DNA of 31,759 bases from a virus: IMG/VR virus record IMGVR_UViG_3300007734_000570, positions 1-31,759 of that record, one strand, 5' to 3'. Numbering within the stretch: position 1 is the stretch's first letter; the number at the start of each line of letters is the position of its first letter. Made by a program: the position numbers and the translations under genes. Of the stretch, positions 1 to 31,759 are shown in pieces. A model generated the notes under the pieces. It searched no databases and was not told the DNA's origin. It saw only the letters and a program-made list of their open reading frames with translations.

Positions 1-2
1 AT

Positions 3-179
3 GAAGGAGATAGAGTAGTTTTAGAGAAGGCCGAAGCAAGGGAGATATTCCGAACTTGGGAATCCTTCAGAGATAACGATTTTGTTCGTGCCAGGCTTGA
101 AAGATGCGAAAAGGTCTATGGATCAGGAGCAAGAGATCGGGTCAGGTTTTATATGTCAAATGAAAGAAGGACAAATTGA
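3..179 (+). CDS. Hypothetical protein, 5' end outside window
   Basis: An open frame enters from the left edge and stops at TGA 177-179, giving 58 visible residues. It is rich in Arg, Glu and Asp and ends in RVRFYMSNERRTN. It has no membrane segment or Cys cluster. Its stop overlaps the TTG start of the methyltransferase (TTGA), so the two are probably translationally coupled. The AGAAGG ribosome binding site of the next gene lies inside its last codons. I do not recognise the family. The start is not in the window, unless the molecule is circular, in which case an in-frame ATG lies at 31753 near the right end. Confidence 0.6.
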   Translation, partial: EGDRVVLEKAEAREIFRTWESFRDNDFVRARLERCEKVYGSGARDRVRFYMSNERRTN

Positions 180-1168
180 ATGAGTTGGCTTTATTCGCAG
201 GTGCTGGTGGAGGAATACTTGGGGGACAACTTCTCGGATGGAGAACAGTCTGTGCCGTTGAATGGGAGCCATACGCAGCTTGCGTACTTGCCGCCCGACA
301 AAATGACGGCCTTCTCCCGAGTTTCCCGATTTGGGATGACGTTCAAACCTTTGACGGAAGACCTTGGAGAGGAGTTGCTCAAGTCATTTCGGGAGGATTT
401 CCTTGTCAAGACATTTCCATTGCAGGAAAAGGAGATGGACTTGATGGAGAGCGATCAGGAATGTGGAAGCAAATGGCGAGGATCATTTGCGAAGTGGGAC
501 CAGAGTACGTCTTTGTGGAGAACTCACCAATGCTCGTTTCTAGGGGACTTGGAGCCGTTCTCGGAGACTTATCCTCAATGGGGTTTGATGCGAAATGGGG
601 AATTGTGGGAGCAAAAGACGTTGGTGCAAACCACCAAAGGGACAGAATCTGGATTGTGGCTCACTCCAACAGTAATGGATGGACTACCCGCAAGAAATCC
701 AGAAGCCTTGGAGAGACAGTATCAAAACAACAGGAAGGGCAGGACAACCCACTCCACTCTGAGGGAACAAGTAGTCTATCCACCACCGAAACAAATGTTT
801 CCCACACCAAATGCTTGGGATGGGAAAAGAGGTCCTCGCTCAGAAGAACACCTAAGAACGAAGAAAGCACAAATAACCTTGGTGACGGCAGTAGCCCATC
901 TGGAGAGGGAGAACTTTCCAACTCCATGTGCGACAGATTACAAAGGGGCAGGTCAGACGGGACAACTGAAAGACAGATTGGATTACGCTGCCGAAAGGGG
1001 AGCAACGAAAAGCAAAACCTTTACGGAGCCGACAGTTCCTGGTGGTCAGTTGAACCCGACTTGGGTAGAGTGGCTCATGGGGTGGACGCTAGGGTGGACA
1101 GACTTAAAGCCATTGGCAATGGACAAGTCCCTCTCTGTGCCGCAACTGCATGGGGACTTTTGAAATGA
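176..1168 (+). CDS. DNA (cytosine-5) methyltransferase, phage type
   Basis: This is a C5-type DNA methyltransferase that transfers a methyl group from SAM to cytosine in a short target. Phage copies usually protect the phage DNA from host restriction. Visible motifs are the SAM-binding loop ALFAGAGGG (residues 5-13), catalytic GGFPCQDIS with Cys77, ENSP (115-118, in place of the usual ENV), QRDRIWIVA (154-162) and motif X-like AIGNGQVP (312-319). The length (330 aa) suits a phage enzyme. The start is TTG at 176, with AGAAGG six bases upstream. Residues about 163-285, the expected target-recognition region, are low in complexity and rich in Ser, Thr, Gly and Asn. A second long ORF overlaps the whole gene in another frame, which may explain this. 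The gene is visibly richer in GC than most of the window, which may reflect transfer or dual coding. Confidence 0.9.
   Translation: MNELALFAGAGGGILGGQLLGWRTVCAVEWEPYAACVLAARQNDGLLPSFPIWDDVQTFDGRPWRGVAQVISGGFPCQDISIAGKGDGLDGERSGMWKQMARIICEVGPEYVFVENSPMLVSRGLGAVLGDLSSMGFDAKWGIVGAKDVGANHQRDRIWIVAHSNSNGWTTRKKSRSLGETVSKQQEGQDNPLHSEGTSSLSTTETNVSHTKCLGWEKRSSLRRTPKNEESTNNLGDGSSPSGEGELSNSMCDRLQRGRSDGTTERQIGLRCRKGSNEKQNLYGADSSWWSVEPDLGRVAHGVDARVDRLKAIGNGQVPLCAATAWGLLK
180..1163 (+). CDS. Overlapping ORF within the methyltransferase gene
   Basis: A 327-codon ORF lies in the +1 frame relative to the methyltransferase. It starts at ATG 180, four bases after the TTG, and stops at TGA 1161-1163, five bases before the methyltransferase stop. 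It has protein-like features: three spaced copies of a (L/F)xTPxxxD motif (LTPTVMDG, FPTPNAWDG, FPTPCATDY), a Trp-rich stretch SETYPQWGLMRNGELWEQ, and the C-terminal block NPTWVEWLMGWTLGWTDL. The last is a pattern I recall from hypothetical or methyltransferase-associated phage proteins, but I cannot give a family name. It shares the AGAAGG ribosome binding site at better spacing (about nine bases) than the TTG start. The function is unknown. It could be a separate protein made from the same DNA, or an ORF kept open by chance. Confidence 0.6.
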   Translation: MSWLYSQVLVEEYLGDNFSDGEQSVPLNGSHTQLAYLPPDKMTAFSRVSRFGMTFKPLTEDLGEELLKSFREDFLVKTFPLQEKEMDLMESDQECGSKWRGSFAKWDQSTSLWRTHQCSFLGDLEPFSETYPQWGLMRNGELWEQKTLVQTTKGTESGLWLTPTVMDGLPARNPEALERQYQNNRKGRTTHSTLREQVVYPPPKQMFPTPNAWDGKRGPRSEEHLRTKKAQITLVTAVAHLERENFPTPCATDYKGAGQTGQLKDRLDYAAERGATKSKTFTEPTVPGGQLNPTWVEWLMGWTLGWTDLKPLAMDKSLSVPQLHGDF

Positions 1169-1593
1169 CCTTTATGACAATGTTTATGGTTTACGGGGAG
1201 CCAGTAGGCAAGGGGCGGCCCAGGTTTGCTAAACGTGGAAACTTTGTATCTACATATACCCCACAGAAGACCAAGACCTATGAAGATGAAATTAGGATGA
1301 TGGCTAGAGCTGCAATGGGTAGTTCAGAGCCACTAGAAACCCCTGTAACAGTAGCAATCTATATCAGAGTTGGAATACCCACATCATTCTCAAAGCAGAA
1401 GAGAAAAGATGCCTTGGAAGGAATACTCAAGCCAACTAAGAAGCCTGACATTGACAACATTGCCAAGTGTTTCCTAGATGGTATGAACAACATTGTTTAT
1501 CTGGATGACAAGCAAGTGGTAAACCTACACATTACAAAAGTCTATGCAGAAACCCCTGCCGTAGAAGTAATGGTTAAGGAAGACTTAGGGTAA
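1165..1593 (+). CDS. rusA: RusA-like Holliday junction resolvase
   Basis: This is an endonuclease of the RusA family that cuts Holliday junctions and branched DNA during phage recombination or before packaging. The N-terminal block YGEPVGKGRPRF is typical. The acidic catalytic residues appear as KPDIDN (Asp95, Asp97) and YLDD (Asp114/115), matching the Asp70, Asp72 and Asp91 pattern of E. coli RusA. The length of 142 aa is normal for the family. The frame is open from ATG 1150, but ATG 1165 forms an ATGA overlap with the methyltransferase stop and has GGGGA upstream, so I prefer it. ATGs at 1174, 1180 and 1186 are also possible. It appears coupled to the methyltransferase. Confidence 0.88.
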   Translation: MTFMTMFMVYGEPVGKGRPRFAKRGNFVSTYTPQKTKTYEDEIRMMARAAMGSSEPLETPVTVAIYIRVGIPTSFSKQKRKDALEGILKPTKKPDIDNIAKCFLDGMNNIVYLDDKQVVNLHITKVYAETPAVEVMVKEDLG

Positions 1594-1600
1594 ATCCCTA
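1586..1600 (+). repeat. Short inverted repeat at the resolvase stop
   Basis: TAGGG (1586-1590) and CCCTA (1596-1600) flank TAAAT, giving a possible five-base-pair hairpin across the resolvase stop codon. There is no T-run after it, so it is at best a weak terminator or an RNA end structure. Confidence 0.3.
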
Positions 1601-1653
1601 TGGTATTACGCAAACAAATAGGTAAGATTTAATTTTTAACAGGAGTAAATATC

Positions 1654-1890
1654 ATGGAAAGCACTTGGGAATTTGACACAACTACTGGAGCAGGTAGTGA
1701 GGTAGTGACAGTTGTTTACGAATATGAGTTTGATGGCGAGACAACCTACAACGAATCAATCAAAGAGATTTGGTTTGAGGGACGCAATGTTGTTGGACTA
1801 ATCTCTGATGAGCAGTTCAAAGAGTTAGAGATGGAGGGAGCCATGAGGTTCCAAAGCCACAAACTCAACTATAAGACCGAGGATGTATGA
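1654..1890 (+). CDS. Small hypothetical acidic protein
   Basis: A 78-residue acidic protein, predicted soluble, with no Cys, no membrane segment and no motif that I recognise. It has alternating beta-like stretches (VVTVVYEYEFDG) and a helical end. The start is clear: ATG 1654 follows CAGGAG with about eight bases of spacing. It opens a chain of six genes (1654-2976) in which each stop overlaps the next start, and it probably has its own promoter in the 60-base gap after the resolvase. The stop TGA is inside the next gene's ATGA. Confidence 0.72.
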   Translation: MESTWEFDTTTGAGSEVVTVVYEYEFDGETTYNESIKEIWFEGRNVVGLISDEQFKELEMEGAMRFQSHKLNYKTEDV

Positions 1891-2057
1891 CCAACCAAGA
1901 AAGAGATTTGTTTGTTAAGGCTTGCAAACTTTTAACTGTTGCCAGCTTTTATAGCGACAAAAACAGGCAAGAAAGCAAAGTTGTTGCTGAACAAATACAA
2001 GAAGCATTAATTATTCACGCATCAAATTTATTGGCAAAACAATACGAGGATGTATGA
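1887..2057 (+). CDS. Small hypothetical protein, 56 aa
   Basis: This short ORF starts at ATG 1887, overlapping the previous stop as ATGA, and ends at TGA 2055-2057, which overlaps the next ATG. The protein begins MTNQERDLFVKACKLLT and looks mainly helical, charged and soluble. The family is unknown. The evidence that it is real is the exact stop-start overlap on both sides, a pattern repeated through this cluster, and the lack of any competing frame. It is probably translated by coupling, since no good ribosome binding site of its own is visible apart from the GAGG in CCGAGGATGT. Confidence 0.6.
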   Translation: MTNQERDLFVKACKLLTVASFYSDKNRQESKVVAEQIQEALIIHASNLLAKQYEDV

Positions 2058-2146
2058 GTAAACAATCTGTTTGGCAGCTAATTCTTGTGGCACTAACGGC
2101 TTTTTGGGCAGGAGTGCTTGTTTTGCTGAGGTTTTGGTATGACTGA
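2054..2146 (+). CDS. Very small single-TM membrane peptide
   Basis: A 30-residue peptide starting MSKQSVWQLILVALTAFWAG and ending LRFWYD. Nearly the whole middle is hydrophobic, so it should span the inner membrane once, with a basic and aromatic end. It is joined to both neighbours by overlaps: ATGA with the gene before, and an eight-base overlap with the gene after. Upstream GAGGATGT could serve as ribosome binding site. The function is unknown. Peptides this small cannot be assigned by motif, and reality is inferred from the gene chain. Confidence 0.45.
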   Translation: MSKQSVWQLILVALTAFWAGVLVLLRFWYD

Positions 2147-2252
2147 AGTAATTGGTTGGATGTTGATTGGTGTTTTTTTTGGATTGCTTCCGCAAATTTG
2201 TGTTGCATTGTTATCTGTCATTAAAGACAAACAAAAGGAGCATAAAACATGA
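2139..2252 (+). CDS. Very small membrane peptide, 37 aa
   Basis: A 37-residue peptide, beginning MTEVIGWMLIGVFFGLLPQI, with one hydrophobic segment of about 22 residues followed by a charged tail (KDKQKEHKT). It looks like a one-pass membrane protein. The ATG lies inside the end of the previous ORF, and its TGA (2250-2252) overlaps the next ATG as ATGA. The AAAGGAG that precedes the next gene falls in its last codons. The function is unknown. Together with the 30-aa peptide before it, it makes a pair of adjacent tiny membrane proteins. Confidence 0.45.
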   Translation: MTEVIGWMLIGVFFGLLPQICVALLSVIKDKQKEHKT

Positions 2253-2464
2253 AAACAGATGAGGATGATGAGTTTGACCGCATTGAGCATGAGAATCAAA
2301 TGCGAGGGCAGCCCTACCACTTTGAAGTGTTTGTTTCACCATCTCAAAGAAACCAAGTCCTTGAAGAAGTAGCCAAAGAGTTTGACAAGATGAAAGCCTT
2401 TGGCAATACAGCACAGAGTTTTGCTACTTTTGTGCGAGATTTAAAAACACTACCATCAATATGA
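2249..2464 (+). CDS. Small hypothetical acidic protein
   Basis: A 71-residue acidic soluble protein whose N-terminus is full of Asp and Glu (KTDEDDEFDRIEHENQ), followed by a probable helix (QRNQVLEEVAKEFDKMKAF). It has a good AAAGGAG ribosome binding site eight bases before ATG 2249. Its TGA at 2462-2464 overlaps the ATG of the methyltransferase that follows. I recognise no family. An acidic small protein in an early phage operon could be an inhibitor or DNA mimic, but nothing here shows that. Confidence 0.68.
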   Translation: MKTDEDDEFDRIEHENQMRGQPYHFEVFVSPSQRNQVLEEVAKEFDKMKAFGNTAQSFATFVRDLKTLPSI

Positions 2465-2976
2465 AAAAAGAACTTTTAATCGGTTGTGGATCTAACCACA
2501 CAAAGAGATTGTCAGCAGATGGAACCAAAGTCTGGAGCAATATAACCACTCTGGACTACAACGCTGACCATAATCCAGACGTTTATTGGGACTTGATGAG
2601 CTTGCCTTTGCCTTTTGAAGACAAGCAGTTTGATGAGATTCATGCTTACGAGGTGCTTGAGCATCTTGGTCAACAGGGTGATTACAAGCTTTTCTTTGCC
2701 CAATTCTCAGAATTCTGGAGACTTCTCAAGCCAAATGGTCATTTCCTTGCGACTTGTCCATCAAAAGATTCAGTCTGGGCATGGGGTGATCCAAGCCATA
2801 CAAGAATCATGCAGCTTGAGCAATTGGTATTTTTATCCCAAAGAGAATACAAGGAGCAAGTAGGCAAAACACCTATGTCAGACTTTAGGAATATCTATAA
2901 AGCAGACTTTGAGACTGTCTTCCAAGAAGATGATGGGGAAACCATTAGGTTTGTACTGCAAGCCATAAAGAATTGA
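2461..2976 (+). CDS. Class I SAM-dependent methyltransferase
   Basis: A 171-residue Rossmann-fold methyltransferase of the Methyltransf_11 kind. The SAM loop is LLIGCGSN (residues 5-12). The acidic strand-2 end is TLDYN, followed by DLMSLPLPFEDKQFDEI with the motif II-like acidic stretch, then YEVLEHL and LLKPNGHFLATCPS, all in the usual order. The substrate is not visible. Relatives in phages are often uncharacterised and may modify small molecules, sugars or proteins rather than DNA. It ends the ATGA-linked chain. A promoter-like element overlaps its last codons and serves the next gene. Confidence 0.8.
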   Translation: MKKELLIGCGSNHTKRLSADGTKVWSNITTLDYNADHNPDVYWDLMSLPLPFEDKQFDEIHAYEVLEHLGQQGDYKLFFAQFSEFWRLLKPNGHFLATCPSKDSVWAWGDPSHTRIMQLEQLVFLSQREYKEQVGKTPMSDFRNIYKADFETVFQEDDGETIRFVLQAIKN

Positions 2977-2992
2977 TTTTGTAGCTATAATT
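2973..2992 (+). promoter_or_regulatory. Promoter-like element, copy 1
   Basis: TTGATTTTGTAGCTATAATT contains a perfect TATAAT -10 box at 2986-2991. The start of transcription expected about seven bases downstream would fall at or next to the ATG at 2999. An 18-of-20 match occurs at 7685-7704 in the divergent control region. No good -35 box is visible at the normal spacing. Confidence 0.5.
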
Positions 2993-2998
2993 CAAGCC

Positions 2999-3331
2999 AT
3001 GAAACAACGTGGCGGCTTAAGAAAAGGTGCTGGTAGGAAAAAGATCAGCGAACAAGGTAGGACTATCCGAGCAAGGGTAGCGCCTATCCATGAGCAAGCA
3101 TTGACCTTGGCAGGAAATGGAAGCCTGTCAGAAGGTATCCGCAGATTGGCAGAGAAACATTGGAGATTAATTCATGGAGAGCCAGATAGATCCAACAAAA
3201 GCAATTCAGTATTTGATCGACACCGCACCCTTGTACGCCCAAGCGAAGTCCGAGCGCCTGTACTTGGAGGAGTTCCGCAAATCAAAGAAGGCTCACCTGA
3301 TGAGCCAGGCAGGGACGGAAGTTCTGGGTAA
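2999..3331 (+). CDS. Putative small DNA-binding protein (RHH/AT-hook-like)
   Basis: The first 60 or so residues are basic: the N-terminal RGGLRKGAGRKK motif is common at the start of phage and plasmid DNA-binding proteins, and RTIRARVAPIHEQALTLA looks like a ribbon-helix-helix strand and helix. This suggests a small regulator that binds DNA. From about residue 59 the frame overlaps the next gene by 157 bases, and the sequence there is rich in Arg, Pro and Gly with no clear fold. Either the C-terminal half is a disordered tail encoded in an overlap, or an indel has extended a shorter gene. The start codon lies only seven bases after the TATAAT, with no ribosome binding site, which suggests a leaderless message. 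Confidence 0.55.
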   Translation: MKQRGGLRKGAGRKKISEQGRTIRARVAPIHEQALTLAGNGSLSEGIRRLAEKHWRLIHGEPDRSNKSNSVFDRHRTLVRPSEVRAPVLGGVPQIKEGSPDEPGRDGSSG

Positions 3332-3506
3332 ACAAGAAACCTTTGCCTATGCCCATGAAGAGTACATCCAAGTTCTAGAAGGCATAAGAGCTGCCGTGGA
3401 AAAGGAAGAGAAGTATCGGTGGTTGATGACCGCTGCCCAAGCAAGGATCGAAGTCTGGAGAACCAACCAGTACTCAGCCAGAATGGAAATCAGGGCAACC
3501 CAATGA
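3174..3506 (+). CDS. Conserved phage hypothetical protein
   Basis: A 110-residue mostly helical protein. It has the pattern of a widespread small phage family I recall by features such as (A)xxYLxxxxPxYAxAKAERxYLE near the N-terminus and a C-terminal RWLMxxAxARIEVWRxxQ; here they read IQYLIDTAPLYAQAKSERLY and YRWLMTAAQARIEVWRTNQ. The function of that family is not known to me. It often sits beside recombination genes, as here. ATG 3174 follows ATTCATGGAGAG, and GGAG-like sequence is within a few bases. It overlaps the previous ORF by 157 bases, and its TGA overlaps the next ATG. It is the better supported of the two overlapping frames. Confidence 0.75.
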   Translation: MESQIDPTKAIQYLIDTAPLYAQAKSERLYLEEFRKSKKAHLMSQAGTEVLGKQETFAYAHEEYIQVLEGIRAAVEKEEKYRWLMTAAQARIEVWRTNQYSARMEIRATQ

Positions 3507-3787
3507 ACAACAAGCTGAACGCAAAGGAAAGATTGCACCTAGCCTTGGTCAAATCTCTCCCTTGTTCAGTTTGTGACGCATCAGGACCATCAGAAGCCCA
3601 TCATTACAAGCAGGGTCTTCAATACACCTGCATAGCCCTATGCAAAGACTGCCACACAAATCCAACTCTAGGATGGCATGGTCAAAGACGTATGTGGCAC
3701 ATTAAAAAGATGGATCAGATTGAAGCCCTTAACATCACAATTATGAGACTTCTGTCTGCCAGGTCTGAAAATGAAAATGCTTTCTAA
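3503..3787 (+). CDS. HNH-like Cys/His phage protein
   Basis: A 94-residue protein with likely zinc ligands: Cys21 and Cys24 (CSVC), His33/His34 (EAHH), Cys47 and Cys50 (CKDC), His51, His59 and His66. The order CxxC, HH, CxxC, H is typical of HNH-type or zinc-ribbon nucleases found in phage recombination operons (Ref/YbcO/DUF968-like proteins by analogy). This suggests a nuclease or single-strand annealing accessory factor. The frame is open further upstream to 3419, but ATG 3503 makes an ATGA overlap with the preceding stop and begins the conserved part, so it is the chosen start. It is the last rightward gene before the convergent region. Confidence 0.75.
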   Translation: MNNKLNAKERLHLALVKSLPCSVCDASGPSEAHHYKQGLQYTCIALCKDCHTNPTLGWHGQRRMWHIKKMDQIEALNITIMRLLSARSENENAF

Positions 3788-3902
3788 TTTCCAAACTTTC
3801 AAAAACTTTGAGTTTCCAAAAATTGGTTAAATTAACTTCCCAAAAAGTAAACGCCACTTTTTTGTAAAACCTTGCTCGATTAGGGTAAACACTTAAATTT
3901 TT

Positions 3903-3922
3903 GTAAGTAAGCACTCACTTAC
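3903..3922. repeat. Palindromic 20-bp site, left copy
   Basis: GTAAGTAAGCACTCACTTAC is an imperfect palindrome (GTAAGT..AG..CT..ACTTAC). Its first 16 bases recur exactly as the reverse complement at 4095-4110. A related half-site GCACTCACTCACTTAG lies at 3940-3955. It looks like a protein-binding site. Confidence 0.6.
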
Positions 3923-3992
3923 ATTATCGATGTTAGTTGGCACTCACTCACTTAGCAGCAAAAACTGATGCGTGAGTCATGTCCCAGATTGC

Positions 3993-4020
3993 GCCTAAAA
4001 TCGATTTTAAAGGCTTTTTT
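3993..4020 (+). terminator. Candidate rho-independent terminator, plus strand
   Basis: A self-complementary block around AAAATCGATTTT (3997-4008) is flanked by GCC and GGC and followed by six T residues (4015-4020). It would end rightward transcription coming from the HNH-like gene. The stem is AT-rich and the loop is small, so strength is uncertain. Confidence 0.5.
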
Positions 4021-4094
4021 AGCTTACTTTTTCGTTTTCCAATGGTAGGTATGCATCAACTATAAAAAATGCCTCAAATCCAAGATCCCAGGAT

Positions 4095-4110
4095 GTGAGT
4101 GCTTACTTAC
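4095..4110. repeat. Inverted partner of the 3903 site
   Basis: GTGAGTGCTTACTTAC is the exact reverse complement of 3903-3918. It continues into CTTACTTAGG, giving three TTAC/TTAG steps. It lies 176 bases after the end of the first copy, just outside the leftward operon. Confidence 0.6.
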
Positions 4111-4116
4111 TTAGGA

Positions 4117-4155
4117 GATCCAAAAAAAGAGGTTTTTAGCCCCTTTTCTTGGATC
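4117..4155 (-). terminator. Hairpin terminator of the leftward operon
   Basis: GATCCAA (4117-4123) pairs with TTGGATC (4149-4155), and the inner part pairs GAGG with CCCC around TTTTTAG. Read on the minus strand it gives AAAAGGGG, a loop, CCTC and then seven T residues, a good intrinsic terminator seven bases after the last leftward gene. It may also work weakly on the plus strand. Confidence 0.65.
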
Positions 4156-4161
4156 ACCTAA

Positions 4162-4347
4162 TCAGAGAGATGGCAATAATTGCCAAAACTGAGAGGGTGA
4201 AATACAGAGAGGTTTTGAATCAGGATCATCCAAAGATTGAACCCAATATGCACAATCATCCTCATCAATTACCTCATACATATCAGAGGCATCCAATAAT
4301 AAAACCCCTATAGCCCCTTTCATTTGTCCAATTTCATTATGCTGCAC
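4162..4347 (-). CDS. Small hypothetical acidic protein
   Basis: This is the last gene of the leftward operon: 61 residues, acidic, no known motif. It begins MQHNEIGQMKGAIGVLLLDA and ends in a short hydrophobic stretch. The start is GTG at 4347 with AGGAGA about eight bases upstream. It overlaps the end of the preceding gene by 11 bases. A hairpin terminator follows directly. The function is unknown. Confidence 0.6.
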   Translation of the reverse strand: MQHNEIGQMKGAIGVLLLDASDMYEVIDEDDCAYWVQSLDDPDSKPLCISPSQFWQLLPSL

Positions 4348-4648
4348 GATTAGATTCTCCTAATTCTTTGCATCTACATCCAAATCCATCTACTGCAGGG
4401 CAGTCTAAAAAATGTGAATCATTTTCTAAAAATTTATGCAATTCAGGGTTTTTTTCTTGCAATTCCATGATGATGTAATCCCTCAGGACCGCCTCTATCT
4501 CATCCTGAACGCTCCCACTAAAGTACATCCCTGCTAGATCCCCAGTTTCAACGCCTATGATGTCCTGAATGTGTTTACAGGCTACATTGAGGGCATCCCC
4601 TGCTAGATCTCTCACATCATCTTTGGTCATGTAGTGCCATGCTTTCAT
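4337..4648 (-). CDS. Conserved phage hypothetical protein
   Basis: A 103-residue protein resembling a small family seen in phages and prophages, with the pattern A(x)4NxACxxIQDxxGVxTGDLAGxxF here read as DALNVACKHIQDIIGVETGD. I know no function for it. It looks helical and soluble, with three Cys near the C-terminus (CPAVDGFGCRC) that could bind metal. The ATG at 4648 overlaps the stop of the gene before as ATGA, and upstream GAGGTGAACAA gives a strong ribosome binding site. Confidence 0.7.
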   Translation of the reverse strand: MKAWHYMTKDDVRDLAGDALNVACKHIQDIIGVETGDLAGMYFSGSVQDEIEAVLRDYIIMELQEKNPELHKFLENDSHFLDCPAVDGFGCRCKELGESNRAA

Positions 4649-4815
4649 TTGTTCACCTCATCACATAAACCCAAGTCTTCACGAATAACTGCCATTGCTA
4701 AACAAATGTCTTCCCAGATCTCATCAAATTGCTCATCTCCCTCTGGGATTAAATCCTCTCTGTATGCATGAAGGGCATCCCAAATAATATCAAGTTGTTT
4801 TTCTATATCGTGCAT
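4645..4815 (-). CDS. Small hypothetical acidic protein, 56 aa
   Basis: This ORF, 56 residues long, starts at ATG 4815 and stops at TGA 4647-4645, overlapping the next ATG. It is acidic and helical (MHDIEKQLDIIWDALHAYRE, then EQFDEIWEDICLAMAVIRED). A variant of the operon's pre-start motif, AAGAGGCGTAATC, lies directly before the ATG. It fills an otherwise empty gap between two genes and has tight junctions on both sides. The function is unknown. Confidence 0.65.
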   Translation of the reverse strand: MHDIEKQLDIIWDALHAYREDLIPEGDEQFDEIWEDICLAMAVIREDLGLCDEVNK

Positions 4816-4817
4816 GA

Positions 4818-5009
4818 TTACGCCTCTTCCATATCTTTAATAAAATCTACTCTTTGTTCATGGCATTTTTTAGATAATACTAATAATTCTCTAGCATCAT
4901 CCTCTTCTAAACCATAATATTCTGCAAAAACCTCAATAGTTAAAAAGTTATTAATCCAGTCTAAATATAGATCTGCAAGATAATCTCTCAAGTATTTAAT
5001 CTTATTCAT
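4818..5009 (-). CDS. Small hypothetical protein
   Basis: A 63-residue helical protein, MNKIKYLRDYLADLYLDWIN at its start, with a stretch LTIEVFAEYYGLEEDDAREL that looks like a helix-turn-helix or a short DNA-binding-like bihelix seen in small phage proteins. That reading is weak. The ATG at 5009 follows GAGGGTTAAATA. The start touches the stop of the gene before. The function is unknown. Confidence 0.62.
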   Translation of the reverse strand: MNKIKYLRDYLADLYLDWINNFLTIEVFAEYYGLEEDDARELLVLSKKCHEQRVDFIKDMEEA

Positions 5010-5146
5010 TATTTAACCCTCACATTAAATTCTTGAATACTAAAATTTCTTATTTCATTTTCTTTAGCGCATTGAAGGGCTAATTCTTTAGAAGAGAAAA
5101 CCGCAACAATATCACCCTCTTCAGTTAATACAAATACTTTATGCAT
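5009..5146 (-). CDS. Small hypothetical protein, 45 aa
   Basis: A 45-residue protein starting MHKVFVLTEEGDIVAVFSSK and looking like a small beta-beta-alpha unit. The frame is open further upstream to 5206, but that part lies inside the GP88-like gene. ATG 5146, preceded by AAAGGGG at good spacing, is more likely. It overlaps the end of the gene before by eight bases. The N-terminal pattern of alternating hydrophobic residues with a Thr-Glu-Glu-Gly turn is frequent in tiny phage proteins of unknown role. Confidence 0.6.
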   Translation of the reverse strand: MHKVFVLTEEGDIVAVFSSKELALQCAKENEIRNFSIQEFNVRVK

Positions 5147-5897
5147 AATGAACCCCTTTAATTTGAACAAAACCCGATTGATCCTTTTTTGCTTTACCTT
5201 TAGCATATAAAGCCACTACTACATTTTTCGGCTCAATATGTCTTACATCAGTATCATCCCCATCAATAACCTCCCAAAATCTAAAGCTTGAGGGAATATC
5301 CTCTTTTCTTTGGAAAACTACCGCTACTCTAGAATTATCCTTATTGGTTAATCCTTTTATTGATATTGGTTTTGGGGTAATGCTAGAGAATGAATAGGTT
5401 AAATCATAGTTTCCTGATGTTTTACCCTCTAGGTTTCTAGATGGATGTTTTGTGTAATCATAAAATTGGACACTATTAAATAAACTAAATATTGTCCTAT
5501 TTGGAATAATCTCAAAATTTTCCCAAGGGATATCGCTGGTGCCATTTAGTCGCACTAAAAGTTTCTGATTATTCTTTTGTGCCTTTTCTCTTAATGTCCA
5601 AATATCTGCACAAAGAGAAAACAAAAAGCTTTTTTGTTGTGTGTACCAAAACTCAGTTTTTGATTTTCTCGCCTGCTGCACGCTATTAAATGCGCCTCTC
5701 CCTGATGTGTAGAGGCATCCTTCCATGCATCCTGCAAGCTTTGCAAGGGGACAAAGGTTATCGTCAGGGGTTAGGTAGAGGATGGCGGTTAAAAAGCCCA
5801 TCTTCTCCCCTTTGATTGTCTTCGTTGATGCGGTTCCTAATAGCTTTTTATAGATAAGCCCATCTTTTTTCATGATTGATCTGTAAGGATTAAACAT
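5139..5897 (-). CDS. GP88-like (DUF7227-like) phage protein
   Basis: The largest gene of the leftward operon, 252 residues. The N-terminal part has a Cys cluster, Cys49, Cys57 and Cys61 (CX7CX3C) within LCPLAKLAGCMEGCLYTSGR, followed by QQARKSKTEFW and VRLNGTSDIPWE. This arrangement matches my memory of the uncharacterised GP88/DUF7227 phage family. The spaced Cys suggests metal or Fe-S binding, and the activity is not known to me. The frame is open from GTG 5903, but ATG 5897 follows AAAAGGCGTGAAT and is the probable start. It sits mid-operon, overlapping the following gene by eight bases. Confidence 0.7.
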   Translation of the reverse strand: MFNPYRSIMKKDGLIYKKLLGTASTKTIKGEKMGFLTAILYLTPDDNLCPLAKLAGCMEGCLYTSGRGAFNSVQQARKSKTEFWYTQQKSFLFSLCADIWTLREKAQKNNQKLLVRLNGTSDIPWENFEIIPNRTIFSLFNSVQFYDYTKHPSRNLEGKTSGNYDLTYSFSSITPKPISIKGLTNKDNSRVAVVFQRKEDIPSSFRFWEVIDGDDTDVRHIEPKNVVVALYAKGKAKKDQSGFVQIKGVHYA

Positions 5898-5900
5898 ATT

Positions 5901-5910
5901 CACGCCTTTT
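5901..5910 (-). promoter_or_regulatory. AAAAGGCGTG pre-start element
   Basis: On the minus strand this reads AAAAGGCGTG, three bases before the chosen ATG at 5897. It is one of six near-identical elements in the leftward operon (the others are at 4819, 6661, 6927, 7433 and 7560). It sits where a ribosome binding site is expected. Confidence 0.55.
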
Positions 5911-5923
5911 AAATGTTGATTGA

Positions 5924-6220
5924 TTATTCAGTAAAACCAAAAGTCTCAAAAACTAGATCATTAACCTCCTTTTTTGGTGTTCCTACTAAAAACCTTTTAA
6001 GGGCATTAGATGTGTGATAACCATATCTACCGCCTCTATTGGTGTCACTATCGCAAGCCCATCTTGTCCATTTAGATCTAACGATAGCCTCAGTCTCCAT
6101 TTCAGAATAACCAAGATCTAAACACATTTGAATAACCGCATCCCAGTTTTTATAGGCATCAAAAGAATAAGCGCCTGATGTGTGATACGCCAAAGCTTTA
6201 GCTTTATCTGTGATTCTCAT
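5924..6220 (-). CDS. Hypothetical protein, 98 aa
   Basis: A 98-residue soluble protein with a basic, aromatic middle (SKWTRWACDSDTNRGGRYGY). The end of that stretch could be a loop that touches nucleic acid, but I recognise no family. The N-terminal MRITDKAKALAYHTSGAYSF and the LGYSEMETEAIVRSKWTRW segment resemble a pair of helices. The ATG at 6220 overlaps the preceding stop as TAATG, and GGGAG upstream is a normal ribosome binding site. It lies directly upstream of the GP88-like gene in the operon. Confidence 0.65.
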   Translation of the reverse strand: MRITDKAKALAYHTSGAYSFDAYKNWDAVIQMCLDLGYSEMETEAIVRSKWTRWACDSDTNRGGRYGYHTSNALKRFLVGTPKKEVNDLVFETFGFTE

Positions 6221-6462
6221 TATGAATCTCCCTCATCAATATCCATCCATTTTTCAATTGGTTCTACGCCATGAATTAAAAGAGACTGAATAGAATCAAT
6301 AATCATTTCTGCATGGAATTTATTAAATTGATCGCTTTTTAAATAGGTTTTGAATGCTATTAATACGCCAAAGACTGAGTTAATCTCATTAATGCCTTCA
6401 TAGATCATCCATTCATTGATAACCTTTGGATGGCGTTTATCTTTTTTAATTACTTTAGTCAT
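6220..6462 (-). CDS. Small hypothetical protein, 80 aa
   Basis: An 80-residue protein beginning MTKVIKKDKRHPKVINEWMI, basic at the N-terminus and acidic at the C-terminus, probably all helical. There is no recognisable motif. ATG 6462 follows GAGGTGA, an excellent Shine-Dalgarno sequence, and overlaps the previous stop as ATGA. Translation appears coupled on both sides. The function is unknown. Confidence 0.68.
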   Translation of the reverse strand: MTKVIKKDKRHPKVINEWMIYEGINEINSVFGVLIAFKTYLKSDQFNKFHAEMIIDSIQSLLIHGVEPIEKWMDIDEGDS

Positions 6463-6656
6463 ATTGCATTCACCTCATAACTTAGATCTTTAGAAACTAC
6501 CTCATAACCCAATTGCTTAATTAGCTTAATGGCTTGATAAGAGAGGGTTTTAGTTTTTGCTAATTCTGCAAAGGTTTTAGCTTTGTCGCATATTGGATAG
6601 AATAAAAATCCTCCATATGCTTTATCTATTTGGATAGTAATGGTTAGTTTTTCCAT
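6459..6656 (-). CDS. Small hypothetical protein, 65 aa
   Basis: A 65-residue protein starting MEKLTITIQIDKAYGGFLFY. It has a beta-rich N-terminus followed by a helix and a short strand (AIKLIKQLGYEVVSKDL), a layout common in small single-domain phage proteins. ATG 6656 is preceded by AAAAGGCGTACATC, the operon's pre-start element. Its end overlaps the next gene as ATGA. The function is unknown. Confidence 0.66.
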   Translation of the reverse strand: MEKLTITIQIDKAYGGFLFYPICDKAKTFAELAKTKTLSYQAIKLIKQLGYEVVSKDLSYEVNAI

Positions 6657-6660
6657 GATG

Positions 6661-6670
6661 TACGCCTTTT
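6661..6670 (-). promoter_or_regulatory. AAAAGGCGTA pre-start element
   Basis: On the minus strand AAAAGGCGTA precedes the ATG at 6656, separated by four bases (CATC). It overlaps the last bases of the upstream gene. It is identical to the elements at 6927 and 7560. Confidence 0.55.
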
Positions 6671-6923
6671 AATAAACTTTGTAAATTTCAACTACTGTAT
6701 CGGGATGGAACCATCTTTGTTTTGAAGTAGGTTCATTTTTATGAGATAAATAAACTGTATTCTCAGATCTCTCCCTCCATGCAGATCCAACTTCGTCATA
6801 AAGGATTTTCCCTTTACAAACTGTGAATCTCCAATCATTGGGAATTGATCCATTTGTTTCAAGATCTGCAAGGTCAGTTATAGCCATTGAGCAAATCAAA
6901 TATTTCCAAGTATGATCTTTCAT
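6669..6923 (-). CDS. Small hypothetical protein, 84 aa
   Basis: An 84-residue soluble protein (MKDHTWKYLICSMAITDLAD at the start) with mixed alpha and beta features and several Trp residues. No motif is recognised. ATG 6923 follows AAAAGGCGTAAAT, the recurring pre-start element. Its neighbours are 12 bases apart on each side, in the same operon. The function is unknown. Confidence 0.65.
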   Translation of the reverse strand: MKDHTWKYLICSMAITDLADLETNGSIPNDWRFTVCKGKILYDEVGSAWRERSENTVYLSHKNEPTSKQRWFHPDTVVEIYKVY

Positions 6924-6926
6924 ATT

Positions 6927-6936
6927 TACGCCTTTT
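6927..6936 (-). promoter_or_regulatory. AAAAGGCGTA pre-start element
   Basis: On the minus strand AAAAGGCGTA precedes the ATG at 6923, separated by three bases (AAT). It is the same element as at 6661 and 7560. Confidence 0.55.
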
Positions 6937-7426
6937 AAATTAATTGATATTTATTTGGATGATTCTTTTCAAGATAGTTAATAACTACCTTTTGGTCTAA
7001 TGTATTTAATACACTAAATGTGAATTTATCATCTCCTTCCAATTTAAATGGGGTTCCTTTTTTCTTTGCATTGGCTACCTTCTTTTGATAGTTAACCTCA
7101 CTAATCAACTCTTCAATGTAGAGGGATGGTTCCATGTGTAGCAATTTCCCAAGGCAATCCCATTTGGGAAGGGTTTTGCAATAGGCATCAAGCTTTGCAT
7201 AGTTAGGGGTAACCCAATGCCTGAATTGCTTATCATTCTCTTCGTCATAGTAGCCATCAATCTCTACCTTTGGAGAGTTGACATCTAAGGTCATGATCTG
7301 AGTCTCGCCTCCTACGCCTTCATTCAGGACAAGGGCTATCTTGTCTCCATCACAGTAAAGAGTGCATGAGTAGCCTCCTCCATCCCATGTGTTCCAAGTC
7401 TTAAGGTTTTTGATTGTGTATGTCAT
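6935..7426 (-). CDS. Hypothetical protein, 163 aa
   Basis: The second largest gene of the leftward operon. It begins MTYTIKNLKTWNTWDGGGYS, continues with short strands around CTLYCDGDKIALVLNEGVGG, and ends in a lysine-rich helical part. No family is recognised. The frame extends up to 7489, but the extra N-terminus (HTLMFWLNKISLFF...) overlaps the upstream gene. ATG 7426 is chosen because the TAATAGGCGTAC element lies just upstream and the sequence from there reads like a normal soluble start. It is likely an early protein of unknown role. Confidence 0.66.
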   Translation of the reverse strand: MTYTIKNLKTWNTWDGGGYSCTLYCDGDKIALVLNEGVGGETQIMTLDVNSPKVEIDGYYDEENDKQFRHWVTPNYAKLDAYCKTLPKWDCLGKLLHMEPSLYIEELISEVNYQKKVANAKKKGTPFKLEGDDKFTFSVLNTLDQKVVINYLEKNHPNKYQLI

Positions 7427-7432
7427 TGTGTG

Positions 7433-7440
7433 TACGCCTA
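7433..7440 (-). promoter_or_regulatory. TAGGCGTA pre-start element
   Basis: On the minus strand this reads TAGGCGTA, a variant of the AAAAGGCGTA element with AATAGG in place of AAAAGG. It is six bases before ATG 7426. Confidence 0.4.
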
Positions 7441-7460
7441 TTAAAAAGAAAAGAGAGATC

Positions 7461-7556
7461 TTATTTAACCAAAACATCAAAGTATGCAAGCATTAAACAG
7501 AGTGCTGCACCTAGGAGGATGATGGCAAAGATGGATTGAAAGATGATTGATTTCAT
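7461..7556 (-). CDS. Tiny single-TM membrane peptide
   Basis: A 31-residue ORF, first in the leftward operon, reading MKSIIFQSIFAIILLGAALC and then LMLAYFDVLVK. It is almost wholly hydrophobic after a single basic residue, so it should insert once into the membrane. ATG 7556 has a perfect AAAAGGCGTACAT element before it. It is too short for family assignment. Reality is supported by that element and by its place at the head of the operon. It could instead be a leader peptide that sets expression of the genes after it. Confidence 0.5.
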   Translation of the reverse strand: MKSIIFQSIFAIILLGAALCLMLAYFDVLVK

Positions 7557-7559
7557 ATG

Positions 7560-7569
7560 TACGCCTTTT
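7560..7569 (-). promoter_or_regulatory. AAAAGGCGTA pre-start element, head of operon
   Basis: On the minus strand AAAAGGCGTA lies three bases before ATG 7556. This is the first of six copies in the leftward operon. The anti-Shine-Dalgarno match is only partial (AAGG), yet the whole 9-10 bases are kept, which suggests more than ribosome binding. Confidence 0.55.
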
Positions 7570-7574
7570 GAGTA

Positions 7575-7592
7575 GTGTCCAAGATTAGACAC
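7575..7592. promoter_or_regulatory. Palindromic operator-like site
   Basis: GTGTCCAAGATTAGACAC has the dyad form GTGTC.AA..TT.GACAC. It lies 19 bases upstream of the first leftward start codon, a normal place for an operator or a 5' leader hairpin. Confidence 0.5.
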
Positions 7593-7684
7593 ATCAAGAT
7601 CCTAACCAGTTTTAAAGCTTTTTTTCAGATCAACCTAAGAATTTCAGAACTAAAAACCCTTACATGGAAACCCTAATAATCCAT

Positions 7685-7704
7685 TTGATTCTGTAGCTAC
7701 AATT
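7685..7704 (+). promoter_or_regulatory. Promoter-like element, copy 2
   Basis: TTGATTCTGTAGCTACAATT matches the element at 2973-2992 in 18 of 20 positions, with TACAAT as -10. Rightward transcription from here would run through both repeat clusters. The core TGTAGCTACA is itself palindromic, so it may act in both directions. Confidence 0.5.
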
Positions 7705-7715
7705 AATAAAAAGAA

Positions 7716-7794
7716 TAAAGGGATAACCCATTACATATGCTCCTATTTAGGTAAGGGATGTAATAAGGGATAAGAGAGGATACATAAGGGATAG
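7716..7794 (+). repeat. AAGGGAT direct repeats
   Basis: Four copies of AAGGGAT lie at about 7718, 7753, 7765 and 7786, the last three within TAAGGGAT and two within ATAAGGGATA. A related AAGGGTTAGGG follows at 7798. They are direct repeats on one strand with irregular spacing, like iterons. Confidence 0.55.
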
Positions 7795-7922
7795 GACAAG
7801 GGTTAGGGTATTGGTAAGCATTAACCTAGAAACCTATGGAGAAACCCTTTAGACATCCCTCTATCTACATCCTTTGCGCCCATGAGACAAACTATGCAAA
7901 AAATGCATAACCTCAGGACCAA

Positions 7923-8076
7923 GGGTTTACCCTATCAGGGTTTACCCCAGGAGCTGGATAGGCATACAGTACTGGACCAACATACAGTAGTGTTTACCCT
8001 CATAGGGTTTCTACCTAGGGGTTTACCCTATCAGGGTTAGTACGTAAGGGTAGGGTTTACCAGTAAGGGTTTACCC
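7923..8076 (+). repeat. GGGTTTACCC iteron cluster
   Basis: The decamer GGGTTTACCC (symmetrical as GGGT..ACCC) occurs exactly at 7923, 7938, 8019 and 8067. Near matches lie at 7991, 8004 and 8053. A longer unit GGGTTTACCCTATCAGGGTT is repeated exactly at 7923-7942 and 8019-8038. CATACAGTA is repeated at 7963 and 7981 between them. Confidence 0.7.
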
Positions 8077-8241
8077 CCCCCTTGAGTTAAACCGAGGTGG
8101 CGCAGTAACAGGGGACATAAACACACATGGAATCAATACTTAATCCATAGACCCCCCTACCCCCACCCACAACCACAAAAGATAGTCCCAAAAAAATTTT
8201 TTATAGTTTAGAATTTGTAACCATTAAATCAAGGAGAAGAC

Positions 8242-8688
8242 ATGGCAGGATTTCCTATGCGGAGAGCGTTGGAGAAGAAGATAGAAGAGCTTGGAGGGAT
8301 AGAGTTCGTTACCGCACATATCTCTCAAGGAATGACCATTGGACGCTTGGCAGAGTTCATAGAGTGTTCTAGGCCCATGCTTTCTTTTTGGATAAACCAT
8401 ACTGATGAGAGAAGGGATGCGGTGCTTGCTGCTAGAAAGCTAAAGGCTGAGAAACTGGCAGAAGAGGCTCTAGAGATTGCGGATGAGGCTGATGAGACAT
8501 CCAACTCAGGAGTTAACAAAGCCAGGTTGCAAGTTGACACCCGTAAATGGATGGCCTCCAAGCTAGACCCTGAGAACTACGGAGATACTGCTAAAACCCA
8601 AGTCAATATCTCTTTAGGTGATCTACACCTACAAGCTTTAAAGCATATGGGTAAGGCTGAAGTTGTAACCTTGGAAAACAATGGCTAA
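8242..8688 (+). CDS. terS: Terminase small subunit
   Basis: The small terminase subunit recognises phage DNA and feeds it to the large subunit. The 148-residue protein has an N-terminal helix-turn-helix-like part (MTIGRLAEFIECSRPMLSFW, about residues 31-50), followed by a charged helix (KAEKLAEEALEIADEADE) and the stretch ARLQVDTRKWMASKLDPENY, a signature I know from Sf6-like small terminases. Its end overlaps the large subunit by eight bases. ATG 8242 has AAGGAG upstream. It is the first gene of the rightward virion operon. Confidence 0.86.
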   Translation: MAGFPMRRALEKKIEELGGIEFVTAHISQGMTIGRLAEFIECSRPMLSFWINHTDERRDAVLAARKLKAEKLAEEALEIADEADETSNSGVNKARLQVDTRKWMASKLDPENYGDTAKTQVNISLGDLHLQALKHMGKAEVVTLENNG

Positions 8689-10078
8689 TAATCCATTTAT
8701 CCAGTTCATTACCCTGTATAGGAATGACCCTGTTCTGTTTGTCAAAGAGGTACTTGGAGTAGAGCCTGATGATTGGCAGCAAGACTTTCTAACTGCCGTA
8801 GCCTCTGGTGAGCGAAAGATCTCAATCAGGTCTGGTCACGGAGTAGGTAAGTCAACCACCGCTTCTTGGGCAATGCTATGGTTCTTGTTAACTAGATACC
8901 CTGTTAAGGTAGTGGTTACTGCCCCTACTTCTGCCCAACTGTATGACGCTTTGTTTGCCGAGCTTAAAAGATGGGTCAAAGAACTACCCAAACCTATCCA
9001 AGACCTACTTGATGTCAAACAAGAGAGGATAGAGCTAAAGGCGTCCGCTACCGAGGCGTTTATCTCTGCCAGAACTTCTCGTGCTGAACAACCCGAAGCC
9101 CTGCAAGGTGTCCACTCTGAGAACGTCATGTTGGTGGCAGATGAAGCTTCTGGTGTCCCAGAGGCAGTGTTTGAGGCCGCTGCAGGTTCTATGTCTGGGC
9201 ATAACGCTCTAACCATACTATTAGGCAATCCAGTTAGGTCTTCTGGCTTCTTCTTTGACACCCATAATCGGCTCAAAGATGAGTGGTGGACAAAGAGAGT
9301 ATCTTGTATTGACTCTACTCGGGTGAGTAAAGAGTACGTAGAAGACATGAAATCCCGCTATGGCGAGGAAAGTAATGCCTATCGGATCAGGGTTCTGGGT
9401 GAGTTTCCAAGGAGCGATGATGACACGATTATTCCTATGGAGTTGCTTGAGTCTGCTAAACACAGAGATACAAGAGCTTATGAAGACGCTCCGATCATTT
9501 GGGGACTCGATGTGGCTCGTTTTGGCTCCGATTCTTCAGTTCTATGTAAACGTCAGTCTAATGTTGTACACACTCTTGAGAGGTGGAGGAACTTGGACCT
9601 GATGCAGTTAACAGGTGCGGTAGTCGCCCAATACGAAGCTTGTGACCATAAGAGCCGCCCAACAGAGATTCTGGTTGACTCAATCGGACTCGGCGCTGGT
9701 GTTGTTGACCGACTCAGAGAACTAAAACTGCCCTGCCGAGGGATTAACGTATCAGAAAGCCCTGCTATGGGTGGGACGTATCTCAACCTGAGAGCAGAAC
9801 TATGGCATAAAACCAAGGCTTGGCTAGAGAAGCGGGACTGCAAGATACCCAATAATGAGGATTTCATTGCTGAACTGGCGACAGTCAGGTACACCTTTAC
9901 GTCTAACGGCAAGATAAAGATTGAATCTAAAGATGATATTAGACGTAGGGGATTGAAATCTCCTGACATGGCTGACGCTTTTGTCTTGACATTTGCCTCA
10001 GATGCCGCCACCATCTCTTGGGGGTCTAACCTATCTTGGGGTAAACCGATTAAAAGGTTAATTCGAGGCTTGGTCTGA
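8681..10078 (+). CDS. terL: Terminase large subunit
   Basis: The DNA-packaging motor, with ATPase and nuclease domains. Walker A is SGHGVGKST (residues 51-59), Walker B is VMLVADE (149-155) with the catalytic Glu following the Asp. The nuclease core shows LDVARFGSD with Asp277, LVDSIGLGAG with Asp333 and SPDMADAFVLTF near the C-terminus, the usual acidic triad. The length of 465 aa is normal for this group. It overlaps the small subunit gene by eight bases and is followed by a strong terminator. The short form without an extra C-terminal domain fits headful-packaging phages, but the packaging type cannot be fixed from this. Confidence 0.95.
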   Translation: MANNPFIQFITLYRNDPVLFVKEVLGVEPDDWQQDFLTAVASGERKISIRSGHGVGKSTTASWAMLWFLLTRYPVKVVVTAPTSAQLYDALFAELKRWVKELPKPIQDLLDVKQERIELKASATEAFISARTSRAEQPEALQGVHSENVMLVADEASGVPEAVFEAAAGSMSGHNALTILLGNPVRSSGFFFDTHNRLKDEWWTKRVSCIDSTRVSKEYVEDMKSRYGEESNAYRIRVLGEFPRSDDDTIIPMELLESAKHRDTRAYEDAPIIWGLDVARFGSDSSVLCKRQSNVVHTLERWRNLDLMQLTGAVVAQYEACDHKSRPTEILVDSIGLGAGVVDRLRELKLPCRGINVSESPAMGGTYLNLRAELWHKTKAWLEKRDCKIPNNEDFIAELATVRYTFTSNGKIKIESKDDIRRRGLKSPDMADAFVLTFASDAATISWGSNLSWGKPIKRLIRGLV

Positions 10079-10094
10079 TTGCCGTTGCCATTTT

Positions 10095-10125
10095 GAGCCA
10101 CCCTAAAAAAGTGGCTCTTTTTTTT
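10095..10125 (+). terminator. Strong rho-independent terminator
   Basis: GAGCCAC (10095-10101) and GTGGCTC (10111-10117) form a perfect seven-base-pair stem around CCTAAAAAA, followed by eight T residues. It ends the terminase transcript and separates it from the portal cluster. Confidence 0.9.
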
Positions 10126-10171
10126 ATTAACACAGTATGGTAGTATTACGCAACCTATATTGGAGATTCCT

Positions 10172-10327
10172 ATGAAAATGGATGAAGCCGCCAAAAAGAT
10201 TGGCAAAGTCATGGGTGAATACAAGGATAAGTCATTGCATTCTGGCAAAGGCGGTCCTGTTGTTAAGAATCCCAAACAAGCTATTGCCATTGCATTATCC
10301 GAAGCCAAGCGGATGAAAAAGAAATGA
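10172..10327 (+). CDS. Small basic phage protein (DUF6496-like)
   Basis: A 51-residue basic protein, MKMDEAAKKIGKVMGEYKDK at the start, followed by LHSGKGGPVVKNPKQAIAIA and LSEAKRMKKK. The block SGKxGPxVKxxKQAIAIALSEA is one I recall from DUF6496-like proteins in phages and bacteria, whose role is unknown. Its Lys content suggests it may touch nucleic acid. The start at ATG 10172 follows TTGGAG. The stop overlaps the next ATG as ATGA. A large antisense ORF covers this region but is not credible. Confidence 0.72.
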   Translation: MKMDEAAKKIGKVMGEYKDKSLHSGKGGPVVKNPKQAIAIALSEAKRMKKK

Positions 10328-10575
10328 TTAAGCGTGGATCTGAGGAATTCTCTGGTTATAACAAACCAAAGAGAACCCCTGGTCATCCCGAAAAAAGCCA
10401 TGCAGTATTGGCTAAGTCTGGTGACGAAGTGAAGTTAATTCGCTTTGGTCAACAAGGTGTTTCTGGCAGTCCTGATGGAACTAAAAGAAACGAAGCATTT
10501 AAAGCCCGTCATGCTCAGAATATTGCCAAAGGTAAGATGAGTGCAGCATATTGGGCAAACAAAGTAAAGTGGTAA
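10324..10575 (+). CDS. Conserved phage hypothetical protein
   Basis: An 83-residue basic protein starting MIKRGSEEFSGYNKPKRTPG. Its pattern (P-K-R-TPxHPxKSH, then VKLIRFGQQGVSGS and ARHAQNIAKGKMSAAYWANK) belongs to a phage family I recognise by its layout but cannot name with certainty. It is often near portal or terminase genes, as here. It has a positive charge and may be virion-associated, which is inference. The start overlaps the previous stop as ATGA. Confidence 0.75.
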   Translation: MIKRGSEEFSGYNKPKRTPGHPEKSHAVLAKSGDEVKLIRFGQQGVSGSPDGTKRNEAFKARHAQNIAKGKMSAAYWANKVKW

Positions 10576-10577
10576 AT

Positions 10578-11018
10578 ATGAACTGCCCTATCGCTACCTA
10601 TGACATCAAGGTCAACCTTAAAGCCCGTGATTGGGCATTCAAGAATGTTGGCTATGGTCCTGCTAATCCCGAAGAAGATAACATTGACTTCTGGATGGAG
10701 AGAGCAGATGAGTGGCAAACTCCTGTTGAAGAAGCCCAGACCATGCGTTGTGGCAATTGCGCTGCGTTTATCCAAACACCTGAAATGCTTGACTGTATCC
10801 TAAAGGGTATAGATGAAGAGACTGACGGATATGCCAAGGATGTTCAAGGTGCGGCTAATCTTGGCTATTGTGAACTATTTGACTTTAAGTGTGCAGGTGA
10901 GCGTACCTGTTCAGCATGGCTATCTGGTGGCCCTATCACCAAAAAGATGACCAAGAGTCAGCAGAATATGTTGATGATGGCTAAGACTGAATACGACATG
11001 GAAGATGAGGAAGATTAA
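10578..11018 (+). CDS. Conserved Cys-rich phage protein
   Basis: A 146-residue acidic protein. Cys residues recur in a fixed pattern: MRCGNCAAF, MLDCIL, LGYCELFDFKCAGERTCSAW, which suggests a bound metal or Fe-S cluster, although no assignment is proven. I recall similar hypothetical proteins upstream of phage portal genes. The frame is open from 10551, but ATG 10578 (MNCPIATYDIKVNLKARDW) fits the conserved start. It is three bases after the previous stop, and the next gene follows without a gap (TAA then ATG). Confidence 0.75.
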   Translation: MNCPIATYDIKVNLKARDWAFKNVGYGPANPEEDNIDFWMERADEWQTPVEEAQTMRCGNCAAFIQTPEMLDCILKGIDEETDGYAKDVQGAANLGYCELFDFKCAGERTCSAWLSGGPITKKMTKSQQNMLMMAKTEYDMEDEED

Positions 11019-11399
11019 ATGGAAGCCCTATTAGCATCTTTTCTTGAGTCACTTATGCCAGCGGCAGTTGGCGGCTCTGAGGCAGTTATGGGTGGCGGTG
11101 CAGCACCAATGTCTTTTGGTGATGCCCTTGGTGGCTTTGCACAAAACCAAATTAATCAGCAAATGGCTCCCGCTATGGAAGCCTATAAAGGCATAACCAA
11201 CCCCAATGCAACTATGGGTGATATGGCTAACTCAGCTTTTAAATATTCCTTTAATCCAAAGGAAGATGAGAAATCATTAATGTTGCCCCAGATGGGTGGT
11301 AATTATGGTGGCAGTATGGCTAACAACTATGTTGGCGGCATTCCTTCTCTGTTACAAAATACTGGATCTGGAATACTCCCTTATATCGGTTCACGATAA
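11019..11399 (+). CDS. Small Gly/Met-rich hypothetical protein
   Basis: A 126-residue protein rich in Gly, Ala, Met and Asn, with no membrane span and no recognised domain. The N-terminus (MEALLASFLESLMPAAVGGS) could be an amphipathic helix. It has low complexity like small virion or internal proteins that sit before the portal. ATG 11019 directly follows the stop of the gene before. It is in the head-gene cluster, so a minor structural role is likely but not shown. Confidence 0.6.
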   Translation: MEALLASFLESLMPAAVGGSEAVMGGGAAPMSFGDALGGFAQNQINQQMAPAMEAYKGITNPNATMGDMANSAFKYSFNPKEDEKSLMLPQMGGNYGGSMANNYVGGIPSLLQNTGSGILPYIGSR

Positions 11400-11408
11400 G
11401 GAAATAAT

Positions 11409-13562
11409 ATGAATAAAGAAAACCCTATGTTGATGGCAGAAACTCTTCAAGGCCAAATGGAGGGTGATGAAGTAATGTCTGAAGAAGATCTTCAAGGCGT
11501 TATTTCTGCTGAAATTTATGATGCTATTTCTTTCATAGATGACGATATTGGCGGCAATCGTGCATTGGCTACTGAGTATTACTATGGACAAGCCTTTGGT
11601 GATGAAGAAGAAGGCCGTTCACAAGTAGTATCAATGGATGTACGTGATACTGTGCAAGGCATATTGCCAAGCCTGATGCGTATTTTCTTTGGTCCAGAAC
11701 GTGTAGTTGAGTTTGCTCCACAAGGACCAGAGGATGTTCAATCTGCTGAACAAGCTACGGACTATGTAGACTTTATCTTCAAGCGAGATAACCAAGGTTT
11801 TAAGATTCTCCACTCGGCATTTAAAGATGCTTTGGTTCGCAAGGTAGGAATTATTAAGTACTGGTGGGATGAGTCTGTAGAAGTCAAAGCAGAGTCTTTC
11901 TCTATGCTTGATGAGCAAACAATGATGTTCTTGACTCAAGACCCAGATATTGAAATTTCTGCGGTACGTGAGTATCCAGTACCTGGCACTGAGCCAATGA
12001 ATGATGCCCAAGGCATTATGACTCCACCACCCATGATGTACGATGTGGAGATCAAGCGCAGAATCAAGTCAGGTAAGGTAAAGATTGAGGCTTTACCCCC
12101 AGAAGAGTTCCTGATTGACCGCAGAGCAAAGTCCATTGATGAGGCTACTTTTGTAGGCCACAGGACTATGAAGACTGTTTCAGATCTAGTCGCAATGGGC
12201 TATGACTATGATGAAATGGTTGAAGTTGCGGGTAATGGGAATGACTTTGATAATAACCAAGAGTACACGGCTCGCAACCCCTTTGCCGTTATCAGTACTG
12301 CAAACAATGGTGATCCATCTAGCAAGAGTGTCCTCTACATTGAAGGCTACTTAAAGGTAGACTTTGATGGCGATGGCATTGCTGAAATGCGTAGGATTTG
12401 CACAGTAGGAACTGGCAACAAGGTTATCCGCAATGAGATTGTTGATGACCGCCAGTTTGCTGACTTCTGCCCAGACCCAGAACCCCATACCTTCTTTGGT
12501 ATGTGTCCTGCTGACGTAGTGATGGATATTCAGCGTATCAAGTCCAATGTCCAACGTGGCATCCTAGACTCTTTGGCTCAGTCTATCCATCCCCGTACAG
12601 CCATCGTAGAGGGACAAGCCAATATGGAAGATGTCCTTAATACCGAAGTTGGTGCGGTTATTCGCATGAGAGCGCCAGGCATGGTTCAGCCCTTTACAAC
12701 TCCATTTGTTGGTCAAGCCGCCTTCCCAATGCTTGACTACTTGGATGACATTAAACAAACCCGTACAGGCATTTCTAAGGCTGCCTCTGGCCTAGATGCA
12801 GATGCTTTACAAAGCACTACCAAAGCCGCAGTATCGGCTACTGTTAATGCCGCCCATCAGCATATTGAGATGATTGCCCGTATCTTTGCTGAAACTGGTT
12901 TGCGTAAGCTATTTACTGGCATCTTGAAACTCGTTATTGAGAACCAAGATAAAGCCCGTATGGTTCGTTTGCGTAATACATTTGTGCCTATTGACCCCCG
13001 TTCTTGGGATGCCAAGATGGATGTCATTGTTAATGTTGGTGTGGGCGATGGCACTATTGAAGACAGAATCAATATTCTGAATCAAGTGGCTATGAGACAA
13101 GAAATGTTGCTTGAAAAAACAGGTCCTAATAATCCTGTTGTTTCTTTGCCACAATACACAAATACATTAACTAAACTTTTACAGTTGGCAGGTATTAAGG
13201 ATTCTCAGAATTACTTTAACCAGTTACCTGTTGATTTCCAATTACCACCACCTCCAGAACCAAAGGCTACGCCAGAGGAAATGTTGGCTCAAGTACAGGC
13301 TCAATCTATTCAGGCTGATATTCAAAAGAAAGCCGCAGAACTGCAATTAGATCGTGAAAAAATGATAATGTCAGATGATCGTGAGCGAGATCGTATTGAA
13401 CAAGATGGTATTTTGCGTAGATATGAGCTAGAATTGAAATATGGTGTACAAATTCAAAGTGCGGAAATAGAAGCCGCAATGAATAAAGACCGAGAATTAA
13501 TCCGTCAACAGGCTGCAATGAATCAGACGCAAGTCCCTCAACAGCCCCAACCAATGATGTAA
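11409..13562 (+). CDS. Portal protein (P22-like)
   Basis: The portal forms the dodecameric DNA gate at one capsid corner. The 717-residue length and the order of conserved pieces fit the P22-type portal family: YYYGQAFGDEEEGRSQVVS, DTVQGILPSLMRIFFG, KDALVRKVGIIKYWW, EALPPEEFLIDRRAKSID, GDGIAEMRRI and a C-terminal Gln-rich coiled coil (QSIQADIQKKAAELQLDREK). The C-terminal helix likely builds the barrel inside the head. The ribosome binding site is AAGGAAAT before ATG 11409. It is followed with no gap by a small gene and then the scaffold. Confidence 0.9.
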   Translation: MNKENPMLMAETLQGQMEGDEVMSEEDLQGVISAEIYDAISFIDDDIGGNRALATEYYYGQAFGDEEEGRSQVVSMDVRDTVQGILPSLMRIFFGPERVVEFAPQGPEDVQSAEQATDYVDFIFKRDNQGFKILHSAFKDALVRKVGIIKYWWDESVEVKAESFSMLDEQTMMFLTQDPDIEISAVREYPVPGTEPMNDAQGIMTPPPMMYDVEIKRRIKSGKVKIEALPPEEFLIDRRAKSIDEATFVGHRTMKTVSDLVAMGYDYDEMVEVAGNGNDFDNNQEYTARNPFAVISTANNGDPSSKSVLYIEGYLKVDFDGDGIAEMRRICTVGTGNKVIRNEIVDDRQFADFCPDPEPHTFFGMCPADVVMDIQRIKSNVQRGILDSLAQSIHPRTAIVEGQANMEDVLNTEVGAVIRMRAPGMVQPFTTPFVGQAAFPMLDYLDDIKQTRTGISKAASGLDADALQSTTKAAVSATVNAAHQHIEMIARIFAETGLRKLFTGILKLVIENQDKARMVRLRNTFVPIDPRSWDAKMDVIVNVGVGDGTIEDRINILNQVAMRQEMLLEKTGPNNPVVSLPQYTNTLTKLLQLAGIKDSQNYFNQLPVDFQLPPPPEPKATPEEMLAQVQAQSIQADIQKKAAELQLDREKMIMSDDRERDRIEQDGILRRYELELKYGVQIQSAEIEAAMNKDRELIRQQAAMNQTQVPQQPQPMM

Positions 13563-13835
13563 ATGGACGATCTAGAAATTAACCTCGCAAGAGGAGACAG
13601 AGCTAAGTTACTTCTTGAGGATGAACTCCTTAATGAAATGCTCAAGCGAATAGAAGACGATTGTTATCGTGAGATTCGTTCTTCCAAATTAATGGAAGGA
13701 CCAGTTAGAGAGCAAGCTTACTTGCTTCTGACAACAGTTGATATTCTTAGAGCAAAGTTACGCTCTGTTATGGATACAGGCAAGATGGCAGAAGTTGCTC
13801 TTGTACGTAGACGGGGTAGACCCCCAAACAAATGA
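13563..13835 (+). CDS. Small hypothetical protein after portal
   Basis: A 90-residue charged helical protein starting MDDLEINLARGDRAKLLLED, with a basic C-terminus RRRGRPPNK. Small helical proteins of this type with an ending RRRGRP often lie between portal and scaffold in phages, with unknown role. The basic tail could contact DNA. The ATG immediately follows the portal stop (TAA then ATG), so translation is probably coupled. No family name is claimed. Confidence 0.68.
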   Translation: MDDLEINLARGDRAKLLLEDELLNEMLKRIEDDCYREIRSSKLMEGPVREQAYLLLTTVDILRAKLRSVMDTGKMAEVALVRRRGRPPNK

Positions 13836-13856
13836 TTGTTAAACTAAGAGGTAAAT

Positions 13857-14843
13857 ATGTCCGATAACGCAAGTGCAGTCGGTTCGATTACAGTAAACCA
13901 AGCAGCGCAAAGTTTTGCTACTATGCTAGACGCTCAAGAGGGCGTTGACACTGGTGCAGAGGCGCAACCAGAGGAGGAGCAATCCGAATCTGAGTCTGAG
14001 GAAGTGGAAGCTACGGATACGCAAGATGAAGTAGCGGAATCTTCTGAGGAAGTAGAAGGCGAATACGAAGAGTCCGAAGAAGAAGCTCCTAGGGATGAGA
14101 AGTTTGTTGTCAAAGTTGATGGCAAAGAAATCGAAGTCCCAAAGGATGAACTTATTCGAGGTTATCAACGTGAAGCTGACTACACACGGAAAACGCAGAA
14201 ATTAGCAGAAGAGCGCAAATTAGTCGAGTCTGAGTTTCAGCAAGTACGTGGAGAGCGTGAACAATACTCTCAGATATTAGGACAATTACAGCAAAAACTG
14301 CATGAGTTTGAGCCGCAAGAGCCTGATTGGAACCGATTAGAAGTTGAAGACCCAACTGAATATGCCCGTCAATGGACATCACATCAGCGTAGGCAACAGC
14401 AGAGATATGCGGTACAAGCAGAGCAAGAGCGCCTTAACCAAATGCGTCAAGCTGAACTACAAAAGACTTTGCAACAAGTCATGGCTACCGAGGTGTCTCG
14501 GTTGAAAGAGAAAATTCCAGAATGGAGTTCTCCTGAAAAAGCCAAGGCAGAAGGTAAAGCTTTGTTAGAGTATGGTCAGAATTTGGGCTTTTCCGAGCAG
14601 GAACTGAATACGATTACGGATTCACGGGCATTATTGGCGCTTCACAAGGCGTGGAAATATGACCAGATGATGAGTAAGCGTCCAGAATTCCAAGCAAAGA
14701 TTAAAAAGGCTCCGAGGATGGTTACTCCTGGTTCAGCAGGTAGCGTGAGTTCTAAGTCTAGTGATATAAATAACGCAAAAAAACGCCTTGCACAAACTGG
14801 AAGCGTCAGAGATGCCGCATCCCTTTTCGAGAAATTTATTTAA
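13857..14843 (+). CDS. Capsid scaffolding protein
   Basis: A 328-residue acidic protein just before the capsid gene, the usual scaffold position. The N-terminal third is strongly acidic (EEEQSESESEEVEATDTQDE), then FVVKVDGKEIEVPKDELIRG, then a long coiled coil rich in Gln and Glu (about residues 105-260) and a basic C-terminus. The layout is that of internal scaffolds that assemble the prohead and then leave. AGAGGT is the ribosome binding site. The motif FxVKVDGKEIEVPxDELIRGY is common to phage scaffolds of podovirus type. Confidence 0.85.
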   Translation: MSDNASAVGSITVNQAAQSFATMLDAQEGVDTGAEAQPEEEQSESESEEVEATDTQDEVAESSEEVEGEYEESEEEAPRDEKFVVKVDGKEIEVPKDELIRGYQREADYTRKTQKLAEERKLVESEFQQVRGEREQYSQILGQLQQKLHEFEPQEPDWNRLEVEDPTEYARQWTSHQRRQQQRYAVQAEQERLNQMRQAELQKTLQQVMATEVSRLKEKIPEWSSPEKAKAEGKALLEYGQNLGFSEQELNTITDSRALLALHKAWKYDQMMSKRPEFQAKIKKAPRMVTPGSAGSVSSKSSDINNAKKRLAQTGSVRDAASLFEKFI

Positions 14844-14852
14844 GGAATTATC

Positions 14853-15836
14853 ATGGCTGCTATTACTAACACATACACCCGCTTTGATGCGAAGGGTGTT
14901 CGGGAAGATCTTTCAAATGTTATCTATCAGATTTCACCAGAAGAGACTCCATTTATGTCAAACATTGGGCGTGAAAACGTATCCAATACTTTCTTTGAGT
15001 GGCAAACAGATGATTTAGCCGCTGCTAGCACAACTAATGCACAGATCGAAGGCGATGACATCACTTCTTTCACAGCAGTTACAGCCACAGTTCGTTTGGG
15101 CAACTACACCCAGATTAGCCGTAAGGATGTAATCATTGCTGGTACATTGGAAGCTGTTGACAAGGCAGGAAGACGCTCAGAATTGAGCTATCAAATGGCC
15201 AAAAAATCTGCGGAAATTAAGCGTGATATGTGTTCCACAATGTTGGCTAACCAAGCCGCCACTGCTGGTTCTACATCTGCTGCCCGTAAGTCTGGTGCTT
15301 TGTTGGCCTTCTTGAAGACCAATACTAATGAAGGTACTGGTGGTGGTGATCCTTCATACACTACTATCCCTGATGCGGCTCGTACAGATGCCACAACAAC
15401 TAACTTGCGTTCATTCAGCGAAGCATTGCTGAAAGACGTAATTCAGAAGGTGTGGACAGAAGGCGGCTCACCAACTATCGTTATGGCTGGTCCTGTTAAC
15501 AAGCAGAACTTGTCTAAGATGGCTGGTATCGCTTCTAGCCGTTTCAACATCAATGGTGGTGCTAAACCCGCTACTTTGATTGGCGCAGCAGATATTTATG
15601 TTTCCGATTTTGGTAACGTGAGTATTGTTCCTAACCGCTTCCAACGTGAGCGTGATGTTTTTGTGCTTGATCCTGAGTACGCATCAGTTGCTTACCTGCG
15701 TCCCTTCCAGACAGTTGAACTGGCTAAGACAGGTGATGCCGAGAAGCGTATGCTCTTGTGTGAGTGGGGCTTGAAGATCAAGAATGAGAAAGCTCATGGC
15801 GCAGTCTATGACTTGAACTCAACAATTCAGACCTAA
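14853..15836 (+). CDS. Major capsid protein, SU10/DUF5309-like
   Basis: A 327-residue major capsid protein. The N-terminus (YTRFDAKGVREDLSNVIYQI, then SPEETPFMSNIGR) and the centre GDDITSFTAVTATVRLGNY, QISRKDVIIAGT match the DUF5309-type HK97-fold capsid family by sight. The C-terminal DPEYASVAYLRPFQTVELAK is also typical. It is preceded by the scaffold with an AAGGAATT ribosome binding site and followed by a strong terminator. Full length with no sign of a pro-region cleavage site. Confidence 0.92.
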   Translation: MAAITNTYTRFDAKGVREDLSNVIYQISPEETPFMSNIGRENVSNTFFEWQTDDLAAASTTNAQIEGDDITSFTAVTATVRLGNYTQISRKDVIIAGTLEAVDKAGRRSELSYQMAKKSAEIKRDMCSTMLANQAATAGSTSAARKSGALLAFLKTNTNEGTGGGDPSYTTIPDAARTDATTTNLRSFSEALLKDVIQKVWTEGGSPTIVMAGPVNKQNLSKMAGIASSRFNINGGAKPATLIGAADIYVSDFGNVSIVPNRFQRERDVFVLDPEYASVAYLRPFQTVELAKTGDAEKRMLLCEWGLKIKNEKAHGAVYDLNSTIQT

Positions 15837-15849
15837 TCTGAAGACAAAG

Positions 15850-15877
15850 GGGTGGGCTAATAACCCACCCTTTTTTT
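15850..15877 (+). terminator. Strong rho-independent terminator after capsid gene
   Basis: GGGTGGG (15850-15856) and CCCACCC (15864-15870) form a seven-base-pair GC-rich stem around CTAATAA, followed by seven T residues. The next start codon lies only two bases beyond the T-run. Confidence 0.9.
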
Positions 15878-15879
15878 AT

Positions 15880-16194
15880 ATGCACACAAAACTATTTGAC
15901 ATAAATACTGAAACTGGTACTCGCAAGATGTGGCATTACGATGCCGAGAAAGACGAAGCTACCATTGAGACAATTATTGATGCGACTCAGATAGTCTCTG
16001 ACAACAAAGACAGATTTAATTCATTTGATGAGAAAGCCAATTGGAAGGGCGATATGCACCATGTTGCATCAATTCCTATGGCATTGTTTTATCAGATGAA
16101 GGCCGAAGGCAAACTTGATGACCAAGCTTACATGAAGCGTTGGTTAAATGACCCTGATAATCGTGCATTTCGCACAAGACCTGGAGAAGTTTAA
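15880..16194 (+). CDS. Conserved phage hypothetical protein
   Basis: A 104-residue protein whose C-terminus VASIPMALFYQMKAEGKLDD, then MKRWLNDPDNRAFRTRPGEV, is a pattern I recognise from phage neck/capsid-adjacent hypothetical proteins. The role is unknown. It starts right after the terminator T-run and has no ordinary ribosome binding site, unless the GGGTGGG stem serves. Its stop overlaps the next ATG as TAATG. Expression may depend on terminator read-through. Confidence 0.75.
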   Translation: MHTKLFDINTETGTRKMWHYDAEKDEATIETIIDATQIVSDNKDRFNSFDEKANWKGDMHHVASIPMALFYQMKAEGKLDDQAYMKRWLNDPDNRAFRTRPGEV

Positions 16195-16859
16195 TGGATA
16201 GTAAGACCATTGGAATTTTGGTTCCAACACGGGATTTTGTTAACTCTGGATTTGCTTTTGATTTAGCTAGACTAGTTGGATATACAGTAGGTACAACAAA
16301 TCATAAAGTAGTGATCTACACTAGTTCTGGCACTTTGTTGTCAGCACAACGTCAGGATTTGGCGAGGGATGCAGTAGCGGCTGAATGTACGCATACCCTA
16401 TGGTTAGATAGCGATATGAGGTTCCCAAAGGACTCTATTATTCGTTTGTTAAAGCATGATACTGGTATTGTCTGTGGAAACTATGCCAAGCGTAGATTCC
16501 CTACAGAGCCGATTGCGGTGAAAAAAAATACCCCAGATATGGATGCAACATTTATAAATCGGGTATATACTGATGACGATTCAACAGGACTTGTTGAAGT
16601 AGACTACTGCGGAATGGGCGTAATGCTTGTCAAATCCGAAGTCTATAAATCTATGGAATATCCTTGGTTTGCTATCCCTTGGGTTCCTGCTGCGGAAGAC
16701 TACATTGGTGAAGATGTCTGGTTTTGCCGTAGAGCCGCCCAGAATGGGCATAAAACATATGTGGATCAAGATCTTTCTAAGGAGATCTTCCATATTGGAA
16801 CATTTGAGTTCAAACATGAGCATACACTAGCGTGTAGGGATGTAGAAAATGGCACTTGA
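16194..16859 (+). CDS. Glycosyltransferase, GT-A fold
   Basis: A 221-residue glycosyltransferase-like protein. The metal-binding DxD motif is LDSDMRFP (Asp72-Asp74), followed by GNYAKRRFP, GMGVMLVKSEV, GEDVWFCRR and a His near FHIGTFEF, the order of GT2-like enzymes that use nucleotide sugars. It starts with GILVPTRDFVNSGFA. The target could be a virion protein, given the neighbouring head and neck genes, or modified DNA; neither is shown. It overlaps the next gene by 11 bases and the previous stop as TAATG. Confidence 0.8.
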   Translation: MDSKTIGILVPTRDFVNSGFAFDLARLVGYTVGTTNHKVVIYTSSGTLLSAQRQDLARDAVAAECTHTLWLDSDMRFPKDSIIRLLKHDTGIVCGNYAKRRFPTEPIAVKKNTPDMDATFINRVYTDDDSTGLVEVDYCGMGVMLVKSEVYKSMEYPWFAIPWVPAAEDYIGEDVWFCRRAAQNGHKTYVDQDLSKEIFHIGTFEFKHEHTLACRDVENGT

Positions 16860-17469
16860 TACTTTTGCAGGGCTTAAAGCAACAATAGCGGATTATCTTA
16901 ATCGGGATGATCTGACCGCTATTATTCCAAGCTTTATTACCATTGCAGAAGCCAAATTCAACCGAAAGTTGCGTACTCGCCAAATGGTTAAGCGTGCCAA
17001 TGGTCAGATTGAAACCGCATTCTTTGCTTATCCTTCTGATTGGTTACAGGCCAAAGAGTTCCAATTAAACACTAATCCAATTGTTAGGCTTCAGTTTGTA
17101 ACTGAGGCTTATGGTGATGAGTTAAAGTCCAATAGATATGTATCTACTGGTCAACCAGCTTATTACACAATTACTGGTACTCAGTTAGAGTTTATTCCTA
17201 CTCCAGATTCAACATATAGCGCAGAACTTACATATTATGCTAAGATTCCTGCGTTGAGTGATTCAAACACAAGCAACTGGCTTTTAGCTTATGCCCCAGA
17301 CTTGTACCTGTATGGTGCGCTGTTAGAGGCTGCACCATATTTGAAAGACGATGAACGTCTAGCCGTATGGAGTCAGATGTATATCAACTCCTTGGGCGAC
17401 ATTGAGGTAGCAGATCAAAGGGCATCTGTTTCTTCAACTCCACTTGTTCGTGCCCGTTCTTTGGGATAA
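16849..17469 (+). CDS. Head-tail adaptor (gp4-like)
   Basis: A 206-residue protein with the layout of phage adaptor proteins that attach to the portal: N-terminal TFAGLKATIADYLNRDDL, then FITIAEAKFNRKLRTRQM, YPSDWLQAKEF and the C-terminal YLYGALLEAAPYLKDDERL. This order of blocks is one I recall from podovirus-type adaptor proteins. It follows the glycosyltransferase with an 11-base overlap. The function in joining head and tail is inferred from the family and position. Confidence 0.8.
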   Translation: MALDTFAGLKATIADYLNRDDLTAIIPSFITIAEAKFNRKLRTRQMVKRANGQIETAFFAYPSDWLQAKEFQLNTNPIVRLQFVTEAYGDELKSNRYVSTGQPAYYTITGTQLEFIPTPDSTYSAELTYYAKIPALSDSNTSNWLLAYAPDLYLYGALLEAAPYLKDDERLAVWSQMYINSLGDIEVADQRASVSSTPLVRARSLG

Positions 17470-17472
17470 AAA

Positions 17473-17871
17473 ATGTCATCATTTAACGACTATACAGAAA
17501 ATTTAGTACTAACGTACTTGTTTACAACTAGTTCTGCAACACGCCCTACCGCTTGGTATGTGGGCTTGTTTACTGCCGCCCCTAGTGATACTGGTGGCGG
17601 TACAGAAGTATCGGGTAATGGTTATGCCCGTGTGGTTACAGGAACAATTAGCGTTTCTGGCACTTCTCCTACTCTTGCAACAAACAATGCTGCCATTGAG
17701 TTTGCTGCCGCTTCTGGTGGGAATTGGGGAACAATTGGTTGGGCAGCAGTATTTGATGCCGCTACTGGTGGAAATATGTTGGCATGGGCTGCTTTGACAA
17801 CAAGTCGTACCATTAATGATGGCGATGTATTACGTATTCCTGCTGGTAGTTTAGATATTACTTTGACATAA
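17473..17871 (+). CDS. Structural protein with tail-fibre-like beta domain
   Basis: A 132-residue beta-rich protein. The run TAWYVGLFTAAPSDTGGGTE, the GYARVVTG strand and the C-terminal GDVLRIPAGSLDITLT form a small domain that I recall from tail-fibre or baseplate-associated phage proteins. It begins MSSFNDYTENLVLTYLFTTS. It lies three bases after the adaptor stop. A role in fibre or neck attachment is likely but not proven. Confidence 0.7.
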   Translation: MSSFNDYTENLVLTYLFTTSSATRPTAWYVGLFTAAPSDTGGGTEVSGNGYARVVTGTISVSGTSPTLATNNAAIEFAAASGGNWGTIGWAAVFDAATGGNMLAWAALTTSRTINDGDVLRIPAGSLDITLT

Positions 17872-17872
17872 A

Positions 17873-18367
17873 ATGGCTGCATACGGCTCTGGTTATTACG
17901 GAAGAGGAAACTACTCTTTTGGAGTAAGTCTTGGTGAGGCGACTGTTACCTCGCAAAGTTCCGTAAGCATTGCCGCTGATAAAATAAAAGATGTATCGTT
18001 AACATCATCTGCTCAAAGCGCAGTTTCTATTGATGCAAGATATAGTGTTGCAGTTTCAGCAACTATGTCTAGCGCATCTAATATAACTGTAGATGCGACA
18101 AGAGTAGCTTTTGTTTCAGCTACTGTTGTGTCAGATGCTGTAATGACAGTTGGATCGACTGTAATTTTAATAGCGTCTGTATCAATGGATGCAATAAGTG
18201 ACGCATCTATATATGCTCAAAGAATACAAAGACCTTCTGTTTTGTTTGATGCAACATCTAGTATGGTTGTTGTGGCAAGAAAAAAATGGGAAACCGAGGT
18301 AGATATATCTGAAACTTGGACTCCAATTGCAGATGTTTCAGAATCTTGGACAACAGTTTCAGTTTAA
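17873..18367 (+). CDS. Beta-repeat structural protein
   Basis: A 164-residue protein built from weak repeats of Ser, Ala, Val and Thr with alternating pattern (VSLTSSAQSAVSIDARYSV, VSATMSSASNITVDATRV). It starts GSGYYGRGNYSFG and ends in a repeated Glu-Thr-Trp motif (ISETWTPIADVSESWTTV), which is typical of phage head-tail fibres or capsid decorations. It is probably trimeric and exposed on the virion, but this is inference. No catalytic motif is seen. Confidence 0.65.
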   Translation: MAAYGSGYYGRGNYSFGVSLGEATVTSQSSVSIAADKIKDVSLTSSAQSAVSIDARYSVAVSATMSSASNITVDATRVAFVSATVVSDAVMTVGSTVILIASVSMDAISDASIYAQRIQRPSVLFDATSSMVVVARKKWETEVDISETWTPIADVSESWTTVSV

Positions 18368-18389
18368 ATAGTTCTCTTAGGGGTAAAAC

Positions 18390-19268
18390 ATGGCAGATAC
18401 AACAACCACAAATCTAGGCTTAACAAAGCCAGAAGTTGGCGCTTCAACAGATACATGGGGTACTAAGATCAATACTGACTTAGACTCTATTGATGGATTG
18501 TTTGATACTGGCCCAGTGCTAAAAGTTGCAAAGGGTGGTACAGGTCAATCATCGTTTACCAATGGTCAATTGCTTATTGGCAACTCTACAGGCAATACTC
18601 TGACAAAAGCGACATTGACTGCTGGCTCAAATATTACAATTACTAATGGCACAGGGGCAATCACAATTGCAGCAGCTAGTAGTGCGCCAGGCGGCTCAAC
18701 CACTCAAGTTCAATATAATAATGCGGGTGCATTTGGAGGAATATCTGGAGTTACTACAGATGGTACTCGAATTACTCATGCAACTACCCTTAGTGTTGGT
18801 GCGGCAACCCCCTCAACAAGCGGTGCGGGCATCACATTCCCCGCAACTCAATCAGCTTCTACAGACGCTAATACGCTAGATGACTACGAAGAAGGGACTT
18901 GGACACCGACTGTTATTGGGTCAACGACAGCGGGAACTGGAACATACAGCAGTCAACTTGGTCGTTATACAAAAGTCGGAAGGTTAGTATCCCTTGAGGT
19001 TTATTTAATATGGTCAGCACATACAGGAACAGGTAATCTACAATTTTCTAATTTGCCGTTTACAGTTAACAGTTCTGTTAATTCTGGAGTTTCAATTGGC
19101 TATTTTGAAACCATTGGACTAACGGCACTTAATGTTGCAACGGCTTTTACTGCCCCAACTACAACTAATATTAGGGTTTTTCAATATCCTACTGGAGGCG
19201 GCTCGACAACGGCAGTGCCAATTGATACCGATGGAGCTATTATGTTTGGCGTGACTTATTCAGTTTAA
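18390..19268 (+). CDS. Tail fibre / tailspike-like protein
   Basis: A 292-residue fibre-like protein. The N-terminal block [20 protein letters not shown] and [20 protein letters not shown] is the head-attachment region common to phage fibres, and the middle is a repetitive Thr, Ser and Gly stretch. The C-terminal [30 protein letters not shown] block is likely a receptor-binding knob of jelly-roll type. The ribosome binding site is AGGGGT. It is likely the main host-recognition protein seen in this window, and the C-terminal part is expected to vary most. Confidence 0.8.
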
Positions 19269-19286
19269 CTTATTTCGTTTAATTAA

Positions 19287-19304
19287 CCTGATTGGATTAT
19301 CAGG
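19287..19304 (+). repeat. Hairpin between fibre and following gene
   Basis: CCTGAT (19287-19292) and ATCAGG (19299-19304) form a six-base-pair stem around TGGATT. No T-run follows, so it is more likely a processing or mRNA-stability structure than a terminator. Confidence 0.4.
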
Positions 19305-19330
19305 TCGGACACTAACCAAAGGAAAAAATC

Positions 19331-19591
19331 ATGTCTTTAACTAAAACAACAACTGTAGACCAAATTACAGTCACCGAAAACGGCATCGTTCTTTATCGTG
19401 AGGCAACTCGCATTATGGAAAACGGCAATCAAATCAGCCAAACTTTTCACCGCACAAGCCTAACACCCGCACAAGACCTAACAGGCATCCCCGCTAATGT
19501 AGTTGCAATCTGCAATGCGGCTTGGACTGCTGAAGTGGTAGCGGCTTATCAAGCGGCACAAGCTGCGGCTGAAGCAGCACGAAATGCCTAA
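19331..19591 (+). CDS. Small hypothetical protein after fibre gene
   Basis: An 86-residue protein starting MSLTKTTTVDQITVTENGIV, with a beta N-terminal part and an Ala-rich helix at the C-terminus (AAYQAAQAAAEAARNA). Similar small proteins with a VDQITVTExGxVxYRxxT start occur after phage fibre genes. A chaperone or fibre-associated role is a guess from position. AAAGGAAAAAA gives a ribosome binding site before ATG 19331. Confidence 0.68.
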   Translation: MSLTKTTTVDQITVTENGIVLYREATRIMENGNQISQTFHRTSLTPAQDLTGIPANVVAICNAAWTAEVVAAYQAAQAAAEAARNA

Positions 19592-19593
19592 TC

Positions 19594-19821
19594 ATGGAAG
19601 ACCAAGTAACCCATAGTCAAATCTACGAAAGACTGCTTGCAGTTGAATCTAAGGTAGATACTATAGACAAGAACACTAGTGGTCTTGTAGAGGCTATAAA
19701 AGCTCTTGATGGGGCTTTTAAGGTCTTAGGTTGGGTTGCCTCTGCCGCTAAACCAATTCTATGGATAGGCGGCTTAATCATGGCGGCTGGTGCTGTTTGG
19801 CAGACATTGATTAAAAAGTAA
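19594..19821 (+). CDS. Putative holin-like membrane protein
   Basis: A 75-residue protein: a coiled-coil N-terminus (YERLLAVESKVDTIDKNTSG) and a single membrane segment near the C-terminus (AKPILWIGGLIMAAGAVWQT). This coiled-coil-then-TM layout resembles XhlA-like lysis proteins. It lies among structural genes, so the function is uncertain. Its TAA overlaps the next ATG (TAATG). Confidence 0.6.
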   Translation: MEDQVTHSQIYERLLAVESKVDTIDKNTSGLVEAIKALDGAFKVLGWVASAAKPILWIGGLIMAAGAVWQTLIKK

Positions 19822-20474
19822 TGGCTAATGTAAAGCAACAATTAGACATCCCTGCTATACCTTCATTGGGTACATCAGGACCTGTCTATTCTCAGAATCT
19901 CCAGAATCAAAACAATGGACTTTTGAGGTTGTTTTTTACAAAGATAGTAAATTCAATACAGTCTGTCATTGGCCCAAGTGGTGGTAAGTTTTTAAATAAT
20001 CCTCATGGGGCTTTTCAAGACTCAACTGACCAAGTGGCTGCTAGTACTACTGTAGCTTACCCAATAACATTTAATACCACAGATTTTTCTAATGGTGTAA
20101 GTATAGTTAGTGGATCTAGAATTACTGTAGCTGATGATGGAATTTGGAATTTACAGTTTTCGCTTCAATTTACAAATACAACAAATGCTTCACAGGATGT
20201 AGACGTTTGGTTTAGAGTAAACGGAACAAATGTTGCAAATTCAAATAGCAGATATGGATTAGCTCCAAGAAAAGGTGCTGGTGATCCGTTTCATGTAATT
20301 ATGGCTTTAAATTATTTTGTTAGCTTGAATGCAACTAACTATATTGAGATAATGTGGAGAACTTCAGATACAGGAGTTTCTATTGAGCAATATGCTGCGG
20401 GTACAAGTCCAACTAGGCCAGCAATCCCATCAGCAATTGCTACAATGAGTTTTGTGTCTAACCTACCTAGGTAA
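19821..20474 (+). CDS. C1q-like jelly-roll virion protein
   Basis: A 217-residue beta protein. The second half has the run PYPITFNTTDFSNGVSIVSG-like strands (seen as VAYPITFNTTDFSNGVS), GSRITVADDGIWNLQFSLQF and VDVWFRVNGTNVANSNSR, the layout of C1q/TNF-type phage trimers used as capsid decorations or fibre tips. The N-terminal part is a helical anchor (NNGLLRLFFTKIVNSIQSV). The start overlaps the previous stop as TAATG. A head-fibre or decoration role is inferred from the fold. Confidence 0.68.
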   Translation: MANVKQQLDIPAIPSLGTSGPVYSQNLQNQNNGLLRLFFTKIVNSIQSVIGPSGGKFLNNPHGAFQDSTDQVAASTTVAYPITFNTTDFSNGVSIVSGSRITVADDGIWNLQFSLQFTNTTNASQDVDVWFRVNGTNVANSNSRYGLAPRKGAGDPFHVIMALNYFVSLNATNYIEIMWRTSDTGVSIEQYAAGTSPTRPAIPSAIATMSFVSNLPR

Positions 20475-20486
20475 TAGAATACAGAT

Positions 20487-21962
20487 ATGGCTTACATTCC
20501 TTTACAAATTCCTCCAGGCGTATACAAAAATGGGACTGAATATCAGTCTAAAGGCCGTTGGAACGGCTCAAATTTGGTACGTTGGTATGAAAGTACTATC
20601 CGTCCAGTAGGTGGATGGAGAAAGCGTTCTACAACTCAATTAAGTGGGATGGCTAGAGGAATAATTAATTGGCGAGACAATACCAATAATAGACGTATTG
20701 GAATTGGTACGCACTCAAAATTGTATTCAATGAATGAGAGTGGAACCTTAACTGATATTACGCCAGCTACATTTACTGTTGGTGACGCAAATGCCACCTT
20801 AAAAATTGGATATGGTTATAGCACTTATGGAGATTCTGCCTATGGTGTTGCTAGACCAGATCTAGGATCTTATACGCCCGCTACAACGTGGAGTATGGAT
20901 ACTTGGGGTGAGTATTTGGTTGCTTGTTCATCAAAGGATGGTCAATTGCTTGAATGGCAATTAAATGTTGCCAATGATGCCGTTGCCATTACAAATGCTC
21001 CAACTAGCTGTACTGGTTTAATTACTACTCAAGAACGATTCTTGTTTGCATTGGGTGCGGGTGGTAATCCTCGTAAGATTCAATGGTCTGACCAAGAAAA
21101 CAATACAGTATGGACTCCTGCTGCAACTAACCAAGCAGGAGACTTTGAATTAACCACTATTGGCTCTTTGCAATGCGCTAAACGAATCCGTGGTTCTACC
21201 ATTTTGTTTACAGATATAGATGTGCATACTGCTACCTATATTGGTCCTCCGTTCATTTATAGTTTTGAGCGTGTTGGAACTGGTTGTGGCGCTATCTCTA
21301 AACAAGCAGTAGCAACTACTGATAACGCTTGTATTTGGATGTCTGGTTCTGGGTTTTGGATATACGATGGATTTGTCAAACCATTAAATTCTGATGTTTC
21401 TGACTATGTGTTTGGGAATTTGAATGTTCCTCAATCATCCAAGGTTTATTGTGTTCATAACTCAAAATTTGGTGAGATTTGGTGGTTTTACCCAAGTTCT
21501 TCATCTAATGAAGTAGATTCATACGTTTCTTACAACTATCGTGAGAATCATTGGGCTATTGGTACTTTAGCCCGTAGTTGCGGTACAGATCGTGGAATCT
21601 TCAATAATCCAATTATGGTTTCTACAGACGGGTATGTCTATGAGCATGAAGTTGGGTTTGCTTATGATGGTCAAACATTGTTTGCTGAGTCTGGACCAGT
21701 AGAAATAGGCAATGGAGACAGAACCATGAGTCTTACAGGATTGGTTCCTGATGAAAATACTTTAGGTGATGTTCAGGTGCGTTTTAGCACTAAGTTCTAT
21801 CCAAATTCTACTGAATATAGTCATGGCCCATATTCAATGGCAAACCCTACTTCAGTACGTATAAGTGGTAGACAAGTTGCCGCAAAGATTGAAGGTGTTA
21901 GATTGGCTGATTGGCGAGTTGGTGTTATCAGGTTTGATGGAAAACCTAGCAGTTTGAGATGA
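20487..21962 (+). CDS. Tail-hub / packaged-DNA stabilisation-like protein
   Basis: A 491-residue beta-propeller-like structural protein. The N-terminal IPPGVYKNGTEYQSKGRWNG, then RPVGGWRKRS and repeated beta-turn blocks (NTVWTPAATNQAGDFELT, WMSGSGFWIYDG) recall the gp10-like packaged DNA stabilisation proteins of P22-like phages and T7 gp12-like nozzle proteins. It probably forms the tail hub below the adaptor. The next gene overlaps its stop as ATGA. Length and position fit a podovirus tail. Confidence 0.72.
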   Translation: MAYIPLQIPPGVYKNGTEYQSKGRWNGSNLVRWYESTIRPVGGWRKRSTTQLSGMARGIINWRDNTNNRRIGIGTHSKLYSMNESGTLTDITPATFTVGDANATLKIGYGYSTYGDSAYGVARPDLGSYTPATTWSMDTWGEYLVACSSKDGQLLEWQLNVANDAVAITNAPTSCTGLITTQERFLFALGAGGNPRKIQWSDQENNTVWTPAATNQAGDFELTTIGSLQCAKRIRGSTILFTDIDVHTATYIGPPFIYSFERVGTGCGAISKQAVATTDNACIWMSGSGFWIYDGFVKPLNSDVSDYVFGNLNVPQSSKVYCVHNSKFGEIWWFYPSSSSNEVDSYVSYNYRENHWAIGTLARSCGTDRGIFNNPIMVSTDGYVYEHEVGFAYDGQTLFAESGPVEIGNGDRTMSLTGLVPDENTLGDVQVRFSTKFYPNSTEYSHGPYSMANPTSVRISGRQVAAKIEGVRLADWRVGVIRFDGKPSSLR

Positions 21963-22363
21963 TTGACTATGAAAAGTACAAGATTAATGGTGAATTGCCA
22001 TTATGGGCTGTATCTTTTCAAAAAGTAGAAAAAATACTTCAACCTGCTTTAGAATACGATAACACTCATAATATGCAGGACGTAGCCGACTGTATAGACA
22101 GTTGTACGATGCAATTATGGCCTGGAGTTAATAGCGCAGTAGTAACTCAGGTACAAAACTTTCCAAGAATGAAGGTTTTGCACATATTTTTGGCTTCTGG
22201 TGATCTAGTAGAACTAGAAACATTCACCCCCCATATTCAGAAGTTCGCTGAAGACATGGGATGCCACAAGATCACCTTAACAGGACGTAGAGGTTGGTCA
22301 AGAACTTTTGTATCTAAATTTAACATGAAGCCAACACATTATTGGCTATCTACGGAGGTGTAA
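21959..22363 (+). CDS. Putative internal virion / GNAT-fold-like protein
   Basis: A 134-residue protein starting MIDYEKYKINGELPLWAVSF. Blocks such as VLHIFLASGDLVELETF, KFAEDMGCHKITLTGRRGWS and the C-terminal THYWLS recall a small group of phage proteins near the internal core genes, similar in outline to the T7 gp13-type. The functional assignment is weak. ATG 21959 overlaps the previous stop as ATGA. GGAGGT, the ribosome binding site of the next gene, lies inside its last codons. Confidence 0.6.
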   Translation: MIDYEKYKINGELPLWAVSFQKVEKILQPALEYDNTHNMQDVADCIDSCTMQLWPGVNSAVVTQVQNFPRMKVLHIFLASGDLVELETFTPHIQKFAEDMGCHKITLTGRRGWSRTFVSKFNMKPTHYWLSTEV

Positions 22364-22365
22364 TT

Positions 22366-24393
22366 ATGTCTGGTGGTTCAAGTCAACAAACACAGCAGCT
22401 TGACCCTGCATTGCGTGATGCTTATTTGGCAAATGTAGCAAGCGCACAAGGTGTTGCCGCAGGTTTAGCTCCTAGAGAGTTTGCGGGATATAATGCTGAC
22501 CAAAATCAAGCATTTGCACTAAATCGTTTGTATGCAAGCCCATTAAGTGCGCCTACTATGTATGCTACTGATGCCGCTAATATATTAAAACAAGGATCTC
22601 AGTATCAGCCACAAAATGTTCAATATGGCGCTTATGGTGGAGCGACTGTAGACCCTGCGGCTTTGGCTGCTCAACAAGGTTATACGGCTACAACTGGTCA
22701 ATACGCATCTGCTGGACCTGCTGCTGCATATGGTGGCGCACAAGCTGGTCCTGCTTCTTTAGCTCAAGCCACTGGTTATACGGCAGAACGATTTGGTGGT
22801 GTATCTGCGGGTCCCGCAGAAAGAGCGCAAGCCGCTGCTTTAGGCCGTGGCGATATTCGTGATGTGTCTGCCCAACAAGTAGCCGCTGAAAGAGTTGCCG
22901 CCCAACAAGCCGCTGCCGCACAAGCCGCACGTAGTGGTGCAAGAGATGTATCTGCTACTGGTGTAACAGGCGCTCAAGTAACTTCTGAGGCTTTGGGACA
23001 GATTGCTCCACAAGCCCGTCAAAATGTCCGTGATATTCAAGCCGCATCATTTTTGAATCAGAATATTCAGCAGTATATGAATCCATATACACAAGCTGTT
23101 ACTGAGCAAAGTCTTACTGATTTAGAGCGTTCACGACAACTTGAGCAACAAAGAACTGCGGCACAAGCTACTGCGGCTAAAGCATTTGGTGGATCTCGCC
23201 AAGGTGTAGCAGAAGCAGAGACTAATCGTGCTTATGGTGAGAATGCGGCTCGATTGGTTGCTCAACAGAATGCGGCTGCTTATGCCGCTGCCCAACAAGC
23301 TTCTGAGGCTGATCTTGCTCGTACTATGCAAGCACAACAGCTTAATCAGGCTCAAGATGCCGCAAGTACACAACAAGCATTGCAACTTGCAGGTCAGTTT
23401 GGTTTAGCTAATCAAGATGCAAACTTACGTGCGGCTTTGGCTAACCAAGGTGTTGATGTTCAATACGGCTTGTCAAATGCTCAAATGCAACAACAGGCGA
23501 TGTTGGCAAATCAAGATGCTAATTTACGTGCTTCTCTTGCCAATCAATCTACTGGATTACAAGCGCAACAAGCTAATCAAGATGCCTCATTAAGAGCTTC
23601 CCTTGCAAACCAAGGTGTTGACTTAAATGTTGGTCAGCTAAATACCCAAAATATGCAACAAGCAAATCTTGCCAATCAAGCTGCCGCTAATCAAATGGCT
23701 CAATACAATGCAAGTAATTTGCAACAAGCAGGTTTGTCTTCTCAAGCTGCCGCAAATCAAGCTATGCAGTTTGGTGCTGGCGCTCAGAATCAAGCTTCTA
23801 TGCAGAATGCTGCCGCACAGAATGCTTTGGCTCAGTTTAATGCAGGTAATCTACAACAAGCAGGTCTTTCTAATGTTGCGGCTCAAAACCAGATGGGGCA
23901 ATTTAATGCTGGTAATCAGCAAGCAATGGCACTAGCAAATATGGGCGCTCAGAACCAAGCCTCTCAGTTTGGTGCTTCTGCATTTAACCAAGCAGGTTTG
24001 GCTAATCAAGCGGCTATTAATGCACGTGCTGCCCAACAAGCAGGATTGACTCAGCAAGCAGGTCTTACAAATGCTCAAAACTTCTTGCAAGCTAATTTAG
24101 CCAATCAGCAAGCAGGTTTACAGGGAAATCAGCAAAGAATTACTGCGGGTGGTCAGTTAGCCTCTGCCGCTACAAACTTGCAAAACCTTGGATTTGGTCA
24201 AGCCAATCAACTTGCTCAACAAGGCGCATTCCAACAAGGCTTCTCACAGCAACAGTTGGATGCCATCCGCAATCTTCCTTTGGAGCAACAACAGATCATC
24301 AACCAAGCATTGGGACTCAATGTTGGTGGTGGTTCTGGAATGCAATCTTCTTCTACTTCCAAGCAAGGTCTGCTTGGCGCTCTTGGTCTGTAA
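22366..24393 (+). CDS. Gln/Ala/Asn-rich repetitive virion protein
   Basis: A 675-residue protein with a normal N-terminus (MSGGSSQQTQQLDPALRDAY, and GLAPREFAGYNADQNQAF), followed by long Ala- and Gln-rich repeats. The central repeat has the form LANQDANLRASLANQ and later LQQAGLSSQAAANQ, about 12-18 residues long and repeated many times. This is typical of internal or ejection proteins of podoviruses, which form channels through the cell envelope. The start at ATG 22366 has a perfect GGAGGT; the frame opens earlier at TTG 22342. The DNA repeats are a consequence of the repeated codons. Confidence 0.75.
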   Translation: MSGGSSQQTQQLDPALRDAYLANVASAQGVAAGLAPREFAGYNADQNQAFALNRLYASPLSAPTMYATDAANILKQGSQYQPQNVQYGAYGGATVDPAALAAQQGYTATTGQYASAGPAAAYGGAQAGPASLAQATGYTAERFGGVSAGPAERAQAAALGRGDIRDVSAQQVAAERVAAQQAAAAQAARSGARDVSATGVTGAQVTSEALGQIAPQARQNVRDIQAASFLNQNIQQYMNPYTQAVTEQSLTDLERSRQLEQQRTAAQATAAKAFGGSRQGVAEAETNRAYGENAARLVAQQNAAAYAAAQQASEADLARTMQAQQLNQAQDAASTQQALQLAGQFGLANQDANLRAALANQGVDVQYGLSNAQMQQQAMLANQDANLRASLANQSTGLQAQQANQDASLRASLANQGVDLNVGQLNTQNMQQANLANQAAANQMAQYNASNLQQAGLSSQAAANQAMQFGAGAQNQASMQNAAAQNALAQFNAGNLQQAGLSNVAAQNQMGQFNAGNQQAMALANMGAQNQASQFGASAFNQAGLANQAAINARAAQQAGLTQQAGLTNAQNFLQANLANQQAGLQGNQQRITAGGQLASAATNLQNLGFGQANQLAQQGAFQQGFSQQQLDAIRNLPLEQQQIINQALGLNVGGGSGMQSSSTSKQGLLGALGL

Positions 24394-24402
24394 GGAGTTT
24401 AT

Positions 24403-25938
24403 ATGCCGTTTAATCTTGGTTTGCTGTCAGATGCAGCACTTACTGGTCTTACTGATGAAGAAAAGAGTAGTCTTCAAAAGCAAGCTACTCAACAGTTCTT
24501 GCTTGGTTCTTTGTTAAGCAATGACCCTTCTATGGGCTTGAAGTCTGCTTACTCAGTACCAGAACAATATTTGAGTGGTCAAAGAGCTATTACTGAGATG
24601 CAACAAAAGGCTGCTGATCGTGCCGCTGTTGCTAATTTCCAAGGCAAATATATGCCTACGCAATTTAATGAAGCTAGTCCTCAATATATGGGTCCTGTAA
24701 CTCCAGATGTTGCAATGCAACAAAATGAGTTGAAGACTGCTAGAGCGCAAGGCCTACCTTTCAACATCCAGAATGCTTTGCAAGATGTAATTAATTTGCC
24801 TACTGCCAACCAAGGTCCAATGCGGGAAACTATTAGTGCTTTGCAACCTAAAGTGCAGGGTAATTTATTGCTAAACCCAAATATGGAAATATTGCGTGGT
24901 TTACCAACACAAGATAAAGGTATTACATCTCAATACAGCCCATTGACAGGTGGGTATTCTGCGGCTCCTGTGCAGAACTATATGCAATCTATGATTCAGA
25001 CTACTCCTCCAGAGGTGTCTGCTAACACTATGCTTGTTCCAATGCAAGGCGGTGGCTTTACTCAACAAGCAATCCCAGGAGCAGTAACGGCTGTTGGAGA
25101 TATTGAAAGAGCTAAAGCTGTTGCTCAAGCGGGTGGTCAAGTTGAACAAGTTATTGGTGCAGATGGAAAAACATATTACGTCCCTAGGTCTTCTTTGCTA
25201 ACGCAACGTCCAACTGGCGCTCAAACTGGCACAACTGGTGGCGTTCCAAGTGGTGTTCCAAGTGGTGCAGTAGCTAAAATTTCACCTGCTCAAGAAGCAG
25301 TAAATCTTGCAACATCAAACCGCTATAACGAATTTACTAAAACATCATTAGATGCTGCAATGACAGTTAATGATCGTAAAACTTCTGCAGAATTTCTATA
25401 TAACGCTGCTGAACAATTAGACCCAAATAAGACAACTGAATGGTTTGCTACTGGTGCATCTTATCTACGGGCTATACCTGGTGTTGGTGATAAATTTGAT
25501 TCATTAGTAGGCAATGTTAACTTGCTGAACAAAACACGATCTGAGGGTGTTTTAAAGGGTCTTGGAAATATTAAAGGTAACGCTAATGCATTTGAAGGAG
25601 GCATTGTTGACAAAGCGACTACTGGTGTAACTGATCCTAAGTTTGTTACTAAGTATGTTTCTGCTCTTGAGATTGCCGCTGCAGATAAAGATGACGCTCG
25701 TCAAAAGTTTATTGACTCATATACAGGTGATCCTAAGTCTGTCTATACGGCATGGGCTAACTCTCCTGATAACCCTCGTTTGTATAACCATCCAAAGGTT
25801 AACCAATTCCTTAATGAGCAAATTTCTGCTAATCCAAGCGCACCTATTTTGCCATCAGGATTCCAGCTTGTTCAAGGTAAATCTGGAAGATATGGCGTTA
25901 AAAAGCCAGATGGTACTGTAATGTTTATTGGTCAATAA
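24403..25938 (+). CDS. Internal virion protein
   Basis: A 511-residue protein with no catalytic motif. The N-terminus (LLSDAALTGLTDEEKSSLQK) and central helical blocks fit internal core proteins in podoviruses. A C-terminal part (SAPILPSGFQLVQGKSGRYG, KKPDGTVMFIG) is beta-like. It lies between two other large internal proteins and follows with AAGGAG as ribosome binding site. Its exact place in the particle is unknown. Confidence 0.7.
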   Translation: MPFNLGLLSDAALTGLTDEEKSSLQKQATQQFLLGSLLSNDPSMGLKSAYSVPEQYLSGQRAITEMQQKAADRAAVANFQGKYMPTQFNEASPQYMGPVTPDVAMQQNELKTARAQGLPFNIQNALQDVINLPTANQGPMRETISALQPKVQGNLLLNPNMEILRGLPTQDKGITSQYSPLTGGYSAAPVQNYMQSMIQTTPPEVSANTMLVPMQGGGFTQQAIPGAVTAVGDIERAKAVAQAGGQVEQVIGADGKTYYVPRSSLLTQRPTGAQTGTTGGVPSGVPSGAVAKISPAQEAVNLATSNRYNEFTKTSLDAAMTVNDRKTSAEFLYNAAEQLDPNKTTEWFATGASYLRAIPGVGDKFDSLVGNVNLLNKTRSEGVLKGLGNIKGNANAFEGGIVDKATTGVTDPKFVTKYVSALEIAAADKDDARQKFIDSYTGDPKSVYTAWANSPDNPRLYNHPKVNQFLNEQISANPSAPILPSGFQLVQGKSGRYGVKKPDGTVMFIGQ

Positions 25939-25939
25939 T

Positions 25940-28120
25940 ATGGCGACTAAAGACGAAATCTTTGCTTTTGCTGCTCAAGAGGCAGAACGCCAAGGTGTTC
26001 CTCTATCTTTAGTACAAGGTGTTGTTGAAGCTGAATCTGGTGGTACTTTTAATGCCATAGGACCTAAAACAAGATTCAATGATCGTGCTTATGGACCTAT
26101 GCAGTTAATGGGCGCTACTGCTAAAGATCTTGGTGTCAATAGAATGGATTGGAAAGATAACATCCGAGGTGGTGTTAAATATCTAGGTCAATTATCGGAA
26201 CGATTTCAAGATCCTACTTTGGTGGCGGCTGCTTATAACGCTGGTCCAAGTACTGTTGAAAAATATGGTGGAGTTCCTCCATTTAAAGAAACACAAAACT
26301 ATGTCAAGAAGGTGGTTGGTATGGCTCAAAAAGATGATGAAGAATGGACACCAGTTACTGGTATTTCCCAACAGCAAGCTCCAACTGAAGAGTTTAAGCC
26401 AGTAACAGGTATTAATGTTCCTACACAACAACAAGCACAACAAAGACAAGTTGCTCCTACTTCTGCTGACTTCATGCAGAGTGTTAGAGCGCAAGCTTTT
26501 CAGCCTAAGACTCAATTTCAGCAAGATGTTGCCGCAAGCTTCAATCCATTAGATGTTTTGCGTGGAAAGACTACTAGTGGACAGTTAATCTTTGGTGCGG
26601 CTGATTTGATGTCTCAAGGAATTAAAGGCGGTCTAAGTAAGCTTGGCTTGTCTGATGAGTACCTTGGAATTGATCGCAACAAATTACAACCTGTTGCTCA
26701 ACCTACACAGTCTATCAGCGACATTCTGAAAGGCACTTACAAAGTGGCTACAGAGCGTCCTGGTTTATTAGTTGGTGGCATGGGTACTGGTTTACTTGAT
26801 CCTGCAACTTTGTTGTTGCCTGGCGCTATTCAAAAATCTATTGTTTCTGCTACACCTAATGTGCTTACACAAATGGCTCCTAGAACTGTTGCGTTGGCAC
26901 AGAACATTGGTACTGGAGCCACTACTGCCGCACTAACATCTGCTGCCGCACAACAGGCTACTACTGGAACAATTAATCCTCAACAAGTGTTTAATGAGGC
27001 GGCTGTAGGAGGTATTTTGACTGCTCCTACTGCTGCTGTTAGTGCTTTAACCACTCCAAAAGCGCCAGCACAATTAACTCAAGCTCAATTGGTTGCTGAA
27101 CGTGCTATTGCTGAAGGCGCTACATTGCCTCCAACACAAGTCAATCCTTCTATGCTAAATAGAATTATTGAAGGTATTTCTGGCAAACAACAAACAAGCC
27201 AAATTGCTTCTGTTAAGAATCAGCAATTGATTAATGAACAAGCACGTAAAGCTTTAAATCTTGCTCCTGATGTTGAAATTACTCCACAAGTATTGCAACA
27301 ATTTAGGGCTGAAAAGGGTTTGGCATACGATGCTTTAAGAGCCAACCCCTCTTATTACGCAGACAAACAGTTTTTTGCAGATCTCAATAAAGAGACAGCT
27401 AGACTGCAAAACATGAAGTCTTTAGATGTATCAGCAGAATTAAAACTGTTAAATAATCTGAAGCAAATGAATTTCAATGGAGATGAGTTGGTTGAGTCAA
27501 TCAAACGACTTAGAGATAATGCACAAACAAACTCTTCACCTCTTGCTAATGCTAGAGACAAGGATCTCGGTAGGGCACAAAAGTTTGCTGCACAACAGTT
27601 AGAAGCCCTAGCAGAGCGTAATTTAACAAACTTTAATCAGCCTGATGTGATGGCAAACTTTAAGCAAGCCCGTCAGGATATTGCAAAAAGTTATACCATT
27701 GAAAAAGCATTGAATGCGACAACTGGAAATGTATCTGGTGCTGATTTAGGAAACCTTGCTAGAAAAGGTAAGATTGTTCCTGCTGAACTACAAACTTTGG
27801 CAAATGCTGCAGGAGCATATCCTACTGCTTTTCAAAATGTTGCAAGGATTGGTAGTGTTCCAGGGTTTAGTCCACTAGATATTGGAACCGCAGGTATTGC
27901 TAGTGCTGCCGCAGGTAATCCATCTGTTATGTTGAGTGCTGCAACAAGACCAACATTGCGCTCTCTCGCAGTGTCTCCAATGTATCAACGTAATATGTTG
28001 CCTAGCTCTCAAGCACAAGCTCCAGGACTGTTAAACAGAATAACTTCTAATCCATTGACAAACTATGGTTTAGGCCAGTTGCCTGAGTATGGTACTGATC
28101 GTTTCTTACTCCCTAGATAA
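25940..28120 (+). CDS. Internal virion protein with lytic transglycosylase domain
   Basis: A 726-residue protein. Residues 1-111 form a lytic transglycosylase (SLT) domain: catalytic Glu32 in AESGG, then AYGPMQLM (50-57) and AAYNAGP (97-103). It cleaves peptidoglycan glycan strands and probably opens the wall at infection, as part of the ejected core. The rest is helical and low in complexity (membrane-active-like Ala/Gly runs at about 270-370). The frame opens earlier at TTG 25928, but ATG 25940 starts the domain. It is the last large virion gene. Confidence 0.85.
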   Translation: MATKDEIFAFAAQEAERQGVPLSLVQGVVEAESGGTFNAIGPKTRFNDRAYGPMQLMGATAKDLGVNRMDWKDNIRGGVKYLGQLSERFQDPTLVAAAYNAGPSTVEKYGGVPPFKETQNYVKKVVGMAQKDDEEWTPVTGISQQQAPTEEFKPVTGINVPTQQQAQQRQVAPTSADFMQSVRAQAFQPKTQFQQDVAASFNPLDVLRGKTTSGQLIFGAADLMSQGIKGGLSKLGLSDEYLGIDRNKLQPVAQPTQSISDILKGTYKVATERPGLLVGGMGTGLLDPATLLLPGAIQKSIVSATPNVLTQMAPRTVALAQNIGTGATTAALTSAAAQQATTGTINPQQVFNEAAVGGILTAPTAAVSALTTPKAPAQLTQAQLVAERAIAEGATLPPTQVNPSMLNRIIEGISGKQQTSQIASVKNQQLINEQARKALNLAPDVEITPQVLQQFRAEKGLAYDALRANPSYYADKQFFADLNKETARLQNMKSLDVSAELKLLNNLKQMNFNGDELVESIKRLRDNAQTNSSPLANARDKDLGRAQKFAAQQLEALAERNLTNFNQPDVMANFKQARQDIAKSYTIEKALNATTGNVSGADLGNLARKGKIVPAELQTLANAAGAYPTAFQNVARIGSVPGFSPLDIGTAGIASAAAGNPSVMLSAATRPTLRSLAVSPMYQRNMLPSSQAQAPGLLNRITSNPLTNYGLGQLPEYGTDRFLLPR

Positions 28121-28121
28121 C

Positions 28122-28214
28122 ATGAAAGATTGGACTGTAGCAATCATTGCGGCAGTCTGTATCACATTGTTTGTGGTATTTGGTAGTTACATCATAATTT
28201 GGGCGATGCCGTGA
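28122..28214 (+). CDS. Tiny single-TM peptide
   Basis: A 30-residue ORF starting MKDWTVAIIAAVCITLFVVF and continuing GSYIIIWAMP. It spans the membrane once. It starts two bases after the SLT gene stop and ends in GTGA, overlapping the GTG start of the next gene. It may be a lysis accessory peptide, but nothing specific is visible. Confidence 0.5.
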   Translation: MKDWTVAIIAAVCITLFVVFGSYIIIWAMP

Positions 28215-28498
28215 GATGGTTAGTAGCACTTGTTCTTATCCTCTCACTGCAATCTACAGGAAAAGACCTATGTAGTGTGCGTGAGTTTTACTCTATTGCT
28301 TGGGGAATACACGATCCTACTGAGAGACATAAACAGATGGTTGAGTGGCTTACAAAACATCAGCACTTATGTAAAAGTACCGACTTTAAAGTAATTTGGA
28401 ATAACTTGGCTGAATGGGCGGGAAATGCTGATTCACATCATCTAAGGGCATTGGTGATTCATGGATACAAAGAAGCACTGGAGAGGGAGAAAAACTAA
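28211..28498 (+). CDS. Conserved phage protein with N-terminal hydrophobic anchor
   Basis: A 95-residue protein starting (GTG) MRWLVALVLILSLQSTGKDL, with a signal/anchor-like hydrophobic N-terminus and then a soluble part, SVREFYSIAWGIHDPTERHK. The pattern from SVREFYSIAW to NLAEWAGNADS is one I recall from phage lysis-region hypothetical proteins. The GTG start overlaps the previous stop as GTGA. An envelope location is likely. The function is unknown. Confidence 0.65.
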   Translation: MRWLVALVLILSLQSTGKDLCSVREFYSIAWGIHDPTERHKQMVEWLTKHQHLCKSTDFKVIWNNLAEWAGNADSHHLRALVIHGYKEALEREKN

Positions 28499-28623
28499 TG
28501 GATATATTGGAAATATTGCTTTGGTTAGCAGTCCCTTTGAACTATATCTATTGGATTTTTATTCACAATGATAGACACAATCAAGCTATTCCCGACTGTG
28601 CAACCATCTGGTTATCCAGATAG
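28498..28623 (+). CDS. Small single-TM protein, 41 aa
   Basis: A 41-residue ORF, MDILEILLWLAVPLNYIYWI then FIHNDRHNQ, with one hydrophobic N-terminal segment. The ATG overlaps the stop of the gene before as TAATG. Its last 56 bases overlap the next gene in another frame. Translation of both is possible but not shown. Confidence 0.45.
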   Translation: MDILEILLWLAVPLNYIYWIFIHNDRHNQAIPDCATIWLSR

Positions 28624-28804
28624 GCATGACCTTGCTCAAGTAAAGCTAGAGAAACAACATGAAATGAACAAGGCAAATGAGTTAGCCAAGCAGAAACAGA
28701 CTCAGTTACAAGACTTATTGTTTGAGATTTATACTAAAAAAGTAGTTCAAGAGCGACTCCGTATGGAGATATTTCAGAATCGTAAACTGGATATTTATGT
28801 ATGA
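28568..28804 (+). CDS. Small helical hypothetical protein, lysis region
   Basis: A 78-residue soluble protein with N-terminal FPTVQPSGYPDRHDLAQVKL and a long charged helix (HEMNKANELAKQKQTQLQDL). It may pair with a coiled-coil partner, as in lysis-associated proteins. The ATG at 28568 lies inside the previous small ORF. Its TGA overlaps the next ATG as ATGA. The family is unknown, but its fixed place in the lysis cluster supports it. Confidence 0.62.
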   Translation: MIDTIKLFPTVQPSGYPDRHDLAQVKLEKQHEMNKANELAKQKQTQLQDLLFEIYTKKVVQERLRMEIFQNRKLDIYV

Positions 28805-29073
28805 CCAAGAAACCGATAAGACCCAAGCCTCAGATAGAGGTAAAAGAGAAACTAACCCTTTGGGTGACACTGATGGTAAGCGCAACCCTGTGCATCTCTG
28901 TATTGGCTATGGTGGTCAGCTTTATGCTTGGCCTTTGGGCAAAAGAAGTGGACAACGGGGAAATCTTCAAGATGATTTCACCCGCTTTTTCTACTCTTAT
29001 AGGCGGCATGATTGGCTTCCTGAGTGGTATCAAACTCAGTCAGAATGACGAAAAATCTAAATGTAAGGAATAA
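28801..29073 (+). CDS. Holin-like membrane protein, two TM segments
   Basis: A 90-residue protein: a basic N-terminus (MTKKPIRPKPQIEVKEKLT), two hydrophobic segments (WVTLMVSATLCISVLAMVVS and the AFSTLIGGMIGFLSGIK part) and a charged C-terminus (NDEKSKCKE). The layout is that of small phage holins or their antiholins. The start overlaps the previous stop as ATGA. It is next to the 3-TM holin-like gene and the endolysin, which supports a lysis role. Confidence 0.65.
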   Translation: MTKKPIRPKPQIEVKEKLTLWVTLMVSATLCISVLAMVVSFMLGLWAKEVDNGEIFKMISPAFSTLIGGMIGFLSGIKLSQNDEKSKCKE

Positions 29074-29075
29074 CC

Positions 29076-29570
29076 ATGTTTGAAATGTTATCTGGTGGAA
29101 TACTTGGCTCTATCTTTGGTGGGGTGTTTCGCCTTGCTCCAGAAGTTCTTAAATGGATGGATAAGAAGAATGAGCGTGAGCATGAACTCAATATGTTTAA
29201 GTTCCAATGTGATCTAGAGGCTCAACGTGGTCAACAGAAACTAGCTGAGATTGGTGCTCAACGGGAAGCCGCAGTAGATGTAGGTGTCATGGATGCCTTC
29301 AACAACGCCATTACACAGCAAGCAGAGATGGTTAAAGCCGCAGGTGGATGGGTAGCCTCACTTTCTGCTTCTGTTCGTCCAGTAGTAACATATTGGGTAC
29401 TATTCGTTTGGTCATTCATCCATGTTTGGTTTGCTTGGAACGCATGGTTAGGTGGTGCTCCCGCTACTGAAGTCTTCAAAACAATGATGACACCAGACTT
29501 TTCTGCCTTGCTATCAGGAACTATTAACTACTGGTTTCTTGATAGAACTCTCTCTAAGCGTGGAATATGA
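29076..29570 (+). CDS. 3-TM holin-like protein
   Basis: A 164-residue protein of the phage 3-TM holin kind. The N-terminal part starts MFEMLSGGILGSIFGGVFRL, then a coiled coil with EREHELNMFKFQCDLEAQRG, and the C-terminal half holds SVRPVVTYWVLFVWSFIHVW and further membrane-like pieces before INYWFLDRTLSKRG. The pattern matches my memory of the 3TM holin family. AAGGAATAACC is the ribosome binding site. It is followed by the split endolysin through an ATGA overlap, so it probably makes the pore that lets the endolysin act. Confidence 0.78.
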   Translation: MFEMLSGGILGSIFGGVFRLAPEVLKWMDKKNEREHELNMFKFQCDLEAQRGQQKLAEIGAQREAAVDVGVMDAFNNAITQQAEMVKAAGGWVASLSASVRPVVTYWVLFVWSFIHVWFAWNAWLGGAPATEVFKTMMTPDFSALLSGTINYWFLDRTLSKRGI

Positions 29571-29689
29571 ACTTAGAGTTGGCAGCAGAACTATGTAAAA
29601 GGTTCGAGGGCTTTCGTTCTAAGCCCTACCTTTGCCCTGCTAACGTAGCCACGATAGGCTATGGGTCTACTTACTATGCCGATGCGTAA
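29567..29689 (+). CDS. Endolysin N-terminal part (lysozyme, GH24), interrupted
   Basis: This 40-residue ORF holds the active-site part of a T4/P21-like lysozyme. The catalytic triad is Glu14 (RFEGFR), Cys23 (YLCPA, in place of Asp) and Thr29 (VATIGYGS), with spacings E-x8-C-x5-T that match the family. It stops at TAA 29687-29689, after YYADA. The expected continuation (ADGRKVTLEDP or similar) is found in the frame of the next ORF. The start overlaps the holin stop as ATGA. A frameshift here splits the gene: it is either an error, a broken gene or programmed shifting. Confidence 0.75.
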   Translation: MNLELAAELCKRFEGFRSKPYLCPANVATIGYGSTYYADA

Positions 29690-30008
29690 AGTGACCTTAG
29701 AAGACCCTCCAATGACTCAGGAAGAGGCTAATCACCTACTAATGATTGAGTTGGAGCACACCTACTTACCAGGTGTTCTGAGAAACTGCCCGATTCTTTT
29801 GACAGATGAACGCAAGTGCAATGCCATTGTAGATTTTGTCTACAATTTAGGTATTGGCAGACTCCAAACCTCTACTCTCAAGCGCAAAATCAATGCTTCT
29901 GATTGGGAAGGTGCTAAAGAACAGCTTATGTTGTGGACTAAAGGTGGCGGGAAAGTGTTGCCTGGTCTTCTCAAACGCAGACAAGCTGAGTGCTCTTTGT
30001 TAAACTAA
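29661..30008 (+). CDS. Endolysin C-terminal part (lysozyme)
   Basis: This frame holds the rest of the lysozyme, from about base 29685: RKVTLEDPPMTQEEANHLLM, CNAIVDFVYNLGIGRLQTST, LKRKINASDWEGAKEQLMLW and GLLKRRQAECSLL. These are the helical lobe of GH24 muramidases. It lacks the Glu of the catalytic triad, which lies in the preceding ORF. The ATG at 29661 is likely not the true start: it lies inside the active-site sequence. The unbroken protein would be about 147 residues. Confidence 0.78.
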   Translation: MGLLTMPMRKVTLEDPPMTQEEANHLLMIELEHTYLPGVLRNCPILLTDERKCNAIVDFVYNLGIGRLQTSTLKRKINASDWEGAKEQLMLWTKGGGKVLPGLLKRRQAECSLLN

Positions 30009-30037
30009 ACTGTAATAATATCCTATAAGGTGTTGTA

Positions 30038-30301
30038 ATGCCTAACATTCCTACACCACAAGATGTCGTACACTTCGCACATTGTGTCAAAAAGTGGCAA
30101 CAAGTGCTTAGTCTTGGTGATTGGCGTATAGAAAAGGGAAGTAAACCTGCAAAGGCTGCTATGGCTTCTGTGGAGTTTAACCAGAATGCAAGACTAGCTA
30201 CTTATCGATTGGGTGATTTTGGTGCTGAAAAGATAACGCAAGATTCCCTTGATAAGACTGCTTTACATGAGTTATTGCACGTTTTTCTACATGATTGTTA
30301 A
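30038..30301 (+). CDS. HELLH metallopeptidase-like protein, N-terminal part
   Basis: An 87-residue protein ending in HELLHVFLHDC, where HELLH is a HExxH-type zinc-binding motif of peptidases. The N-terminal part (FAHCVKKWQQVLSLGDWRIE) and TYRLGDFGAEK match small phage metallopeptidase-like proteins that I recall. The protein usually continues, and the missing C-terminal part is found in another frame from 30301 (MVATDP...). The stop TAA overlaps ATG as TAATG, so both fragments may be made. AAGGTG is a good ribosome binding site. Confidence 0.68.
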   Translation: MPNIPTPQDVVHFAHCVKKWQQVLSLGDWRIEKGSKPAKAAMASVEFNQNARLATYRLGDFGAEKITQDSLDKTALHELLHVFLHDC

Positions 30302-30411
30302 TGGTGGCAACTGACCCTAAATCCTCAGATGAGGATATTGAGATGCAAGAGCATAGGGTCATCAATCTGCTAGAAAAATTACTGTCTAAGGATACCAATG
30401 GGCGCTCATAA
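30301..30411 (+). CDS. C-terminal fragment of the HELLH protein
   Basis: A 36-residue ORF that starts MVATDPKSSDEDIEMQEHRV and ends INLLEKLLSKDTNGRS. It looks like the usual C-terminal helix (EHRVINxLExLL) of the HELLH-type phage proteins. One base inserted near 30296 would join it in frame with the upstream part (HD-L-L-M-V-A-T-D). The ATG lies in TAATG with the preceding stop. It overlaps the next gene by 14 bases. Confidence 0.6.
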   Translation: MVATDPKSSDEDIEMQEHRVINLLEKLLSKDTNGRS

Positions 30412-31384
30412 TCAAACGTGTACCGATATGGAGTTCATCCAACTATGGGAGCAAATGCAATCTGCAACCGAAATAGCCAAGCATCTTGGAATTCCAAACA
30501 GAGCAGTTCATCTGCGTAGAAGGTGGATTGAAGATACCTACAAAGTAACTTTAATAGCAAAAGACCATCGTGGTGCTAACTATGCCGCTAACAAGCCAAA
30601 ATCCTTCTCTCCTTTAAAACAGATAAATCTTGGCATACTGGACGGAACAGTAATTGTGTTCTCAGATGCCCACTTCATCCCAAGTCAGCGTACAACGGCC
30701 TTTAAAGGGCTTCTATGGGCTATAGAACAGTTCAAACCCAAGGCGGTGATATGTAACGGGGATGCTTTTGATGGAGCGTCTATATCTCGCCATGATATAA
30801 CTGACCAACCACAGACTTCTGTCATCCAAGAGCTAAAGGCTTGTCAGGGTGCATTGGGTGAGATAGAGGAAGTTGCTAAAGCAGCGAGGCACAATGTAAA
30901 GCTCTTGTTTACATGGGGCAATCACGATATTCGGTTTGGCAACAGATTAGCGCAACACGCACCACAATTTAAGGAAGTTCAAGGCTTTAAGCTGACAGAC
31001 CATATCCCAGAGTGGGACTTCTGTTGGGCAGTATGGCCTACAGATAACTTAATTGTTAAACATCGTTACAAAGGTGGTGTTCATGCCACACACAACAATA
31101 CTGTTAACGCTGGTGTATCCGTAGTAACTGGACATTTACATAGCCTAAAAGTGACTCCTTTTAGCGACTATAACGGGATTCGTTATGGTGTGGATACAGG
31201 AACTTTAGCTGAGACTGATGGGCCACAATTTACTTATGCTGAGATAAACCCAAGTAACCACAGATCAGGCTTTGCGGTGTTAAACTTCTTCAATGGTCAG
31301 CTTTTATGGCCTGAACTCGTCCATAAATTTGATGAAGACCAGATTCAATTTAGGGGTGAAGTGATTGATGTAGGTGCATTTTGA
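30398..31384 (+). CDS. HTH plus calcineurin-like metallophosphoesterase
   Basis: A 328-residue protein. The N-terminal 45 residues contain a helix-turn-helix-like segment (MQSATEIAKHLGIPNRAVHL). The rest is a two-metal phosphoesterase with SDAHF (Asp90, His92), GDAFDG (Asp122), GNHD (Asn175, His176), a His in KGGVHATH and TGHLHS (His246, His248), the full set of metal ligands in order. Such enzymes cleave phosphoester bonds in nucleic acids or nucleotides; the substrate is not visible. It overlaps the previous ORF by 14 bases and its stop overlaps a TTG start. Confidence 0.82.
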   Translation: MGAHNQTCTDMEFIQLWEQMQSATEIAKHLGIPNRAVHLRRRWIEDTYKVTLIAKDHRGANYAANKPKSFSPLKQINLGILDGTVIVFSDAHFIPSQRTTAFKGLLWAIEQFKPKAVICNGDAFDGASISRHDITDQPQTSVIQELKACQGALGEIEEVAKAARHNVKLLFTWGNHDIRFGNRLAQHAPQFKEVQGFKLTDHIPEWDFCWAVWPTDNLIVKHRYKGGVHATHNNTVNAGVSVVTGHLHSLKVTPFSDYNGIRYGVDTGTLAETDGPQFTYAEINPSNHRSGFAVLNFFNGQLLWPELVHKFDEDQIQFRGEVIDVGAF

Positions 31385-31524
31385 GTGCTTGGCTAATCAT
31401 TCTCACAGGGGCAATCTATGCCTATATAGCTGGTGAGCAGCTATTAAAAGAAAACCCCTACATGGCTATCGTGTACGCAGGGTACAGTTTTAGTAATGTG
31501 GGGCTTTATCTACTAGCAAAGTAG
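31381..31524 (+). CDS. Small membrane protein, 47 aa
   Basis: This ORF starts at TTG 31381 in a TTGA overlap with the phosphoesterase stop. It reads MSAWLIILTGAIYAYIAGEQ, LLKENPYMAIVYAGYSFSNV, GLYLLAK, with two hydrophobic segments and a short charged link. The second half (PMAIVY-GYxxSNxGLYL) is a pattern I recall from small phage membrane proteins. The function is unknown. It ends eight bases before the stop of the leftward gene at the right edge. Confidence 0.6.
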   Translation: MSAWLIILTGAIYAYIAGEQLLKENPYMAIVYAGYSFSNVGLYLLAK

Positions 31525-31532
31525 CTTATAGG

Positions 31533-31754
31533 CTACAGTGGCTCATGAGAGTTTAAAGCAAAGGGCGGCACTTCTTCTTCTTCGGTTTCTTCATCTTCAA
31601 AATCAAGTGGCTCAGTTGCTTCATAGTCAACTGCCCAACCATGTTCTTCTTGGAACTCAATAAATTCTTGAATGATTTGAATCTTCTCGAAGTCAAAGGT
31701 TTCAACTGTAATTTTCTCATTACCAATAAAGCCAAAATCCATTTCAAATTTCAT
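31533..31754 (-). CDS. Small acidic hypothetical protein, leftward
   Basis: A 73-residue very acidic protein, MKFEMDFGFIGNEKITVETF at its start and DFEDEETEEEEVPPF near the end. It lies on the minus strand and converges with the gene before. No Shine-Dalgarno is visible before ATG 31754, and the true start could lie beyond the window, since only five bases remain. Its acidity could suit a DNA mimic or inhibitor, but nothing shows that. Confidence 0.6.
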   Translation of the reverse strand: MKFEMDFGFIGNEKITVETFDFEKIQIIQEFIEFQEEHGWAVDYEATEPLDFEDEETEEEEVPPFALNSHEPL

Positions 31755-31759
31755 GGTGT

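Follow-up and report, generated by a model that had tools for sequence, protein, structure and literature searches.

A 31,759-nt stretch of virus DNA (IMG/VR record IMGVR_UViG_3300007734_000570), referred to in the following as the window, contains two almost completely overlapping genes that, as judged from sequence comparison, most likely encode a single two-subunit cytosine-C5 DNA methyltransferase of the M.EcoHK31I kind. In hundreds of loci both reading frames are kept open and conserved, and both are under selection. The frame-2 product (alpha) has methyltransferase motifs I–VIII and X, the frame-3 product (beta) has motif IX and a series of modules marked by (L/F)xTPxxxD units (TP modules), and single-chain relatives join all of these parts in one frame. 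Coordinates are given in Table 1.

Table 1. Features of the alpha/beta locus, in positions of the window.
Feature	Position	Strand	Basis
Shine–Dalgarno-like AGAAGG	165..170	+	9 nt before ATG 180, 5 nt before TTG 176
Alpha subunit (predicted), C5-cytosine DNA methyltransferase, motifs I–VIII and X	176..1168	+	PF00145, phrog_363, M.HhaI alignment
Beta subunit (predicted), 327 aa	180..1163	+	phrog_1008; frame open in all related loci; ATG kept
Beta N-terminal region, residues 1–156	180..647	+	No relative detected outside the overlap
Alpha motif I, FAGAGGG	194..214	+	Sequence; M.HhaI alignment
Alpha motif IV, PCQ, catalytic Cys77	401..409	+	Sequence; M.HhaI alignment
Alpha motif VI, ENS	518..526	+	Sequence; M.HhaI alignment
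Alpha motif VIII, QRDR	635..646	+	Sequence; M.HhaI alignment
Beta TP module 1, LTPTVMDGLPARNPEALERQYQNNRKGRTTHSTLREQVVYPPPKQM, residues 161–206	660..797	+	Module cluster in 23 loci
Alpha codons 166–288, passenger linker	671..1039	+	Nucleotide changes spare frame 3, not frame 2
Beta TP module 2, starts FPTPNAWDGKRGPRSEEHL, residues 207–245	798..914	+	Module cluster in 12 loci, several positions
Beta TP module 3, starts FPTPCATDYKGAGQTGQLKDRLDYAAERGATKSKTF, residues 246–289	915..1046	+	Module cluster in 13 loci, several positions
Beta motif IX, LNPTWVEWLMGWTLGWTDLKPL, residues 291–312	1050..1115	+	Near-invariant columns in 89 betas; single-chain alignment
Alpha motif X, GNGQVP	1115..1132	+	Sequence; alpha frame in 161 loci

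Two reading frames over the same DNA

The ORF listing of the window gave two same-strand ORFs in frames 2 and 3, at exactly the positions reported in a first-pass annotation of this DNA. The frame-2 ORF (176–1168, +) starts with TTG and encodes 330 residues, and the frame-3 ORF (180–1163, +), at +1 of alpha, starts with ATG and encodes 327; the starts are separated by 4 nt and the stops by 5 nt. The (L/F)xTPxxxD units and the NPTWVEWLMGWTLGWTDL block that had been noticed in frame 3 were found there again. None of the other same-strand ORF pairs in the window overlaps on this scale. The end of alpha and beta is overlapped by the start of an ORF for a RusA-like Holliday junction resolvase (1150–1593, +; PF05866, E = 1.4e-38).

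The contribution of chance was estimated by holding the frame-2 protein constant, redrawing its synonymous codons and counting the stops that appeared in frame 3. Resampling by the codon usage of the window gave a mean of 10.9 stops, with a minimum of 2 in 20,000 trials, and exchanging the codons of the gene itself between identical residues gave a mean of 5.7. For the window alone, the synonymous redraw puts the probability of a stop-free frame 3 at about 1e-4 or less. The double open frame is not due to chance.

Alpha has the catalytic motifs

Alpha matched phrog_363 over its full length (E = 4.3e-66) and PF00145 with E = 7e-33, the Pfam match stopping at residue 225. The C5-cytosine methyltransferase motifs I, IV (PCQ), VI (ENV/ENS) and VIII (QxRxR) are present in order, and all four lie within residues 4–165, which align to residues 15–173 of M.HhaI. 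No motif IX-like sequence was found after residue 225 in the alpha frame, and alpha does not have the single-chain form, in which motif IX and the recognition domain are part of the same chain. The low-complexity middle of alpha is passenger sequence.

Beta has exchangeable modules and motif IX

Residues 65–310 of beta matched positions 36–282 of the 329-position profile of phrog_1008, a phage family labelled 'DNA methyltransferase' (E = 3.7e-32), while searches of Pfam, NCBIfam and the PDB gave no match. The protein begins with the peptide MSWLYSQVLVEE, and its N-terminal half had no match in the PDB and none in the single-chain relatives (hhalign probability 0.1%). Motif IX of beta was aligned to motif IX of the single-chain relatives; it shares its DNA with GRVAHGVDARVDRLKAI of alpha.

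Across the relatives, beta ranges from 258 to 373 aa, and the number of modules is variable. When 104 betas were cut at their TP units, the resulting 250 modules fell into 68 similarity clusters and formed 86 different arrangements, and a given module recurred with different neighbours and at different positions. Such a distribution resembles the pattern expected for shuffled recognition units. The position of the modules between motifs VIII and IX, taken together with established knowledge of C5 methyltransferases, suggests that they serve in target recognition. When beta alone was modelled with AlphaFold, the pLDDT was 51 and there was no useful fold. For a single-chain relative, the catalytic domain was predicted with confidence and matched M.HhaI and M.HaeIII, and the TP modules fell below pLDDT 50. 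A recognition-domain fold of the modules is putative.

Both frames are conserved and under selection

Two scans of viral contigs yielded 160 loci, and a scan of bacterial genomes with a beta alignment yielded 80, to which 19 phage and plasmid records were added. The second frame was open, at +1 of alpha, in 160/160 viral loci, and the beta frame was at +1 of alpha in all 99 of the bacterial (80) and phage or plasmid (19) loci. The bacterial loci were assigned to Pseudomonas, Acinetobacter, Burkholderia, Halomonas, Pantoea, Desulforhopalus, Spirochaetia, Verrucomicrobia (Verrucomicrobiales) and others, some of them from metagenome bins with uncertain host labels. Family tests were done on 105 loci with less than 95% nucleotide identity to each other; many of these are related, and the counts are not independent events.

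In these 105 loci, frame 3 is open from its start across the whole shared region. The only +1 stops were a TGA directly before the ATG and stops from alpha nt 808 onward, where beta terminates, compared with 6.1–9.4 stops expected per gene from synonymous reshuffling. Alpha codons 1–88 had 0 frame-3 stops, against 1.3–2.0 expected per gene. The first-pass annotation had made its second protein depend on homologues and on the absence of stops from the second frame of relatives; many homologues exist (phrog_1008), and there are no such stops.

In the +1 geometry, alpha codon position 3 is beta position 2 and alpha position 1 is beta position 3. We compared the position 3 to position 1 ratio of nucleotide differences (pos3/pos1) in alpha with that in control genes, the flanking ORFs of the same loci, at 70–80% amino acid identity. 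The control ratio was 2.34. In alpha, it was 1.78 for codons 2–32, 1.15 for 33–64, 2.24 for 65–88, 1.28 for 89–125, 1.56 for 126–165, 0.26 for 166–288, 0.60 for 289–317 and 2.13 for 318–330, with control-like values only at codons 65–88 and 318–330. These ratios indicate that alpha dominates at the start, that both frames matter at codons 33–64, 89–165 and 289–317, and that only beta is maintained at codons 166–288. In close pairs, the differences at codons 166–288 were 0.315, 0.102 and 0.093 at positions 1, 2 and 3, respectively. The pos3/pos1 ratio of these codons ranged over 0.26–0.31, against 1.9–2.3 in control genes. Over the N-terminal region of beta, the alpha wobble position is constrained at alpha codons 33–64 and 89–165, and individual alpha codons are invariant, such as CCC at P294 and GGG at G136, each in 105/105 loci.

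The comparison of codon positions among relatives thus revealed selection acting in both frames. It also bore out the observation that the low-complexity stretch, previously described as the target-recognition part of the methyltransferase, coincides with the second frame: this stretch lies over the functional second frame, and codons 166–288 evolve as frame-3 rather than frame-2 coding DNA.

Alpha codons 65–88 (368–439), around and after the catalytic PCQ, showed no beta constraint, yet were stop-free in all relatives; a stretch of beta might thus serve as no more than a linker. In three loci (L034, L062 and L080), the alpha frame was cut short and beta was open over its full length, reflecting either sequencing error or real loss.

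Start sites

The AGAAGG word upstream of the locus could act as the ribosome signal for both starts. The beta ATG (+4) was kept in 104/105 relatives. The alpha codon in register varied across the 105 loci (ATG 48, TTG 21, TTA 15, GTG 14, CTT 5, CTC 1, CTA 1), and where it was a non-start codon, an alpha-frame ATG or GTG was nearly always found close upstream. A Shine–Dalgarno (SD) word of at least 4 bases with usable spacing was present 5' of the beta ATG in 82/104 relatives, mostly at 6–9 nt, versus 216/1050 control ATGs (21%). An internal beta start at ATG 444, which has a good SD (AAAAGGAG, ~428–435), was rejected, given the conserved ATG 180 and a frame-3 constraint that is already seen at codons 33–64.

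Single-chain and partly overlapping relatives

Two actinophage methylases, mycobacteriophage Filuzino gp68 (536 aa) and prophi104-2 gp17 (416 aa), have the same parts as the window, namely motifs I–VIII, TP modules, motif IX and motif X, but in one frame and one polypeptide. Their modules are repeats of LLPTPxAxDG, motif IX is EWMMGWPAGW or EWMQGWPLGW, and motif X is GNGV(C/V)P. Both chains were matched by phrog_363 as well as phrog_1008. In profile comparisons, alpha aligned to the catalytic part of the single-chain relatives (99.9%), and the C-terminal half of beta aligned to the section that holds their TP modules and motif IX (probability 97.1%, E = 7.6e-11).

A motif census of distinct loci found 161 of the window's type, in which motif IX belongs to beta and motif X to alpha, 12 in which beta has the two motifs together and 31 single-chain forms, the remainder being unresolved. 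The beta frame has motif X in L208, L255 and L259, and the alpha frame of these loci is closed after motif VIII, in L208 and L255 soon after it. These three loci are possible intermediates between the single-chain and the fully overlapped forms.

Both genes had often been recorded by the original annotators of the relatives, as in Paenibacillus larvae phage Diva ('g49 internal gene'), mycobacteriophage Phanphagia (gp65/gp66, 'DNA methylase'), E. coli phage K1ind3 (ORF30 and ORF29) and ArV1 (067a/067b). The Phanphagia, ArV1 and Diva pairs and Stasia gp76/gp75 belong to the window's families and have the same +1 offset. Unlike the window, the paired actinophage 'DNA methylase' genes mostly overlap partially and have motifs IX and X both in beta. 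The deposited annotations of the paired actinophage and P. larvae genes give names and no mechanism.

Alternative explanations

The main rival is a programmed +1 frameshift after motif VIII, fusing the N-terminal half of alpha to the C-terminal half of beta into a single active chain and leaving the separate long ORFs as by-products. Such a join would recreate the order of parts in the single-chain relatives; beta has both motif IX and motif X in the 12 loci mentioned above, and in L208 and L255 alpha closes just where a frameshift would yield a complete enzyme. In the 161 loci of the window's type, however, motif X is in the alpha frame, so the product would be without X. Moreover, a conserved ATG of its own, preceded by SD words, is available to beta, and the constraint on frame 3 ahead of motif VIII (codons 33–64 and 89–165) would be purposeless if beta were entered by frameshift only. 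For the window's type, we therefore disfavour a frameshift and consider it unlikely.

It is even less probable that the frame-3 protein is not half of a methyltransferase and has a separate job, for example in regulation or in the inhibition of host restriction. Part of beta could act otherwise, since nothing related to its N-terminal half was detected outside the overlap, but the C-terminal half corresponds to the stretch of single-chain methyltransferases that has the TP modules and motif IX, and alpha has no selected recognition region. The first-pass annotation had left open whether the methyltransferase was accompanied by a partner or by a counter-defence factor. The former is retained, as a methyltransferase and its partner are very probably both encoded here; the idea of a counter-defence factor distinct from the enzyme is not, as the evidence points to the partner being the recognition half that this methyltransferase otherwise lacks.

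A second frame left open by accident of codon usage and composition, which a GC content of 42% and some codon preferences would allow in one gene, is refuted by the lack of stops in the shared region of 105 loci where 6–9 would be expected, by the open +1 frame in 99/99 phage, plasmid and bacterial loci and by the frozen wobble positions, and its probability is close to nil.

A proposed two-subunit methyltransferase and its relation to known split enzymes

In the two-subunit arrangement that we favour, frame 2 would give alpha, responsible for AdoMet binding and catalysis (motifs I–VIII) and carrying motif X, with an unconstrained linker at the site of the recognition domain. Frame 3, from its own ATG 4 nt downstream, would give beta, with an N-terminus specific to the split form, exchangeable TP modules where a target-recognition domain would sit, and motif IX. 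Both proteins would presumably be made and needed, and alpha and beta would bind each other to assemble into the active enzyme. The modules of beta would read the DNA and set the target sequence, and the enzyme would modify the phage DNA such that host restriction enzymes could not cut it. Protection of phage DNA from host restriction is probably its role: the window is from a tailed phage, with terminase, portal, scaffold and major head protein, and the ORFs scanned in it included none recognised as a restriction enzyme, which makes an orphan protective methyltransferase likely.

We tentatively suggest, at somewhat less than even confidence, that the TP modules are individual exchangeable recognition units, that phages re-aim the methyltransferase by shuffling them in the second frame of the gene while alpha tolerates any resulting linker, and that the beta N-terminus was born by overprinting of the catalytic domain.

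The beta gene of M.EcoHK31I likewise lies in another frame overlapping alpha. M.EcoHK31I (YGGCCR) is summarised as a naturally split C5 methyltransferase whose large subunit has motifs I–VIII and X and whose small subunit has motif IX (PMC3404938). Compared by description, the window shares this motif layout. The recognition domain of M.EcoHK31I is predicted in the large subunit, whereas selection in the window's family puts the TP modules in the frame of the small subunit. The window's overlap also differs in spanning almost the whole length of both genes, and its beta family in size (258–373 aa) and variable modules. M.AquI (CYCGRG), another split C5 methyltransferase, consists of two polypeptides, as proposed for the window, but its small subunit has motif X together with motif IX, whereas motif X of the window is in alpha; an M.AquI-like motif X in beta was found in some relatives (L208, L255 and actinophages). 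We found no published description of the overlap in phages in the open-licence literature searched, and earlier ones may exist elsewhere. The distribution, the near-complete overlap and the module shuffling in the overlapped frame go beyond the published work that we found.

To our knowledge, good support for long gene pairs that overlap completely is rare in bacteria and their viruses. The overlap described here extends over about 300 codons and has a function that can be read in either frame; hundreds of phages keep it, as do contigs from many bacterial genomes, and the single-chain and partly overlapping relatives outline a possible route of origin. The results suggest that many genome annotations overlook the recognition part of enzymes of this kind or assign it to the wrong frame.

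Other observations in the window

Two ORFs of 683 and 511 aa (22342–24393 and 24403–25938, +) adjoin the structural genes and had no PHROG match. An ORF at 5139–5903 (−), one of a series of minus-strand ORFs with a plus-strand block on either side, matched phrog_1617, of unknown function (E = 4.1e-61). The block with alpha and beta has a second methyltransferase, a small SAM-dependent methyltransferase-like protein encoded at 2461–2976 (+; phrog_22502, phrog_5399).
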